Source: Arthrobacter globiformis (GTDB lineage Bacteria > Actinomycetota > Actinomycetes > Actinomycetales > Micrococcaceae). From it: a DNA stretch of 64,000 nt. Under the pieces are notes generated by a model. That model made no database searches and was not told where the DNA came from. It saw only the letters and a list, made by a program, of their open reading frames with translations. Position 1 is the first letter of the stretch; each line of letters opens with the position of its first letter. A program made the translations under genes and the position numbers. Below are positions 1 through 64,000 of the stretch, piece by piece. The DNA lies in assembly GCF_003261175.1 (NCBI RefSeq), contig NZ_QLNP01000042.1, positions 19,202 to 83,201 on the forward strand, given 5' to 3'.

Positions 1-23
1 CCCGGCTTTCGCAGGAGCGCTGA
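1..23 (+). CDS. 3' end of an upstream gene, cut by window edge
   Basis: In the frame of position 3 the first bases read R-L-S-Q-E-R and stop at a TGA at 21-23, four bases before the GTG of the next gene. This spacing fits the tightly packed eCIS operon that follows, so the bases are probably the end of another operon member. Nothing can be said about its product. A six-codon frame could also be chance. Confidence 0.3.
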
Positions 24-26
24 ACC

Positions 27-2981
27 GTGCGGTGGCCCTGGCAACGCGAGCGCTCCGAAGCCGGTCCCCGCACGTCCGTGTCCGAGCCGGCACCGCCACC
101 GGCAGTACAGCCGCTTCCGGTACCGCCCGCCGGCTGGGCCTTCCTGCCTCCGCTCCAGCACACGATCCGCCCCATGGAATTGGCACACGGTCCCGAACGC
201 TTTGCCGGCTCGCTCGCGGCATGGACTAACCCCTCCTTTACCGGAGCTATGAGTCATCTGGTCACGGCAGACGCACCGCCGGGGGTGATAGACGTCGACG
301 GCGGCGGCACGGCAGGCGGGGAAGCCTATAGTTCGATGCCGCCGGAGATGACTCTGCTCGTTCCCCCCGCGCGTTCACGCCCGGGGGGCGGAATTACGAC
401 GGCGGTGCAGCGCACCACGGCGGCTACGGACGCCCCAGCCGGGGCTGATGCGGCTGCCCCCGCGGCCCCGGCACCCGCACCGGTCGACCTTGACGTGTCC
501 AACGCTGAACTGCGTCCCGCCCTGCGGGCGGAGTCCGATGCCGGGCCGGCACCGGAATTGGCCGTCGACGACGGCGGGCAGCTGGCAGGGGAATGGCCCG
601 TCCCAGATCAACCGGCGGCATTGGTGCAGAGGGCTACTGCCCCCACCCAGGTCCCGCCTGCGCACGGCGTCCAAGTTCGGGGCGGCGACACCAAAGACCC
701 CGTGCTTCCGCTGGCGGTTACGGAGGCGGCCATTCCCGGCGCAGAATTGGCAGCCGAACAACGGATTGCCGACTGGGACATACCCGCATCTCTCAGCACC
801 GGCTGGGACATCGCGCCTCCGCTCCGGCCAAACTCCGGGGACAGCGCCTCGGATGGAAGTGCCACATACGTGTCCCTGCCTGTCCCGCCTGCCGTCCAAC
901 GCGCCGCCGAGGACAGTCCCACCGAACGGACTTCGCTCCCGGTACCGCTGCCGCCTGTGTATCCGAGCCGGCTAGGACTGGGGCGACCCCTGTCGTTCTC
1001 GCCGCCTGAATCCTCTGACATGCCCACGCCCCCGGCTCGATTCGGTCAGGATTCCGTCTTGCCGGTGCAGCGGACGCTCGGTCCGGCAGAGGCAGCACCT
1101 GTCCAGCGGAGGCTGGACCCGGGGGAGTCCGCTGCAGGTTCGGGCGGGGGTTCAGCCGCTGAAGCACAGGTGACACAGGACGTCCGTCCGTCTGAAGCAA
1201 GGAATTCGCGTGAGAGCCAGTCATCAGAAAGTGGCATCGGTGGCTTTGACGACGGTGCGGACCCCAGCGCCGGCGTCGGCGCAGTGGCCCACGCAGTTGC
1301 CGTGACCCCGGCCCAAACTGGCGAGGAAGTCTCCCGCCCTGACGAAAATACTGCGACCGAGGCCCCTGGGATACTGCAACGGTCGCAGCAGGCGCCCGGA
1401 GAAGAGTCGTCGGCCCAGCTGATCTCGGACGCCTGGCCTCATTCGTCGGTGTCTCCGTCAGGAGAACCCGGGTTGGAGCGTCTTCCCTTCCAGCGCTCTT
1501 CCTCGGATGGCGCTGCTGACCTTCCTGTCGTGTCCCGGCTGACGTCTCATGGACAGGCGCAACACAACAGCCAGGACGGTGGCCCGCAGACGGGCGGCTC
1601 AGACACAATCGGCCTGGAGGCAGGCGGATCAGACCACAAGGAAGCGGCTGCCGCACTGCTCCAGCCTGACGACCCGCTCGGTGACGTGCGCGACGGCTCA
1701 CCACGTCCGCTGGCAAGCCCGGCGGAAACGGGGAGCATCTCCTTGTCCGCTCCTGACGAGGCGCCCGCCCTGAGCCGCAGTCTTCTCGGCGAAGCCGGGT
1801 CTTCCGGGCAGCCCACGCCAAGCGGTGAACCATCCGGATTAGGGATTTCTCTTCAAAGATTTGACTACGGGCAGACGGATCCAGCGCCGTTGCAGGCCGG
1901 CACAGGCCTGCCGGGGCCGGTCGCTGGTCACGGCACTCCTCAAGCACCAGCCGGAGCTTCACAGCCCCCCGGTGCATGGGTCGCACCGATGCCCGCGGTG
2001 GCGTCGGCCGGGACGGTTCAGCGTGCCAAGCAGGCAACTGGCGCTGCGCGCACGATGTCCGCCGCTCGCGTTTCCAGGCCACTGGCCAGTGGTTTGACGG
2101 CCGCAGTCTGGCAGCGCATGGCAACAATCCCTGCGGCCGTTCAGAAGCCTGCGGCGCCGACCGTTCCGCTCGCCCCACCGGGGCATACCGCCCCGAGCGC
2201 TCTTACGGGTCACCGCGATGATGCGACGGATGGCTCAACCGCCGGCAGTGCCATGGCGGACGGCCGTGTCAGTGAGCCGGAACCGATGCCCGTTGCCTCC
2301 CCCCACGACTCGGACACTGGCTACCAGCCCGGGGACAGTGTTCTTGCTGACCTTGGGCGCACCGAAGTGCCGCCGTTGGGGGCCTTGAGGGAAATGCCTG
2401 GGCCAGGTGACGCCGTCGGGAGTGTTATCCAGCGAATCCAGGCCCTGCCTGTTCAGTCCCTTCAGCGCACGGTGGACCTCACCGGAGCCGTTCCGGCCCG
2501 CGCAGGCCACTCACCTTCGCCGCATTATCTTCGCGGAACCTCCGGCGACGGCGTCGCGGATCCACCAACCCAGGACCCTGTCGTTCTGGCGCTCGCCGCC
2601 CCGGTTCCGCGAACAGGCGGGCCGCCGGGTCATGCGGACGGTTCCAGCGACAATGTCCAGCGGCTCAGTGTTCCCGAGACGCCCGAAGCCGAGCCCCCGA
2701 CTGCAACCGCGCAGGTAGCCACGCCGCCTGGGTTTTTCGCTCCCTCTTCCCCCGCGGAGGCCGGCAACCAAGCGCCTCCGGGAGACACCGCGCTCCCCGA
2801 ACAGGCAGCCCCTACGGCAACCGAACGGCCGACGGCGGGAGCGCCCGGTCCGCTGGGAGCCGCAACCCCGGACCAGCTCGAGGAGTTGGCAAAACGGCTG
2901 GCCGGGCCCCTGATCCGCCGCATCAAAGCCGAGATGCTGTTAGACCGCGAGCGCCGCGGACTGCGCACCGATTCGAATTGA
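27..2981 (+). CDS. eCIS-associated disordered protein with repeated [V/L/I]QR motifs
   Basis: A 984-residue protein very rich in Pro, Ala, Gly, Ser and acidic residues, with no signal peptide, membrane helix or enzyme motif. Fourteen hydrophobic-Gln-Arg/Lys triplets (V/L/I/F/W-Q-R/K) occur from about residue 127 to 877 in otherwise low-complexity sequence. The N-terminal ~80 residues (WAFLPPLQ, then PSFTGAMSHLVTADAP) and the C-terminal ~40 residues (EELAKRLAGPLIRRIKAEM, a charged amphipathic helix) look ordered. The gene sits 7 bases upstream of the tube gene in the eCIS operon. A GTG start at 27 follows AGGAG at 13-17. Function unknown. By position it could be a tape-measure-like, lumen-filling or scaffold protein, but it is not coiled-coil as classical tape measures are. 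That role is inference. Confidence 0.75.
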   Translation: MRWPWQRERSEAGPRTSVSEPAPPPAVQPLPVPPAGWAFLPPLQHTIRPMELAHGPERFAGSLAAWTNPSFTGAMSHLVTADAPPGVIDVDGGGTAGGEAYSSMPPEMTLLVPPARSRPGGGITTAVQRTTAATDAPAGADAAAPAAPAPAPVDLDVSNAELRPALRAESDAGPAPELAVDDGGQLAGEWPVPDQPAALVQRATAPTQVPPAHGVQVRGGDTKDPVLPLAVTEAAIPGAELAAEQRIADWDIPASLSTGWDIAPPLRPNSGDSASDGSATYVSLPVPPAVQRAAEDSPTERTSLPVPLPPVYPSRLGLGRPLSFSPPESSDMPTPPARFGQDSVLPVQRTLGPAEAAPVQRRLDPGESAAGSGGGSAAEAQVTQDVRPSEARNSRESQSSESGIGGFDDGADPSAGVGAVAHAVAVTPAQTGEEVSRPDENTATEAPGILQRSQQAPGEESSAQLISDAWPHSSVSPSGEPGLERLPFQRSSSDGAADLPVVSRLTSHGQAQHNSQDGGPQTGGSDTIGLEAGGSDHKEAAAALLQPDDPLGDVRDGSPRPLASPAETGSISLSAPDEAPALSRSLLGEAGSSGQPTPSGEPSGLGISLQRFDYGQTDPAPLQAGTGLPGPVAGHGTPQAPAGASQPPGAWVAPMPAVASAGTVQRAKQATGAARTMSAARVSRPLASGLTAAVWQRMATIPAAVQKPAAPTVPLAPPGHTAPSALTGHRDDATDGSTAGSAMADGRVSEPEPMPVASPHDSDTGYQPGDSVLADLGRTEVPPLGALREMPGPGDAVGSVIQRIQALPVQSLQRTVDLTGAVPARAGHSPSPHYLRGTSGDGVADPPTQDPVVLALAAPVPRTGGPPGHADGSSDNVQRLSVPETPEAEPPTATAQVATPPGFFAPSSPAEAGNQAPPGDTALPEQAAPTATERPTAGAPGPLGAATPDQLEELAKRLAGPLIRRIKAEMLLDRERRGLRTDSN

Positions 2982-2988
2982 GGAAGAC

Positions 2989-3423
2989 ATGCTGGAGGAC
3001 GTCGCCACTGCTGTCAGCGTCCAATACGTCGTCGCCCTGGACAACGCGGACCTGGGGACCTTTTCCACGTGCGAGGGCCTGGGCTGCGAAGTGGTCATGG
3101 AAACCCGGGAAGAGGGCGGTAACAACTCGTTTATCTGGCAGCTCCCCACCCGTCTCAAGTATCCGAACATCACCCTGACCCGGCCTTTGGGGAAGGACAC
3201 AGAGAAGATCGCCAAGTGGTTCGCAGGCATGGCGACCGGATACACCCGCTGCACCGGCGTCATCCAGGCAATGACCGCCAACGGCACGAAAATTGCCGGG
3301 TGGGAACTCTACGACGTCGTTCCCGTCCGGTGGAAGGGTCCCTCCTTCAACCCCGACCAGCCGAAAGTCATTATGGAAACCCTGGAAATCGCCCACCACG
3401 GATTCGTCGCGAAGCTTGGCTGA
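2989..3423 (+). CDS. eCIS inner tube protein (phage T4 gp19-like family)
   Basis: A 144-residue protein of the conserved phage-tail-tube family found in contractile injection systems (Afp1/Pvc1-like). Supporting patterns are the N-terminal FSTCEGLGCEVVMETREEGG stretch, the PNITLTRPL segment, and the W-E-L-Y-D-V-V-P-V-R-W near the C-terminus, which recur in this family at this length. Subunits stack as hexameric rings to form the inner tube through which effectors travel. The ATG at 2989 follows AGGAAG at 2981-2986. The gene lies between the QR-motif protein and the LysM adaptor. This position suggests a baseplate-proximal tube paralogue, with the main tube and sheath genes upstream of the window. 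The paralogue assignment is inference. Confidence 0.88.
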   Translation: MLEDVATAVSVQYVVALDNADLGTFSTCEGLGCEVVMETREEGGNNSFIWQLPTRLKYPNITLTRPLGKDTEKIAKWFAGMATGYTRCTGVIQAMTANGTKIAGWELYDVVPVRWKGPSFNPDQPKVIMETLEIAHHGFVAKLG

Positions 3424-3437
3424 CGAAGGAGCATGAC

Positions 3438-4283
3438 GTGACCACAGTTGCAGGCCCGGCGCCAGCCAGGGGACCCGCCGGAGGCACTAGTCCGGCGGCG
3501 GCTGCCGCTGCCGGAGGCTCGGCAGGACGTGGCGGAGAAAAGGCGCTTGAACTTTCGCACGCGTACCTGGAGCTCTTCGAGCCGTCCATTGACGGATCAC
3601 TGGACAAACCGGGCCCGCGATTCGGTCAGATTGATTTCCAGTTCAACCCCAAAGAACTCACCATGGGCAAGTCAGCCTCCTGGGCCAGGCAAACGGCCAA
3701 GGGCAACGGAAAAGCGGGCCCGCCGCAGTACAAGGGCCCGATGCCCTCCAAGCTGTCCCTGGAGATGTTCTTTGACGCCTCCGGGAAGCAGGACGACGCG
3801 GTGGTCCAGCGTGTCAAGGCGCTGTTCGACTGCTGTACACCCACCGAAGCTTCGCTGAAGCAGCACAAGGGTTCACCACCGTGGGTGATGTTCCGGTGGG
3901 GCGAACTCACCGGCTTCCATGCGTATATATCCAGTGTGCAGGTCAAATACACGCTCTTCACCGCCGCCGGGCTGCCGGTCCGGGCCACCTGTACTGTCAC
4001 CCTGGAGGAAATTGCCGGCCCGCCGCCCAAGCAGAACCCGAGTTCCGGCGGCGTAGTGCCACGGCGCGTCCACGTGCTGGTGGAGGGGGAAAGCTTGGCG
4101 GGCATTGCCTACCGCGAATACGGCGATCCATCCCTGTGGCGGGCGGTCGCAGCGGCGAACGGGATCGACAATCCGATGCACCTCCGCCCCGGCAGTTCAG
4201 TGCTGCTGCCGGCCGTGGATGAGCTAACGTCCGGGACGCCGGCGAACGGCGGCCGGATGCGGGAGGTGGTCCGTGGCGCATAG
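3438..4283 (+). CDS. eCIS LysM-domain baseplate adaptor (Afp7/gp53-like)
   Basis: A 281-residue protein. A low-complexity Ala/Gly/Pro N-terminus (about 1-35) is followed by a tube-like domain (about 40-200, with FGQIDFQFNPKELTMGKSASW typical of this family) and a C-terminal LysM-like module (about 211-258: VLVEGESLAGIAYREYGDP, WRAVAAANGID, LRPGSSVLLP). In Afp, PVC and T4-type machines the equivalent joins the tube to the spike hub. Here LysM is a structural module, not evidence of peptidoglycan binding. I chose the GTG at 3438 because GAAGGAG lies 7 bases upstream. The reading frame stays open further 5' but overlaps the tube gene. The 3' end overlaps the hub gene by 11 bases. Confidence 0.85.
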   Translation: MTTVAGPAPARGPAGGTSPAAAAAAGGSAGRGGEKALELSHAYLELFEPSIDGSLDKPGPRFGQIDFQFNPKELTMGKSASWARQTAKGNGKAGPPQYKGPMPSKLSLEMFFDASGKQDDAVVQRVKALFDCCTPTEASLKQHKGSPPWVMFRWGELTGFHAYISSVQVKYTLFTAAGLPVRATCTVTLEEIAGPPPKQNPSSGGVVPRRVHVLVEGESLAGIAYREYGDPSLWRAVAAANGIDNPMHLRPGSSVLLPAVDELTSGTPANGGRMREVVRGA

Positions 4284-6093
4284 CGAGGAGTTCAGCAACA
4301 TGCTGCTGGTGGAGGTGGCCGGCAGGCCGCTTCCGCCGGAGATTGCCGCACGGCTTGTGGCCGGTTATGTCGATGACAGCAGCAACGTCCCGGACCTCTT
4401 CCTGCTCCGGTTCACCGATGAATTTTCGACCGTACTGGAGAAGGGCGGCTTCAGCATTGGTGCACCCGTGAAACTGTCCGTACAGCAGAGCGGCCCTGGT
4501 GGTCCTGTGCCGCTGCTGGACGGTGAAGTGACTGCACTGGAGACCGAGATGGACCACGAAGGCCTCCACACGATCGTCCGGGGCCTGGACCACTCCCACC
4601 GACTGTTCCGGGGGCGGCGCGTTGAAGCGTACCTGCAGAGCACGGCCGCAGACATCGTCCGGCGGGTGGCCCAGCGCGCGGGAATCAAGGCGGGCACGAT
4701 CGCCGGGAAGGGCCCTGTCCTGCAACACGTGGCACAGGACGGCATCAGCGACTGGGACTTCTTGCACCGGCTCGCCGTCGAATCCGGAGTGGTCCTTTCC
4801 GTGTCCGGCGGTGAACTGCACTTCACGGCGTCGACGGACTCGGGCACGGCGCCGGCCGGTACGGCCGGCGCAAAGGAGGACCCGCTGGTCCTTGAGCGGG
4901 GCATGAACCTGGTGGCATTGCGCGGTACAGTCACCTCCGCGGACCAGGTACCGGATGTGGAGGTGCGCGGCTGGGATGTCGCCGCAAAGAAGGCCATCGT
5001 GGCCGTTGCACAGGCGCAGACGCGCAGTGCCAAACTGCCGGAGGTGGACCCGGCCGCCCTCGCGAAGAAGTTCGGAAGCCCCCGGTACGTTGCTCCTCCC
5101 ACGGCCTTTGAGCAGGCTGCACAGTGCGACGCTGCCGCAGCCTCCATCGCCTCACGCCTCGGCGGCGCCTTTGCGGAACTGGAAGGCCTCGCCCGCGGCA
5201 ACCCCAAGCTGCGGGCAGGCACCGCCGTTGTGCTCAAGGGGGCCGGCAAACCCTTCGACGGGCAATATACGCTCAGCTCATCGCGCCACGAGTTCAGCCC
5301 CGATACCGGCTACCTCACAACCTTTACCGTCAGCCACGAATCCGAGCGCTCTCTCTACGGGGTAGCCGCCGGCGGAAACAGCCGCGGGGCCGTGCCGGCG
5401 GTGGTCAATGCCGTCGTTACGGCGGCAAAGGACCCGGAGAACCGAGGCAGGGTCAAGGTGAAGTTCCCGGTGCTGTCCGACAACTACGAAAGCTGGTGGG
5501 CGCGCACAGTCCAGGCCGGGGCGGGGGCCAGCCGGGGCGCCGTCGTCCTCCCTGAAGTGGGGGACGAGGTTCTGGTGGCCTTCGGCCACGGCAGCTTCCA
5601 GCAGCCATTCGTGCTCGGCGGCCTGTACAACGGCCAGGACCAGCCGGACAAACCCTGGGCAGACCACGTGGGCTCGACTGACGGCGCCGTTACACGGCGT
5701 GCCTTCGTCTCGCGCACCGGAATGCTCGTCGAGTTCCTCGAAACCCCCGACGGCGAACAGGTCACGGTGAGTACGAGCGGCGGCAAGCAGAAGATCTCAC
5801 TCGTCCAGAAACCGGACGCGGCAGTCGAGATCCTCTCTGAAGGGCCGGTAAACGTCACAGCCAGGAAGGACGTTGCCGTAACGACGTCGACGGGCCAGGT
5901 GACCATCAAAGGCAAGAAAGTGTCGGTGGAAGCCCTCTCGGAACTTGAGCTGAAGGGCGCGACGGTGAAGATCTCCGGCAGTGCGTCGGCCGAACTGAAA
6001 GCTCCGGGCGTCAAGGTGGCGGGGGACGCTACGGCGGAACTCTCCGGCGGGGCAACAACCACCGTCAAGGGCGGCTTGGTCCGCATCAACTGA
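4273..6093 (+). CDS. eCIS spike/hub protein (VgrG-like, gp27-gp5 type)
   Basis: A 606-residue hub-spike protein. The N-terminal ~360 residues form a gp27/late-control-D-like hub (LTSRHEFSPDTGY-type end around 330-350). Residues about 375-460 are a gp5-like OB-fold (DPENRGRVKVKFP, WWARTVQAGAG, PEVGDEVLVAFGHG, PFVLGGLYNG). The last ~100 residues are short alternating V/K/G/A repeats expected of the trimeric beta-helix spike (EGPVNVTARKDVAVTTS). It would sit at the tip of the tube and be driven out on contraction. There is no C-terminal toxin extension. GTG at 4273 overlaps the LysM gene, which indicates translational coupling. Confidence 0.9.
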   Translation: MAHSEEFSNMLLVEVAGRPLPPEIAARLVAGYVDDSSNVPDLFLLRFTDEFSTVLEKGGFSIGAPVKLSVQQSGPGGPVPLLDGEVTALETEMDHEGLHTIVRGLDHSHRLFRGRRVEAYLQSTAADIVRRVAQRAGIKAGTIAGKGPVLQHVAQDGISDWDFLHRLAVESGVVLSVSGGELHFTASTDSGTAPAGTAGAKEDPLVLERGMNLVALRGTVTSADQVPDVEVRGWDVAAKKAIVAVAQAQTRSAKLPEVDPAALAKKFGSPRYVAPPTAFEQAAQCDAAAASIASRLGGAFAELEGLARGNPKLRAGTAVVLKGAGKPFDGQYTLSSSRHEFSPDTGYLTTFTVSHESERSLYGVAAGGNSRGAVPAVVNAVVTAAKDPENRGRVKVKFPVLSDNYESWWARTVQAGAGASRGAVVLPEVGDEVLVAFGHGSFQQPFVLGGLYNGQDQPDKPWADHVGSTDGAVTRRAFVSRTGMLVEFLETPDGEQVTVSTSGGKQKISLVQKPDAAVEILSEGPVNVTARKDVAVTTSTGQVTIKGKKVSVEALSELELKGATVKISGSASAELKAPGVKVAGDATAELSGGATTTVKGGLVRIN

Positions 6094-6132
6094 GTCCGGC
6101 CCAAGGTTCGGACAACGAGAGGAGGCAGCGCG

Positions 6133-6546
6133 GTGGGGCAGGAGTTCATAGGCGCCGGGTGGGCTTTTCCCCTGCGGACGGACCGGACCGGCAGCATTGC
6201 TTTGGTCCGGGATCAGCGGGAAATCGAGGAGAGCATCCATCTCATCCTGGCAACGTCGCCGGGAGAGCGGCCGATGCGGCCGGAGTTCGGCTGCTCTGTC
6301 CATGACTACGTCTTCGCGCCCGCCAATGCGGCAACGGCGGGGGACATCGCCTACGCGGTGCGCGTGGCCCTGGACCGTTGGGAGCCCCGGATCACGCTGG
6401 AAAATGTGGCAGTCAACTTCGACGGCGTGGATGCCGGCCTGCTCCTCATCGATGTGCAGTACACGATCAGGGGCACCAACGACCCCCGGAACCTGGTCTT
6501 TCCGTTCTATGTCATTCCGCGTAACGGCGAGGAGGCCGCTTACTAA
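6133..6546 (+). CDS. eCIS baseplate wedge protein (gp25/GPW family)
   Basis: A 137-residue gp25-like protein, the standard length. The signature segments are IEESIHLILATSPGERPMRP, PEFGCSVHDYVFAP and the conserved RVALDRWEPRI. Family members form the baseplate wedge core and nucleate sheath assembly. GTG at 6133 has a strong GAGGAGG site at 6119-6125. The stop codon overlaps the ATG of the next gene (TAATG), so the two are translationally coupled. Confidence 0.92.
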   Translation: MGQEFIGAGWAFPLRTDRTGSIALVRDQREIEESIHLILATSPGERPMRPEFGCSVHDYVFAPANAATAGDIAYAVRVALDRWEPRITLENVAVNFDGVDAGLLLIDVQYTIRGTNDPRNLVFPFYVIPRNGEEAAY

Positions 6547-8495
6547 TGCTCCCTTCACCCAACCTCGATGACCGCCGTTTCCAGGACCTCGTGGACGATG
6601 CGAAACGCCTGGTGGCGCACTACTGCCCCGAATGGACAGATCACAACGTCTCCGACCCCGGCGTAACCCTCATCGAGACCTTCGCCTTCATGGTGGACGA
6701 GCTGTTTTACCGGCTGAACCGGGTGCCCGACCGCCTGTACGTCGCCTTCCTCGAATTGCTCGGCGTCACGCTCCATCCGCCCACGGCCGCCTCGGTCGAG
6801 CTCTTCATGAGGCTGTCTGCGCCGCAGCCCGACGTTGTCGTTATTCCGAAGGGGACAGAGGCCTCTACCCGGCGCACCGAGGAAGAGGAAGCAGTCGTTT
6901 TTGCTACGACCCGCGAGCTGACCGTGCCACCGCGCCGCCTGGCGCATGTGCTCACGCAAGCGGACGGCGCAGCGGCGGTGCCCCGGACTGAAGCGCTGCA
7001 CGGAGACGGCAGCTTTGCCTGCTTCGGCGCCCCGCCAGTGCCCGGAGACGCGTTGTTGCTGGGTTTGAACGATGCCGCACCCTCATGTGCGGTTGTGGTG
7101 CGGTTTGAGTGCGAGGTGAGGGGCGTAGGCGTCAACCCGAACAACCCGCCACTGGTCTGGGAGGCCTGGGACGGCGACTCGTGGGTGCCAAGTGATCTGG
7201 ACAGCGACGGGACGGGCGGCCTGAACCGTCCCGGGGACGTGGTGATTCATCTGCCGCACCGCCATGCGGCGTCCGTGCAGGGAGGAACCCGGGCGGGATG
7301 GCTGAGATGCCGTGTGGTGGAGCCGCTTCCGGGCTATCCGTCCTACAGCGCTTCCCCTATCGTGCATTCCGCCGGCGCGTTTACGATTGGCGGCTCCGTT
7401 CCCGCCGTCCACGCCGAGGCAATCTACGACGAGGTGGTCGGGATGTCTGAAGGCGTTCCGGGGCAGTCCTTCGAACTGGGCCGGCACCCTGTGCTGCCCG
7501 GCGGCGACGACTTTATTGTTGAGGTCGCTGCCGGCTCCGGCTGGGGGACCTGGACCGAGGTGGACTCCTTTGCCGGATCGGATCCCGACGACTGCGTGGT
7601 GGTCCTCGACCGGGCCTCAGGCGTGGTGCATTTTCCGCCGGCGGTGCGGGAGCCGGACGGGTCCCTCCGCAGCTACGGCGCCGTGCCACCCGCAGGAAGT
7701 CCTATTCGCATTCCGCGCTACCGCACCGGTGGCGGTCCGAAGGGAAACGTTGCTGCCCGGGCGCTCTCCGTGCTGCGCTCCTCCATCCCCTTTGTCAACA
7801 GCGTGGAAAACCGCCGCGGCGCCCATGGCGGCGTCGCGGGGGAGACCATCGAGCAGGCCAAGGAACGCGGACCCCTCGCGCTGCGGACCCGGGACCGGGC
7901 CATCACCGCCGAGGACTACGAACAGCTCGCGAAGCGTGCCGCCCCGGACATCGCCCGGGTCCGGTGCATTCCGGCCGACGCTGCAGAGGAGGCAGGTGGC
8001 GTAAGAATCCTGGTGGTGCCGGCAGCCGTTCCGGACATGGACAATCGTCTGACGTTCCGGGATTTGGTGCCCGACGCCGAAATACTGGCCAAGGTTGCAG
8101 ACTACTTGGACGAACGCCGTCCCGTTGGTGCACGTCTGATGGTCGAACCGCCGTTTTACCGTGGTGTGACCGTGGTGGCGCAGTTGACCGCCCGTCCCCG
8201 GGTTTCCCCTGAACGCTTGCGTGCGGACGCCCTGCGGGCCCTCTACAGCTACTTCGACCCGATCCGGGGAGGGCCCGACGGCGAGGGCTGGCCGTTCGGG
8301 CGGCCTGTCCACGCTGGTGAGGTTCATGCTGTCCTCCAGAGCCTTGCCGGTACCGAGATCGTTGATGAGGTGTACGTGTTTGCCGCCGATCCCCTGACAG
8401 GGAAGCGTGGAGAGCCGCAGCAGCGAATCGAAGTAAACCGGAATGCCCTGGTCTTTTCGTTTGACCACAGGGTCCGCGTTTCGGAAGGAGCCTGA
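6546..8495 (+). CDS. eCIS baseplate assembly protein (gp6/baseplate J-like, Afp11 type)
   Basis: A 649-residue putative baseplate assembly protein. The N-terminus (PNLDDRRFQDLVDDAKRLV, then CPEWTDHNVSDPGVTLIETF and DELFYRLNRVPDR) is the hallmark of the large wedge subunit family in contractile injection systems. The C-terminal half has the baseplate-J-like segment (LALRTRDRAITAEDYEQLA, with AAPDIARVRCIP). It would build the wedge around the hub together with the gp25-like and tail-protein-I-like neighbours. ATG at 6546 overlaps the previous stop. The 3' end is one base from the ATG of the next gene. Confidence 0.9.
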   Translation: MLPSPNLDDRRFQDLVDDAKRLVAHYCPEWTDHNVSDPGVTLIETFAFMVDELFYRLNRVPDRLYVAFLELLGVTLHPPTAASVELFMRLSAPQPDVVVIPKGTEASTRRTEEEEAVVFATTRELTVPPRRLAHVLTQADGAAAVPRTEALHGDGSFACFGAPPVPGDALLLGLNDAAPSCAVVVRFECEVRGVGVNPNNPPLVWEAWDGDSWVPSDLDSDGTGGLNRPGDVVIHLPHRHAASVQGGTRAGWLRCRVVEPLPGYPSYSASPIVHSAGAFTIGGSVPAVHAEAIYDEVVGMSEGVPGQSFELGRHPVLPGGDDFIVEVAAGSGWGTWTEVDSFAGSDPDDCVVVLDRASGVVHFPPAVREPDGSLRSYGAVPPAGSPIRIPRYRTGGGPKGNVAARALSVLRSSIPFVNSVENRRGAHGGVAGETIEQAKERGPLALRTRDRAITAEDYEQLAKRAAPDIARVRCIPADAAEEAGGVRILVVPAAVPDMDNRLTFRDLVPDAEILAKVADYLDERRPVGARLMVEPPFYRGVTVVAQLTARPRVSPERLRADALRALYSYFDPIRGGPDGEGWPFGRPVHAGEVHAVLQSLAGTEIVDEVYVFAADPLTGKRGEPQQRIEVNRNALVFSFDHRVRVSEGA

Positions 8496-8496
8496 G

Positions 8497-9063
8497 ATGC
8501 GGGGCATGGTGCCCGGGCTGGGCAGCGCGGTGCCGCTGGCCTCCCGTCTTCCGGCGGTACTGCAGGAAGACGCCTTCCTGCAGCGCTTTCTGCTGGCTTT
8601 CGACGATGCACTCGCTCCGGTATTCACCACGCTGGACGGGCTGGCATGTTATCTGGATCCACGGCTGGCGCCCGAGGACTTCCTCGACTGGCTGGCCGAC
8701 TGGGTGGGGGTCAGGGTTCATGATTCCTGGTCCACGGGCCAGCGGCGGGACGTTGTCGCCCATGCAGCAGAAATCCATCGGCGCCGCGGAACGGTCCAGG
8801 GTTTGGCGGATGCCGTCCGGCTGGCCGTCGGCGGAGTCCGGGACGTCGTCATTGAGGACAGCGGCGGTGCAGGCTGGTCGCAGACGCCCGGGGCAGACCT
8901 GCCGGGCCAGGCCGCAGCGAAGCTGCACGTAAAGGTTTACGCCGACGCCGCCAAGGACGTCAGCGTGCCCCGGCTGGAGCGCATCATCAGTTCTGTGAAG
9001 CCGGCCCACGTTCCCCACACCGTTGACGTGCTTTCATCGGCCAGTTCCTTCGAGGACGACTAG
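8497..9063 (+). CDS. eCIS tail protein I-like baseplate protein (Afp12 type)
   Basis: A 188-residue phage tail protein of the P2 gpI-like family used in eCIS baseplates. Characteristic segments are LQRFLLAFDDALAPVFTTLD, YLDPRLAPEDFLDWLADWVG and RRDVVAHAAEIHRRRGTVQG. I chose the ATG at 8497, which follows AAGGAG at 8485-8490 and begins just after the stop of the wedge gene. An in-frame upstream ATG at 8443 would overlap that gene. It ends with an acidic DD-stop, 8 bases before the zinc-ribbon gene. Confidence 0.87.
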   Translation: MRGMVPGLGSAVPLASRLPAVLQEDAFLQRFLLAFDDALAPVFTTLDGLACYLDPRLAPEDFLDWLADWVGVRVHDSWSTGQRRDVVAHAAEIHRRRGTVQGLADAVRLAVGGVRDVVIEDSGGAGWSQTPGADLPGQAAAKLHVKVYADAAKDVSVPRLERIISSVKPAHVPHTVDVLSSASSFEDD

Positions 9064-9071
9064 GAGGGGCA

Positions 9072-10259
9072 GTGTTGATCTGTGGCGAATGCAGTGCGCA
9101 CAACGCTGACGGGGAGAGCTTCTGCGGTTCTTGCGGAGCTTTTCTCGGCTGGCAGGCACAGGGGAAAGACAGCGGCGAGAAACTGTCCACCGCTGTCCCG
9201 CCGCGGGGGCCCCAGACTTCTCCGCAAACGGTGACGCTGCCTCAGATTCCTGTCCCTTCGGGTGGTGTAAAAAAGGATCATCCACAGGAACCGGCAAGCG
9301 GAAGAAGGCGAACCGCGGGCAGCGGCCCACCTGAGGTGGGCCGCACCGACCCGACCGCCCATGGACACGTCGCCAGCGGGCAGCGCACTGCCCCTGCTGG
9401 AGCTGCAACAACCGAGCCCGTGCCGACGATCGACGAGGAGCCGGCGCCCGTGCGGCCAGGCGAGCTGATCAGCAGTGCCCCGCCTAAGCGTCGCAGGTAC
9501 GAAGCGACTTCCCCTGACGCTGGCCCGCTGGTCTGCGCCACCTGCGGTACAGGAAACAAGGCCGGCGGAAATTTCTGCCGGCGGTGCGCTGCCAGCTTGC
9601 GGGCGCCGGAACCTGAGGCCGAGCCCGAACCGAGGCTATCGTGGTGGACACGGCTGTTTGGGCGCACGGGCCAAAAGGCGCTGCCGGCGGGCACGCGGCC
9701 ACTATCGAAGTCCCGGCATTTCCCGGTCCGGTTCGTAGCTTTCCTTGCGGTACTCGGGCTCGCCGGCGGCGTGGCGAGCGCCAACGGGGATTCGATCAGC
9801 GGTGCCCCGCAGAGAATCCTTGATGAGATTCTCTATAAGTCCAAGGAGGTTGCGGTCGTGGCGTCCGACCATATCGAGGGGCGAAACCCGGAGCTCGCGA
9901 CGGACGAATTTGTGAATACCTCCTGGGCAAGCGCTCTTAAGAAGGGTGCAGACGCCAACTTCCTCGAGGCGACATTCCAAGGGTCCCCTCGCCTCGTCTA
10001 CGTGTTCATCACGGCACCGTCCTCGGAACCGGCGCCCCTGGAACAGCGCCTTAGGGTCCTCATATCCGTGCACCACAAGGGCGCTAAGGAAGGTCTCTAT
10101 CAAAACTTCCCCGTCGTTGATGTGCCGACTGACAAGCAACGACACGGCTACTACGTGGGAACCGACAGCGTGGAGAAGGTTCGGCTGACCATCGTGGAGC
10201 CAACAAGCACCACTGCTAAAAGGGTGTCCATTGCAGGTGTTCAGTTCGCCGGCCGGTAG
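9072..10259 (+). CDS. Zinc-ribbon, single-pass membrane protein at the end of the eCIS operon
   Basis: A 395-residue protein. It has two CxxC-N10-CxxC zinc ribbons (Cys4/7/18/21 and Cys155/158/169/172) separated by a Pro-rich linker. A basic stretch and one predicted membrane helix follow (about 220-238, VRFVAFLAVLGLAGGVASA). The C-terminal domain of ~150 residues is beta-rich, of the discoidin/jelly-roll kind (NTSWASALKKGADANFLEAT, EPAPLEQRLRVLISVHHKG). With a cytoplasmic zinc-ribbon end the C-terminal domain would be extracytoplasmic. It is the last gene of the operon, and GTG 9072 or TTG 9075 lies just after TAGGAGGGG. It may tether or trigger the injection particle at the membrane, as reported for CisA of Streptomyces. 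That is analogy from layout, not proven homology. Confidence 0.8.
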   Translation: MLICGECSAHNADGESFCGSCGAFLGWQAQGKDSGEKLSTAVPPRGPQTSPQTVTLPQIPVPSGGVKKDHPQEPASGRRRTAGSGPPEVGRTDPTAHGHVASGQRTAPAGAATTEPVPTIDEEPAPVRPGELISSAPPKRRRYEATSPDAGPLVCATCGTGNKAGGNFCRRCAASLRAPEPEAEPEPRLSWWTRLFGRTGQKALPAGTRPLSKSRHFPVRFVAFLAVLGLAGGVASANGDSISGAPQRILDEILYKSKEVAVVASDHIEGRNPELATDEFVNTSWASALKKGADANFLEATFQGSPRLVYVFITAPSSEPAPLEQRLRVLISVHHKGAKEGLYQNFPVVDVPTDKQRHGYYVGTDSVEKVRLTIVEPTSTTAKRVSIAGVQFAGR

Positions 10260-10264
10260 TGCTC

Positions 10265-13225
10265 TCATTTGCCAGACCGGTGTTGAGGGTCTGAAGGCAC
10301 TCCCAATGCTTTCAGCATGCCCTGGTACCGGCGCTCGGCCCTTTCGGCAGCAGCCAGGTCACCAGAGGAACGATAGATGCCAATCAGCGTTCGCCAGGAT
10401 TCGTCCCGCCAGGGGTCGATCTCGACGCTTCGCGCTGCGGCGGCAGCGGCTTCGGCGGCGTTGCCGAGTGCGAGCTCGAGACCCGCAAGTGTGGCGGCGC
10501 CCTCCGCAGCCCGCAGCCTGTACCGTTCGCGCGTGTCGGACAGCCACTCGGCCGAGCCATCTTCCGGCAGGACTTCGCCGGCGTAGAGGTCGAGGGCGCG
10601 GTGCAGAATCGCGGCGGCCGCCTCCGAATCACGCGCAGACCGCGCCAATGCGGCGTCGCGTACTGCCCGGTCAAACTCCAGCAGGTCGACTCTGGATCGT
10701 TCATCGAGAACCAGCGCATACGCCTCGCCGCGGCGCACCAGGAGCCGGCAGTCTCCTGCCAGCCCTGCAGGCTGCAGCGCGCGGCGGAGACTCGATACGC
10801 TGACCTGCAGGTTATGCAGAGCTGACGCACCATCCAGGTCCGCCCACAGCGTTGCGGCGAGGCGGTCGCGATGCACGGACCGTCCGGCATGTAGCGAGAG
10901 AATCCTGAGGACAGTGCGTGCCTGCGGCCGCACGCGCGACAGGTCAATGTCCACGCCGTTGGCGCGGAGTGAGAATTCTCCGAAACAGCGGACATCAAGA
11001 GACGGCGGCGGGGCAGGGCCGGAACCAGGTGTGGCCGGGTCCCCAGTCAGCGGAGCCGGTTGCTGCGGGCGTGCTGTCGGAGCAATTCCCTTACCCGGAT
11101 TCATGGCTATCCAGGTCCAGGGCCGGCAAACTAAGCCCGCGGTTTTGGCCGTTTCGGCAGCGGCCTCCATGAGATCTGAGGATTGTTCCGGCCTGAGCTG
11201 CGCCAGGGCCGCGTAGGCAACGGCACGTGCGCCTGGCACCTCTGCGGTGCGCGCAAAGGCCTCCGCGGCCAATGCCTCCTCGACGGCCTCGGGCAGATCC
11301 TGTGCCGCAGCAACAAGGGCGCGCGCCGAGAGTGCCCACGCCTCAAGTGCGCTCGCCTCTAGCTTGCGGAACTTGTCCGCGAGGGCGTCAAGGGCCGAAT
11401 AGTCGGGCCGCCCAGTGCGCAGACGTCCCAAGGCAGCAGAAGTAGCAATGAGCGCGGCGCCCCAGCCATCCCCGTCCTGCTCGCAGTTTTCGATCGCTGA
11501 CTGAACTGCCAGCTGACCGCCAGCGTTCCCCAACTGGGCGCAAAGGACTCCCCGCGCAACGCGTGACAGCCAGCTAAACCCAAGCCGCTCAGCCCGGCGC
11601 TGAACCGCATCTATCTCTTCTGACCGCGCGTCGCCCCCCGAGATCTGGGGCTCCTCCGCAAAAACGGCCAGGGCCAGTTGGGCCCAAAGGGCCGCAGGCG
11701 TTTCGTCGTCCGGCTGCTCGGCACAACGCCGCAGGAACGGCAGCGCCCCGCGTTGGTCGCCGGCGATGAGCAGGGCTACTCCGCGGGCCAGTGTGTCCTC
11801 GGCGCCGTTGTGTTTGGTCAAAGACCGTGCTGCCGACCCCGGGCTTCCATGAAGAGCCGCACGAAGGATGCCGACCGGTCCGCATGATGAGCCGCGCGGC
11901 TCGCCCGTCCACTCAGCGGCAGCCTGCTGAAGGAGCGCCGCCGCCTCATGCCACGGTTGGACAGCGGAGGTTTGCGGGAGTGCCGTCGCGGCCATGCGAG
12001 CTTCCTCGGGGTATCCGTCGTCCAGGAGCTGCCGCGCCTTAGCCAAAGCAAAGAGGGCGTCGTCCCGGATGAGCGGCTCAGGGGCACGCGTCACCCACCC
12101 GCATCTGCCTGCCCGGAACGCGCGGCGGCCAGCCCGTTCCATCGTTGCCCGCACGTGGTCCCAGTCCCCGCATTCAGCAAGTATCTGCAGCGCTGCGCCG
12201 TGGGCACCTTCCTGCTCAAGGAGCGTGGCCGTCCGGTGCCGGATATCCTCCGGCGCGGCGGATTCACCATTGCCAAGGGTCGAGACCAGATATCGCCTTA
12301 CTACTTCCGGCAGCCTGAACGCCGTTCCGCCGTCGTCGCTCGCGACGATCCCAAGCTGTTCCGCCTCGTGGAGAAGGAGGCCGCTGTCGGGCACGCCGAG
12401 TAGGGCGTTGCACCGCGACTGCGTCAGGCGTTCCAGCAGGCACGTGTGCCTGAGCAGCCGTTCCACCTCTGGTGGGACGTCCGCAAAGTAGTGGCGCCGC
12501 AGATAGTCATGCGCGTACCGCGGTACGGGATCGAGTGACTCCGCTGCGCGTCGACGTTCAACAGTGGAGCGGCTCTTGGTGGCCACATGGAAAAGGTGGA
12601 GTGCGGCTGCCCAGCCGTCGGTTCGCTGCGTCAGGCTGTAAACACCGGCACTGCTCAAGGGCTGCTTATATGTGGTCCGGAAAAGCTGTTCGACTTCCGG
12701 GGCCCTGAAGCGCAAATCGTCCGATTCCACTTTTACGAACGAGGGGAGTTCGGACCGGGCAAGATTGAATGACGGCGGGCGCCTGCTGCCCAGGAGGAAG
12801 TGAATCTGGGGGCAACCTAACGACAGCAGCTGCTCCAGTTCCGCCTCGGCACAGGTGCCAGCAACCAGATGCCAGTCGTCCACGACGAAGCACAGCGAAA
12901 TCGTCAGCGCGTGGGCCATGGCCGCGAGTTCCGGAAAGGACCGGGCACGTTCTTTGTTTGCGGCAGCAGCCACGGCTGCGGCAAACCTGCCCAGCATGCG
13001 CCCGGGTTGCGCGTCCGGCGGGCCCGACCGGTGCCAAGCCACAGATTCGAAACTGTGGGTCGCGGCCCAGTGCGCGAGAAGTGTGGTTTTTCCCGTACCC
13101 GGCGGAGCGACGACCAGCCCAAGGCGCGCCTCTGCGGTCCCCTCGAGCGCATGAATCAGCCTTGGACGCACCAGCCCAGTCACGGGTGGTGCAGGGGTGA
13201 AGAGTCCCCGCGGCGTCATTGCCAT
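10265..13225 (-). CDS. STAND ATPase-BTAD (SARP-like) transcriptional regulator
   Basis: A 986-residue regulator. The N-terminal P-loop is APPGTGKTT (40-48), with a Walker B-like LCFVVDDWHLV near 110. This is followed by a MalT/LuxR-like helical region and TPR-like repeats. The last ~240 residues (from about 744, LDVRCFGEFSLRANG) are a winged helix plus bacterial transcriptional activator domain (HRDRLAATLWADLD, then ALHNLQVSVSSLRRAL, LLEFDRAV and RALDLYAGEVLPE). The DNA-binding part is C-terminal, the reverse of classical SARPs. It ends 5 bases from the last eCIS gene, tail to tail. Location suggests control of the injection system, probably through an ATP-dependent switch, but that is inference. 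ATG at 13225 follows an AGGA. Confidence 0.87.
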   Translation of the reverse strand: MAMTPRGLFTPAPPVTGLVRPRLIHALEGTAEARLGLVVAPPGTGKTTLLAHWAATHSFESVAWHRSGPPDAQPGRMLGRFAAAVAAAANKERARSFPELAAMAHALTISLCFVVDDWHLVAGTCAEAELEQLLSLGCPQIHFLLGSRRPPSFNLARSELPSFVKVESDDLRFRAPEVEQLFRTTYKQPLSSAGVYSLTQRTDGWAAALHLFHVATKSRSTVERRRAAESLDPVPRYAHDYLRRHYFADVPPEVERLLRHTCLLERLTQSRCNALLGVPDSGLLLHEAEQLGIVASDDGGTAFRLPEVVRRYLVSTLGNGESAAPEDIRHRTATLLEQEGAHGAALQILAECGDWDHVRATMERAGRRAFRAGRCGWVTRAPEPLIRDDALFALAKARQLLDDGYPEEARMAATALPQTSAVQPWHEAAALLQQAAAEWTGEPRGSSCGPVGILRAALHGSPGSAARSLTKHNGAEDTLARGVALLIAGDQRGALPFLRRCAEQPDDETPAALWAQLALAVFAEEPQISGGDARSEEIDAVQRRAERLGFSWLSRVARGVLCAQLGNAGGQLAVQSAIENCEQDGDGWGAALIATSAALGRLRTGRPDYSALDALADKFRKLEASALEAWALSARALVAAAQDLPEAVEEALAAEAFARTAEVPGARAVAYAALAQLRPEQSSDLMEAAAETAKTAGLVCRPWTWIAMNPGKGIAPTARPQQPAPLTGDPATPGSGPAPPPSLDVRCFGEFSLRANGVDIDLSRVRPQARTVLRILSLHAGRSVHRDRLAATLWADLDGASALHNLQVSVSSLRRALQPAGLAGDCRLLVRRGEAYALVLDERSRVDLLEFDRAVRDAALARSARDSEAAAAILHRALDLYAGEVLPEDGSAEWLSDTRERYRLRAAEGAATLAGLELALGNAAEAAAAAARSVEIDPWRDESWRTLIGIYRSSGDLAAAERAERRYQGMLKALGVPSDPQHRSGK

Positions 13226-13346
13226 GCTGTCCTGCTTCCACAGAAGGTCACGCCCCCGGCGTGGACATCAGTGTAGGGCGCGGCCGACAGGGGGAACCAG
13301 TATTACGCCCTTAACGAATTCGTGACCCGCCCCTAATTGAGCCGTC

Positions 13347-13967
13347 CTATTCAAACTTGGACGGGTCACCGGTGCCGCGGCGCACAACCTCGGCGGTGCC
13401 GCCGGAGAAGTCGACGACGGTGGTGGGCTCGGCTCCGGTGTCGCCGGACTCAATGACGGCGTCCACCACGTGGTCCAGCCGCTCCTTGATTTCCCAGCCC
13501 TGGGTCAGCGGGTCCTCCTCGTCCGGCAGCAGCAGCGTGCTGGACAGCAGCGGCTCGCCAAGTTCTGCCAGCAGCGCCTGCACGAAGTTGTGCCGCGGGA
13601 TACGCACACCCACGGTCTTCTTCTTCGGGTGCAGAAGCCGGCGCGGGACCTCCTTGGTGGCCGGCAGGATGAACGTGTAGCTGCCCGGGGTGACGGACTT
13701 GATGCTGCGGAACACGTCGTTGCCGATGTTCACGAACTGGCCCAGCTGTGCGAAGTCCCGGCAGACCAGCGTGAAATGGTGCTTGTCGTCCAGATGGCGG
13801 ATGGAACGGATCCGGTCAAGCGCCTCCTTGTTCCCGAGCTGGGCGCCGAGGGCGTAACAGGAGTCGGTGGGGTAGGCGATCAGCCCGCCCGATCGCAGGA
13901 GCTGCACGATCTGCGAGATCGCGCGGGGCTGGGGGTCCTCGGGGTGGACATCAAAGAATTTCGCCAT
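13347..13967 (-). CDS. L-threonylcarbamoyladenylate synthase family protein (Sua5/YciO/YrdC)
   Basis: A 206-residue YrdC-fold protein. The motifs are GGLIAYPTDSCYALG near 27-41, the KHHFTLVCRDFAQLG segment, SYTFILPATKEVP and VGVRIPRH. The family makes threonylcarbamoyl-AMP from Thr, bicarbonate and ATP for the t6A modification of tRNA. This member resembles the YciO branch (H-H-F-T-L instead of the usual K-R-P), so true t6A activity is uncertain. It is leaderless: a TAGGCT -10 box lies 6 bases before the ATG. The regulator gene follows 121 bases downstream on the same strand. Confidence 0.85.
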   Translation of the reverse strand: MAKFFDVHPEDPQPRAISQIVQLLRSGGLIAYPTDSCYALGAQLGNKEALDRIRSIRHLDDKHHFTLVCRDFAQLGQFVNIGNDVFRSIKSVTPGSYTFILPATKEVPRRLLHPKKKTVGVRIPRHNFVQALLAELGEPLLSSTLLLPDEEDPLTQGWEIKERLDHVVDAVIESGDTGAEPTTVVDFSGGTAEVVRRGTGDPSKFE

Positions 13968-14067
13968 GCGCTGAGCCTACGGCCCAGCGTCCCTCCGCGC
14001 ACGCAACACGCAACGCGCAATACGCATTGCATCGCGCACGTTCACCCACCCGGGGCCCGGGAAGTGT

Positions 14068-16044
14068 TCATCCCACATGCACCCACGGACGCCTGGTGAC
14101 ATCCGGTTCGGCTTCGCGCAGCACCTCACGGGTGACCGGGGCGATCTCGCCCTCGCCGAGGAACAGGAAACGCAGCAGGTTCACCACCGGGTTCCCCTCG
14201 GTCCAGCGGAAATAGATGTGCGGCATGAGCCCGGTGACGTCCCGGATGTGCAGGAGCACGGAGGCGATGGTGTTCGGCACCACGGGCCCGTGCACCTCCA
14301 GCACCCGGTAGCCGTGCCGCACCACGCCGCGCACCTGCAGTTCGGTCTCGAAGTCGGACGAGTCGTCCACGATCACCTCCAGGAACAGCGCCTGGTAATG
14401 CACCGGCAGGTGGCTGACCTCGATGGCGGACGTCAGCTTCTGCCGGTACGCCTCCGCTGTCAGCCTCCGCGGTTCGTGCGCGATGATGCCGATGGGGCCG
14501 CTCTCATCCGCGGCGACGAATTCCAGGGCCGTCCGGTCGAGGCGGACGTGGGTGGCATGCAGCTGGAAGGACCGCCCGATCCTGGACAGCAGCGAAATGA
14601 CGATGATGCCGGCGATGAAGAACGCGGCAATGCGGATGCCCTCGGGCCGCTCAACAACGTTTGCCGCCGTCGTGTAGATGAACACCATGGCGATCAGCCC
14701 GAAGCCCGCGGTGCGTTTGTGCTGCCGGCGGCGCCGGGCGGACAGCGCCACAGCCACGGCCGCGGAAGTCATCAGCACCAGCACGCCGGTAGCGTAGGCA
14801 CCGCCCTGGGCGTCGACGTCGGCCTCGAAAAGAACGGTGACCAGGAAGGCAATGAAGCCGAAAACCAGGACCAGGGGCCGGACGGCCTTGGCCCACTCCG
14901 GCGCCATTCCGTAGCGCGGCAGGTACCGCGGCACGAGGTTCAGTAGCCCGGCCATCGCCGACGCCCCGGCGAACCACAGGATGGCGATGGTGCTGAGGTC
15001 GTAGGCCGTGCCGAACCCGTTCCCCAGGTATTCATGGGCCAAGAAGGCGAGGGCACGCCCGTTGGCCTGCCCGCCCGGCTCAAATTCGGCCGCCGGGATG
15101 AGAATCACCGTGGTGAAGCTGCTGGCGATGAGGAACGCGCTCATGATCAGCGCGGCCGTGGTCAGCATGCGCCGGGTCCCTTCGACGCGGCCCGCCGGGT
15201 TCTCTTCCGTGTCCGTGTCCCGGCCGCGGACCTGCGGCATGACAGCCACGCCGGTTTCGAAGCCGGACAGGCCAAGCGCCAGTTTCGGGAACACCAGCAG
15301 GGCTATGGCGACGGCGAGCGCCGGGTTGCCGTGCGAGGTCCCCAGGGCCTGCCACCAGTCGCCGACGGCGGTCGGGTGGCCCAGCGCTTCGACGGCGGCC
15401 CTCGCCACCACCACAACGTTCAGTCCCAGATAGACCGCCACCAGGACGACGGCGATGCCGATCGCCTCCTTGAACCCGCGCAGGAACACGGCAGAGAGCA
15501 GGGCCAGGAGAACGAGGGTCACCGTCACCTCCTGCCCCTGCAGCCATACCGGTGCGTACGGGTTCTGGATGAGGTGCGCCGTGGCGTCGGCGGCGGAGAG
15601 GGTCATGGTGATCATGAAGTCCGTCGCTGCGAAGCCGAGCAACACCAGGACGAACAGCTTGCCGCCCCAGCGGGGGAGCAGCCGCTCCAGCATGGCGATG
15701 GACCCCTCGCCGTGGGAGCTTTCGCCCGCCACGCGGCGGTATACCGGCAGTGCCCCGAGCAGAGTGACGGCAACCAGGACCAGCGTGGCCAGCGGGGAAA
15801 TGACGCCGGCCGCGAGCGCGGCGATGGCAGGCTGGTAGCCGAGGGTAGAGAAGTAGTCCACGCCGGTCAGGCACATGACCTGCCACCACGGATGCCTCCG
15901 CTCGTGGGCGGCCATCAGCCCGCCGGGTCCCTGGTGTGAACCCTTGCTGTCCTGGCGGCCCAGCAGCAGCCAGCTGTGCAGCCGCTGCCTTCGGGTGCGG
16001 CGCAGCTCCGAGGGGTCCGCCGGCGGGCGGCTCATGGTTGTCAT
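14068..16044 (-). CDS. APC-family permease with C-terminal cytoplasmic domain
   Basis: A 658-residue membrane protein. About twelve hydrophobic segments (about residues 55-520) begin with a conserved [16 protein letters not shown], followed by a soluble C-terminal region (about 525-658) with beta-rich character. The helix pattern is that of the amino acid-polyamine-organocation superfamily. Large members with a C-terminal domain include K+ importers of the KimA type. The divergent KdpD/KdpE-like pair makes K+ or another osmotic solute an attractive substrate, but the substrate cannot be read from sequence. The start at 16044 has GGAAGG upstream. ATG at 16035 is a second option. Confidence 0.8.
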
Positions 16045-16083
16045 GGGTGCCTTCCATCTGTGCTGGTGCCCCGCGACGGCGGC

Positions 16084-16123
16084 ATGTCACTGCTACAGCG
16101 GCATGTCACCGTGGCCGTGACAT
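16084..16123. promoter_or_regulatory. Repeated ATGTCAC motif between permease and kdpD-like gene
   Basis: ATGTCAC occurs at 16084-16090 and 16103-16109 as a direct repeat with a 19-base period, and its complement GTGACAT is at 16117-16123. The last two form an inverted repeat with a 7-base spacer. The block lies 40-80 bases upstream of the permease start, in the divergent intergenic region. It looks like an operator, possibly for the adjacent response regulator. Confidence 0.45.
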
Positions 16124-16170
16124 TTCCGTGCGGGCACAGCCGAACGTAGCACCGCGCCGGAGCGCCGGAA

Positions 16171-16246
16171 CCGCCGGCAGGGGAATCTTGACGGATCCTT
16201 AACGCCGGTGTGAGGCACCCCACCGCGCGTGCCGCCCTGCCGGCGG
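16171..16246. repeat. 12-bp perfect inverted repeat upstream of the kdpD-like gene
   Basis: CCGCCGGCAGGG (16171-16182) and its exact complement (16235-16246) flank 52 bases and end 20 bases before the chosen kinase ATG. If transcribed, this would form a long-loop hairpin next to the start. Function unknown. Confidence 0.4.
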
Positions 16247-16266
16247 ACTGGTGGAAGAATGGCGTC

Positions 16267-18273
16267 ATGGCAGGGGAACGGATCGTCATTGGCTTGTCGG
16301 GAGGCCTCGAGGGGGAGATCCTGATCCGCCGTGCCGCCAAGGTCCTGGACGGTGCCGGCGGCGGTGACCTGCTGGCCGTGCACATCCGTTCCGCGGAGGG
16401 TGCGTCGGGCGAATCCACCAGCGCCCTCGAGTCCCAGCGCCGCCTGGTGGTGGAGCTGGGCGGCAGCTACCACACCGTCGCCGCCGACGAACCCGTCGAC
16501 GCACTCCTGGGGTTCGCGTCCCATGTGGGCGCAACCCGGCTGGTCATCGGCCAGTCGCGCGCGCATCCGCTGTCCAGGCTCCTTTCGGGCGGCACGGAGA
16601 CGCGGATCATCCGCCGTGCGGGCGACCTCGACGTGCAGGTGGTGCCGCATCCGCTGGCCGGGCGCGGCACGGGCCGCCGGCGGCAGCGGGACCTTGGCCG
16701 CGTGCGCGTCGCCGTCGGCTTCGTGCTGGCGGCCGCCGTCCCCATCCTGATGCAGCTGGCGCTCGCCGTCATCGAGCACAGCGTGGCCACCGCCGTCCTG
16801 GTCCAGCTCGCCGGGGCCGTGGCCGTGGCGCTCGTGGGCGGGCTCTGGCCTGCCGTCGCCGGAGCGCTCTGGAGCAGCCTGCTGGTCAACTACTTTTCCA
16901 CGCCGCCGGTCGGTGAGCTGGCCATCGGCGACCCGCAGGACCTCCTTTCCCTCGGCGTGTTTGTGGGCGTCTCGGTGGCCGTGGCCGGCGTGGTGGACAG
17001 GTCCGCACGCCGTTCCAAGGAGGCCGGCCGGGCGCGCGCCGAGGCGGCCACGCTCGGCGAGCTCGCCCGCGGAGCCACCCGCGCCGAGGATACGGTGGGC
17101 AGTCTTCTGGAACAGGCGCTGGACGTCTTCGGGGTCCGCGGCGCGGCTCTCTTCAGCGGCGCCGCGTTCGACCCCGCATCCGGCGCCGGTCCCGGCGCGC
17201 GGCTGCTCGCGAGTGCGGGCGAGCTCACGGAGCATGAACGGGAGGGCGCGGATTTCGCCGGGCACGCCGTGGAAGCCGGGCACACCGTGGAACCGGTCGA
17301 CGACGGCACCTGGCTGGTGCTGTTCGGCAGGACCGTGCCGGCTGCCGACAGCAGCCTGCTGGGCGCTTTCGCAGCGCACGTACTGGCCCAGCTCGAGCGC
17401 CAGCAGCTGGCCGCCAGCCGCCTCGAGGTGCTGCGGCTGGCCGAGGGAAACACCATGCGCACCGCCATCCTGCGGGCCGTCTCGCACGACCTCCGCACCC
17501 CGCTCGCCGGGATCAAACTCGCCGTCGGCGGTCTCCTGCAGACCGCCGTCACGTATCCCCCCGAGGAGAAACGGGAGCTGTTGGAAACCATCGACGAATG
17601 CTCGGACCGGCTGGACGCCCTGGTGGGCAACCTCCTCGACATGTCCAGGATCACTGCCGACTCGGTCCGTCCCCTGCTGAAGCCCGTTCGGTGGCTCGAT
17701 GTTGTGCCTCCCGCGCTGCGTGGCCTTCCGGCGGGGAGCGTGCGGGTGGAACTGCCGCCGAACCTTCCCGCCGTCGACGCCGACGCAGTCCTGCTGGAGC
17801 GCGTCATCGCCAATATCGCAGAGAACGCGGTCAAGTACGCCCCGGCCTCCGACGTAAAAGTGACGGCGGCGGCGGGCGGGCTTAGCGGCGCCGTCCTCAA
17901 CGGCCACCCGGCGGGTGAACTGAGGATCATCGACCACGGACGCGGTGTCCCGGGCCGGAATGTGCCCGCCATGTTCCGGCCGTTCCAGCGCCTGGACGAT
18001 GTGTCCCAGTCCACCGGCGTGGGCCTCGGACTGGCGGTCGCGAGGGGGTTCGTCTCGGCCATGGGCGGCAGCCTGGCGGCAGAGGAGACGCCCGGCGGGG
18101 GACTGACCATGGTCATCCGGCTTCCCCTGTCAACGGGGCATGACTCAACCGGGGCCGACGGCGGCACCTCCGCCGCTGTGCCCGGCGTTTCAGTGCCCGG
18201 CGTTTCAGTGCCTGGCGTGGTTTCAGTTCCTGGGGTTTCACCTGCCGTATCTCCACAGGAGACTGCCCAGTGA
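16267..18273 (+). CDS. KdpD-like sensor histidine kinase, short form
   Basis: A 668-residue kinase. A universal-stress-protein-like domain comes first (about 1-130, RIVIGLSGGLEGEILIRRAA), then the DUF4118 four-helix membrane region (about 145-245), a GAF-like stretch, a HisKA box with His407 (VSHDLRTPLAGIK) and an HATPase with N box NIAENAVKYAP and G box DHGRGVPG. It lacks the ~220-residue N-terminal KdpD ATP-binding domain of full-length KdpD. The C-terminal tail carries repeated VPGVS units. I chose ATG 16267; an in-frame ATG at 16210 would add 19 residues unlike the family. No kdpFABC genes are in the window. The stop overlaps the response-regulator start (GTGA). Confidence 0.88.
   Translation: MAGERIVIGLSGGLEGEILIRRAAKVLDGAGGGDLLAVHIRSAEGASGESTSALESQRRLVVELGGSYHTVAADEPVDALLGFASHVGATRLVIGQSRAHPLSRLLSGGTETRIIRRAGDLDVQVVPHPLAGRGTGRRRQRDLGRVRVAVGFVLAAAVPILMQLALAVIEHSVATAVLVQLAGAVAVALVGGLWPAVAGALWSSLLVNYFSTPPVGELAIGDPQDLLSLGVFVGVSVAVAGVVDRSARRSKEAGRARAEAATLGELARGATRAEDTVGSLLEQALDVFGVRGAALFSGAAFDPASGAGPGARLLASAGELTEHEREGADFAGHAVEAGHTVEPVDDGTWLVLFGRTVPAADSSLLGAFAAHVLAQLERQQLAASRLEVLRLAEGNTMRTAILRAVSHDLRTPLAGIKLAVGGLLQTAVTYPPEEKRELLETIDECSDRLDALVGNLLDMSRITADSVRPLLKPVRWLDVVPPALRGLPAGSVRVELPPNLPAVDADAVLLERVIANIAENAVKYAPASDVKVTAAAGGLSGAVLNGHPAGELRIIDHGRGVPGRNVPAMFRPFQRLDDVSQSTGVGLGLAVARGFVSAMGGSLAAEETPGGGLTMVIRLPLSTGHDSTGADGGTSAAVPGVSVPGVSVPGVVSVPGVSPAVSPQETAQ
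18178..18240 (+). repeat. 15-bp tandem repeat coding VPGVS units
   Basis: Four units of GTGCCCGGCGTTTCA or close variants lie at 18178, 18193, 18208 (18 bases, with an extra codon) and 18226. They encode VPGVS-VPGVS-VPGVVS-VPGVS at the C-terminus of the KdpD-like kinase. The first two units are identical. In-frame unit gain or loss would only change tail length. Confidence 0.9.
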
Positions 18274-18944
18274 CGGGCGTCCTCGTTGTGGATGATGACC
18301 AGCATCTGCTGAAGGCGCTGCGGATCACGCTGCAGGCGCACGGCTACACCGTGGAGACGGCCGCGGACGGGGAGGCCGCGCTGATTGCTGCGTCCCGCAA
18401 TCCGCCCGGGCTTGTTGTCCTGGATCTTGGATTGCCGGACATGGACGGCGCGGCGGTCCTCCGGGAACTCCGCCGGTGGAGCTCCGCCCCGGTCCTGGTG
18501 CTCTCGGCCCGGCACGGTTCATCGGACAAGGTGGACGCCCTCGACGCCGGCGCTGACGATTACATCACCAAGCCCTTCGGGCTGGAGGAACTCCTGGCCC
18601 GGCTTCGCGCGCTCCTGCGGCGCGCGCCGGAAACCGCCGAACCGTCCACCGTGGACACCGCGGAGTTCAGCGTGGACCTGGGGCGGCGGATGGTCACCCG
18701 GAATGGTGAGCCTGTCCGGCTGACACCCACGGAGTGGAGCATCCTGGAACTCCTGGTGCGGAACCCGGGCAAGCTCATCACCCAGCAGCAGATCCTGGCC
18801 ACCGTTTGGGGACCAGCCTACGAGAAGGAAGCCAACTACCTGCGGGTGTACATGGCCCAGCTCCGGCGCAAGCTGGAGGCGGACACAGGCAACCCGCGCC
18901 ATCTGCTGACCGAGGCCGGCGTCGGATACCGCTTCCGGCCCTGA
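18270..18944 (+). CDS. KdpE-like OmpR-family response regulator
   Basis: A 224-residue response regulator. The receiver has the acidic cluster DDD at 8-10, phospho-acceptor Asp52 (VVLDLGLPDMDG) and a conserved Lys near 102 (DYITKPFG). It is followed by an OmpR winged helix (LTPTEWSILELLVRNPGKLI, YLRVYMAQLRRKLE, LTEAGVGYRFRP). The start GTG overlaps the stop of the kinase gene by 4 bases, so the two form a pair. KdpE-type regulators answer K+ limitation. Without kdpFABC nearby, the divergent permease is the natural candidate target. Confidence 0.92.
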   Translation: MTGVLVVDDDQHLLKALRITLQAHGYTVETAADGEAALIAASRNPPGLVVLDLGLPDMDGAAVLRELRRWSSAPVLVLSARHGSSDKVDALDAGADDYITKPFGLEELLARLRALLRRAPETAEPSTVDTAEFSVDLGRRMVTRNGEPVRLTPTEWSILELLVRNPGKLITQQQILATVWGPAYEKEANYLRVYMAQLRRKLEADTGNPRHLLTEAGVGYRFRP

Positions 18945-18962
18945 CCTGTCCGTATGCACATC

Positions 18963-18980
18963 CCGTGAACTTCCGTGAAC
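18963..18980. promoter_or_regulatory. Direct repeat of CCGTGAAC
   Basis: CCGTGAAC occurs at 18963-18970 and again at 18973-18980, one helical turn apart, in the 126-base gap between the response regulator and the VOC gene. On the other strand this reads as two GTTCACGG units. It could be a binding site for a dimeric regulator. No regulator is assigned. Confidence 0.3.
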
Positions 18981-19070
18981 CCCTATGAAGGGAAGCCGGA
19001 TTCGGGCAACATGTGTAGGGCCGGGCGCCGCACGCCGGGCGCCACACGTACAGCCGAAGGAGAACAGATC

Positions 19071-19502
19071 GTGTCCACCCTGCTCAACCCGTACCTCAGC
19101 TTCCGTGACACCGCCCGCGACGCCATGACCTTCTACCAGTCGGTGTTCGGCGGCGACCTGGCACTCAGCACCTTCGGGGAGTTCCACGCCAGTGAAGATC
19201 CTGCCGAGTCGGACAAGATCATGCACGGGATGCTGACCTCGGAGAAGGGGCTCGTGCTCATGGGGGCCGACACCCCCAACTCCATGGACTATTCGCCGGG
19301 GAATAACATCTCGGTATCGCTCAGCGGGGACGACGAGGCGGAACTTCGCGGCTACTACGACAAACTCTCCGGCGACGGCGGCACCGTCACCGTCCCGATG
19401 GAGAAGGCTCCGTGGGGCGACATCTTCGGCATGTGCACCGACAAGTTCGGCATCGCGTGGCTGGTGAACGTCAGCGGAGCCTCGGCAGCTCCGGCTCCCT
19501 AG
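19071..19502 (+). CDS. VOC/PhnB-like (glyoxalase superfamily) protein
   Basis: A 143-residue protein of the PhnB-like branch of the vicinal oxygen chelate fold. It begins LNPYLSFRDTARDAMTFYQS, with VFGGDL, then SEKGLVLMGADTP and a C-terminal PWGDIFGMCTDKFGIAWLVN, all typical of this branch. Members bind small molecules or metals, and most have no proven reaction. GTG at 19071 was chosen because AAGGAG lies at 19057-19062; an upstream in-frame ATG at 18975 has no such site. Confidence 0.85.
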   Translation: MSTLLNPYLSFRDTARDAMTFYQSVFGGDLALSTFGEFHASEDPAESDKIMHGMLTSEKGLVLMGADTPNSMDYSPGNNISVSLSGDDEAELRGYYDKLSGDGGTVTVPMEKAPWGDIFGMCTDKFGIAWLVNVSGASAAPAP

Positions 19503-19520
19503 CGGGTAACGCCAAGAACG

Positions 19521-19580
19521 GGGCCCACGCCCGCAGGGTTCCCTGGCCGAGCTTGCGAGGTTAGGGCGCGGGTGGGGAGG
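19521..19580. repeat. REP-like palindromic element, single copy
   Basis: This 60-base element has a central stem CCCTGGCC (19541-19548) pairing with GGTTAGGG (19559-19566) through two G-T wobbles. An outer GC-rich arm pair also exists (CCCACGCCCGC before, GCGCGGGTGGGG after). It is homologous to the tandem element near 33 kb. It lies between convergent genes and contains the phosphoketolase stop codon at 19561-19563. Confidence 0.65.
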
Positions 19581-22020
19581 AACCGGGCGGCGACCATACC
19601 CACTCGCGGATTTCGGGCAGATCCTCGAAGTGCTCCCGGATGTATTCGGCATGGGCGTCCAGCTGCTGGTTGCAGTGATCGGCCAGGGCCTCCGCGCCGT
19701 CGAACTGCCGCGGCATCCGGCGCAGGGCCTCCAACGCCAGGTGGTACCGGCTCATCCGGTTGACCACCACCATGTCGAACGGGGTGGTGGTAGTGCCCTG
19801 CTGGCTGTAGCCGCGGACGTGGAACCGGTCAGGGTTTGGCCGCCCGTGCAGGAGCTGGTGGAACGAGCGGGCGTAGCCGTGCCATGCCACGACCACCTCG
19901 CAGGTGTCTGTGAACAGCGAAGTGAACGTCCCGTCGTCGAGCCCGTGCGGGTGCACGTCGCGCGGCGGAAGAACCATGGCGTCCATGACGTTCACCACGC
20001 GAACGGTGGCATCGGGAACGTGGCGCTGCAGCAGCCAGGCCGCCGCGAGTGCCTCCTCGGTGGGGATGTCGCCGGCGCAGGCGAGGACGACGTCCGGTTC
20101 CGTGCTGCTGCCGTCCTCGTTGCCGGCCCACTGCCAGCGGGAGGCTCCGGCCTCGGCATGCGCGCGGGCTTCCGCAAGGGTCAGGTACTGGGGGTGCGAC
20201 TGCTTGTCGACGACGACCAGGTTCACATAGTCCTTGCTGAGCAGGGTGTGCTCGGCCGCCGCCAGCAGAGTGTTGGTGTCCGGCGGCAGGTAGATTCTCG
20301 TCACCTCGCCGGACAGGGACAGAACGGTGTCGATCAGGCCTGGACCCTGGTGGCTGAAGCCGTTGTGGTCGTTGCGCCAGCAGGTGGAGGTCAGCAGGAT
20401 GTTCAGGCTCGGCACCGGCGAGCGCCATTCCAGCTCCCGGGCGTGCTGCAGCCACTTGGCGTGCTGGACGGTCATGGAGGCGCTGACCATGGCGAAGGCC
20501 TCGTAGCTGGCGAAGAACCCGTGCCGTCCGGTCAGCAGGTAGCCTTCCAGCCAGCCCTGGCACAGGTGCTCGGAGAGCACCTCCATGACGCGGCCGTCCG
20601 GCGAGACGTGGCTGTCCCCGCCGTCGCTATCCGTGCCGTTCCCCGGCAGCATCAGGCAACGGTCGGTGGCCTCAAACACGGCGCCCAGCCTGTTGCTGTT
20701 GGTTTCGTCCGGGCAGAACAGCCGGAACCGCGGGTTGTCCTCCGTGCCGGTGTAGAGGTCGCGGAACAGTTCGCCCAGCGGCTTGGTGGTTTCGATGCTG
20801 GTTGAACCGGGCTGGCCGGGGTTGACGGCGTACCGGGCGAGGTCGGGTATCTCCAGCGGGACGGACGGCTGGCCGTTGGCCCACGGCGCCGCCCCCATCC
20901 GGAGCCTGCCTTCCGGCGCCAAAGCGGCCAGTTCGGGGAGGAGCCGGCCTTCGTCGTCGAACAGGGATTCGGGCTGGTAGGAACTCATCCATTGCTCCAG
21001 CAGCGCCAGGTGCTCCGGGTTGTCCCTGACACCGGACAGGGGAACCTGGTGCGCGCGGAACGTGCCTTCCACCGGGGTGCCGTCCACGGACTCCGGTCCG
21101 GTCCAGCCCTTGGGGGTCCGCAGTATGATCGCGGGCCAGCGTGGCGCCGTCGTTCGCTTGCTGCCAGAGCCGTTACTGCCGGAGCCGGAAGCGCCGGAAC
21201 CGGCGCCCCGGGCGGCCTGCTGGATGCCCCGGATGGTGGCATACGCGTTGTCCAGGGCGGCGGCCAGGGCCCGGTGGACCTTCTCGGGCTGGTCGCCGGA
21301 CACTGTCACGGGTTCCCAGCCGTTGGCGCTTAGCAATGCCTCGACGTCCGCGTCGGGGCGGCGTCCCAGGACTGTAGGCCCGGAAATTTTGGCCCCGTTG
21401 AGGTGCAGGATGGGCAGGACCGCGCCGTCCCGCGAGGGGTTGAGGAAGAACGGCGCCGTCCACGAGGCGGCCAGCGGGCCGGTCTCGGCCTCGCCGTCGC
21501 CGACCACGCAGGCGGCGATGAGACCCGGGTTGTCCAGCACCGCGCCGGTGGCGTGCATCAGCGAGTAGCCCAGCTCGCCGCCCTCGTGGATGGACCCCGG
21601 GGTGGCCGGACCCACGTGGCTGCCCACACCGCCCGGCGTCGAAAACTGCCGTGCCAGCCGGCGCAGCCCGGCGGCGTCGCGGCTGACTTGAGGGTAGATC
21701 TCGGAGTACGTGCCCTCGAGGTAGACGTTCGCCACCACCGACGGTCCGCCGTGGCCCGGGCCTGCGATGAACAGGACCTCGGCCGACGTTTTCCTGATCA
21801 GCCGGTTCAGGTGGGCGTAGATCAGCGACAGCCCTGGGCCGGTGCCCCAGTGCCCCAGCAGCCTCGGCTTAATGTGTTCCGGCCGCAGCGGCTCCCGAAG
21901 CAGTGCATTGTCCTGGAGGTAGATCTGGGCCACTGTCAGGTAGTTCGCCGCGTTCCAGTAGCGGTGGAGGAGGTCCAGTTCGTCGTCCGAAATTTCCCCG
22001 TTTGCCCCGGCCATGCCCAT
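19561..22020 (-). CDS. xfp: Phosphoketolase (xylulose-5-P/fructose-6-P phosphoketolase)
   Basis: An 819-residue thiamine-diphosphate enzyme that splits xylulose 5-phosphate (and often fructose 6-phosphate) into acetyl phosphate and an aldose phosphate. Supporting patterns are YWNAANYLTVAQIYL and LLGHWGTGPGLSLIYAHLNR near the N-terminus, the TPP motif GDGEAETGPLAASW and NGFSHQGPGLID. Length is normal for the family. A Gly/Ser-rich stretch around QAARGAGSGASGSGS is an unusual linker. I chose the ATG at 22020, preceded by GGAAGG with a 6-base gap; an in-frame GTG at 22062 has no such site. The stop codon is inside the REP-like element. Confidence 0.93.
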   Translation of the reverse strand: MGMAGANGEISDDELDLLHRYWNAANYLTVAQIYLQDNALLREPLRPEHIKPRLLGHWGTGPGLSLIYAHLNRLIRKTSAEVLFIAGPGHGGPSVVANVYLEGTYSEIYPQVSRDAAGLRRLARQFSTPGGVGSHVGPATPGSIHEGGELGYSLMHATGAVLDNPGLIAACVVGDGEAETGPLAASWTAPFFLNPSRDGAVLPILHLNGAKISGPTVLGRRPDADVEALLSANGWEPVTVSGDQPEKVHRALAAALDNAYATIRGIQQAARGAGSGASGSGSNGSGSKRTTAPRWPAIILRTPKGWTGPESVDGTPVEGTFRAHQVPLSGVRDNPEHLALLEQWMSSYQPESLFDDEGRLLPELAALAPEGRLRMGAAPWANGQPSVPLEIPDLARYAVNPGQPGSTSIETTKPLGELFRDLYTGTEDNPRFRLFCPDETNSNRLGAVFEATDRCLMLPGNGTDSDGGDSHVSPDGRVMEVLSEHLCQGWLEGYLLTGRHGFFASYEAFAMVSASMTVQHAKWLQHARELEWRSPVPSLNILLTSTCWRNDHNGFSHQGPGLIDTVLSLSGEVTRIYLPPDTNTLLAAAEHTLLSKDYVNLVVVDKQSHPQYLTLAEARAHAEAGASRWQWAGNEDGSSTEPDVVLACAGDIPTEEALAAAWLLQRHVPDATVRVVNVMDAMVLPPRDVHPHGLDDGTFTSLFTDTCEVVVAWHGYARSFHQLLHGRPNPDRFHVRGYSQQGTTTTPFDMVVVNRMSRYHLALEALRRMPRQFDGAEALADHCNQQLDAHAEYIREHFEDLPEIREWVWSPPGSSPPAP

Positions 22021-22197
22021 GGATTGCCTTCCGTCGGATCCCGCTCCAGCGCTGACGGGCACAGTCTACCCCGGCATTTTAGCCGCCCTCAGATCCACTC
22101 CGGGGCCGCCGGTCCGGCAGTTGGGGCCTCATGTTTTCCGGAGGCCTTGCCCGGCCTGGCGCGGGTTCCGTAGCGTTGCAGGCGTGGAAGGAATGCC

Positions 22198-22782
22198 GTG
22201 GGAATCGTCGCGTCGAATGGGGACGCCGCGCTAACGGGGGACACCGCGCTAAAGGGAGACACCGGGAACAGGGTGACGACCCTCTACCTCGATGTCGACG
22301 GCGTGGTGTGCCCGTTCGGCCCGACGGGCACCACGCCCTGGGGCTCCGCCTGGCGTTACACCTTGGCCGGGATGCTGGAAGTTGCCTATGCGGAGGAGCT
22401 GGTGGCGGCCCTGAACCGGCTGTCTCTGCAGCGCGGACTCCGCTGCGTCTGGCTCACCAGCTGGGAGGAACTGGCGCCCGCCGTACTCTGCCCGGTCACC
22501 GGCCTGGAGGGAAGCTCGTGGCCTGTTCTTACCGCGGACGGGGCGGGAAGCGGCGCGGAATGGTGGAAGCTGGAAGCCATTCAGGCGGACGTGGGCAGGA
22601 ACACGCCCGAGCGGATCATCTGGGTGGACGACCAGCTCGCATTTGAAGGCCGCGCGCAGGCGTGGGCACGTATCCTTGGCCGCCGTGCCTTGCTGGTTTC
22701 ACCAGACCCCCGGTCCGGGCTGTCGCCGCGTCAGCTGGATGCCATCCGCGCCTTCTCCCGGCCCCCGGACCGGCAGGTGTGA
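22198..22782 (+). CDS. HAD-like domain protein
   Basis: A 194-residue protein with the HAD motif YLDVDGVVCP (DxDG) and a second acidic motif IIWVDDQ. WLTSWEELA in the middle resembles the HAD-like domain also found in RNA-repair-associated proteins. It is probably a small phosphatase or phosphotransferase of unknown substrate. The first ~25 residues are an imperfect three-unit repeat (GDAALT-GDTALK-GDTGNR) from an 18-bp DNA repeat. A downstream start at GTG 22274 would omit it. GTG 22198 follows GGAAGG. Confidence 0.75.
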   Translation: MGIVASNGDAALTGDTALKGDTGNRVTTLYLDVDGVVCPFGPTGTTPWGSAWRYTLAGMLEVAYAEELVAALNRLSLQRGLRCVWLTSWEELAPAVLCPVTGLEGSSWPVLTADGAGSGAEWWKLEAIQADVGRNTPERIIWVDDQLAFEGRAQAWARILGRRALLVSPDPRSGLSPRQLDAIRAFSRPPDRQV

Positions 22783-22886
22783 CTGAGGATGGACCGTGCA
22801 GGTTTGACCTCGTCTGCAGGACGCGTACCATCGATAAGGTTTCAAGCCCGCTCTGCAGCTCCGCTACCCCCACCCCCAGACGTTTT

Positions 22887-22904
22887 CTTAAACAGAGGGT
22901 GAAC
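22887..22904 (-). promoter_or_regulatory. Possible PHO box upstream of the phosphate transporter
   Basis: On the minus strand the bases read GTTCACC, four bases, then GTTTAAG, giving two half-sites 11 bases apart. This resembles the 11-base direct repeats (GTTCACC consensus) bound by PhoP in Streptomyces. It lies about 67 bases upstream of the PiT start. The second unit is degenerate. Confidence 0.3.
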
Positions 22905-22970
22905 TATGCTGTGCAGTGCAGGCAGGGGAAGTGGAACTGCTGTACGTAGACTCTGCAGATTGGGCAACAG

Positions 22971-24200
22971 GTGGACATCACCTTCATGGTGGCGCTGGTC
23001 ATTGCGCTGGCGTTATTTTTCGACTTTACGAACGGTTTCCATGACACCGCGAACGCGATGGCCACGCCCATCGCCACCGGTGCCATCAAGCCGAAGACTG
23101 CGGTTGCCCTCGCGGCGGCCCTCAACCTCGTCGGGGCCTTCCTGTCCACGGAGGTCGCGAAAACGGTCTCGGGCGGCATCATCCGCGAGGGATCCGGCGG
23201 GGTCCAAATCACCCCGGATATTATTTTCGCCGGCCTCATGGGCGCCGTTCTGTGGAACATGATCACCTGGCTCAAGGGACTGCCGTCCAGTTCATCCCAT
23301 GCACTCTTCGGGGGCCTCATCGGTGCCGCGATCATCGGCATCGGATTCCACGCCGTCAACCTTGAGACGCTGCTGCAGAAGGTCATTCTGCCCGCCATCT
23401 TCGCCCCGGTGATCGCCGGGCTTGTGGCCTACATCTGCACCCGCATCGCCTATGCGCTCACGGCCCGCCATGATCCGGAGACGGGCAGCAAGCTCACCCA
23501 GAAGCGCGGCGGTTTCCGGACCGGCCAGATCTTCACCTCCAGCCTGGTGGCCCTGGCGCACGGCACCAACGACGCCCAGAAGACCATGGGCATCATCACC
23601 CTGGTGCTCATCTCGGCAGGAACGCAGCAGCCTGGCTCCGGCCCGCAGCTGTGGGTGATCACGGCGTGCGCACTCGCCATCGCTATCGGAACCTACGCCG
23701 GCGGCTGGCGCATCATCAGGACGATGGGCGCCGGACTCACCGAGGTAAAGCCGGCCCAGGGCTTCGCGGCCGAGTCGAGCACAGCTTCCGCCATCCTGGC
23801 CTCCTCGCACCTGGGGTTTGCACTGTCCACCACCCAGGTGGCCTCCGGTTCAGTGATCGGTTCCGGCATGGGCCGCAGGGGCACCACGGTGCGCTGGCGC
23901 ATGGTGGGGCGCATCGCCCTCGGCTGGCTCTTCACGCTGCCCGCCGCGGGCATTGTCGGTGCTTTGACCGCGCTGCTGGTCAAGACCGGGGTTGTCGGCG
24001 TGGTGATTGCGGCAGTGGCCGGCATCGGCGCCGTGCTGTACATGTTCCTGGTGTCCCGCAAATCCCAGGTGGGCCACCACAACGCCGTCGAGGTCGAAGA
24101 GGCCGGGCAGGCAATCCGCTTCGCGAAGAAGAAGGCCCTTGCCAGGGCACGCGCCGCCGAGCGCGCCAAGAACAAAAACCTGAAGGGCCCGCAGCTATGA
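22971..24200 (+). CDS. pit: PiT-family inorganic phosphate transporter
   Basis: A 409-residue membrane protein with the duplicated PiT signature: FFDFTNGFHDTANAMATPIA near residue 15 and ALAHGTNDAQKTMGIITLVL in the second half. PiT proteins import metal-phosphate complexes by H+ symport. About ten hydrophobic segments are followed by a basic C-terminal tail (KKKALARARAAERAKNKN). GTG at 22971 gives the usual short N-terminus MDITFMVAL, but no clear ribosome binding site is visible. The stop overlaps the start of the next small gene. Confidence 0.92.
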   Translation: MDITFMVALVIALALFFDFTNGFHDTANAMATPIATGAIKPKTAVALAAALNLVGAFLSTEVAKTVSGGIIREGSGGVQITPDIIFAGLMGAVLWNMITWLKGLPSSSSHALFGGLIGAAIIGIGFHAVNLETLLQKVILPAIFAPVIAGLVAYICTRIAYALTARHDPETGSKLTQKRGGFRTGQIFTSSLVALAHGTNDAQKTMGIITLVLISAGTQQPGSGPQLWVITACALAIAIGTYAGGWRIIRTMGAGLTEVKPAQGFAAESSTASAILASSHLGFALSTTQVASGSVIGSGMGRRGTTVRWRMVGRIALGWLFTLPAAGIVGALTALLVKTGVVGVVIAAVAGIGAVLYMFLVSRKSQVGHHNAVEVEEAGQAIRFAKKKALARARAAERAKNKNLKGPQL

Positions 24201-24418
24201 AGTGGTTGGAACTCCTCACCGTAGCCGGCGCCACACTGGTCGCTGCCGTGACTGTGGTGGTCCTCTATTCCCTCGGCGTCCGGCTGACCGCCATCGCCGG
24301 TGACCGCCAGGTGGCCGCGCCGGCGTGGGTCAAATACCTCTCCTACGCCTGCTTTGGACTCTGCGGCCTCGCCGTGATGTTCGGGCTGTACCTGATCATT
24401 CCGTACTTCAGCGGCTAA
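24197..24418 (+). CDS. Two-helix membrane peptide coupled to PiT transporter
   Basis: A 73-residue protein, mostly two hydrophobic helices (about 8-32 LTVAGATLVAAVTVVVLYSL, and about 45-70 VKYLSYACFGLCGLAVMFGL) joined by a short polar loop. Its ATG overlaps the PiT stop codon (ATGA), so it is translationally coupled. I do not recognise a named family. It may be an accessory or regulatory subunit of the transporter. Confidence 0.8.
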   Translation: MKWLELLTVAGATLVAAVTVVVLYSLGVRLTAIAGDRQVAAPAWVKYLSYACFGLCGLAVMFGLYLIIPYFSG

Positions 24419-24460
24419 GCGGGGGGGTCCGCCGCTCTGGGAACGCGGAACCGGAGTGGC

Positions 24461-24466
24461 TAGGCT
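24461..24466 (+). promoter_or_regulatory. Leaderless -10 box (TAGGCT) of the reductase gene
   Basis: TAGGCT ends 6 bases before the ATG at 24473. There is no ribosome binding site between them, so the transcript probably begins at or next to the start codon. Confidence 0.7.
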
Positions 24467-24472
24467 GGGTCC

Positions 24473-25039
24473 ATGCCCAGTGTCCAGTACTACGTTGCTT
24501 CCTCCCTCGACGGCTTCATCGCCACGGCAGACGACGACCTTGCCTGGCTGCTGCAGTTCGACGGCTTCGAAGGCGGCAAGGAAAGCTACGACGCCTTCAT
24601 GTCCGGCGTCGGATGCATCGTCATGGGCGGGACCACCTACGAGTGGCTGATGGAGCACGAACCCGGCAACTGGCCCTACCCCGGCACACCCTGCTGGATC
24701 TTCACCCATCACGAGTTCACCGCCCCGCCGGGTGCTGACATCACCTTCGTCCGCGGCGAGGTGAACGAATTCATTGACGACCTCCGGCGTGACGCTGCCG
24801 GCCAAAACATCTGGGTGGTGGGCGGCGGCGAGCTCGCCGCCCAGTTTGCCGGCGCCGGCCTCCTGGACGAACTGATCGTTTCGGTCATTCCCGTGGTCCT
24901 CGGCGCGGGAAAACGGCTGCTTCCCCTCGTCCAGGGCCCGACGGCGCCACTCGAGTTTCAGGAGGCGCGTCCCCAGGGGCGGGGGATCGTGGAGCTCCGG
25001 TACCGCTGGCCTGAGCGCCAGGGTTCTCCTGAGCGCTAG
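24473..25039 (+). CDS. RibD C-terminal/dihydrofolate reductase-like protein
   Basis: A 188-residue protein of the bacterial RibD C-terminal/DHFR-like family. It starts VQYYVASSLDGFIATADDDL, contains IVMGGTTYEWL, and has the nucleotide-binding NIWVVGGGELAAQFAGAGLLD followed by LIVSVIPVVLGAGKRLL. It is likely an NADPH-dependent reductase of unknown substrate, and not the primary folate enzyme. It is leaderless. It ends 11 bases from the convergent thioesterase, and no terminator is visible between them. Confidence 0.85.
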   Translation: MPSVQYYVASSLDGFIATADDDLAWLLQFDGFEGGKESYDAFMSGVGCIVMGGTTYEWLMEHEPGNWPYPGTPCWIFTHHEFTAPPGADITFVRGEVNEFIDDLRRDAAGQNIWVVGGGELAAQFAGAGLLDELIVSVIPVVLGAGKRLLPLVQGPTAPLEFQEARPQGRGIVELRYRWPERQGSPER

Positions 25040-25050
25040 GGTTTTCGGCT

Positions 25051-25617
25051 TTACCGGATGAGGTTGGTGATGCGCGCCGTCGACAGCCGGCGCCCCTGTT
25101 CGTCGGTCATCACGATTTCGTGAGTGGTCAGCGTCCGGCCCAGGTGGATGGCCGTGCACGTTCCGGTTACCGTGCCCGCGGAGACCGCGCGGTGGTGCGT
25201 GGCTCCAACCTCGATGCCCAGCGCCTGGCGGCCGGGACCGGCGTGCATCCCGGCGGCAAACGATCCCAGGGTCTCGGCCAGCACCACGTGCGCACCGCCG
25301 TGCAGGATCCCGGCCACCTGTGTGTTCCCCTCCACCGGCATTGTGGCAACGCACCGTTCAGGGCTCATCTCCAGGAACCGGATCCCCATTTTCACCACGA
25401 GGGCGCCGATGCCGTACTCGGCGAGCCAGTCGTGCAGGTGCTCGGGGACACCGGCCTCTAACAGCTCTTCCCTAAAGTCCGCTTCGGCTGCGGCTTCCAC
25501 CTCGGCGGGCGCCCCAACCGCCGCAGGCGTTTCGACGGCGGAGCGCGCATCTCCGGCTGCGCTGGCCTCTGCGGGACTGGCCTCACCGGCAGGGCCCGGC
25601 GTGAAATTGTCCATCAT
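25051..25617 (-). CDS. PaaI-family acyl-CoA thioesterase
   Basis: A 188-residue hotdog-fold protein. An Ala/Glu-rich N-terminal ~45 residues precedes a domain typical of PaaI/YdiI thioesterases: FLEMSPERCVATMPVEGNTQ, then GILHGGAHVVLAETLGSFAA (HGG motif) and ALGIEVGATHHRAVSAGTVT. It hydrolyses acyl-CoA thioesters, possibly in menaquinone or aromatic-acid metabolism. ATG-ATG at 25617/25614 is the likely start. An open frame continues to 25674 over the polA promoter on the other strand. It is divergent from polA. Confidence 0.87.
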   Translation of the reverse strand: MMDNFTPGPAGEASPAEASAAGDARSAVETPAAVGAPAEVEAAAEADFREELLEAGVPEHLHDWLAEYGIGALVVKMGIRFLEMSPERCVATMPVEGNTQVAGILHGGAHVVLAETLGSFAAGMHAGPGRQALGIEVGATHHRAVSAGTVTGTCTAIHLGRTLTTHEIVMTDEQGRRLSTARITNLIR

Positions 25618-25623
25618 GGCAAC

Positions 25624-25629
25624 TAGGCT
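25624..25629 (+). promoter_or_regulatory. Leaderless -10 box (TAGGCT) of polA
   Basis: TAGGCT lies 7 bases before the GTG at 25637. It also lies inside the divergent gap to the thioesterase gene. It supports the GTG start over an in-frame ATG at 25616. Confidence 0.65.
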
Positions 25630-25636
25630 GGCACCT

Positions 25637-28432
25637 GTGAGTGAAACAACCAAACCGGCCCCAATTCCGTCCACAACCCAGACCCTTCAGGACATCGCGG
25701 TGTCCTCGCCTGGCGCCCCGTCGGTGTCGGCCACCGAGGCACCCGTCGTTCCCCTGACGGAGCAGCCCCGGCTTCTGGTGCTGGACGGGCACTCCATGGC
25801 CTTCCGGGCCTTCTTTGCCCTCCCGGCGGACAAGTTCTCCACCGCCCGGGGCCAGCACACCAACGCGATCCACGGCTTCACGTCCATGCTCATCAACCTG
25901 ATCAAGGAACAGAAGCCCACCCACGTCGCGGTCGCTTTCGACGTCTCGGACGACACCACTCACCGCAAGGCCGAGTACAGCGAGTACAAGGGCGGCCGCA
26001 ACGAGACGCCCCGCGAAATGAGCGGCCAGATCGACCTTATCGACCAGGTCATGGGCGCCTGGGGCATCAAGACCATCAAGATGCCCGGCTACGAAGCGGA
26101 CGACATCCTGGCCACGCTCGCAGCCATGGGTGAAAAGGCCGGCTTCGAAGTCCTGCTCGTGTCCGGCGACCGCGACGCCTTCCAGCTCATCACGGACAAC
26201 GTGTTCGTGCTGTACCCGAGGAAGGGCGTCAGCGACATCCCGCGCATGGACGCCGCCGCTATCGAGGCGAAGTACTTCGTCAGCCCCTCCCGGTATTCGG
26301 ACCTCGCCGCCCTGGTGGGGGAGACCGCTGACAACCTGCCGGGCGTCCCCGGCGTCGGACCCAAAACGGCAGCCAAGTGGATCAACCTCTACGGCGGCCT
26401 CGAAGGCGTGCTGGAACACCTCGACGCCATCGGCGGAAAGGTGGGGGACGCGCTGCGTGAGAACGTGGACGCGGTCAAGCGCAACCGCAAGCTGAACCGG
26501 CTGCACACCGACCTTGACCTCCCGGTGACGCTGGACGAGCTGGCTGACCCGCGGCCGGACCAGAAGGCTATGGAGGAGCTCTTCGACGAGCTCGAATTCA
26601 AGACGATCCGCACCCGCCTCTTTGATCTGTACGCGAGCGAGGCGCCTGAGCCGGAGCGCGAGCCCCTGGAGACCAGGGACTTCGCCGCACTGACGGAGGC
26701 GGACGCGCTCCGGACATTCCTCGGGGCAGGGGCCGGACACCGGTCCGCCCTCGCAGTGGACGTGCTGCCCGGCCGGATCGGCGAGGACGCGGACGCCGTC
26801 GCCATCGTGCGGGATGATGCCGCCGCCTACGTGGACCTCACCGCGCTGGACGCCGACGCCGAAAATGTGCTGGCCGAGTGGCTCCGGGACTCGGGGTCCC
26901 CGAAGGTTATGCATGGTTACAAGGCGGCCCTGAAGGCGCTGGCCAACCGCGGGTTCGGACTGGAGGGCGTGGTGGATGACACCTCCATTTCCGGCTACCT
27001 CATCCAGCCCGACCGCCGCACCTACGAACTGGCCGAACTGGCCCAGTTCCACCTGAACATCCACATCACGCCCGAGGCCGCCAAGGCCGGCCAGCTGGAG
27101 CTGGCGTTCGACGACGACGCCGCGGCGTCCGGTGCGCTGGTCCAGGTGGCCGCCGTCGTCCATAAGCTGAGCCGGTTCTTCGAGTCGGAACTGAGGGACC
27201 GCAAGGCCGAGGACCTGCTGGCCACGCTGGAGCTGCCGGTGGCCCGTGTCCTCGCGGACATGGAGAAGACCGGCATCGCGGTCTCCATGGAGCTGATGGA
27301 CGAACAGCTGGCGGACCTGGCCAGGGTGATCGACGACGCCCAGGAACGGGCGTTCGCCGCGATCGGCCACGAGGTGAACCTCGGTTCGCCGAAGCAGCTG
27401 CAGACGGTCCTCTTCGAGGAGCTGCAACTGCCCAAGACCAAGAAGATCAAGTCCGGTTACACCACGGACGCCGCTTCGCTGAAGAACCTCCTGGAGAAGA
27501 CCGGGCATGAGTTCCTGGTCCAGCTCATGGCCCACCGCGAATCGGCGAAGTTGCGGCAGATGGTGGAAACGCTGAAGAAGTCCGTGGCCGAGGACGGGCG
27601 CATCCACACCACCTACGCCCAGAACGTGGCCGCCACCGGGCGTATCTCGTCCAACAACCCCAACCTGCAGAACATCCCGATCCGCAGCGAGGAGGGGCGC
27701 CGCGTGCGCGGCATCTTCGTGGTCAGCGACGGCTACGAGTGCCTGCTGTCCGCGGACTACTCGCAGATCGAGATGCGTATCATGGCGCACCTGTCCGGGG
27801 ACGCCGGCCTGATCGAGGCATACCGCGAGGGGGAGGACCTGCACCGCTTCGTCGGCTCGTCCATCTTCCACGTGCCGCCGGCCGAGGTGACCAGCGCGAT
27901 GCGCTCCAAGGTCAAGGCCATGTCCTACGGCCTGGCCTACGGGCTGACGTCCTTCGGGCTGTCCAAGCAGCTAGAAATCTCGGTGGACGAGGCCAGGAAC
28001 CTCATGAAGGACTACTTCGACCGGTTCGGTGCCGTGCGGGACTACCTCCGCGGCGTGGTGGACCAGGCCAGGGTGGACGGCTACACGGCCACGATCGAGG
28101 GGCGGCGCCGCTACCTGCCGGACCTCACCAGCACGGACCGGCAGCTGCGGGAGAACGCCGAACGCATCGCCCTGAATTCGCCCATCCAGGGCTCCGCGGC
28201 GGACATCATCAAGCGCGCCATGCTGGGCGTGCACTCGGAACTGGCCGCGCAGGGGCTCAAGTCACGCATGCTGCTGCAGGTCCACGACGAACTGGTGCTG
28301 GAAGTGGCCAGCGGCGAACGGGAGGCCGTCGAAAAGCTCGTCACGGAGCAGATGGCCGCCGCCGCGGAACTCAGCGTGCCGCTGGAAGTCCAGATCGGCG
28401 TCGGCACCAGCTGGTACGACGCCGGCCACTAG
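25637..28432 (+). CDS. polA: DNA polymerase I
   Basis: A 931-residue family A polymerase. The 5'-3' exonuclease domain starts LLVLDGHSMAFRAFFALPAD, with PGYEADDILATLA and GVPGVGPKTAAKW. The middle 3'-5' exonuclease-like domain lacks the usual catalytic acidic motifs and is probably inactive. The polymerase domain has motif A DYSQIEMRIMAHLSGD, O-helix RSKVKAMSYGLAYG and motif C LLQVHDELVLEV. Residue 764 in the O-helix is Tyr where E. coli has Phe762. It fills gaps in excision repair and removes Okazaki primers, so it works with the uvr genes of this window. Leaderless. Confidence 0.96.
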   Translation: MSETTKPAPIPSTTQTLQDIAVSSPGAPSVSATEAPVVPLTEQPRLLVLDGHSMAFRAFFALPADKFSTARGQHTNAIHGFTSMLINLIKEQKPTHVAVAFDVSDDTTHRKAEYSEYKGGRNETPREMSGQIDLIDQVMGAWGIKTIKMPGYEADDILATLAAMGEKAGFEVLLVSGDRDAFQLITDNVFVLYPRKGVSDIPRMDAAAIEAKYFVSPSRYSDLAALVGETADNLPGVPGVGPKTAAKWINLYGGLEGVLEHLDAIGGKVGDALRENVDAVKRNRKLNRLHTDLDLPVTLDELADPRPDQKAMEELFDELEFKTIRTRLFDLYASEAPEPEREPLETRDFAALTEADALRTFLGAGAGHRSALAVDVLPGRIGEDADAVAIVRDDAAAYVDLTALDADAENVLAEWLRDSGSPKVMHGYKAALKALANRGFGLEGVVDDTSISGYLIQPDRRTYELAELAQFHLNIHITPEAAKAGQLELAFDDDAAASGALVQVAAVVHKLSRFFESELRDRKAEDLLATLELPVARVLADMEKTGIAVSMELMDEQLADLARVIDDAQERAFAAIGHEVNLGSPKQLQTVLFEELQLPKTKKIKSGYTTDAASLKNLLEKTGHEFLVQLMAHRESAKLRQMVETLKKSVAEDGRIHTTYAQNVAATGRISSNNPNLQNIPIRSEEGRRVRGIFVVSDGYECLLSADYSQIEMRIMAHLSGDAGLIEAYREGEDLHRFVGSSIFHVPPAEVTSAMRSKVKAMSYGLAYGLTSFGLSKQLEISVDEARNLMKDYFDRFGAVRDYLRGVVDQARVDGYTATIEGRRRYLPDLTSTDRQLRENAERIALNSPIQGSAADIIKRAMLGVHSELAAQGLKSRMLLQVHDELVLEVASGEREAVEKLVTEQMAAAAELSVPLEVQIGVGTSWYDAGH

Positions 28433-28434
28433 CC

Positions 28435-28440
28435 TAGGCT
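28435..28440 (+). promoter_or_regulatory. Leaderless -10 box (TAGGCT) of the Eis-like gene
   Basis: TAGGCT, then 7 bases, then GTG at 28448. It begins 3 bases after the polA stop, so the downstream gene has its own promoter despite the short gap. Confidence 0.65.
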
Positions 28441-28447
28441 CGGGGTT

Positions 28448-29758
28448 GTGTCTAATCTGAGCGCTGACTATGAAATCCGTCGGTTCCAAGCGGCGGCCAA
28501 AGACGATCCCGCGTACGCGGAGTCGGTTGCCTGGATGCGGGCGGTAGCCTTCGGCTTCCACGATGCCCGGCGCAGCGATGAACGCGTGGACAAGAGCATC
28601 GAGCTGCAGCGCACGGACGGCCGCGTCATGACCGGGGTGTACCAGGCCGGAACGGTGCCCTGCCACTCGCTCGGAGCCGACGTGCCCGTTGCCACCTTCG
28701 GGACCATGACCAAGACACTGAACATCGGCTTTGGCCGGTTGCTGGACACCCGGCTGGTGACCGCCGTGACGGTCCGCACCTCGCACCGGCGCCGCGGACT
28801 GCTGCGCCGCATGATGGGGGAGGACCTGGCCCTGGCCCGGGAGGAAGGCCTTGCGATGGCGGCCCTCACGGCGTCCGAGGCCTCGATTTATGGCCGCTTC
28901 GGATTTGGCGTGGCCACGTCCGAGCAGTCCATGAAGGTGGACACCTCGGCGCGTTTCCGGCTCAACCACACCCCGGTGGGCAGCGTCGAGGTAGCCGAGC
29001 CTAAGGTGCTGCTGGACCTGGCTCCGGAGGTCTTCGACCGTCTGCACCGCAGCACGCCCGGATCCATCGGCCGGCACGAGTTCTACCGGCAGTTCGCCTC
29101 CGGGTCCGTCAGCCGCGACGGGGGCGAAGACCCGAAGGTCAAGGTGGCGCTGCACTACGGGCCCCGCGGCGACGTGGACGGCTACGTCTCGTACAGGTTT
29201 GCCGGCTGGTCCAGCACCCCGTACACCATGGAAGTCGTGGACCTCGTCGCGGCGACCGGAGCGGCGTACCTCGAGCTGTGGCAGTATCTGGCCGCCATCG
29301 ACCTGGTGGACCGGATCACCTGGGAGGAAGCGCCGGTGGACGATACGCTGCGGTGGGCCCTCGAAGACGCGCGCTGCGTGGAGGCCTCGGAAGCACGTGA
29401 CATGCTCTGGCTGCGTATCCTCGACGTGAAGCAGGCCCTGGAAGCCCGCCACTACCCGGCCGACGGGCGGCTGGTGCTGAAAGTCGCCGACTCCCTCGGC
29501 CTGACTGGCGGTACCTTCGCTCTGGACGCTGGCGGCGGCGGTGCAGTGGTCACGGCCGGAGGCGGCGGCGCACCGGAGCCCAGTGCACCGGACCTCGAGC
29601 TGGATGTCGCGGCGCTGTCCGCCATTTACCTCGGCGGGGTCAGCCCCGTGACCCTGGCGGCGTCGGGACGCATTCTGGAGCACACGCCGGGCGCGGCGTT
29701 CCGCGCCGCCCGGATGTTCGCCGTCGAACGTCCGCCGCACTGCCTGACGCATTTCTAG
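28448..29758 (+). CDS. Eis-like GNAT N-acetyltransferase
   Basis: A 436-residue protein of the Eis type. It has a GNAT domain (TRLVTAVTVRTSHRRRGLLR, the acetyl-CoA site, and EASIYGRFGFG), a second degenerate GNAT-like domain, and a C-terminal sterol-carrier-like domain ending CLTHF, with the terminal carboxylate that serves as catalytic base in Eis. Family members acetylate amines, including aminoglycosides and lysines. The Gly/Ala-rich insert (DAGGGGAVVTAGGGG) in the C-terminal domain is unusual. Substrate unknown. Confidence 0.88.
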   Translation: MSNLSADYEIRRFQAAAKDDPAYAESVAWMRAVAFGFHDARRSDERVDKSIELQRTDGRVMTGVYQAGTVPCHSLGADVPVATFGTMTKTLNIGFGRLLDTRLVTAVTVRTSHRRRGLLRRMMGEDLALAREEGLAMAALTASEASIYGRFGFGVATSEQSMKVDTSARFRLNHTPVGSVEVAEPKVLLDLAPEVFDRLHRSTPGSIGRHEFYRQFASGSVSRDGGEDPKVKVALHYGPRGDVDGYVSYRFAGWSSTPYTMEVVDLVAATGAAYLELWQYLAAIDLVDRITWEEAPVDDTLRWALEDARCVEASEARDMLWLRILDVKQALEARHYPADGRLVLKVADSLGLTGGTFALDAGGGGAVVTAGGGGAPEPSAPDLELDVAALSAIYLGGVSPVTLAASGRILEHTPGAAFRAARMFAVERPPHCLTHF

Positions 29759-29762
29759 CGCT

Positions 29763-29792
29763 TTGACCCCGGTTGGCGCTTGCCACTAGAAT
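29763..29792 (+). promoter_or_regulatory. Promoter of rpsA (TTGACC, 18 bp, TAGAAT)
   Basis: A -35 TTGACC (29763-29768) and -10 TAGAAT (29787-29792) separated by 18 bases is the best consensus-like housekeeping promoter in the window. It gives a leader of about 150 bases before the rpsA ATG, which matches the high demand for S1. Confidence 0.7.
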
Positions 29793-29877
29793 AAACGGGC
29801 GTGTACTACGTGCACGTTTTTTCTTCAATCCACAAAATCAGGATGACCAGGCACCTCCCTGTGAAGTGCCCGCACCT

Positions 29878-29903
29878 GCGCCTGCGTTCCATAACGCAGG
29901 CGC
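29878..29903 (+). promoter_or_regulatory. Perfect 11-bp hairpin in the rpsA leader
   Basis: The left arm 29878-29888 (GCGCCTGCGTT) and right arm 29893-29903 pair without mismatch around the 4-base loop CCAT. A U-tract does not follow directly, so it is not a simple terminator. It ends about 47 bases before the rpsA start and may serve regulation, such as S1 autoregulation, or leader stability. Confidence 0.6.
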
Positions 29904-29950
29904 GGCGGTTTGCCTGACCGACTTACTATCCACAACGGAGCCCCTACTAC

Positions 29951-31426
29951 ATGACCATCACCTCCACCGAGAAGCCCGGTACCCCCGTAGTCGCAATCAA
30001 CGACATCGGTACCGCTGAGGACTTCCTCGCAGCTGTCGACGCGACCATCAAGTACTTCAACGACGGAGACCTCGTCGAAGGTACCGTCGTCAAGGTCGAC
30101 CGCGACGAAGTTCTGCTCGACATCGGTTACAAGACCGAAGGTGTCATTCCCTCCCGCGAGCTTTCCATCAAGCACGACGTTGACCCCGGAGACGTCGTCT
30201 CCGTTGGCGATCAGGTCGAAGCCCTGGTGCTCACCAAGGAAGACAAAGAAGGCCGCCTGATCCTCTCCAAGAAGCGTGCTCAGTACGAGCGTGCCTGGGG
30301 CGACATCGAGAAGGTCAAGGAAGAAGACGGTGTCGTCACCGGTACCGTCATCGAGGTTGTCAAGGGTGGTCTTATCCTCGACATCGGCCTGCGCGGCTTC
30401 CTGCCCGCATCCCTCGTCGAGATGCGCCGTGTGCGCGACCTGGCTCCGTACATCGGTCAGCAGATCGAAGCCAAGATCATCGAGCTGGACAAGAACCGCA
30501 ACAACGTTGTGCTGTCCCGCCGTGCATGGCTCGAGCAGACCCAGTCCGAGGTCCGCTCCACGTTCCTCAACAAGCTGGAAAAGGGCCAGGTCCGTCCCGG
30601 CGTCGTTTCCTCCATCGTCAACTTCGGTGCCTTCGTGGACCTGGGCGGCGTAGACGGCCTGGTTCACGTTTCCGAGCTGTCCTGGAAGCACATCGACCAC
30701 CCGTCCGAGGTTGTCGAAGTTGGCCAGGAAGTCACCGTCGAGGTCCTCGAGGTCGACCTGGACCGCGAGCGCGTTTCCCTGTCGCTCAAGGCTACGCAGG
30801 AAGACCCGTGGCAGACCTTCGCCCGCACCCACGCCCTTGGCCAGGTTGTTCCGGGTAAGGTCACCAAGCTCGTTCCGTTCGGTGCGTTCGTTCGCGTCGA
30901 AGACGGCATCGAAGGCCTCGTTCACATCTCCGAACTGGCTGTCCGCCACGTTGAGCTGGCTGAGCAGGTTGTCTCCGTTGGCGACGAACTGTTCGTCAAG
31001 GTCATCGACATCGACCTCGAGCGCCGCCGCATCTCCCTCTCCCTCAAGCAGGCGAACGAGGGCGTTGACGCCGACAGCACCGAGTTCGATCCCGCTCTGT
31101 ACGGCATGGCCGCAGAGTACGACGAAGAGGGCAACTACAAGTACCCGGAGGGCTTCGACCCGGAGTCCAACGAGTGGCTTGAAGGCTACGAGAACCAGCG
31201 CGCCACCTGGGAGCAGCAGTACGCTGACGCCCAGACCCGCTGGGAAGCCCACAAGAAGCAGGTTACCCAGCACGCTGCCGACGACGCTGCTGCAGCAACG
31301 TCCGGTGAGAGCGACTCCGGCACCACCAGCTACTCCTCCGAGCCGGCTGCCACCGATTCCGGTGCAGGCACGCTTGCTTCGGACGAGGCGCTTGCCGCTC
31401 TGCGCGAGAAGCTGACCGGCAACTAA
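29951..31426 (+). CDS. rpsA: 30S ribosomal protein S1
   Basis: A 491-residue S1 protein with four S1/OB RNA-binding domains: about 35-105 (LVEGTVVKVDRDEVLLDIGY), 120-190 (VVTGTVIEVVKGGLILDIGL), 205-275 (VRPGVVSSIVNFGAFVDLGG) and 290-360 (VVPGKVTKLVPFGAFVRVED). A low-complexity Ala/Ser/Asp tail ends it. Four domains is usual for actinobacteria, against six in E. coli. S1 helps load mRNA on the 30S subunit; with many leaderless mRNAs here its role may be narrower. ATG 29951 has GGAG at 29937-29940. A strong terminator follows. Confidence 0.97.
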   Translation: MTITSTEKPGTPVVAINDIGTAEDFLAAVDATIKYFNDGDLVEGTVVKVDRDEVLLDIGYKTEGVIPSRELSIKHDVDPGDVVSVGDQVEALVLTKEDKEGRLILSKKRAQYERAWGDIEKVKEEDGVVTGTVIEVVKGGLILDIGLRGFLPASLVEMRRVRDLAPYIGQQIEAKIIELDKNRNNVVLSRRAWLEQTQSEVRSTFLNKLEKGQVRPGVVSSIVNFGAFVDLGGVDGLVHVSELSWKHIDHPSEVVEVGQEVTVEVLEVDLDRERVSLSLKATQEDPWQTFARTHALGQVVPGKVTKLVPFGAFVRVEDGIEGLVHISELAVRHVELAEQVVSVGDELFVKVIDIDLERRRISLSLKQANEGVDADSTEFDPALYGMAAEYDEEGNYKYPEGFDPESNEWLEGYENQRATWEQQYADAQTRWEAHKKQVTQHAADDAAAATSGESDSGTTSYSSEPAATDSGAGTLASDEALAALREKLTGN

Positions 31427-31459
31427 TAATTGCCCGGCATTAGCTAACTGCCACTGACA

Positions 31460-31498
31460 AGGTGGCCGTCCCCGAGAGGGGGCGGCCACCTTTCTGTT
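31460..31498 (+). terminator. Rho-independent terminator after rpsA
   Basis: The arms AGGTGGCCG/TCCCC and GGGGG/CGGCCACCT close over the loop GAGA and are followed by TTTCTGTTT. It sits 33 bases after the rpsA stop, between convergent genes. Confidence 0.9.
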
Positions 31499-31542
31499 TA
31501 CCGGCGAGTTGTGGAGCTGGCCGGATGCCTAAATAGGCACTG

Positions 31543-32109
31543 TCAGGCAGTTTGGCCGGCGTGCTCGCCCTCGGCGATCTCCTCCAGCACCTTGTTGTTG
31601 AATGCGGGAAGGTCGTCAGGCTTCCTGCTGGTCACGAAGCCCTGGTCCACCACGACTTCCTGGTCGCTCCAGTTGGCGCCCGCGTTCCGCAGGTCCGTGG
31701 CCAGCGTGTGGTAGGAAGTGAGGTTCCTGCCCTTGACGACGCCCGCATCGATGAGCAGCCAGGGGCCATGGCAGATGGCCGCCACCGGTTTGTGCTGTTC
31801 GAAGAAGCTGCGGGCAAACGCCTGCGCGTCCTTGTCCACCCTGAGGTGGTCGGCGTTCACCACGCCGCCCGGGATGACCAGTGCGTGGAAGTCCGCGGCG
31901 TTGGCGTCCTTCAGGGTCAGGTCGACGTCGAAGGTATCGCCCTTTTCGACGCCCTCAAAGCCCTGGAGCTTTCCGCTCTTGGGAGCGACCAGGACAGGTT
32001 CGCCGCCGGCGTTCTTGACGGCGTCCCACGGGCTGGTCAGTTCAACCTGCTCCACGCCGTCCGTCAGCAGGAAGGCGACCCTCTTGCCGGTGATGTCGTG
32101 CTCTGACAT
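31543..32109 (-). CDS. DJ-1/PfpI-family protein (YhbO/Gsp18-like)
   Basis: A 188-residue class I glutamine-amidotransferase-like protein. Cys113-His114 in AAICHGPW is the nucleophile elbow, with Glu20 (DGVEQVEL) and LVIPGGVVNADHLR ahead of it. Relatives act as stress-induced peptidases, deglycases or chaperones; the activity is disputed in the family. GCGTCCTCC-type pairing (AGGAGGA on its strand) precedes the ATG at 32109. A good promoter (TTGCTT, 17 bp, TAGGGT) lies upstream. Confidence 0.9.
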   Translation of the reverse strand: MSEHDITGKRVAFLLTDGVEQVELTSPWDAVKNAGGEPVLVAPKSGKLQGFEGVEKGDTFDVDLTLKDANAADFHALVIPGGVVNADHLRVDKDAQAFARSFFEQHKPVAAICHGPWLLIDAGVVKGRNLTSYHTLATDLRNAGANWSDQEVVVDQGFVTSRKPDDLPAFNNKVLEEIAEGEHAGQTA

Positions 32110-32144
32110 GCGTCCTCCTTTTCCGTGTGGTGCCTTACAGGACC

Positions 32145-32173
32145 ACCCTAGAAATACGCAAAGTCATAAGCAA
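32145..32173 (-). promoter_or_regulatory. Promoter of the PfpI-like gene
   Basis: On the minus strand, TTGCTT (32173-32168), a 17-base spacer and TAGGGT (32150-32145) stand about 36 bases upstream of the start codon. Confidence 0.55.
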
Positions 32174-32214
32174 GCTGCTGATTCTTTATGCCAGCCGCCC
32201 GTCTTGCCCATCCG

Positions 32215-32901
32215 TCAATGCGGAACGTCAATCCACTCCGTGTCTTCGTGCTGGAGGGCCGCATTTCCGGCTGTCAGGGCGGCCAGCCGGTCCGCCGCCG
32301 CGGCCAGGTCATCGGGCGCGTCCGGCAGCGCGAGGCGCAACACCGTGGACTGGGCTTCGTAGCCGGTCTCCGCCATCGCATAGCCAGCGCTGCGCAGGTC
32401 GTTCTCGAGGCGACCTGCCGCAGCGTGCGGTACCCGCACGCCACAGATGCGCAGCCGCCGGCGCTGCACCAGCGGAGCCAGGTCCAGCGCCGTCGAGACT
32501 GATTCGGAGTAGGCGCGCACCAGCCCGCCGGCACCCAGCAGGATCCCGCCGAAGTAGCGCACGACGACGGCACTCACGTCGCTGAGGTCCGTCACCCCGG
32601 GTGCGGTTTCCCGCCGGAGCAGGGCCTCCAGCATGGGAATGCCGGCGGTTCCGGAGGGTTCGCCGTCGTCGCTGGAACGCTGGATATCCCGGTCCGGCCC
32701 CAGCACGAAGGCGGAGCAGTGGTGCCGGGCGTCATGGAACTCGCGGCGGAGTTCAGACACCAGCGCCCGGGCATCCTCTTCGGTCCCTGCGCGGCGCAGG
32801 ATGGTGATGAACCGGGAGCGCTTGATTTCGATCTCATGGCGGAAGCCGTCCCCGGCGGCCAGCGTGGTGTACGCGGAGGCCCTGCTCTCTTGCTCTTGCA
32901 C
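32215..32901 (-). CDS. YigZ/IMPACT-family protein
   Basis: A 228-residue protein with an N-terminal IMPACT/UPF0029 domain (EIEIKRSRFITILRRAGTEE, then HHCSAFVLGPDRDIQRSSDDG, EPSGTAGIPML and VVVRYFGGILLGAGGLVRAY) and a C-terminal DUF1949-like domain. The family is linked to translation regulation and proline-peptide handling, but no reaction is established. I chose the GTG at 32901 because TACACT lies 6 bases upstream as a leaderless -10; the open frame continues to 32961 into repeat DNA. It is divergent from coaE. Confidence 0.88.
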   Translation of the reverse strand: MQEQESRASAYTTLAAGDGFRHEIEIKRSRFITILRRAGTEEDARALVSELRREFHDARHHCSAFVLGPDRDIQRSSDDGEPSGTAGIPMLEALLRRETAPGVTDLSDVSAVVVRYFGGILLGAGGLVRAYSESVSTALDLAPLVQRRRLRICGVRVPHAAAGRLENDLRSAGYAMAETGYEAQSTVLRLALPDAPDDLAAAADRLAALTAGNAALQHEDTEWIDVPH

Positions 32902-32940
32902 CGCCCAAGTGTAGGACATGGCCCACGCCGCGAGGGTTGG

Positions 32941-33068
32941 GGAGGCGGTGGGTGGGCCCACGCCGCCAGAGTTCCCTGGCCGAGCGGAGCGAGGCTAGGG
33001 AGGCGGTGGGTGGGCCCACGCCGCCAGAGTTCCCTGGCCGAGCGGAGCGAGGCTAGGGAGGCGGTGGG
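32941..33068. repeat. 58-bp tandem repeat, REP-like, between yigZ and coaE
   Basis: Two complete 58-base units start at 32941 and 32999, and a third is cut after about 11 bases at 33057. Each unit carries the hairpin CCCTGGCC / GGCTAGGG (first copy 32974-32981 with 32993-33000). The unit is homologous to the single element at 19521-19580. It lies between two divergent leaderless promoters. Confidence 0.9.
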
Positions 33069-33071
33069 GAT

Positions 33072-33077
33072 TAGTCT
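33072..33077 (+). promoter_or_regulatory. Leaderless -10 box (TAGTCT) of coaE
   Basis: TAGTCT ends 6 bases before the GTG at 33084, immediately after the tandem repeat. Confidence 0.6.
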
Positions 33078-33083
33078 TGGGGA

Positions 33084-34319
33084 GTGCTGAAGATTGGGTT
33101 GACGGGCGGCATCGCCTCGGGGAAGTCGTTGGTGGCGACGCGCTTGGAAGAACTGGGGGCGGTGCTCGTCGATGCGGACGCGATCGCCCGTGAAGTGGTG
33201 GAACCGGGAACTCCGGGGTTGGCCGCCGTCGTGGAAGCGTTCGGCCCGGACATCCTCGACGGCGAGGGGAGGCTCGACCGGCCGCGCCTCGGGACCATCG
33301 TGTTCCAGGAGCCGGAACGGCGTGCCGAGCTCAATGGCATCGTCCACCCGCTGGTGCGTGAACGCGCCGCGGCGGTGATTGCGGCCGCGCCGGGGGACGC
33401 GGTGGTGGTGCAGGACATCCCGCTCCTGGTGGAAACCGGACAGCAGAAGAACTTCCACCTCGTGCTGGTGGTGGATGCGCCCGAGGATGTCCGCCTGCAG
33501 CGAATGACCGGGCACCGCGGGATGACTGAAGCGGACGCCCGTTCACGAATGGCCGCCCAGGCGTCCCGCCAGGACCGGCTCGCCGCTGCGGACGTGGTCC
33601 TTCCCAACGCCGGCACGCGCGAGGAACTGCTTGCCGCGGTGGACCGGCTGTGGGAGGGGCGGCTCGTGCCCTTCGCGAGGAACGTCAGCCAAGCCGCGGT
33701 GGCCGGCCGCAGCGGCGCGCCCCTCCTCGTGGCCCCGGACCCGGACTGGCCGCGCCAGGCTGCCGTCCTGGCCGAGCGGCTCCAGGCCGCCGCCCCGGAG
33801 GGTGTCCTCGCCGTGGACCACATCGGGTCGACGTCGGTTCCCGGCCTCCAAGCGAAGGACGTCATCGACCTGCAGCTCGCGGTCGCTGACCTCGCGACGG
33901 CAGACCGGATTGCGCCCCTGCTGGGTGCCGCGGGGTTCCCGCTCTGGCCGGGCGTCCTGATGGACAGCCCCCACGGGCGCTTTGACCCCGCTGCCTGGTC
34001 CAAGCGCCTACACGGCAACGCCGACCCGGCCCGTCCGGTCAATCTCCATGTCCGGGTGGCCGGTTCGCCGGGCTGGCGGTTTGCCCTCTGCTTCCGCGAC
34101 TGGCTGCGCGCCGATCCGGCGGCACGGGAGGAGTACGCCGCGGAGAAGCGCAGGCTGGCCGCCCTGCATGCTTCCGACGCGAACACGGCGGGCTACGCCG
34201 ACCACAAAGAGGCCTGGTTCCGGGACGTCGGGGCTCCCGGAATGGAACGGTGGGCCGAAAGCAGCGGCTGGCAGCCGCCGTCGTACGCCTCCAGCTCCGC
34301 CAACGCGGGTCAACGCTGA
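33084..34319 (+). CDS. coaE: Dephospho-CoA kinase fused to a GrpB-like domain
   Basis: A 411-residue fusion. The N-terminal ~200 residues are dephospho-CoA kinase (P-loop GLTGGIASGKS at 5-15, LVDADAIAREVV, DIPLLVETG), which adds the 3'-phosphate in the last step of CoA synthesis. The C-terminal ~200 residues are a UPF0157/GrpB domain of the nucleotidyltransferase-like fold (VDHIGSTSVPGLQAKDVIDL, then NLHVRVAGSPGW). The fusion is a known actinobacterial arrangement. The GrpB part has no agreed role; folding or regulation of CoaE has been suggested. Confidence 0.93.
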   Translation: MLKIGLTGGIASGKSLVATRLEELGAVLVDADAIAREVVEPGTPGLAAVVEAFGPDILDGEGRLDRPRLGTIVFQEPERRAELNGIVHPLVRERAAAVIAAAPGDAVVVQDIPLLVETGQQKNFHLVLVVDAPEDVRLQRMTGHRGMTEADARSRMAAQASRQDRLAAADVVLPNAGTREELLAAVDRLWEGRLVPFARNVSQAAVAGRSGAPLLVAPDPDWPRQAAVLAERLQAAAPEGVLAVDHIGSTSVPGLQAKDVIDLQLAVADLATADRIAPLLGAAGFPLWPGVLMDSPHGRFDPAAWSKRLHGNADPARPVNLHVRVAGSPGWRFALCFRDWLRADPAAREEYAAEKRRLAALHASDANTAGYADHKEAWFRDVGAPGMERWAESSGWQPPSYASSSANAGQR

Positions 34320-34369
34320 ATCCAGTACAGCCCAAAGCAGAATCAGGAGTTCCTGTCAGTGGCCGGCTG

Positions 34370-34375
34370 TAGATT
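34370..34375 (+). promoter_or_regulatory. Leaderless -10 box (TAGATT) of uvrB
   Basis: TAGATT, 6 bases, then ATG at 34382. I found no LexA-type palindrome in the 62 bases between coaE and uvrB. Confidence 0.65.
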
Positions 34376-34381
34376 AGATGC

Positions 34382-36481
34382 ATGAGTCTTGCGCAGGAGG
34401 TCAACCGAGTCGTTGCGCCCTTCGAGGTCATCAGCGAGTTCCAGCCCGCCGGTGACCAGCCGGCGGCCATCGCCGAGCTGACGGAGCGCATCAAAAACGG
34501 CGAAAAGGACGTGGTGCTGCTCGGCGCCACCGGTACCGGCAAGAGCGCCACCACTGCGTGGCTGATCGAGCAGGTCCAGCGGCCCACTCTGGTGATGGTC
34601 CAGAACAAGACCCTCGCGGCGCAGCTGGCCAACGAGTTCCGCGAACTCCTGCCGAACAATGCGGTGGAGTACTTCGTGTCCTACTACGACTACTACCAGC
34701 CCGAGGCGTACGTCGCGCAGACGGACACGTTCATAGAAAAGGACTCCTCCATTAACGAGGAAGTGGAACGGCTCCGGCACTCCGCCACCAACGCGCTCCT
34801 CACCCGCCGCGACGTGATTGTGGTGGCAACCGTGTCCTGCATCTACGGCCTTGGCACGCCGGAAGAGTACATCGCCGGCATGGTGACGCTGCGCAAGGGC
34901 GCCGAAATGAACCGTGATGACCTGCTGCGCAAGTTCGTCTCCATGCAGTACGCCCGCAATGACATGGACTTCCACCGCGGCACCTTCCGGGTCCGCGGCG
35001 ACACCGTCGAAATCATTCCCATGTATGAGGAACTGGCCATCCGGATCGAGTTCTTCGGGGATGAGATTGAGAACATCCATACCCTGCACCCGCTGACCGG
35101 CGAGGTGATCCGGGACGAAGAGGAAATGTACGTGTTCCCGGCCTCGCACTATGTGGCCGGCCCCGAGCGGATGGCGCGTGCCATAAAGCGGATTGAGGAC
35201 GAACTCGCCGACCGGCTCCAGGTCCTGGAGAGCCAGAACAAGCTCGTGGAATCCCAGCGGCTGCGGATGCGCACCACTTACGACCTCGAGATGATGCAGC
35301 AGATGGGTTTCTGCAACGGCATCGAGAACTACTCATCGCACATTGACGGCCGCGCCCGCGGAACCGCCCCGCATTGCCTCCTGGACTACTTCCCGGACGA
35401 TTTCCTGCTGGTGGTGGACGAATCCCACGTGACCATCCCGCAGATCGGGGCCATGTACGAAGGCGATATGTCCCGCAAGCGGAACCTGGTGGACTTCGGC
35501 TTCCGGCTGCCGTCCGCCATGGACAACCGGCCGTTGAAATGGGACGAGTTCCTGGAGCGCGTAGGCCAGACGGTCTATTTGTCCGCCACGCCCGGCAAGT
35601 ACGAACTTGGCAAGGCGGACGGCTTCGTCCAGCAGATCATCCGTCCCACCGGCCTGATCGACCCCGAGGTGGTGGTCAAGCCCACTAAAGGCCAGATCGA
35701 CGACCTGCTGGGTGAGATCAAGACCCGTACCGAGAAGAACGAACGCGTCCTGGTCACCACGCTCACCAAGCGGATGGCGGAGGACCTCACCGACTACCTC
35801 CTCGGCCACGGCATCAAGGTGGAGTACCTGCACTCCGACGTCGACACGCTGCGGCGTGTTGAGCTGCTCCGCGAACTCCGGATGGGTGTGTTCGACGTCC
35901 TGGTTGGCATCAACCTGCTCCGGGAAGGCCTTGACCTGCCGGAGGTCTCCTTGGTAAGCATCCTGGACGCGGACAAGGAAGGCTTCCTGCGGTCGTCCAC
36001 GTCCCTGATCCAGACCATCGGCCGGGCCGCGCGCAACGTCTCGGGCCAGGTCCACATGTACGCGGACCGGATTACTGACTCCATGGCCCATGCCATCGAT
36101 GAAACAAACCGGCGCCGCGCCATCCAGGTGGCCTACAACACGGAAAACGGAATCGACCCGCAACCGCTGCGGAAGAAGATCGCCGACATCACCGACCAGC
36201 TGGCCAAGGAAGACGCGGACACCCAGGAGCTGCTCAACAGCAACCGTTTGGCCAAGGGCGCCAAGCGCGGCAAATCCGCCGCCAAGGGGGCCGCAACCGT
36301 CCGCGCCGACGGGCTGGCGGCCGCGCCTGCCGAGGACCTCGTGGGCCTGATCGAGCAGCTGACCGAGCAGATGCACGGAGCGGCCGCCGAGCTGCAGTTC
36401 GAAGTGGCTGCCCGCATCCGCGACGAAGTTTCCGAGCTCAAGAAGGAACTGCGGCAGATGCAGTCAGCCGGGCACGCCTAG
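34382..36481 (+). CDS. uvrB: Excinuclease ABC subunit B
   Basis: A 699-residue UvrB. It has Walker [12 protein letters not shown], the beta-hairpin region [20 protein letters not shown], the DESH-type helicase motif VVDESHVT, the late helicase motif QTIGRAARN and a C-terminal UVR domain (about 655-695, [20 protein letters not shown]) that contacts UvrC. It loads on damaged DNA after UvrA and positions UvrC for incision. The basic linker [15 protein letters not shown] before the UVR domain is lineage-typical. Own leaderless promoter. Confidence 0.97.
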
Positions 36482-36537
36482 CGGCTGCTGGATCAGGTGG
36501 CGCGGGCGCCGTCACGTGGCGCGGGGGACCGCGCCTC

Positions 36538-36543
36538 TAGGGT
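36538..36543 (+). promoter_or_regulatory. Probable -10 box (TAGGGT) of the riboswitch-terC transcript
   Basis: TAGGGT lies 12-15 bases upstream of the first riboswitch stem, so transcription would start just before the aptamer. No convincing -35 is visible. Confidence 0.45.
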
Positions 36544-36554
36544 AAAGTTGAGGT

Positions 36555-36674
36555 CACGTAGGGGAGTATCCCAAGCGCTACGAACGTCAACACGCAGGGC
36601 ACAGATGCCCTGCCGGGCGTAGCGGGCAGCCACATCAGCACCAAGTGCACAGGTTCGCCGGAGAGACTTACACC
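36555..36674 (+). promoter_or_regulatory. yybP-ykoY (Mn2+) riboswitch upstream of terC
   Basis: The leader has the conserved GGGGAGTA at 36561-36568 inside a stem CGTAG (36557-36561) / CTACG (36578-36582). The conserved GTCAACA and a GCAGGGC/GCCCTGC hairpin (36594-36613) follow, then the CCGGAGAGACTTAC block. These are signatures of the yybP-ykoY aptamer, which senses Mn2+ and commonly controls TerC/MntP-type genes. The end of the aptamer is about 30 bases from the terC start, so control could be translational. Boundaries are approximate. Confidence 0.82.
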
Positions 36675-36704
36675 GGTTTTCTGTACCCTGCGAAAGGCAT
36701 TTTT

Positions 36705-37730
36705 GTGGAACTTCCCGTCTGGTTCGAGGTCGGCTCGTTCGTCGTCCTCGGCCTCATCCTCCTTATGGACCTGCTTCTGGTAGTGCGCCGTCCGCATGAG
36801 CCCTCCATGAAGGAAGCCGGCCTCTGGGTGGCCTTCTACGTCGCACTGGCCCTCGTGTTTGCCGGTGCCATGTTCGCGTTCACGGGGCCCGAGTACGGCG
36901 GCCAGTTCGTTGCCGGCTGGGTGACTGAGTACAGCCTCAGCATCGACAACCTGTTTGTCTTCATCATCATCATGGCCCGCTTCTCCGTGCCCCGTAAGTA
37001 CCAGCAGGAAGTGCTGATGGTGGGCATCATCATCGCACTGGTCCTGCGCGGCATCTTCATCATGCTCGGCGCCATCGTGATCGAGCAGTTCAGCTGGGTC
37101 TTCTACATCTTCGGCGCCTTCCTCCTCTGGACCGCCTGGAAGCAGGCGCAGGACGAGGGTGAAGACGAAGAGGACAAGGAGAACGCCCTCATCGGCAAGC
37201 TCCGCAAGGTCATCCCCATGTCCGAGAAGTTCGACGGCGGCAAGCTGCGCACCACCGTGGACGGCAAGAAGGTCTTCACCCCCATGCTGATCGTCTTCGT
37301 CACCATCGGCATGACCGACCTGCTCTTCGCGGTTGACTCCATCCCCGCGATCTTCGGCCTGACGCAGAGTGCCTTCATCGTCTTCACGGCGAACATTTTT
37401 GCCCTGATGGGCCTGCGGCAGCTGTACTTCCTGCTCGGCGGCCTGATGAACCGCCTCATCTACCTGAAGCACGCACTGTCCATCATCCTGGCGTTCATCG
37501 GCGTGAAGCTGATCCTGCACGCCATGCACGTCAACGAGCTGCCGTTTATCAACGGCGGGCACCACATCGAGTGGGCCCCGGAAATCCCGACGTACGTGTC
37601 CCTCGCGGTCATCATCGGCACCATCATCATCGCTGTGATCGCCAGCCTGGTGAGCTCCGGCGCACAGAAGGCCAAGCTGGATGCCCGCCTCGAGGAGGAC
37701 TCCCGGAAGAGCCTGAGCGACGTCGACTAG
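36705..37730 (+). CDS. TerC-family membrane protein (metal/Mn2+ export)
   Basis: A 341-residue TerC-type protein with seven to nine hydrophobic segments. The family acidic signature EYSLSIDNLFVFIIIM and the repeated VTIGMTDLLFAVDSIPAIFG carry the intramembrane Asp residues. A charged cytoplasmic loop (QAQDEGEDEEDKENALIG) sits in the middle. The upstream yybP-ykoY riboswitch points to manganese homeostasis, probably export. GTG 36705 is the likely start (VELPVWFEVGSF); an in-frame start at 36645 would lie inside the riboswitch. Confidence 0.93.
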   Translation: MELPVWFEVGSFVVLGLILLMDLLLVVRRPHEPSMKEAGLWVAFYVALALVFAGAMFAFTGPEYGGQFVAGWVTEYSLSIDNLFVFIIIMARFSVPRKYQQEVLMVGIIIALVLRGIFIMLGAIVIEQFSWVFYIFGAFLLWTAWKQAQDEGEDEEDKENALIGKLRKVIPMSEKFDGGKLRTTVDGKKVFTPMLIVFVTIGMTDLLFAVDSIPAIFGLTQSAFIVFTANIFALMGLRQLYFLLGGLMNRLIYLKHALSIILAFIGVKLILHAMHVNELPFINGGHHIEWAPEIPTYVSLAVIIGTIIIAVIASLVSSGAQKAKLDARLEEDSRKSLSDVD

Positions 37731-37752
37731 GCTTCCCAGCCAGTCCCAGCAC

Positions 37753-37791
37753 AAAGCAACCCCGGCCACAGGTGGCCGGGGTTGCTTTTTG
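37753..37791 (+). terminator. Rho-independent terminator after terC
   Basis: A 16-bp stem of AAAGCAACCCCGGCCA with its complement and a CAGG loop, ending in TTTTT. It stands 23 bases after the stop codon. The A-rich 5' side lets it act in both directions. Confidence 0.95.
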
Positions 37792-37814
37792 CATGTCGGG
37801 GGGCAAATCCGAAG

Positions 37815-37875
37815 CGCGAACTGGCAGGTAATGCCCTTAACTCCCCGTTTTGAGGGCGTTATCTGCCAGTTCGCG
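37815..37875. repeat. 61-base hairpin element between convergent genes
   Basis: CGCGAACTGGCAG (37815-37827) pairs perfectly with 37863-37875. Pairing continues inward to 37837/37853 with only two G-T wobbles, giving about 23 pairs around a short loop. It lies past the terC terminator and 44 bases from the end of the hydrolase gene. It is probably a dispersed palindromic element. Confidence 0.75.
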
Positions 37876-37918
37876 TGACCTGTGGGTCCATTAGCGCCGG
37901 ATTTGTTTTCTGAATGGC

Positions 37919-39280
37919 TCAGCGGGCGGAGCGCACCATGCCGAGCAGGCGGCCGAAGATGGCCTCACCGTCGTCCGCGATGCCGTCGTGGTGGAACTCA
38001 CCGGTTTCCCATGTCTTCAGCTTGCGGACGGCGGCAGCCGTCTCCATGGAGAGCCCGTGGTCCACATAGATGTCATCGCGGTAGACGGCGGCCGCCGCGG
38101 GCACGATGTTGGCAGCCAGCTGCGCGGTGTCGTACAGGGGCTTCCAGTCAGCCTTGGCCGCCAGCAGTTCCGCCACTTCCTGCAGCGGGCGAAGGGCAGG
38201 GTCCTGTTCGAAGTACCACGGGTAGACCATCTCGCCGGTCAGGAGTGGCTCGGCAGCGTCCGGGCTGAACTCCGGGAACTCCTCGAGAACCCGCCAGGCC
38301 GCCCAGCCCGTGGCCGCGTTCTGGCCATAGATGGACTCATGCATCAGCGCGTACAGCGGATTGGCTGCCCGCGAGACCAGGGGGCGGACCTGCTCCAGGA
38401 ACGGATCGGAAAGGCGCGGACCGCCGGGCGCCTGCACAAAGGCGTCCTCCAGCAGGTTGTGCAGGGTGTCCACCCGGGTGTTCCCGCCGAGGAAGGACCC
38501 CACCATCTGGAACCTCTCCACCGTGAGGGGAGAACCGTCCGGGAGGTACTCCGCCGTGCTGCGGAGGTGGCTGGCGATGCGGTTTACCGCTTCCCGGTCC
38601 TCGGGGTACCAGCCGAAGTACTCCGCGTTGCGGGCTGCCACCCGCCTGAAGGTCTCGCGGTAGACCCGCTCGGGGGAACCGGTGAGCGGGGCGAGTCCTC
38701 CGGTGATCAGTACCTCGCGCAGGCCCGTGGGGGCGAACGAAAGGTACGTGAGCGCGCAGAAGCCGCCGTAGCTCTGCCCGTAGACAGTCCACGGCTCCGA
38801 ACCGAGAGCCTGGCGGATGAGCTCCGCGTCCGCAATGATCGAATCAGCCCGGAAGTGCTCAAGGTACCTCGCCTGGGCTGCCGCATCCCCGCGCAGCGGC
38901 AGGGTGTTGCGGTCAATGAGGGAGGAGAGGCCGGTGCCCCGCTGGTCCAGCATCAGGATGCGGAAGTCCTTGGCGGCCGCTTTGCTCCAGCCCCCCAGCG
39001 ACGCGAAGCGGTTGCCGCGCCCGCCGGGACCGCCCTGAAGGTACAGGAGCCAGGGCAAATCGGCGGCTTCTGCCTCCGTGTGCTCGGCGGACACGTACTC
39101 GCGGGCGAAGACCGTGATCGTCTCGGCCGCGTCCTCCCCGCCCGGGCCGGCAAAATGGTCCAGCGGCAGGGTGAAGTAGTGTTCTGCGGTGCGCATCCCG
39201 CGGAAGTTGTGCCGGGCGCGGACTGTATGGACCGGGCCCGCATGAACTGTGGCGTCCAGTGCTGCCTCAGCCATGGACAC
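37919..39280 (-). CDS. Alpha/beta hydrolase, proline iminopeptidase-like
   Basis: A 453-residue alpha/beta hydrolase. The oxyanion-hole region YLQGGPGGRGNRF, LMLDQRGTGLSS and the nucleophile elbow VYGQSYGGFCALTYL match the peptidase S33 (proline iminopeptidase/tripeptidyl aminopeptidase) family. The catalytic His is likely in DIYVDHGLSME. It probably removes N-terminal residues from peptides, and no signal peptide is seen, so it is cytoplasmic. GTG 39280 or ATG 39274 overlaps the end of the upstream acetyltransferase gene, so they form a two-gene operon. Confidence 0.87.
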   Translation of the reverse strand: MSMAEAALDATVHAGPVHTVRARHNFRGMRTAEHYFTLPLDHFAGPGGEDAAETITVFAREYVSAEHTEAEAADLPWLLYLQGGPGGRGNRFASLGGWSKAAAKDFRILMLDQRGTGLSSLIDRNTLPLRGDAAAQARYLEHFRADSIIADAELIRQALGSEPWTVYGQSYGGFCALTYLSFAPTGLREVLITGGLAPLTGSPERVYRETFRRVAARNAEYFGWYPEDREAVNRIASHLRSTAEYLPDGSPLTVERFQMVGSFLGGNTRVDTLHNLLEDAFVQAPGGPRLSDPFLEQVRPLVSRAANPLYALMHESIYGQNAATGWAAWRVLEEFPEFSPDAAEPLLTGEMVYPWYFEQDPALRPLQEVAELLAAKADWKPLYDTAQLAANIVPAAAAVYRDDIYVDHGLSMETAAAVRKLKTWETGEFHHDGIADDGEAIFGRLLGMVRSAR

Positions 39281-39767
39281 CGGCCTCGCTGCGGCTGCCG
39301 AACTCTGCCAGCGCCGTTCCGGTCAGCCGGAACGTGGACCATTCCTCCATCGGGAATGCCCCGAGCTTCCGGTAGAAGTTGATGGACGGTTCGTTCCAGT
39401 CCAGGACGCTCCATTCCACGCGCGCGTAGCCGCGTTCGACGGCGGTCGCCGCCAAATGCTGCAGAAGGGCCTTCCCGTGGCCCTCGCCGCGCGCCTCCGG
39501 GGTGACGTAAAGGTCCTCCAGATAGATTCCGTGCACGCCTTCCCACGTTGAGTAGTTCAGGAACCAGAGCGCGAAGCCACGCACGTCGCCGGCCTCATTC
39601 TCGGCCATGTGCGCATACACGCGCGGGTTGCTGCCGAAGAGCACCTCGGTGAGCATCTCGGGCGTGTTCCGGACGGCGTCGGGCTCTTTTTCATAGACAG
39701 CCAGCTCGTGGATCAACTGCAGGATAACGGGAACGTCGGCGGGTGTTGCGGGACGGATTACACTCAT
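39267..39767 (-). CDS. GNAT N-acetyltransferase (diamine acetyltransferase-like)
   Basis: A 166-residue GNAT protein beginning VIRPATPADVPVILQLIHEL. It contains IYLEDLYVTPEARGEGHGKA (the acetyl-CoA-binding R/Q-x-x-G-x-G/A loop), VEWSVLDWNEPSINFYRKLG and the usual C-terminal strand. The spacing is like spermidine/spermine acetyltransferase-type enzymes, but the substrate is unknown. Leaderless: TAAGCT stands 7 bases before the ATG. Its end overlaps the hydrolase start. Confidence 0.88.
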   Translation of the reverse strand: MSVIRPATPADVPVILQLIHELAVYEKEPDAVRNTPEMLTEVLFGSNPRVYAHMAENEAGDVRGFALWFLNYSTWEGVHGIYLEDLYVTPEARGEGHGKALLQHLAATAVERGYARVEWSVLDWNEPSINFYRKLGAFPMEEWSTFRLTGTALAEFGSRSEAGVHG

Positions 39768-39838
39768 GAGTCCGAGCTTACTGGGTCCTGGCTTGCTGGA
39801 TCAGGCCGGCAGCAGCAGGGCAGGGTGCCGCCGGAGTA

Positions 39839-39844
39839 TAGGCT
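39839..39844 (+). promoter_or_regulatory. -10 box (TAGGCT) of the phosphopantetheinyl transferase transcript
   Basis: TAGGCT stands 10 bases before an ATG (39855) that opens a 20-codon frame ending at 39917. That short frame overlaps the likely GTG start (39908) of the next gene, so it may act as a leader peptide. Confidence 0.4.
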
Positions 39845-39907
39845 GTTGATTCCCATGACCTATCAAAAGTGCAGCAGCGCTTCCGCAGACGGTGCGACGG
39901 GGCGGCA

Positions 39908-40666
39908 GTGCCGGTAAGTGACCGTGTCCGTCTGGCTGCCGTGAGGCTGTCCAGCGTCGACCTCGGGCAGGCCGATACTTTGGACGACGGCGAGCGGCAG
40001 CGGGCAGCGTCGTTGGGTTCCGGAATTCAGCGGGACAGGTTCCTGGCCGGACGCATCGCGTTGCGGCGCCACGCCGCCGAAACCGCAGGGATGGGCGCCG
40101 CAGGGCTCCGGGCAGACTACATCTGCCGGGAGTGCAGGAGGGGCGACCGTGTGCACGGCATGCCCCGCTACCAGGCCGGTCCGTCCGGGCCTGCCGTTCT
40201 GGCGAGCCTGAGCCGGGCGGGGGACTGGTGCCTGCTGGCAGCCACAACTGACGAACGGGTCCTGGGAGTCGGCGTCGACCTGGAGGGCAGCACGGCCGCA
40301 GGCTTCGACGGGTTCGGGCTGGTTGCCCTTTCGGAGCGCGAGCGGGAACACCTGCAGAGGGTGGAGCCCGCACTTCGGCCAAGATTCCAGACACTCCTGT
40401 GGACGCGCAAGGAGGCAGTTCTCAAGGCGCTGGGCAGGGGACTGGCCGCCGTCGACCCGGCTCTGGTGGACGTTGCCGGACCCGTTCCCTTGCTGCCGGG
40501 CTTCCTGCAGGCACCGGCCCCGCCTTTGGTCACGGGCGTGCCTCTGGCGGGGGGCCAGGAAGGCAGCGGACAGCGTTGGCTGGTCGACGCCGTGGATCCG
40601 GAGTCAGTGGGACTGCCGCATTCCTTCATGGTGGCAATAGCGCTCGCAAGGACGCCCGGCCCGTAG
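39908..40666 (+). CDS. 4'-phosphopantetheinyl transferase superfamily protein
   Basis: A 252-residue Sfp/AcpT-type protein. The Mg-binding motif VLGVGVDLEG, the family segment RFLAGRIALRRHAAE and the helix LLWTRKEAVLKALGRGL (W-x-x-K-E-A) are clear. It transfers phosphopantetheine from CoA to a carrier protein. No carrier protein, polyketide or nonribosomal peptide gene is in the window, so its partner lies elsewhere. The start is uncertain: GTG 39908 (chosen, near GGGGCGG) or GTG 39869, which would add 13 residues. Confidence 0.85.
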   Translation: MPVSDRVRLAAVRLSSVDLGQADTLDDGERQRAASLGSGIQRDRFLAGRIALRRHAAETAGMGAAGLRADYICRECRRGDRVHGMPRYQAGPSGPAVLASLSRAGDWCLLAATTDERVLGVGVDLEGSTAAGFDGFGLVALSEREREHLQRVEPALRPRFQTLLWTRKEAVLKALGRGLAAVDPALVDVAGPVPLLPGFLQAPAPPLVTGVPLAGGQEGSGQRWLVDAVDPESVGLPHSFMVAIALARTPGP

Positions 40667-40672
40667 CTCGCG

Positions 40673-40723
40673 GCCCGCCTGTCAGAGCCTGCCCGCCTGT
40701 CAGAGCCTGCCCGCCTGTCAGAG
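40673..40723. repeat. 18-bp tandem repeat between convergent genes
   Basis: Nearly three copies of GCCCGCCTGTCAGAGCCT follow one another and run into the last codons of the helicase gene, whose stop codon (complement of TCA at 40718-40720) comes from the third unit. It fills most of the 51-base gap to the transferase gene. Confidence 0.8.
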
Positions 40724-43264
40724 GCGGTTCGCCCCGGTCACCCGGACCACCGCAGTGCCGGTCTCGTCCGAGGCGGCCAGATCCACCTCCGCGGAAATCC
40801 CCCAGTCATGGTTACCCGCCGGGTCATCGAAGATCTGCCGGACCTTCCAGACACCGGGCTCCTCGGTGATGATGAGCAGCCCGGGTCCGCGCGCGTCGGG
40901 GCCGGTGCCGATGTCGTCATGCTCGTCGAAGTAGTCGTCCAGGACGTCTTCCCAGCGGTCGGCGTCCCAGCCGGCGTCGCCGTCGAGCTCGCCCAGGGCA
41001 GCGGCGTCCTCGTCCGCAAAAAGCTCGACGCGCCGGAACATCTCGTTCCGGACCATGACCCGGAAGGCCCGGATGTTGGACGTCAGCGACGGCGGCGGGG
41101 GCGGCGGTGCGTCGTGCGGCGTGGGGACGGCACCGGAGGCCAGTTCTTCCCACTCGTCCAGCAGGCTGGAGTCCACCTGCCGCACCAGCTCACCGAGCCA
41201 GGCGATCAGGTCCTCGAGGTCCTCCCGCAGCGCATCCTGCGGAACGGTCTGCCGGAGTGCCTTGAAGCCGTCGGCCAGGTAGCGCAGCACGATGCCCTCG
41301 GAGCGGGCAAGGCCGTAGAACTGCACGAACTCGCCGAAGTTCATCGCGCGCTCGTACATGTCCCGGATGATTGACTTGGGGGCCAGTTCAAAGTCGCCCA
41401 CCCACGGGGCAGCCTTGCGGTACACCTCGAAGGCCTCTCCCAGGATCTCCGCGAGCGGCTGGGGGTAGGTGACCTCGTCGAGCATGGCCATCCGCTGCTC
41501 ATACTCGATGCCGTCCGCTTTCATGGCGGCCACGGCCTCCCCGCGTGCCTTCTTCTGCTGGGCGGACAGGATCTGCCGGGGCTTCTCCAGCGTGGCTTCA
41601 ATGACGGAGACGACGTCGACGGCGTAGGACGGCGACTCGGGGTCCAGCAGGTCCAGCGCTGCGAGCGCAAACGGGGAGAGCGGCTGGTTCAGGGCAAAGT
41701 TCGGCTGCAGGTGGACGGTCAGGCGCACCGTGCGGCCGTCCGTTCCCTGCTCGGCAGCCGGGATGCGCTCCACAACCTCGGCCGCGAGCAGCTCCCGGTA
41801 GATCCCGAGGGCCTTCTTCATGAGCCGAAGCTGGGAAGGGCGGCTTTCGTGGTTCTCCGTGAGGAGCCGGCGCGCCGCGGCGAACGGGTCGCCGGGACGC
41901 TCCATGAGGTTCATGAGCATCGCGTGGGTCACGGTGAAGCTGGAGGTCAGCGGGTCCGGGACGGAGTCCACCAGGCGGTTGTAGGTGGGCTGGCCCCAGG
42001 ACACGAACCCCTCCGGCGGCTTTTTCTTCACCACCTGGCGCAGCTTCCGCTGGTCGTCGCCGAACTTCGCGGTGGCTTTGGCCATCGCCTTGACGTTCTC
42101 CACCACGTGCTCGGGGGCCTGCACCGCCACGGTGCCGGCCGTATCGTAGCCGGCCCGGCCGGCCCTTCCGGCAATCTGGTGGAACTCACGGGAGTTGAGC
42201 AGGCGGGTGCGTACGCCGTCGTACTTGCTCAGGGCGGTGAGCACGACGGTGCGGATGGGAACGTTGATTCCCACGCCCAGCGTGTCCGTGCCGCAGATGA
42301 CCTTAAGCAGGCCGGCCTGGGCCAGTTGCTCCACGAGGCGGCGGTACTTGGGCAGCATGCCGGCGTGGTGCACGCCGATGCCGTGCCGGACCAGGCGGTT
42401 CAGGGTCTTGCCGAACCCTGCCGCGAAACGGAAGTTCGCGATGAGCTCGGCAATCTTGTCCTTTTCTTCGCGGGTGCACACGTTGATGCTCATCAGGGTC
42501 TGGGCGCGCTCGATGGCCTCCGCCTGGCTGAAATGCACCACGTAGACCGGCACTTCCCTGGTGCCCAGCAGTTCTTCGAGGGTCTCGTGGACCGGCGTCT
42601 CGCGGTAGTAGTAGTGCAGCGGAATGGGGCGCTCGGCCGAGCTGACGGTGGTGGTGGGCCGTCCGGTGAGTTCGGTCATGCCGGCTTCGAAGCGGCTGAC
42701 GTCGCCCAGCGTGGCGGACATGAGGAGGAACTGCGCCTGCGGGAGTTCCAGCAGCGGAACCTGCCACGCCCAGCCGCGCTGCGGATCGGAGTAGAAGTGG
42801 AACTCGTCCATGATGACGGCGCCCAGGTCGGCAGCGGCGCCCTCGCGCAGGGCGGTGTTGGCCAGGATCTCCGCGGTGCAGCAGATGATCGGGGCGTCCT
42901 GGTTCACGCCGGAGTCGCCGGTGATCATGCCGACATTCTCCGCCCCGAAGATCTCGCAGAGGGCGAAGAACTTTTCGGACACCAGGGCCTTGATGGGGGC
43001 AGTGTAGTAACTGCGCTCGCCCCGGGCCATCGCCTGGAAATGCGCCGCTATGGCAACGAGGGACTTGCCGGATCCGGTGGGCGTCGCGAGAATCACGTTG
43101 GCGCCGGAGGCCAGTTCCATGATCGCCTCGTCCTGCGCCGGGTACAGCTGCAGGCCACGGCTCTCGGTCCACTCCACGAAGCGCTCGTACAGCGTGTCCG
43201 GGTCCGCGCCGGTTCCGGTGGTGATCCGTGCGGACGGGGCGGGGAGCTGTTCAACGAGTTTCAT
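40718..43264 (-). CDS. DEAD/DEAH-box helicase with DUF3516 C-terminal domain
   Basis: An 848-residue superfamily 2 helicase of the Ski2/Mtr4-like class. It has Walker A ATPTGSGKSL, motif II VIMDEFHFY (DEFH), motif III LMSATLGD, motif VI-type FHQIAGRAGRAG and a C-terminal DUF3516 region (about 480-848). The DUF3516 class is common in actinobacteria and thought to remodel RNA or RNA-protein complexes. The substrate is not established. TAAGCT lies 8 bases before the ATG, with a weak GGAAGG between, so initiation may be leaderless. Confidence 0.92.
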   Translation of the reverse strand: MKLVEQLPAPSARITTGTGADPDTLYERFVEWTESRGLQLYPAQDEAIMELASGANVILATPTGSGKSLVAIAAHFQAMARGERSYYTAPIKALVSEKFFALCEIFGAENVGMITGDSGVNQDAPIICCTAEILANTALREGAAADLGAVIMDEFHFYSDPQRGWAWQVPLLELPQAQFLLMSATLGDVSRFEAGMTELTGRPTTTVSSAERPIPLHYYYRETPVHETLEELLGTREVPVYVVHFSQAEAIERAQTLMSINVCTREEKDKIAELIANFRFAAGFGKTLNRLVRHGIGVHHAGMLPKYRRLVEQLAQAGLLKVICGTDTLGVGINVPIRTVVLTALSKYDGVRTRLLNSREFHQIAGRAGRAGYDTAGTVAVQAPEHVVENVKAMAKATAKFGDDQRKLRQVVKKKPPEGFVSWGQPTYNRLVDSVPDPLTSSFTVTHAMLMNLMERPGDPFAAARRLLTENHESRPSQLRLMKKALGIYRELLAAEVVERIPAAEQGTDGRTVRLTVHLQPNFALNQPLSPFALAALDLLDPESPSYAVDVVSVIEATLEKPRQILSAQQKKARGEAVAAMKADGIEYEQRMAMLDEVTYPQPLAEILGEAFEVYRKAAPWVGDFELAPKSIIRDMYERAMNFGEFVQFYGLARSEGIVLRYLADGFKALRQTVPQDALREDLEDLIAWLGELVRQVDSSLLDEWEELASGAVPTPHDAPPPPPPSLTSNIRAFRVMVRNEMFRRVELFADEDAAALGELDGDAGWDADRWEDVLDDYFDEHDDIGTGPDARGPGLLIITEEPGVWKVRQIFDDPAGNHDWGISAEVDLAASDETGTAVVRVTGANRL

Positions 43265-43318
43265 TGCCTTCCAGCTTAGTGCCAGCGCGTCCCTGAACGG
43301 TTTCGTGCTGGCCGGCGC

Positions 43319-43324
43319 TAGGCT
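43319..43324 (+). promoter_or_regulatory. -10 box (TAGGCT) of the methyltransferase transcript
   Basis: TAGGCT stands about 70 bases upstream of the GTG at 43395. The leader then contains a triple 14-base repeat. Confidence 0.45.
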
Positions 43325-43342
43325 CGCTCTGCCAGGACAAAA

Positions 43343-43384
43343 CTTCAGCGACCAACCTTCAGCGAACAGCGTTCAACGAACAAC
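43343..43384 (+). repeat. Three 14-bp tandem repeats in the leader of the methyltransferase gene
   Basis: The units CTTCAGCGACCAAC, CTTCAGCGAACAGC and GTTCAACGAACAAC follow without gaps and end 1 base before the CGGAGG ribosome binding region of the gene. They could be an operator or leader element. Confidence 0.75.
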
Positions 43385-43394
43385 CGGAGGCCAT

Positions 43395-44168
43395 GTGTGG
43401 GATCCCGCCAAATACGTCCAGTTCGGCGACTACCGGCAGCGCCCGTTCTTTGACCTGACCGCCCGTGTCCTCGCCGACGCCCCGCGGCAGGTGGTGGACC
43501 TGGGCTGCGGCCCCGGGAACCTGACAGCCACGCTCGCGGCCCGCTGGCCCGACGCGCGCGTGGTGGGCCTGGATTCCTCAGCCGAGATGCTGGCAACAGC
43601 CGAACAGCACCGGCAGTCCACCCCGGGGCTGGAGTTCAGCCTCGGCGACATCGCTTCGTGGCTGCCTGCCGAGGACACCGACGTCGTGGTGAGCAACGCG
43701 GCGCTGCAGTGGGTACCGGGGCACCCCGAACTGCTGGCCGGCTGGCTGGAGGCGCTGAAGCCTGGCGCGTGGTTCGCCCTGCAGGTGCCGGGCAACTTCA
43801 CGTCCGCATCCCACACCCTGATGCGCGACGTCGCAGAGTCGCCGAAGTGGGCCGGCAAACTTGCAGGCGTGCTGCGCCACGATGAGGCGGTGGCGCCGCC
43901 CGCACGCTACCTGGAGATCATGCTCGACGCCGGGTGCGCGGCAGACGCGTGGGAAACCACCTACCAGCAGGTGCTCACCGGCGACAACCCGGTGCTGGAC
44001 TGGGTGCGGGGCGCGGGCCTGCGGCCAGTGCTGGCCGCGCTGTCGCCGGACGACGCCGCCGGGTTCGAGGCCGAATACGGAGCCCGGCTGACCAAGGCCT
44101 ATCCGCCAACGCCGCACGGCACGATTTACCCGTTCCGCAGGATCTTTGCAGTGGCACGCAAGCTCTAG
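43395..44168 (+). CDS. tam: Trans-aconitate 2-methyltransferase-like protein
   Basis: A 257-residue SAM-dependent class I methyltransferase. It begins WDPAKYVQFGDYRQRPFFDL, then has the SAM motif VVDLGCGPGNLTATL, ARVVGLDSSAEML and VVVSNAALQWVPGHPELL; this combination is that of Tam, which methylates trans-aconitate formed spontaneously from cis-aconitate. I chose GTG 43395, behind GGAGG at 43386-43390; upstream starts in the same frame run into the divergent helicase gene. Confidence 0.9.
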   Translation: MWDPAKYVQFGDYRQRPFFDLTARVLADAPRQVVDLGCGPGNLTATLAARWPDARVVGLDSSAEMLATAEQHRQSTPGLEFSLGDIASWLPAEDTDVVVSNAALQWVPGHPELLAGWLEALKPGAWFALQVPGNFTSASHTLMRDVAESPKWAGKLAGVLRHDEAVAPPARYLEIMLDAGCAADAWETTYQQVLTGDNPVLDWVRGAGLRPVLAALSPDDAAGFEAEYGARLTKAYPPTPHGTIYPFRRIFAVARKL

Positions 44169-44305
44169 GGCAGCATGCACCCGGCTCGTGGCGCAACCCG
44201 CCCCGCAACCTCCCGCGCGGTCCGATGTGATCTGGCTTACAATGGCCAAGCGGTTATTGGGGGCCGACCCAGGCTCCCATACGCCCAGGCGATGGAGGAG
44301 GTGCG

Positions 44306-46045
44306 GTGCTTTTCGGCCTGATGCTCCGCCTCTTGGGCGAACACCGGACGGCTGTCTGGGCGATCATCGCCCTGCAGGTGGTGCAGACCGCGGGAAACCT
44401 GCTGTTGCCGACGCTGAACGCGAGCATCATCGACGACGGGATCCTCGCCAACCAGCCCGGGGTGATCCTGGGGCTCGGCGGCTGGATGATGGTGCTCACC
44501 GCCTTGCAGGCTGCGGCCGCCCTGGGCGCCGGGTACCTCGGGGCCGACGTCGCCATGAAGATCGGCCACCGGCTGCGGCGGGAGCTGTTCTCCCAGGTCC
44601 AGGCCATGTCGTCCCAGGAGATCGGGACGTTCGGCACGGCCAGCCTCGTGACCAGGTCCACCAACGACGTCCAGCAAATCCAGACTTTCGCGGTCCTGGT
44701 GTTCACCATGCTCGCAGCGGCGCCGGTCATGGGCATCGGCGGAATCATCCTGGCCGTCCAGCAAAATGCGGCACTGTCCGCCGTCGTCATTGTCATAGTC
44801 CCGCTGCTGGTGCTCATCATGTACCTGATCGTGCGCCGCCTCATCCCGCTCTACCGGACGGGGCAGGCACTCATCGACGGCATCACCCGGATCCTCCGCG
44901 AACAGATCATCGGCGTCAACGTCATCCGCGGCTTCGTCCGGCAGAAGCACGAGGCGGCCCGCTTCGCGGAAGCGAACCGGCGGCTGACCCGAAACAACCT
45001 CCAGTCCGCCCTCCTGGTGGCCGGCATGCTGCCGATGATCATGATCGTGGTGAACCTCTCCTCGGTGGCAGTGGTCTGGTTCGGCGGCCACCTGATCACA
45101 AGCGGCAGCATGGAGGTGGGCGCCCTCACAGCCTTCATCGCCTACATCCTGCAGATCCTGCTGGCCATCATGATGGCCATGTACGTACTCAGCACCGCAC
45201 CGCGCGCGGCCGTCTGCGCCGAACGGATCCAGGATGTGCTGGATGTGACCCCGGCTCTGGGCCTGCCCGCCCCGGCGGAACGAGGCGGGGCCCGGTCCAG
45301 CGGCGGGGGAGTGGAGTTCAGCCACGTCTGGTTCGCCTACCCCGGCGCTGAGTCCCCCGTCCTGGCCGACATCTCCTTTACCGCAGTCCCGGGCACCACC
45401 ACGGCCATCATCGGTGCCACCGGCAGCGGCAAGACCACACTGCTGAATCTCCTGCCACGGTTCCTGAATGCCACGTCCGGCGAAGTCCGGGTAGGGGGAA
45501 CCGACGTCAGGACCCTGCCCGCCGGCCATCTGCGGGAGCGGATCTCACTGGTGCCGCAGCACTCCTATCTCTTCTCGGGCACCGTGGCGACCAATCTGCG
45601 CATGGCCGCGCCGGAGGCCACCGAGGACGAGTTGTGGCAGGCCCTGCAGCTGGCGCAGGCCGAGGACTTCGTGCGCCGGCTCCCGGACGGCCTCCAGGCA
45701 GCCGTCGCCCAGGGCGGGGCAGGGCTTTCGGGCGGGCAGCGGCAGCGGCTCTGCATCGCCCGCGCCATGCTCCGCGCCGCGGACCTCTACATCTTTGATG
45801 ACAGTTTTTCCGCCCTGGACTATGCCACTGAGGCCGCGGTCCGGGAGGCACTGGCGCCCTTGCTGGAAGCAGCCACGGTGCTGATGGTGGCCGAGCGCAT
45901 TCCCACCATCATGGGCGCGGACAGCATCCTGGTGCTGGAGGAGGGCCGGCTGGTTGCCCGGGGGACCCACGCCGAACTGCTGGTATCGTCGCCCACCTAC
46001 CGGGAGATCGCCGAATCCCAGCTCGCCCTGGACGAACAGCCGTGA
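44306..46045 (+). CDS. ABC exporter half-transporter, degenerate-site subunit
   Basis: A 579-residue fusion of a six-helix exporter domain and an ATPase. The ATPase has Walker A GATGSGKTTLL, canonical signature LSGGQRQR, Walker B LYIFDDSFSALD with Asp where the catalytic Glu is expected, and AERIPT where the H-loop His is expected. It pairs with the next gene as a heterodimer with one working ATP site. Substrate unknown: drug, lipid or peptide export are all possible. GTG 44306 has GGAGGAGG just upstream. TACAAT at 44238-44243 is a likely -10. Confidence 0.92.
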   Translation: MLFGLMLRLLGEHRTAVWAIIALQVVQTAGNLLLPTLNASIIDDGILANQPGVILGLGGWMMVLTALQAAAALGAGYLGADVAMKIGHRLRRELFSQVQAMSSQEIGTFGTASLVTRSTNDVQQIQTFAVLVFTMLAAAPVMGIGGIILAVQQNAALSAVVIVIVPLLVLIMYLIVRRLIPLYRTGQALIDGITRILREQIIGVNVIRGFVRQKHEAARFAEANRRLTRNNLQSALLVAGMLPMIMIVVNLSSVAVVWFGGHLITSGSMEVGALTAFIAYILQILLAIMMAMYVLSTAPRAAVCAERIQDVLDVTPALGLPAPAERGGARSSGGGVEFSHVWFAYPGAESPVLADISFTAVPGTTTAIIGATGSGKTTLLNLLPRFLNATSGEVRVGGTDVRTLPAGHLRERISLVPQHSYLFSGTVATNLRMAAPEATEDELWQALQLAQAEDFVRRLPDGLQAAVAQGGAGLSGGQRQRLCIARAMLRAADLYIFDDSFSALDYATEAAVREALAPLLEAATVLMVAERIPTIMGADSILVLEEGRLVARGTHAELLVSSPTYREIAESQLALDEQP

Positions 46046-46058
46046 GCAGCGGGCGGCC

Positions 46059-47918
46059 ATGAAGGGCACCCACGCGGCCAGGCGCACCACCGGCAGTTTC
46101 CTGCCGGCAGCCAAGCGCCTGCTGGGCCTGCTACGGCCGTCCAGGGGCAGGATGGCCCTGGCCGTCGCGGCCACCTGCGGTTTCGCCGCCCTCAATGTGG
46201 CGGCTCCCAAGCTCCTCGGCGACGCCACCGACGTCGTCGTCGACGGCTTCATGCATGGGACGTTCGACGCCGGCAGGCTGGCCGCCCTGCTGGGTGTGGT
46301 GTCGTTGATGTACGTCGGGACCTCCGTCTTCAACTGGGTCCAGGGCGTGCTGACCGCCCAAGCGGTGCAGCGGCTCGTCTTCAACCTCCGCGCCGCGGTC
46401 GAGGACAAGCTGCACCGCCTGCCGTCGTCGCACTTCCACGAACAGGCCAGGGGCGATGTCCTCAGCCGGGCCACGAACGACGTCGACAACATCTCCCAGG
46501 CACTCAACCAGCTGCTCACACAGCTGATCATGTCCGTGCTGATGCTGTGCGGCTCCCTGGCCATGATGCTGTGGATCTCGCCGCTGTTGGCCGCCATCGC
46601 CCTGGTCTCCGTTCCCGTGTCCACGCTGATAACAGTGTTCATGGCCCGCCAGTCCCAGGCCTATTTCGCCGCCCAGTGGTCATCCACCGGTGAGCTGAAC
46701 GCCCACATCGAGGAATTCATCACCGGACACGAGGTGATCAAGGCGTTCGGGCAGCAGGACACGGCGTCGGCCATCTTCGGCCACGGCAACGACCGGCTGG
46801 CCCGCGCCAGCGCGCGCGCCCAGTTCGTCTCGGGAGCCGTGCAGCCGCTGATGGTTTTCGTCGCCAACCTCAACTACGTGGCCGTGGCCGTCGTGGGCGC
46901 CCTGCAGGTGACGGCCGGGGCAATGACCATCGGCGGCATCCAGGCGTTCATCCAGTTCAGCCGCCTGTTCACCCAGCCAATGGGGCAGATTGGCGGCATG
47001 CTCACGCTCATGCAGTCCTGCGCGGCCTCGGCTGAGCGGGTTTTCGCCCTGCTCGACGAGCCTGAGGTTCCACACGAGGACGGCGTTCCGGTCCGCCAGG
47101 AAAACCTGCGCGGCCGGATTGACTTCGAGGACGTCACCTTCGCGTACACCCCGGGGGTACCGGCCCTCAGCGGACTGTCCTTCTCCGTCCTGCCGGGCCA
47201 GACAGTGGCCATCGTTGGCCACACGGGTGCGGGCAAGACCACCGTGGTTAACCTCCTCATGCGCTTCTATGAACTGGACTCGGGCCGCATCACGATTGAC
47301 GGCACGGACATCGCCACGGTCCCCGTGGACTCGCTGCGGTCCAATTTCGCCGTGGTCATGCAGGACGTCTGGCTGTTCAGCGGCACCGTGCGCGAAAACA
47401 TCGAATACGGCTCCCCGGGGGCGGATGATGACCGTATCCTGGCAGCGGCCGAGGCCAGCCACGTGGACCACTTCGTGCGGTCGCTGCCCGCCGGCTACGG
47501 CACGCTCCTGGGAGACGACGGCGACTCGCTGAGCCAGGGCCAGCGGCAACTGATCACCATCGCCCGGGCCCGGCTCGCCGACCGGAGCGTCCTGATCCTG
47601 GACGAGGCAACGAGTTCCGTGGACACCCGGACCGAGATGCAGATTAAGCTCGCGATGAAGCGGCTGCGGCACGGCAAGACAAGCTTCATCATTGCGCACA
47701 GGTTGTCCACCGTGCGCGACGCTGATCTAATTCTGGTCATGGATCACGGACGCATTGTTGAACAGGGGACGCACAGCAGCCTGCTGTCCGTGGACGGCCA
47801 TTACAGGCACCTGTATGAGGCCCAGTTCCGCGGCGCGGACCCCGAGCTCGGCGCCATCCGCCGGCACCGCGGCCGGCACGCCGCCGGCCAGCAGCGCTAC
47901 CGGGAGTCAGGCCAGTGA
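46059..47918 (+). CDS. ABC exporter half-transporter, catalytic subunit
   Basis: A 619-residue exporter half with six membrane helices and an ATPase: Walker A GHTGAGKTTVV, non-canonical signature LSQGQRQL, intact Walker B VLILDEATSSVD and H-loop IIAHRLST. Its Walker motifs combine with the canonical signature of the previous subunit to form the working site. ATG 46059 lies 13 bases after the previous stop. The 3' end overlaps the GntR gene by 4 bases. The C-terminal tail is basic and His-rich (RHRGRHAAGQQ). Confidence 0.93.
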   Translation: MKGTHAARRTTGSFLPAAKRLLGLLRPSRGRMALAVAATCGFAALNVAAPKLLGDATDVVVDGFMHGTFDAGRLAALLGVVSLMYVGTSVFNWVQGVLTAQAVQRLVFNLRAAVEDKLHRLPSSHFHEQARGDVLSRATNDVDNISQALNQLLTQLIMSVLMLCGSLAMMLWISPLLAAIALVSVPVSTLITVFMARQSQAYFAAQWSSTGELNAHIEEFITGHEVIKAFGQQDTASAIFGHGNDRLARASARAQFVSGAVQPLMVFVANLNYVAVAVVGALQVTAGAMTIGGIQAFIQFSRLFTQPMGQIGGMLTLMQSCAASAERVFALLDEPEVPHEDGVPVRQENLRGRIDFEDVTFAYTPGVPALSGLSFSVLPGQTVAIVGHTGAGKTTVVNLLMRFYELDSGRITIDGTDIATVPVDSLRSNFAVVMQDVWLFSGTVRENIEYGSPGADDDRILAAAEASHVDHFVRSLPAGYGTLLGDDGDSLSQGQRQLITIARARLADRSVLILDEATSSVDTRTEMQIKLAMKRLRHGKTSFIIAHRLSTVRDADLILVMDHGRIVEQGTHSSLLSVDGHYRHLYEAQFRGADPELGAIRRHRGRHAAGQQRYRESGQ

Positions 47919-48295
47919 CCGCCGGCCATACCTTCCCGGGGCGGTGGAAACCGAACACCGCCAGCTCCGTGGCCCTCTTCGAGCAGCTGAGGCTGCATGT
48001 GATCGAGCAGGCGGACCAGGGGAAGCTTGCTCCCGGCACGCGGCTGCCGGCGGTGCGGAGCCTCGCCGAAACCCTCGGCGTCGCGCCACACACGGTGGCG
48101 CGGGCGTACAAGGAGCTCGAAGCTGCGGGCGTCGTCGCCACCAAGGGGCGCAACGGGACGGTGGTCTGCGCCCGCGACGAGCGTTGGGGGACGTTGTCCG
48201 TGGCCGCCGCAGACTATGCCGCGGCCGCCAAATCACAGGGCGCGTCGTTCGCCCAGGCCGTCCACCTGCTGGCTGCCGCCTACGACGCCGAGTAG
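47915..48295 (+). CDS. GntR-family regulator, YtrA-like
   Basis: A 126-residue regulator: a GntR winged helix (VALFEQLRLHVIEQADQGKL, TRLPAVRSLAETLGVAPHTV, ELEAAGVVATKGRNGTVV) with only a short helical C-terminus, as in YtrA-type regulators that control neighbouring ABC transporter operons. Its start overlaps the transporter stop (GTGA), which suggests autoregulation of the exporter operon. The inducer is unknown. Confidence 0.9.
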   Translation: MTAGHTFPGRWKPNTASSVALFEQLRLHVIEQADQGKLAPGTRLPAVRSLAETLGVAPHTVARAYKELEAAGVVATKGRNGTVVCARDERWGTLSVAAADYAAAAKSQGASFAQAVHLLAAAYDAE

Positions 48296-48325
48296 CGGCG
48301 TGGCATAGCACACCCGCGTTTATAT

Positions 48326-48341
48326 TCGAAGAAGTTTTCGA
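48326..48341. promoter_or_regulatory. LexA (SOS) box-like palindrome upstream of uvrA
   Basis: TCGAAGAAGTTTTCGA differs from the actinobacterial SOS consensus TCGAAC-N4-GTTCGA only at the inner C and G positions. It ends one base before the TAGCAT -10 box of uvrA, where LexA would block RNA polymerase. Confidence 0.65.
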
Positions 48342-48342
48342 C

Positions 48343-48348
48343 TAGCAT
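48343..48348 (+). promoter_or_regulatory. Leaderless -10 box (TAGCAT) of uvrA
   Basis: TAGCAT, 6 bases, then GTG at 48355. No ribosome binding site intervenes. Confidence 0.65.
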
Positions 48349-48354
48349 TAGTGG

Positions 48355-51276
<2,922 letters not shown>

Positions 51277-51284
51277 CGCAACTC

Positions 51285-51311
51285 CGGCCCGCCAGATCAA
51301 CTGGCGGGCCG
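51285..51311 (+). terminator. Hairpin after uvrA
   Basis: CGGCCCGCCAG and its exact complement surround ATCAA, starting 8 bases after the uvrA stop. There is no U-tract after it, so termination would be of the U-poor kind seen in actinobacteria. Confidence 0.65.
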
Positions 51312-51326
51312 CAGTCGTAGGCGTTC

Positions 51327-51397
51327 ATTGGAGTTTTTGTCCAGATAGTGGCGACTAAACGCCTCGGAAGTCACGAGACGTGGGCTAAAACTCCAAT
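51327..51397. repeat. 71-base element with terminal inverted repeats
   Basis: ATTGGAGTTTT (51327-51337) is the exact complement of 51387-51397. After one mismatch five more pairs follow (51339-51343 with 51381-51385). The inside, around GACTAAACGCCTCGGAAGTC, is not coding. It lies between uvrA and the HAD gene and may be a dispersed palindromic element. Confidence 0.65.
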
Positions 51398-51466
51398 TGC
51401 GGGCGGAAGTATTCCACGGAGGGCATACGAGTTTGAGCAGGCGTGCCATCGTGAGAAACTAGGCCG

Positions 51467-52183
51467 GTGACTTCAACAACAGTGCCCGTGATCTTCGACC
51501 TGGACGGCACTCTTGTCGATCCGGCCGGCGGGATAACAGACGGAATTGCCGCGGCCCTCACGGAACATGGCCTTCCTGTCCCCAGCCAGGACCTTCTAGA
51601 CGCGATGGTGGGTCCCAAGCTGAGCGACTCGCTGCTGAACGTCGCGGCTGTTCCGCCAGCCATGCTCGAGGCTGTCATCCGGACATACCGGAGGCATTAC
51701 CTGGACGTCGGTATTTCCCAGAGCCGCCTGTACCCGGGCATCGTCGACCTGCTGGACAGCTACGTGGATGCTGGGCGGCCCGTGGCTGTGGCGACGCAAA
51801 AGCCGGAAGGCCTTGCCCAGCTGGTGCTTCAACACCACCAGATTGCCGGCCGGTTCCGCGCCATCAGGGGGTCAGCCGCAGATGAGACCGCGGCCGCAGC
51901 CGGTCCGGTTGGCAAGACCGGCATCATCGCCGCCGCCATGACGGACCTCGGCACGCAGCACGCCGTGATGGTGGGTGACCGCGCGCAGGACGTGGCCGGA
52001 GCGCTGGCCAACGGACTCGATTGCATCGGCGTCAGCTGGGGCTTTGCGCCCGACGGCGAACTGGAGGCAGCGGGAGCTGTGGCTGTCGTACACGACACCG
52101 CCGGCCTGCGAGCCAAGGTCGAGGAGCTGGAGAACGTCCGCGCCGCAGCCCTGAGCGAGGTGCGCAACGATGGAGCTGTTTGA
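51467..52183 (+). CDS. HAD-superfamily phosphatase (phosphoglycolate phosphatase-like)
   Basis: A 238-residue HAD hydrolase: motif I VIFDLDGTLVDPAGG, motif II PVAVATQKPEGLA (Thr), motif III Lys (PVGKTGII), motif IV VMVGDRAQDVAGA. The cap resembles Gph/pyrophosphatase PpaX-type enzymes. It may remove 2-phosphoglycolate produced when damaged DNA ends are trimmed, which would fit its place between uvr genes, but the substrate is inferred. The 3' end overlaps plsC by 14 bases. Confidence 0.85.
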   Translation: MTSTTVPVIFDLDGTLVDPAGGITDGIAAALTEHGLPVPSQDLLDAMVGPKLSDSLLNVAAVPPAMLEAVIRTYRRHYLDVGISQSRLYPGIVDLLDSYVDAGRPVAVATQKPEGLAQLVLQHHQIAGRFRAIRGSAADETAAAAGPVGKTGIIAAAMTDLGTQHAVMVGDRAQDVAGALANGLDCIGVSWGFAPDGELEAAGAVAVVHDTAGLRAKVEELENVRAAALSEVRNDGAV

Positions 52184-52838
52184 CGGCGTCCGCTGGACGA
52201 CGCGGACCCTCATCTCCGGCAGCTGCCGGCCAACCGTCATCGGGCTGGAGAATGTGCCCAAGAGCGGGCCGTTTATTGTGGCACCGAACCACCTCTCCTT
52301 TCTGGACAGCGTGATTGTCCAGGCGCTTATGCCCCGGCCCGTCGCGTTCTTTGCCAAGGCGGAGTACTTCACCACCAAGGGCATCAAGGGCCGCGTGATG
52401 AAGTCCTTCTTCGAGGCAGTCGGCTCCATTCCGGTCGAACGCGGGGAACAGGCAGCGAGCGTGCAGGCCCTCAAAACACTGCTGGACATCCTCGAGGACG
52501 GCAGGGGCATCGGCATTTACCCCGAGGGCACCCGGTCCCGCGACGGAATCCTGTATCGCGGCCGGACCGGCGTCGGATGGCTGGCCCTCACCACCGGCGC
52601 CCCGGTGATCCCGGTGGGACTGATCGGCACCGAGAAGCTGCAGCCCGCCGGCCGCAACGCGGTGAAACCCCAGCACTTCATCATGAAGGTGGGGGAGCCG
52701 ATCTACTTCGACAAGACCGGCCCGGACCATTCCCTCCCCGCCAGGCGCCAGGTGACCGACCGGATCATGGACGCCATCGCCGAGCTCAGCGGCCAGGAGC
52801 GCTCCACCAGCTACAACCAGAGCAAGGTCATCGAGTAG
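52170..52838 (+). CDS. plsC: 1-acyl-sn-glycerol-3-phosphate acyltransferase-like (PlsC)
   Basis: A 222-residue PlsC-type acyltransferase. It has the catalytic HX4D motif NHLSFLDS, GSIPVERGEQA, the substrate motif GIGIYPEGTRSRDG and VIPVGLIGTEKL. It makes phosphatidic acid for membrane lipids. ATG 52170 is inside the end of the HAD gene, so the two genes are coupled, which is an odd pairing of functions. Confidence 0.9.
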   Translation: MELFDGVRWTTRTLISGSCRPTVIGLENVPKSGPFIVAPNHLSFLDSVIVQALMPRPVAFFAKAEYFTTKGIKGRVMKSFFEAVGSIPVERGEQAASVQALKTLLDILEDGRGIGIYPEGTRSRDGILYRGRTGVGWLALTTGAPVIPVGLIGTEKLQPAGRNAVKPQHFIMKVGEPIYFDKTGPDHSLPARRQVTDRIMDAIAELSGQERSTSYNQSKVIE

Positions 52839-52900
52839 GCGCTGCTTTCCGGGCGGTTCCGTCAAAATGGCCCGCGGCAATCCGCAGCCCCGTACCTCAG

Positions 52901-52906
52901 TAGACT
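52901..52906 (+). promoter_or_regulatory. Leaderless -10 box (TAGACT) of uvrC
   Basis: TAGACT, 6 bases, then GTG at 52913. No SOS-like palindrome is visible upstream. Confidence 0.65.
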
Positions 52907-52912
52907 GGAATC

Positions 52913-54964
52913 GTGGCAGATCCATCAAGTTATAGACCCCAGACGGGTGAGATTCCGACCAATCCGGGGGTTTACAGGTTCAGGGATCCCCATGGCCGGG
53001 TTATCTACGTCGGCAAGGCCAAGAACCTCCGGTCGCGCCTGAATTCGTACTTCGCGAACCCGGCAGGGCTGCTGCCCAAGACCCACGCCATGGTGTACGC
53101 GGCCAGCAGCGTCGAGTGGACGGTAGTGGGCAGCGAGCTGGAATCCCTCCAGCTGGAATACACCTGGATCAAGGAATTCAAGCCTCGGTTCAACGTGGTT
53201 TTCCGTGACGACAAGACGTATCCGTACCTCGCCGTCACCATGGGCGAGAAGCTGCCGCGCGTGCAGGTCATGCGCGGCGAGCGGCGGAAGGGCACCCGGT
53301 ACTTCGGGCCCTACACGGCCGGCGCCATCCGCGAAACCATGGACACCCTGCTGCGGGTCTTTCCGGTGCGCAGCTGCAGCGCTGGCGTGCTGAAGCGTGC
53401 CCAGGCCAGCGGCCGGCCCTGCCTGCTGGGCTACATCGACAAATGCTCGGCCCCCTGCGTCGGTCGCGTCACAGCCGAGGAACACCGCGCCCTGGCCGAG
53501 GACTTCTGCGCCTTCATGGGAGGCGAGGCCAAGCGGTTCATCGCCCGGCTCGAAAAGGAGATGGGTGCCGCCGTCGCCATCCTTGACTACGAGCGCGCCG
53601 CCCGGCTGCGTGATGACATCACCGCCCTCCGGAAGGTCTTCGAGCGGAACGCCGTGGTGCTGGCCGAGGACACCGACGCCGACGTTTTCGCCCTACACGA
53701 GGATGAGCTCGAAGCGGCCGTCCAGGTGTTCCACGTCCGGGGCGGACGGGTCCGCGGCCAGCGCGGCTGGGTGGTCGAGAAGGTGGAGGACTTCACCACC
53801 CCCGACCTCGTCGAACACCTCCTCCAGCAGGTCTACGGCGAGGACGCTGAGATCCAGGGGCGGCTTCCCCGTGAGGTGCTGGTGCCTGTCGAGCCGAGCA
53901 ATGCGCAGGATTTGGCGGAGTGGCTCGGCGGCCTCCGCGGCGCCAAGGTGGACATCCGCGTTCCGCAGCGCGGGGACAAGGCCGCCCTCATGTCCACGGT
54001 CCGCGAGAATGCCGAACACGCACTGCGGCTCCACAAGACCCGCCGGGCCGGCGACCTGACCGTCCGGTCGCAGGCGCTGCAGGAACTCCAGGAGGCCCTG
54101 GAGCTCCCAGTCCCGCTCCTGCGCATCGAATGCTACGACGTCTCCCACGTCCAGGGCACCAATGTGGTGGCCTCCATGGTGGTGGTGGAGGACGGGCTGC
54201 CCAAGAAATCCGATTACCGCAAGTTCTCCATCACCGGTGCCGCAGCCGCGGACGACACCGCTGCGATGCATGATGTCCTGACGCGGCGTTTCCGGCACTA
54301 CCTGGTGGACAAGACGGCCCAGGTTGAAGCCGCCGAACTGGTCGCGACGCCGGCTGGTCCGGCCATCCCGGCATCCGTCGGCACGGGACCGGCCGACGCC
54401 GGGACCGGGGAAGCTTCACTGTCCGACACCACCACGCCGGCGCCGCGTGCGAAATTCGCCTACCCGCCCAACCTCGTGGTGGTGGATGGCGGCAAGCCCC
54501 AGGTGAACGCGGCTGCCCGGGCACTGGAGGCGCTGGGCGTCGACGACGTCTACGTCGTCGGGCTCGCCAAGCGCCTCGAGGAGGTCTGGCTGCCGGACAG
54601 CGACTTTCCGGTCATCCTGCCCCGCTCCTCGCAGGGCCTCTACATGCTGCAGCGCATCCGCGATGAGGCGCACCGCTTCGCCATCTCGTTCCACCGGCAA
54701 AAGCGCGGCAAGGCGATGACCGTCTCAGCCCTCGACGGCGTGCCCGGGCTGGGTGATTCCAAGAGGAAGGCCCTGCTCGCCCACTTCGGATCGGTCAAGA
54801 AGATCAAGGCGGCATCGGCGGCGGACCTGACCGCGGCCAAGGGTGTCGGCCCGGCGCTGGCCGCGGCCATTGTCACCCACTTCAGTGCGGGCGGCGCGGG
54901 CGGTGACTCGGACGAGTCCGTTCCGGCGATCAACATGACCACCGGGGAAGTGCTGGAAACTTAG
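52913..54964 (+). CDS. uvrC: Excinuclease ABC subunit C
   Basis: A 683-residue UvrC: N-terminal GIY-YIG nuclease ([20 protein letters not shown]), a UVR domain (about 205-240) that binds UvrB, an RNase H-like C-terminal nuclease ([20 protein letters not shown], with [10 protein letters not shown]) and a helix-hairpin-helix tail ([20 protein letters not shown]). It makes the 3' and 5' incisions. A ~38-residue Ala/Pro/Thr-rich insert (about 475-512) interrupts the RNase H-like domain before the conserved Asp of VVDGG. Confidence 0.96.
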
Positions 54965-55062
54965 CCCGTGCCCGGAAACTTGGTTAGGGTAAGTACGGGA
55001 AATCGGCGTGTGCCGCAAACAGCAACCCGCGCATAAACTGCGCGCAGGAAGCAACAGCAGGA

Positions 55063-56001
55063 ATGAGGCTGGAATCAATGGCAGAGTCGACGGCGGAGTC
55101 CAGCACGGAAGAGGACGGCCTGACACCGGTCAAGCCCGCCGAAGCGGAACTGCTCATCGTGACCGGAATGTCCGGCGCAGGCCGCAGCACCGCCTCCGAT
55201 GCGCTGGAGGACCACGGCTGGTACGTCGTCGAAAACCTGCCGCCGCAGATGCTGGGGACGCTGGCTGAACTCGTGTCCCACGCCCCGCAGTCCATTCCCA
55301 AACTTGCCGTGGTGATGGACGTGCGCAGCAAGGCGCTGTTTGCCGACATCCGCGCCGCGCTCCGCGCCCTCGAAGTCAGCGGGGTCACCTTCCGGGTGCT
55401 GTTCCTCGATGCCAGCGACGACGTCCTGGTCCGCCGCTTCGAACAGGGCCGGCGCCCGCACCCGCTGCAGGGCGGCGGCAGGATCCTGGACGGCATCGCC
55501 GCAGAACGTGAACTCCTCAAGGAACTGCGCGACTCCTCGGACCTCGTCCTGGACACCTCGTCCCTGAACGTCCACGGTCTCGCCACCGCGATCACCGAAC
55601 TGTTCACCGAAACCGGCCCCATCGCAATCCGCCTGAACATCATGAGTTTCGGCTTCAAATACGGGCTACCCGTGGACGCCAACTATGTGGCCGACGTCAG
55701 GTTCATTCCAAACCCGCACTGGGTGCCGGCGCTCCGGCCGCACACCGGCCTTGACCAGGACGTCAGCGAGTACGTCCTCGGAGCCGAAGGCGTGCCGAAC
55801 TTTGTGGAGCGCTACGTTCTCGCGCTGGAACCTGTCCTGGAGGGCTACCGCCGGGAGAACAAGCACTACGCCACCATCGCCGTCGGATGCACTGGCGGAA
55901 AGCACCGCTCCGTGGCGGTCGCGATGGAACTCTCCAAGCGGCTCGCGCAATATCCGCGGGTGACCGTGACCACGACGCACCGGGACCTGGGCCGCGAGTA
56001 A
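55063..56001 (+). CDS. rapZ: RapZ-family nucleotide-binding protein
   Basis: A 312-residue RapZ/YvcJ protein. It has the P-loop GMSGAGRS (35-42), [14 protein letters not shown], the [10 protein letters not shown] segment and the C-terminal [17 protein letters not shown]. In enterobacteria RapZ controls amino-sugar synthesis through small RNAs; in Gram-positives the role is less clear, though the gene is constantly linked to yvcK and whiA. The start may be ATG 55063 or ATG 55078 (the latter has GAGG upstream). TAAACT near 55033 may be the -10. The stop overlaps the yvcK start (TAATG). Confidence 0.93.
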
Positions 56002-57014
56002 TGGGGGTTCTTACCGGCCCGCTGCCCCTGATTCCGCCGGCCGGCCTGACCGGTTCCCAACAGGACAAGGGACCCACCGTCGTCGCGCTCGGCGGCGGCC
56101 ACGGCCTCTCGGCCTCCCTTTCGGCACTGCGGCTGCTTACTTCTGAACTGACCGCGGTGGTCACCGTGGCGGACGACGGCGGGTCCTCCGGCCGTCTCCG
56201 CGAGGAGTACGGCGTCCTTCCGCCCGGTGATCTCCGAATGGCCCTGTCCGCTCTCTGCGACGACACGGACTGGGGCCGCACTTGGCGCGACGTCATGCAG
56301 CACCGGTTCCGGTCCGCCCGCGGCGGCGCCTCCCTGGACGAACACGCCATGGGAAACCTGCTGATCGTCACGCTCTGGGAACTGCTGGGGGACGCGGTGG
56401 CCGGCCTGAAGTGGGCCGGTGCGCTGCTCGGCGCCCGCGGACAGGTTCTTCCCATGTCCACCGTTCCGCTCACCATCGAGGGCGATGTCCGCGTGACCGC
56501 CCCGGACGGCAGCAGTACGGTTACCACCATCACGGGGCAGGCCCGCTGCGCCGTGGCCGGTTCGCTGGAGAGCGTCCGGCTGCTTCCCGAGCAGGCTCCG
56601 GCATGCGTTGAGGCCCTGACCGCTATCGAGCTTGCCGACTGGGTGGTGCTGGGTCCCGGCTCCTGGTACACCTCCGTGCTCCCGCATCTGTTGCTGCCGG
56701 AAATGCGGCAGGCGCTCTGCGATACGCCGGCCAAGCGCTGCCTCACCATGAACCTAGCCATGGACACCAAGGAAACCTCCGGCATGTCTGCCGCGGACCA
56801 TCTTCACGTCCTGCGCGATTACGCGCCGGAGTTCAGCGTGGACGTGGTGCTCGCGGACCCGGCCTCCGTTTCGGACCTTGCCGAGTTTGAGCGGGCAGCG
56901 GGGATGATCGGCGCCGAGGTTGTCTTGGGTAGAGTAGGGGCTTCGGGCCGGCGACCGGTCCATGACCCCTTGCGGCTGGCTACGGCCTACCAGGATATTT
57001 TCGGGAATAGTTAG
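56001..57014 (+). CDS. yvcK: YvcK/GlmR-family protein (CofD-like)
   Basis: A 337-residue protein of the gluconeogenesis factor/GlmR family. It has [36 protein letters not shown] and [18 protein letters not shown] (in this copy [12 protein letters not shown]). It binds UDP-sugars and links carbon source to cell-wall precursor supply. ATG at 56001 shares its base with the rapZ stop. An open frame upstream overlaps rapZ and is ignored. Confidence 0.93.
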
Positions 57015-57024
57015 GAAAGGTGCC

Positions 57025-58005
57025 ATGGCACTGACAGCATCAGTCAAGGAAGAACTCTCCCGCCTGGACATCAAGAAATCATCAGTCCGCAAGGCTGAGG
57101 TCTCGGCCATGCTCCGCTTCGCCGGGGGACTGCACATCATCTCGGGCCGGATCGTCATCGAGGCCGAGGTGGATCTGGCTTCCACCGCCCGGCGCTTGCG
57201 CGCCGCCATCGCCGAGGTCTACGGGCACCAGAGCGAGATCATTGTCGTCTCCGGCAGCGGCCTGCGCCGCGGCAGCCGGTACGTGGTCCGCGTCGTCCGC
57301 GACGGCGAGGCGCTGGCCCGGCAGACCGGCCTTCTTGACGGCCGGGGACGGCCTGTGCGCGGGCTGCCGTCCGTCGTCGTCAACGGCTCAGCGGCTGACG
57401 CCGAAGCGGTGTGGCGGGGCGCCTTCCTGGCGCACGGCTCACTCACGGAACCCGGCCGGTCCTCGTCCATGGAGGTCACCTGCCCCGGTCCGGAATCCGC
57501 CCTCGCACTGGTCGGCGCCGCCCGGCGGCTGGGGATCCAAGCCAAGGCCAGGGAAGTCAGGGGAGTGGACCGCGTCGTTATCCGCGACGGCGACACCATA
57601 GCCGCGCTGCTCACCCGGATGGGGGCCCACGACGCACTCATGGTCTGGGAAGAGCGGCGCATGCGCAAGGAAGTGCGGGCCACTGCGAACCGCCTCGCCA
57701 ACTTCGACGACGCCAACCTCCGCCGCTCCGCGCAGGCCGCCGTGGCCGCCGGCGCCCGGGTGGACCGGGCCCTGGAGATCCTCGGCGACGACGTTCCGGA
57801 CCACCTCAAGTACGCCGGCGAACTCCGGGTGGCCCACAAGCAGGCCAGCCTCGATGAACTTGGCCGGCTCGCGGATCCGCCCATGACGAAGGACGCCATC
57901 GCCGGGCGCATCCGCCGGCTGCTGGCCATGGCGGACAAACGCGCCTCGGATCTTGGCATCCCGGGCACGGATGCCAATGTGACGCCGGAAATGCTGGACG
58001 AGTAA
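57025..58005 (+). CDS. whiA: WhiA DNA-binding protein
   Basis: A 326-residue WhiA with a degenerate LAGLIDADG-like N-terminal part ([20 protein letters not shown] onward; [12 protein letters not shown]) and a C-terminal helix-turn-helix ([19 protein letters not shown], then [15 protein letters not shown]). In Streptomyces WhiA activates sporulation division genes with WhiB; in non-sporulating actinobacteria it is still conserved and linked to division. ATG 57025 follows GGAAAGG. It is the third gene of the rapZ-yvcK-whiA operon. Confidence 0.95.
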
Positions 58006-58059
58006 ACGGCGCCCATAGAATCAAGACCAGGTGGCGGCTGTTGCCGCCATGGGAGTTTT

Positions 58060-58079
58060 CCGGATGACCCGTCATCCGG
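58060..58079. promoter_or_regulatory. 20-bp near-perfect palindrome upstream of sodA
   Basis: CCGGATGAC, two bases, then its exact complement GTCATCCGG. It lies 55 bases after whiA and 60 bases before the sodA start. It is followed by a second short inverted repeat, GGACA-AAC-TGTCC at 58108-58120. It looks like an operator for a dimeric repressor. Confidence 0.5.
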
Positions 58080-58138
58080 GATGCACAATCCGAGAGTTAG
58101 CAAAACCGGACAAACTGTCCACGACATTGGAGGATTTT

Positions 58139-58762
58139 GTGACCGAGTACGTTCTGCCCGAACTCAGCTACGACTACGCAGCGCTCGAGCCCCACATCTC
58201 TGCACGGATCATGGAGCTGCACCACAGCAAGCACCACGCCGCGTACGTGACGGGCGCAAACAACGCGCTGGCCCAGCTGGCCGAGGCACGCGAAAAGGGC
58301 GACTTCGCCAACATCAACCGCCTTTCCAAGGACCTGGCCTTCCACACCGGCGGCCACGTCAACCACTCCGTGTTCTGGAACAACCTCTCCCCGGACGGAG
58401 GCGACAAGCCTGAAGGTGAGCTCGCCGCTGCCATCGACGACGCCTTCGGTTCGTTCGATGCCTTCCGCGCCCAGTTCTCCGCAGCTGCTCTCGGCCTGCA
58501 GGGTTCCGGCTGGGGCTTCCTGGCCTACGAGCCCATCGGTGGCAACCTCGTCATCGAGCAGCTTTACGACCAGCAGGGCAACGTCGCGCTGGGCACCACC
58601 CCGCTGCTGATGCTGGACATGTGGGAGCACGCCTTCTACCTGGACTACGTCAACGTCAAGGCTGACTACGTCAAGGCATTCTGGAACATCGTCAACTGGG
58701 CCGATGTGTCCGCCCGGTTCGCCGCGGCACGCGCGAACGCAACGGGTCTCATCACCCTCTAA
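58139..58762 (+). CDS. sodA: Superoxide dismutase (Mn/Fe family)
   Basis: A 207-residue SOD. Metal ligands are visible in [35 protein letters not shown] and [19 protein letters not shown] (the D-x-W-E-H motif). It converts superoxide to peroxide and oxygen. Sequence alone does not settle Mn or Fe. GTG 58139 has GGAGG at 58129-58133; the longer frame from 58031 lacks support. A strong terminator lies 69 bases after the stop. Confidence 0.95.
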
Positions 58763-58830
58763 GTGTGATCCCGCATACACATAGCAGTAACAAACTTCAC
58801 ATTCGGCCACTTTAGGGCCGAATTCTGGAC

Positions 58831-58866
58831 GGTCCGCCCCCGCACTTGCGGGGGCGGACCTACTTA
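58831..58866 (+). terminator. Terminator after sodA
   Basis: A 13-bp GC-rich stem (GGTCCGCCCCCGC and its complement) closes over the loop ACTT and is followed by TACTTAA. A smaller hairpin (ATTCGGCC/GGCCGAAT with a central loop) precedes it at 58801-58823. Confidence 0.85.
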
Positions 58867-58931
58867 AACGTAAGATGGATCACGGAAGGCGGTTAGCCTT
58901 CAGCAATGAGGCTGGTCGCCCTCCGATCTGA

Positions 58932-60035
<1,104 letters not shown>

Positions 60036-60045
60036 GGTTAGCTAC

Positions 60046-61272
60046 ATGACATCTCACACCCTCAACGAACTGATCGCTGAAGGTGTCCGCGGGCGGTACA
60101 TTCTGGTTCGAAGTGACCTGAATGTGCCGCTCGACGGCTCTACAGTCACTGACGACGGCCGCATTCGGGCCTCACTGCCAGTGCTGGGAAAGCTCACGGA
60201 CGCCGGTGCCCGCGTGCTGGTAACAGCCCACCTTGGCCGCCCCAAGGGCGCCCCTGAAGACAAGTACTCGCTCAAGCCGGCGGTTGCCCGCCTGGCCGAG
60301 CTGGCCTCCTTCCCCGTCTCCCTCGCGGACGACACGGTAGGGTCCTCCGCCAAGGAGCAGGCAGCTGCGCTGCAGGACGGCCAGGTCCTGGTGCTCGAGA
60401 ACGTGCGGTTCGACGCACGCGAGACCAGCAAGGACGAGGCCGAGCGTGGCGCTTTCGCCGACGAACTGGTGGGACTCACCGGCGACAACGGTGCTTTTGT
60501 GAACGACGCCTTTGGCGCCATCCACCGCAAGCACGCCAGCGTTTACGACGTCGCCACCCGGCTCCCGTCGTATCTCGGCGACCTTGTGGCCACCGAAGTG
60601 GAGGTCCTCCGCAAGCTGACCGCAGACACCCAGCGTCCCTACGTTGTGGTCCTCGGCGGTTCGAAGGTTTCGGACAAGCTCGCGGTCATCGACAACCTGC
60701 TCGGCAAGGCTGACACCATCCTGGTCGGCGGCGGCATGCTGTTCACGTTCCTGGCAGCCCAGGGCCACAAGGTCGCCGGCAGCCTGCTGGAAGAGGACCA
60801 GATCCCGGTCGTCCAGGACTACCTCAAGCGCGCAGCCGACGCCGGCACCGAGTTCGTGATCCCCACGGACGTCGTGGTGGCAGCCAAGTTCGCCGCCGAC
60901 GCCGACCACGAAACGGTCAGCGCCGACGCCATCGAAGGCAGCAGCTTCGGGGCCCAGGGCATCGGCCTGGACATCGGACCCGAGTCTGCCCGGGCGTTCG
61001 CCGAGCAAATCAAGGGCGCCAAGACAGTGTTCTGGAACGGCCCCATGGGCGTCTTCGAGTTCGAGGCGTTCTCCGCTGGCACCCGTGCCATCGCCCAGGC
61101 GCTGACGGAGACGGATGCGTTCACGGTGGTGGGCGGCGGCGACTCCGCGGCTGCGGTCCGCACCCTCGGCTTCGCCGATGACCAGTTCGGACACATTTCC
61201 ACCGGCGGCGGCGCCAGCCTGGAATACCTTGAAGGCAAGGAACTTCCCGGCCTGAGCGTTCTGGACCGCTAA
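60046..61272 (+). CDS. pgk: Phosphoglycerate kinase
   Basis: A 408-residue [23 protein letters not shown] with the substrate-binding region, [32 protein letters not shown] and [11 protein letters not shown] (nucleotide loop). It makes ATP and 3-phosphoglycerate from the product of GAPDH. It lies 10 bases after gap. A long hairpin separates it from tpiA, so the two downstream genes may be expressed at a lower level. Confidence 0.97.
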
Positions 61273-61280
61273 AGACATAC

Positions 61281-61326
61281 CAGCCGGCAGGGCACCTTTC
61301 GCACCGCGAAGGCGCCCTGCCGGCTG
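61281..61326 (+). terminator. Strong hairpin between pgk and tpiA
   Basis: The arms CAGCCGGCAGGGC (61281-61293) and its complement (61314-61326) continue after one mismatch into CCTTTCGC/GCGAAGG around ACC, a stem of about 21 pairs. Only TT follows. It sits inside the glycolytic operon, so it may be a partial terminator or an RNA-processing site. Confidence 0.7.
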
Positions 61327-61369
61327 TTCACATGATCAGCACATTTGACCGGCACTTTTGGAGAACAAC

Positions 61370-62185
61370 GTGACTACGTCAACCAACGGCACCTTTGACC
61401 GCACGCCTTTGATCGCAGGCAACTGGAAGATGAACATGGACCACGTCCAGGGCATCACCCTCCTGCAGAAGCTGGCCTGGACACTGTCCGACGCCAAGCA
61501 CGACTACAGCCGCGTGGAAGCCGCTGTCTTCCCGCCTTTCACCGACCTCCGCGGCGTGCAGACCCTTGTCCAGGGCGACGACCTCGACATCGCCTACGGT
61601 GGCCAGGACCTGTCCCAGTTCGACTCCGGTGCGTACACCGGTGACATCTCCGGCCAGTTCCTGAACAAGCTCGGCTGCAAGTACGTCCTCGTGGGCCACA
61701 GCGAACGCCGGACCATCCACGCTGAGTCGGACGAAGTCCTGAATGCCAAGGTCAAGGCGGCCTACCGCCACAACCTCATCCCCGTCCTCTGCGTCGGGGA
61801 GGGCCTGGAGATCCGCCAGGCCGGCACCCACGTCCAGCACACCCTGGATCAGCTCCGCGCCGACGTCGAAGGCCTCACCGCCGAGCAGGCGGCCGAGCTC
61901 GTCGTCGCCTATGAGCCCGTCTGGGCCATCGGCACCGGTGAGGTTGCAGGCCCGGAGGACGCCCAGGAAATGTGTGCCGCGATCCGTGCCGAGCTCACCG
62001 AACTGTTCGACGCCGACGTGGCCGGCAAGGTCCGTCTGCTGTACGGCGGTTCGGTCAAGGCCAGCAACGTCGCCGCCATCCTCAAGGAGCGTGACGTCGA
62101 TGGCGTGCTGGTGGGCGGTGCCAGCCTTGATCCCGCTGAGTTTGCTAATATTGTGAAGTTCGAGAGCCACCTCGTAACGGACTAG
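61370..62185 (+). CDS. tpiA: Triosephosphate isomerase
   Basis: A 271-residue [12 protein letters not shown] (Asn and Lys of the active site), VGHSERR (catalytic His), [14 protein letters not shown] (catalytic Glu) and [12 protein letters not shown]. It interconverts dihydroxyacetone phosphate and glyceraldehyde 3-phosphate. GTG 61370 was chosen, with GGAG at 61360-61363; a TTG at 61358 is in frame but lies on that site. Confidence 0.97.
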
Positions 62186-62234
62186 TCCGTTCATCTGGCA
62201 CGCTCCCGCATCCACCAACTTTGGAAAGGCCGTC

Positions 62235-62492
62235 GTGGACGTTCTTCATGTGATTCTGCAGATCCTGCTGGGCATTACCAGCCTTCTGCTGACCCTGCTC
62301 ATCCTGCTCCACAAGGGACGCGGCGGCGGCCTCTCGGACATGTTCGGCGGCGGAATGAGCTCGGGGCTGTCCTCGTCCGGCGTTGCTGAACGCAACCTCA
62401 ACAGGTTCACCATCATCCTCGGAATCACCTGGGGCGTGGTCATCATCGCCCTCGGTCTCCTGATGCGCTTCACAGGTGTGGCTGACTCCTAG
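62235..62492 (+). CDS. secG: Preprotein translocase subunit SecG
   Basis: An 85-residue membrane protein with two hydrophobic helices (about 3-25 and 55-78) and the SecG loop KGRGGGLSDMFGGG followed by VAERNLNRFTII. It is the accessory subunit of the SecYEG channel. Its place after tpiA is usual in Gram-positive and actinobacterial genomes. GTG 62235 follows GGAAAGG. A terminator follows. Confidence 0.93.
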   Translation: MDVLHVILQILLGITSLLLTLLILLHKGRGGGLSDMFGGGMSSGLSSSGVAERNLNRFTIILGITWGVVIIALGLLMRFTGVADS

Positions 62493-62515
62493 CGCCTAGG
62501 CAGCCGGCCAGCACG

Positions 62516-62563
62516 AAAAGCCCGGCCCGACCAGGATCCTTTCCTGATTGGGCCGGGCTTTTT
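62516..62563 (+). terminator. Rho-independent terminator after secG
   Basis: AAAAGCCCGGCCC (62516-62528) pairs with 62550-62562; the loop itself can fold (CCAGGA/TCCTGA-like). It ends in TTTTT and closes the gap-pgk-tpiA-secG unit. Confidence 0.95.
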
Positions 62564-62645
62564 CCTGCCGCGAGGGTGAACTCCGGACTAAACTGTGGCT
62601 ATCGGATCTAACGGCAGCGCCGCCATTAGTAGCGAGGGAGTTCCC

Positions 62646-63023
62646 ATGGTGCATTCCTCTTCAGGATTCCGCGGCACCCGCGTGGGTGTCATTCAAGGGG
62701 CCGGATTGAAGAACCAGGGGGATGATCCTCTCGGGGAGCCCCTGCCGCGTATTTGTGTCTCCTATTGGTGCGCCATGGGACACGAGACGCGGCCTGTTTT
62801 TCTTAAGCTGCCGGACGACCAGATTCCGGATGTGTGGGACTGCCGCCAGTGCGGCCGGCCGTCGTCGCGCAACCCCGGTGCCGGGCTACCCGGCGAAGCC
62901 CAGGAAGAAGGCTTCAAAAGCCATCTGGATTACGTTAAAGAAAGACGCTCCAGCCAAGACGCCGAAGACGTCCTGGCTGGAGCGTTGAGGCGGCTAAGAG
63001 CCAGCCGGCGCCTTCCTGACTAG
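62646..63023 (+). CDS. rbpA: RNA polymerase-binding protein RbpA
   Basis: A 125-residue RbpA, the actinobacterial RNA polymerase-binding protein. Visible are FRGTRVGVIQGAGLKN and the zinc core domain (CVSYWCAMGHETRPVFLKLP, WDCRQCGRP), then the sigma-interacting C-terminal part. It stabilises the open complex with the main sigma factor. ATG 62646 has GAGGGAG just upstream; TAAACT (62589-62594) may be the -10. Its last 30 bases overlap the convergent pgl gene. Confidence 0.95.
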   Translation: MVHSSSGFRGTRVGVIQGAGLKNQGDDPLGEPLPRICVSYWCAMGHETRPVFLKLPDDQIPDVWDCRQCGRPSSRNPGAGLPGEAQEEGFKSHLDYVKERRSSQDAEDVLAGALRRLRASRRLPD

Positions 63024-63824
63024 CTGCTCGGGTACGCGCGAGGCTGCGTTTTCGTCGATCAGCCACAGCGTCCGGGACCGGCCTGCCGGCCCGGCCGCGG
63101 GCACCTGCACGGGATTGGCTCCGGCCAGGGCCAGGCCCACCGCACCGGCCTTGTCCTCGCCTGCAACCACCATCCACACCTCCGCCGAGGTGTTGATGGC
63201 CGGCAGGGTCAGCGAAATGCGCTCGGGCGGGGGCTTGGGGGAGTTGCGCACTCCCACCACAGTCAGTTGCTTCTCGCGGATGCCGCCCTGCTCCGGGAAC
63301 AGGGACGCCACGTGGGCGTCCGGGCCTACGCCCAGCAGGACGACGTCGAACCGGGGAAGCCGGCCGGGCTCCTCGGGACGGTCGTCCGAAGCATCCGCGG
63401 CATGCTCGGCAGCTGCCGCATCACTGAGGCGTTGTGCGTAGTCCTCTGCAGCCTGTTCAGGCGTTTCAAAGTCATCCGTCGAGCCGGGCACGTGGACGCG
63501 CTCGGGATCAGCGTTAATGTGCTTCAGGAGAGCTTCCTGGGCCTGGAGCGCGTTGCGGTCCGGGTCCTGCGAGCCGACGAAGCGCTCGTCGCCCCACCAG
63601 AAGTTCACTTTGGCCCAGTCCACCGCGGGAGCGGCAGGGGAGTCCGCTACTGCCTTCAGCGTTCCGATGCCCACCGTGCCTCCGGTAAGCACCACCGTTG
63701 CTTCACCGAACCGGTCCTGCACATCCACGAGCTTGGTGATCAGTCGGGCCGCAATGGCGGCCATGAGTACGGAAGAGTCAGGATGGATGCTTACTCTGGG
63801 CTCAGCGCTCACTGGGACGGACAC
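62994..63824 (-). CDS. pgl: 6-phosphogluconolactonase
   Basis: A 276-residue SugE/NagB-fold lactonase of the DevB/Pgl type: VVLTGGTVGIGTLKAVADS, VNFWWGDERFVGSQDPDRNA, FDVVLLGVGPDAHVASLFPE and RISLTLPAINTSAEVW. It hydrolyses 6-phosphogluconolactone in the oxidative pentose phosphate pathway. The GTG may be 63824 or 63812; both overlap the end of opcA, so the two are coupled. The insert AAAAEHAADASDDRPEEPG is a charged loop. Confidence 0.94.
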   Translation of the reverse strand: MSVPVSAEPRVSIHPDSSVLMAAIAARLITKLVDVQDRFGEATVVLTGGTVGIGTLKAVADSPAAPAVDWAKVNFWWGDERFVGSQDPDRNALQAQEALLKHINADPERVHVPGSTDDFETPEQAAEDYAQRLSDAAAAEHAADASDDRPEEPGRLPRFDVVLLGVGPDAHVASLFPEQGGIREKQLTVVGVRNSPKPPPERISLTLPAINTSAEVWMVVAGEDKAGAVGLALAGANPVQVPAAGPAGRSRTLWLIDENAASRVPEQLVRKAPAGS

Positions 63825-64000
63825 TCCTTAGATTGGTACGTGGCAGTCCAATAGTAATCACTTCGCCGAACACCTCGTCGGGGTCGAGGCGGCGGAGTTC
63901 TTCTGCGAGGCAGTCGCGGAGGCTGCGTCGTGGGAGGGAGATGCGTTGTGCGGGTTGGCCGGGTTGGGTGAGTTCGGCGATGGAGAGGCCGGGGCGGAAG
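63802..64000 (-). CDS. opcA: OpcA, glucose-6-phosphate dehydrogenase assembly protein (C-terminal part)
   Basis: The minus strand from the window edge is open and reads ...ISLPRRSLRDCLAEELRRL, then DPDEVFGEVITIGL, to a stop at 63804-63802. The P-R-R-x4-D-x-L-A-E-E-L-R-R-L-D-P-D-E ending is that of OpcA, which assembles and activates glucose-6-phosphate dehydrogenase in actinobacteria. The rest lies beyond the window; zwf is expected upstream of it. The 3' end overlaps the pgl start by 23 bases (or 11, with the later pgl start). Confidence 0.85.
   Translation of the reverse strand, partial: FRPGLSIAELTQPGQPAQRISLPRRSLRDCLAEELRRLDPDEVFGEVITIGLPRTNLRSVRPSER

Follow-up and report, generated by a model that had tools for sequence, protein, structure and literature searches.

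The contractile injection systems (eCIS) of Streptomyces coelicolor are reported as particles of identical length, with 60 tube layers, for which a tape-measure gene is absent (PMC12237407; PMC10066040), and the S. lividans system is likewise described as having a single length and no recognised tape measure (PMC10286715). The window analysed here, a 64,000-nucleotide stretch of Arthrobacter globiformis DNA, opens with a long Pro/Ala-rich protein (hereafter protein X), encoded directly ahead of a tube initiator and bearing repeated hydrophobic-Gln-Arg tripeptides (φQR). What does this protein do at such a position, and what recognises its tripeptides?

Protein X (984 residues, GTG start) is encoded at 27..2981 on the forward strand, as are all features located below. 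It follows the 3′ end of a DUF6760 gene (1..23; full gene L002:19066-19224; PF20546, E 1.1e-11), a second chaperone-like ORF that overlaps the preceding chaperone-like ORF by an ATGA. Downstream lie genes for a Cis1b-type tube initiator (2989..3423; PF06841, E 2.5e-27; NCBIfam CIS5_fam, E 1.7e-15, below its cut-off), an Afp7-type LysM hub/adaptor with weak GpU similarity (3450..4283; PF19266, E 7.8e-25; LysM and P2 GpU below cut-off), a VgrG-like spike (4273..6093; NF033848, E 4.4e-206), a gp25-like baseplate wedge (6133..6546; PF04965, E 3.8e-26), baseplate J (6546..8495; PF04865, E 1.5e-22) and a Tail_P2_I baseplate protein (8443..9063; PF09684, E 2.5e-17). The gene two upstream of X probably encodes a tail assembly chaperone, as suggested by a PHROG 508 match (E 7e-4) and by the ATGA overlap with DUF6760; the gene order is sheath, tube, this probable chaperone, DUF6760, X, tube initiator, hub and spike. 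The profiles found at the locus (Pvc16_N, AAA, eCIS_core, sheath, two tubes, LysM hub, VgrG, gp25 and J) and their order are those of the S. coelicolor system, and the locus is referred to here, by gene set and order, as class-IId-type, a name taken from PMC12237407. The gene at the Sle1 position is separate and lies upstream of the sheath gene (L002:12488-16417). In another genome (G778), the tube protein encoded directly after X matches PDB 9gtp_a at 100% identity. Judging from these sequences, the X proteins form a conserved family that belongs to actinobacterial contractile injection systems of class-IId type.

We retained 66 complete homologues besides the window copy. Two of 80 X loci had no usable ORF (L062, L121) and 22 were kept out of the 67; 20 of these 22, L082 among them, were open at a contig end or had no tube2 match. 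L067 and L123 were excluded as the automatic pick was another frame or a fragment, and L039 was removed as a copy of L096. L082 is a longer locus with a 479-residue X-like frame carrying five φQR, and has neither a tube2 nor a VgrG match.

The initial annotation had described a low-complexity, disordered Pro/Ala-rich chain with motifs, and the AF2 model agrees: the mean pLDDT is 44, and 813 of the 984 residues fall below 50. The sole confidently predicted helix spans residues 948-976 (2868..2954; LEELAKRL..PLIRRIKAEMLLDRERRG), with 10-residue block means of 76-93. Both ends had been expected to be ordered and conserved. This holds for the C-terminal helix, whereas the first 90 residues (27..296; MRWPWQR... 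GWAFLPPLQ...) are conserved, several relatives sharing an MRWPW-like start, yet have a low predicted order (block means only 46-64). All 67 retained homologues have an RER-type C-terminal ending, a figure that partly reflects our own selection, since this ending doubled as a filter for homologues drawn from the 80-locus set. A membrane-like segment (KD >1.8) is present in just one of the 67. Profile searches of Pfam, NCBIfam and PHROG, tape-measure families included, gave no matching family for the window protein, and Pfam detected in it no eCIS_core domain (PF13699) with HExxH.

Tape measure proteins are exemplified by lambda H and P2 T, and the gene order of phage P2 is FI-FII-E-E′-T-U-D, to which the order at the X locus runs parallel. 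Like lambda H, P2 T and Afp14, X is a long protein with a variable middle and conserved ends, encoded after overlapping chaperone ORFs and before the initiator and hub genes, that is, between the tail assembly chaperone(s) and the hub/baseplate genes. Unlike them, it is Pro/Ala-rich and predicted to be disordered, AF2 and the KD scan revealing no long α-helical or coiled-coil chain with membrane segments; it matches no profile, and it is absent by name from the particle proteomics text. X is best described as a disordered chain in the tape-measure slot and, for class-IId-type eCIS, a candidate scaffold, and the slot between the probable chaperone and the tube initiator fits the earlier proposal of a length ruler, or a scaffold. 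X has 1378 residues in the genome matching the S. coelicolor 60-layer tube, the only tube length found for comparison; shorter forms have 558 residues (Streptomyces sp. NBC_01669) and 715 residues (Agromyces bauzanensis). If the rings of the S. coelicolor tube are spaced by 3.8 nm, 60 rings over 1378 residues correspond to ~0.17 nm of tube per residue. We also looked for a length constraint in the balance of indels, which was not clear: in four of five clades the net changes in length resemble those of random indels, and the Arthrobacter group (five proteins) is the only one with seemingly compensated indels.

Other systems offer partial parallels. YscP and FliK are disordered rulers of T3SS and flagella, an idea to which X may be compared. 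Tme (S. davawensis) and Sle1 (S. lividans) are, as X, large actinobacterial proteins of contractile injection systems tied to DUF4157 in cis or in trans, and Tme, described immediately upstream of baseplate genes, may share the slot of X; unlike X, both are described as helical/coiled-coil cargo proteins whose C-terminal domain is functional. A literature search for disordered tape measures together with contractile injection returned matches which, by title, concern phages only.

The window protein contains 14 φQR, whereas composition shuffles predict 0.49 and none of 200 shuffles reaches 14. Six sites are shared with all four close relatives (site 1, WQR5, 39..47; 4, VQR290, 894..902; 5, VQR347, 1065..1073; 11, WQR695, 2109..2117; 12, IQR801, 2427..2435; 13, LQR812, 2460..2468), one with three (2, VQR127, 405..413) and one with two (14, VQR877, 2655..2663). 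The other six occur in none of them (3, VQR200, 624..632; 6, VQR359, 1101..1109; 7, LQR450, 1374..1382; 8, FQR488, 1488..1496; 9, LQR609, 1851..1859; 10, VQR664, 2016..2024). The 14 positions listed by the initial annotation are all correct, although one of them is a φQK variant (VQK705, 2139..2147) beside 13 φQR, and WQR5 had been missed. A second motif, (R)LGLG(R/A)PL, is present at 963..1004 (PSRLGLGRPLSFSP); GLGAP, of which the window protein has the variant GLGRP, occurs in 21 of 39 representative X proteins against 0.4 in shuffles.

The enrichment extends to the whole family, with 808 φQR against 23.5 expected in the 67 complete homologues (34-fold), 66 of which have at least three. Control tripeptides in the same set remain close to expectation (observed/expected: φRQ 16/24.3; non-φ QR 146/147.3; φER 32/23.2), while φQK (10/1.7) and QRφ (123/24.0, overlapping φQR) are also raised. 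The hydrophobic residue is mostly V, L, I or W and is preceded by P (43%) or A (21%). The motif is conserved and its columns persist as the chain diverges: in five clade alignments they are 35-77% identical, versus 18-38% in the remaining columns of the middle. Outside the motifs, Q is 3-23% conserved and proline, too, is fairly conserved (33-55%). A short conserved tripeptide repeated on a disordered chain fits the multivalency proposed at the outset. The supposed regularity is a matter of degree: in 59 homologues with at least six sites (719 spacings), the median spacing is 60 residues and its coefficient of variation averages 0.58 where random placement gives 0.88, with 55 of the 59 below random, which indicates that φQR are spread more evenly than by chance, though no fixed period matching tube rings was seen in these proteins. 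A literature search combining contractile injection with VQR matched only work on base editing.

The tripeptide recurs in the disordered tail of a small eCIS_core/DUF4157 protein (Sle2 type), φQR in disordered sequence being the feature common to this protein and X. X differs from it by having no DUF4157 domain, bar three proteins (L033, L236 and L288) in which eCIS_core is fused into X; these three carry few φQR (4, 1 and 2), which fits docking better than cutting. Among 28 eCIS_core proteins encoded beside X loci and taken regardless of the motif, 26 have φQR after the core, the exceptions being L066 and L092. HELTH, E179 and the last Q-R are invariant in 23 aligned Sle2-type proteins, chosen among those with at least three φQR; in a realignment of 22, the last Q-R is conserved at 90% or more. 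In the AF2 model of one such protein the φQR tail is disordered and undocked, and we discarded the idea that the tail docks inside its own protein. A fold search with this model gave as best match, a weak one, the zymogen proabylysin, a metallopeptidase (4jiu; E 0.48, prob 0.75).

How far the association reaches was examined in several samples. Each of the 94 Streptomyces genomes that encode a Cis1b-type tube protein (at least 71% identity) has eCIS_core, against 131 of 249 other Streptomyces; X itself was looked for in only part of the 94. Since no genome among the 94 had the tube protein without eCIS_core, Streptomyces supplied no further negative cases. In a wider sample of the phylum (25 loci, six without a readable core), the 19 readable eCIS_core proteins have 47 φQR outside the core versus 5.7 expected, eight of them within an LQRxxGN motif, and three of the 19 have none; this excess suggests that the tag is perhaps broader than the X-Sle2 pair. 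At class-2 loci, the protein after tube2 has no φQR in nine of nine clear cases (G915b, G1087, G957, G1041, G1074, G1182, G1184, G964 and G1143; the doubtful G1125, G1139 and G1155 were left out), and one, three and none in the further loci L044, L045 and L041. The genomes of class-2 loci do carry eCIS_core proteins, yet φQR are scarce there, so that any link would be to the Sle2 type and not to eCIS_core overall. We also considered φQR as a tag of cargo at the Sle1 position and did not retain it; the picks gave scattered φQR, often LQRxxGN, in a test that was weak because they were automatic and some lay on the wrong strand.

The most informative case is a Kribbella clade (G876/G905/G920) in which X has neither φQR nor any QR dipeptide in three of three genomes. 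Two of these have no eCIS_core match, and the third has one divergent frame with no φQR. All three retain sheath, tube, chaperone, X, tube initiator, LysM hub, VgrG, gp25 and J. The clade (support 95/93) is nested among φQR-bearing rows of a midpoint-rooted tree built from a 122-residue protein, on which the joint absence of φQR and of the Sle2-type protein counts as one event. In G951, the closest genome by chaperone identity (89%), X has 11 φQR and the eCIS_core protein has one after the core, and five Kribbella genomes with 13-27 φQR in X all have eCIS_core proteins with φQR tails; G936 and G930 were excluded from the comparison, as the picked frames were baseplate genes. Because φQR and the φQR-bearing DUF4157 protein are jointly absent while the tube genes are kept, the clade suggests that the role of φQR is linked to DUF4157, through docking or cleavage, two options that the initial annotation had raised in general terms; its suggestion of contacts with successive tube rings is not supported by the same genomes.

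The best reading of these comparisons is that φQR are recognised by a DUF4157 partner and are not contacts with tube rings. We favour, and give about an even chance of being right, the explanation that X is a scaffold in the tape-measure slot whose φQR are recognition sites for the Sle2-type partner. The tube would be built around or along the long disordered chain, the conserved C-terminal helix may sit in the tube initiator or hub, and the Sle2-type eCIS_core (DUF4157, zinc-metallopeptidase-like) protein would recognise the φQR repeats, either binding along X or cutting it. Loss of Sle1/2 is reported to cause no apparent structural defect (PMC13277306).

Alternatively, X could be a cargo-loading adaptor or a storage chain for Sle2 or effectors outside the particle, length being set otherwise, a possibility that we consider tenable though on the unlikely side. 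In the published text on particle proteomics, the proteins of unknown function given as detected are SCO4242, SCO4256 and SCO4251, and SCO4249, presumably the S. coelicolor homologue of X, goes unnamed there; our literature search matched the term SCO4249 only as PhoP, and locus-tag ranges would escape such a search. The abundance of Sle1 is reported to drop without Sle2 (PMC13277306). The presence of φQR tracks Sle2, and the neutral-looking drift of X lengths in four of five clades also suits an adaptor; such a role would, however, leave the uniform particle length unexplained, and genomes without an eCIS_core match still have X in its usual position.

Rather unlikely, in our estimation, is that φQR are cut sites proper, at which the Sle2 metallopeptidase would cleave X before the hydrophobic residue once the tube is built, destroying the ruler and clearing the lumen for cargo. 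The V/L/I/W-type residue, here mostly preceded by P or A, corresponds to the P1′ taste of many zincins. The invariant HExxH and downstream glutamate of the 23 Sle2-type proteins, the weak fold match to a metallopeptidase zymogen and the joint absence in Kribbella point the same way. The lumen is described as mostly empty once other effectors are deleted, which, with SCO4249 going unnamed in the proteomics text, also weakens the earlier suggestion of a permanent lumen filler. Cleavage is nevertheless a prediction from sequence, the Kribbella clade retains X with neither φQR nor the Sle2-type protein, and one effector with a DUF4157 domain inhibits growth independently of its metalloprotease motif (PMC11297309).

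It seems improbable that φQR are instead a tag, shared by X and Sle2, for a third partner such as the tube, the tube initiator or the chaperone, X being a multivalent binder of tube rings. Sle2 is reported as a potential interactor of the tube initiator SlpT2 (PMC13277306), both X and Sle2 carry φQR, and the spacing is more even than random; but this spacing has no fixed period, and the three Kribbella loci have sheath, tube, chaperone, initiator and baseplate with no φQR at all. Finally, an origin of φQR as a by-product of composition or DNA repeat expansion, which 90-bp and 399-bp tandem repeats including VQR in the S. coelicolor-type X might suggest, is extremely improbable and was rejected for the family as a whole, given the 34-fold excess beside near-expected controls, the 35 codon triples that encode VQR, the conservation of the motif while its flanks diverge and the window gene, which has no tandem repeats.

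Returning to the scaffold with recognition sites for a Sle2-type partner, X is a candidate for the tape measure lacking in S. coelicolor-type syringes of single length (PMC12237407, PMC10066040, PMC10286715). In a more speculative version, to which we attach a low probability, the tape measure would be self-clearing: a disordered ruler carrying many sites at which the DUF4157 metallopeptidase of the syringe itself would cleave, so that in the finished tube the ruler would be cut into pieces of ~60 residues, freeing the lumen for cargo. If true, this would account for the uniform length, the unseen tape measure and a widespread peptidase-like domain with no assigned role. The role of DUF4157, the marker domain of eCIS, has been described as elusive or as awaiting study (PMC8213781, PMC11297309), and φQR, together with their natural loss in Kribbella, offer a peptide-level way into it. 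If our reading is right, φQR would be a handle on how the barrel is loaded or cleared in these syringes.

The left end of the window falls within the eCIS operon (locus L002), whose part upstream of the window encodes a Pvc16_N cap and an AAA protein, a 251-aa eCIS_core (DUF4157) protein with an adjoining 1309-aa protein, the sheath, the tube, a 155-aa candidate chaperone and DUF6760. The 155-aa protein weakly matches PHROG 508 'tail assembly chaperone' (E 7e-4), and its gene is overlapped by that of DUF6760 through ATGA. Directly 3' of this chaperone-like/DUF6760 pair lies the gene of the Pro/Ala-rich protein X (27-2981, + strand; 984 aa), followed in order by the tube initiator, LysM hub, VgrG, gp25, baseplate J and Tail_P2_I. 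The nearest named relatives of the locus, among the matches listed (at least 80 loci), are from Arthrobacter and Pseudarthrobacter (chaperone 93-97% identical). The eCIS_core/1309-aa pair can be likened, by place and kind only, to the Sle2/Sle1 pair of S. lividans (PMC13277306). The 1309-aa protein (L002:12488-16417) has a long hydrophobic stretch and no match in Pfam and NCBIfam searches; it is possibly a cargo. Directly after the baseplate genes, a protein encoded at 9072-10259 of the window contains two zinc-ribbon-like stretches and a hydrophobic segment, a place and make-up corresponding to CisA/SCO4242 as described in PMC10020575. At the end of the contig, a short antisense ORF (L002:2-301, - strand) contains repeated LQRDSPTG units.

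The initial annotation had noticed repeated hydrophobic-Gln-Arg (phiQR) motifs in X, and this observation is confirmed: the protein contains 14 phiQR and one VQK, for 0.49 expected from shuffles. Scanning a chaperone alignment over named genomes (at least 80 loci kept) and adding the window and 10 earlier loci yielded 67 X proteins that are complete and distinct (558-1368 aa), in which phiQR occurs 808 times for 23.5 expected. The control patterns gave 16/24.3 (observed/expected) for phiRQ, 2/10.9 for phiQE, 29/61.4 for phiQA, 38/56.2 for phiQP, 5/5.8 for phiNR, 32/23.2 for phiER, 67/61.0 for phiTR and 146/147.3 for QR after other residues; phiQK gave 10/1.7, and QRphi, which overlaps the right flank of the motif, 123/24.0. 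At least three phiQR are present in 66 of the 67 proteins, L074 having none; the three of L038 are matched by 1.5% of shuffles. The motif logo reads P-P-[V76 L13 I8 W3]-Q-R-[A/S/T/R]. Spread of one copied DNA unit is ruled out, because VQR is encoded by 35 different codon triples and no tandem repeat was found in the window X gene. The S. coelicolor-type X (L188, 4040-4969) has been enlarged through internal tandem repeats (about 90 and 399 bp) carrying VQR, so that expansion of repeats can alter both the length of the chain and the number of its motifs. Another short motif, (R)LGLGAPL (window 963-1004 and homologues), is mostly single-copy where present; GLGAP occurs in 21/39 representative X proteins (0.4 expected).

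In five clade alignments of X, motif columns are 35-77% identical versus 18-38% for the other middle columns; outside motifs, conservation is 3-23% for Q, 16-46% for R, 14-38% for V and 33-55% for P. These sequences indicate that selection at the protein level maintains phiQR. Among four close relatives, six of the 14 window sites are present in all four, one in three, one in two and six in none; motif number is thus retained more than position. Spacing (median 60 aa) is evener than random, without a fixed period.

The motif is shared with eCIS_core proteins. Among those found upstream of the sheath, collected regardless of motif, 26/28 carry phiQR C-terminal to the core. An alignment of 23 small eCIS_core proteins chosen for at least three phiQR shows the last Q-R, HELTH and a downstream glutamate to be invariant; realignment of 22 left the last Q-R at least 90% conserved. 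All 26 tested genomes of the chaperone scan (among the matches listed) encode eCIS_core, as do 94/94 Streptomyces genomes with a Cis1b-type tube protein versus 131/249 other Streptomyces genomes, and G903, with 0 phiQR, gave no match in an eCIS_core search of its genome. A simple phiQR-eCIS_core rule is counted against by class-2 proteins, which have 0 phiQR in 9/9 clear cases although their genomes encode eCIS_core, and by the wider phylum sample, where phiQR lies outside the core in 16/19 readable eCIS_core proteins (47 versus 5.7 expected). The class-2 loci (L041, L044, L045 and Propionibacteriales loci among L289-L299) have no X before the tube initiator and a low-complexity protein with few or no phiQR after it; in some loci this protein includes a degenerate eCIS_core and has a C-terminus of the ERRG type.

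In the simplest reading, the small Sle2-type eCIS_core protein with its phiQR tail would recognise phiQR of X. It may cut X there, as favoured by its invariant catalytic residues, the hydrophobic first motif position and the silence on X of the proteomics text (PMC10020575). Alternatively, phiQR may be sites where it docks, as favoured by the low counts (4, 1 and 2 phiQR) in the three X proteins that contain a fused eCIS_core domain; the fusion lies in the C-terminal half of X (L033, L236, L288). In an AF2 model of one Sle2-type protein the phiQR tail was undocked, and its fold matched best, though weakly, that of a metallopeptidase zymogen.

The Kribbella clade of genomes G876, G905 and G920 is the informative exception. 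Their X reading frames are open (749, 722 and 877 codons as read, 877 being stop to stop) and contain no QR dipeptide at all; no eCIS_core match was found in the G905 and G920 genomes, and G876 has one divergent 706-codon eCIS_core frame without phiQR. All three retain sheath, tube, chaperone, tube initiator, LysM, VgrG, gp25 and J; tube initiator and LysM hub are separated by other DNA in two of them, about 10 kb in L240 (G876) and about 5 kb in L301/L230 (G905). The clade is supported (95/93) and nested among phiQR-bearing rows (fork 91/95) in the midpoint-rooted chaperone tree, and so counts as one event. In G951, nearest to the clade in chaperone identity, X contains 11 phiQR, and the eCIS_core protein, encoded far from the X locus, has a single phiQR beyond its core. 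X carries 13-27 phiQR in five other Kribbella genomes, which also encode eCIS_core proteins with phiQR tails, and 7-13 in another six loci of the order (G877a, G877b, G1129, G1174, G1061, G947), with eCIS_core in all their genomes. Since X is kept in genomes without an eCIS_core match, it would have a second job that does not need phiQR.

In siphophages, the tape-measure gene comes after the chaperone ORFs, a slot corresponding to that of the X gene. The phage protein is coated by chaperones, later replaced by tube proteins (PMC9022992). According to PMC12237407, which models SCO4243-4248, 4252-4253 and 4260, the S. coelicolor particles have 60 tube layers (268 nm) and identical lengths, and a tape-measure gene is absent. 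SCO4248 is the tube-initiator homologue (PMC10286715). In G778, an X of 1378 aa with 22 phiQR directly precedes the gene of a tube protein whose sequence is 100% identical to that of chain a in 9GTP, a structure from the PMC12237407 study; we infer that this X is SCO4249. Among detected proteins of unknown function, the proteomics text lists SCO4242, SCO4256 and SCO4251 and not SCO4249 (PMC10020575), and the tube lumen appears mostly empty after SCO4256-4258 deletion (PMC10066040), which counts against a resident ruler. The functional proposals of the initial annotation are partly supported: docking or cleavage sites fit, a chain staying in the tube less so. The AF2 model of the window X (24 sequences) has a mean pLDDT of 44, helix 948-976 being its sole confident element; this C-terminal helix is common to the X-slot proteins of two Kribbella loci (L236 and L237; profile comparison, E 7e-13) and weakly matches the protein following the tube initiator in another locus class (E 3.4e-5, probability 72). 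X is a tape-measure-slot protein with a partner-linked short motif, sharing the gene slot of tape measures but not their helical and profile features, and this slot suggests that its phiQR-free job may be that of a scaffold or ruler.
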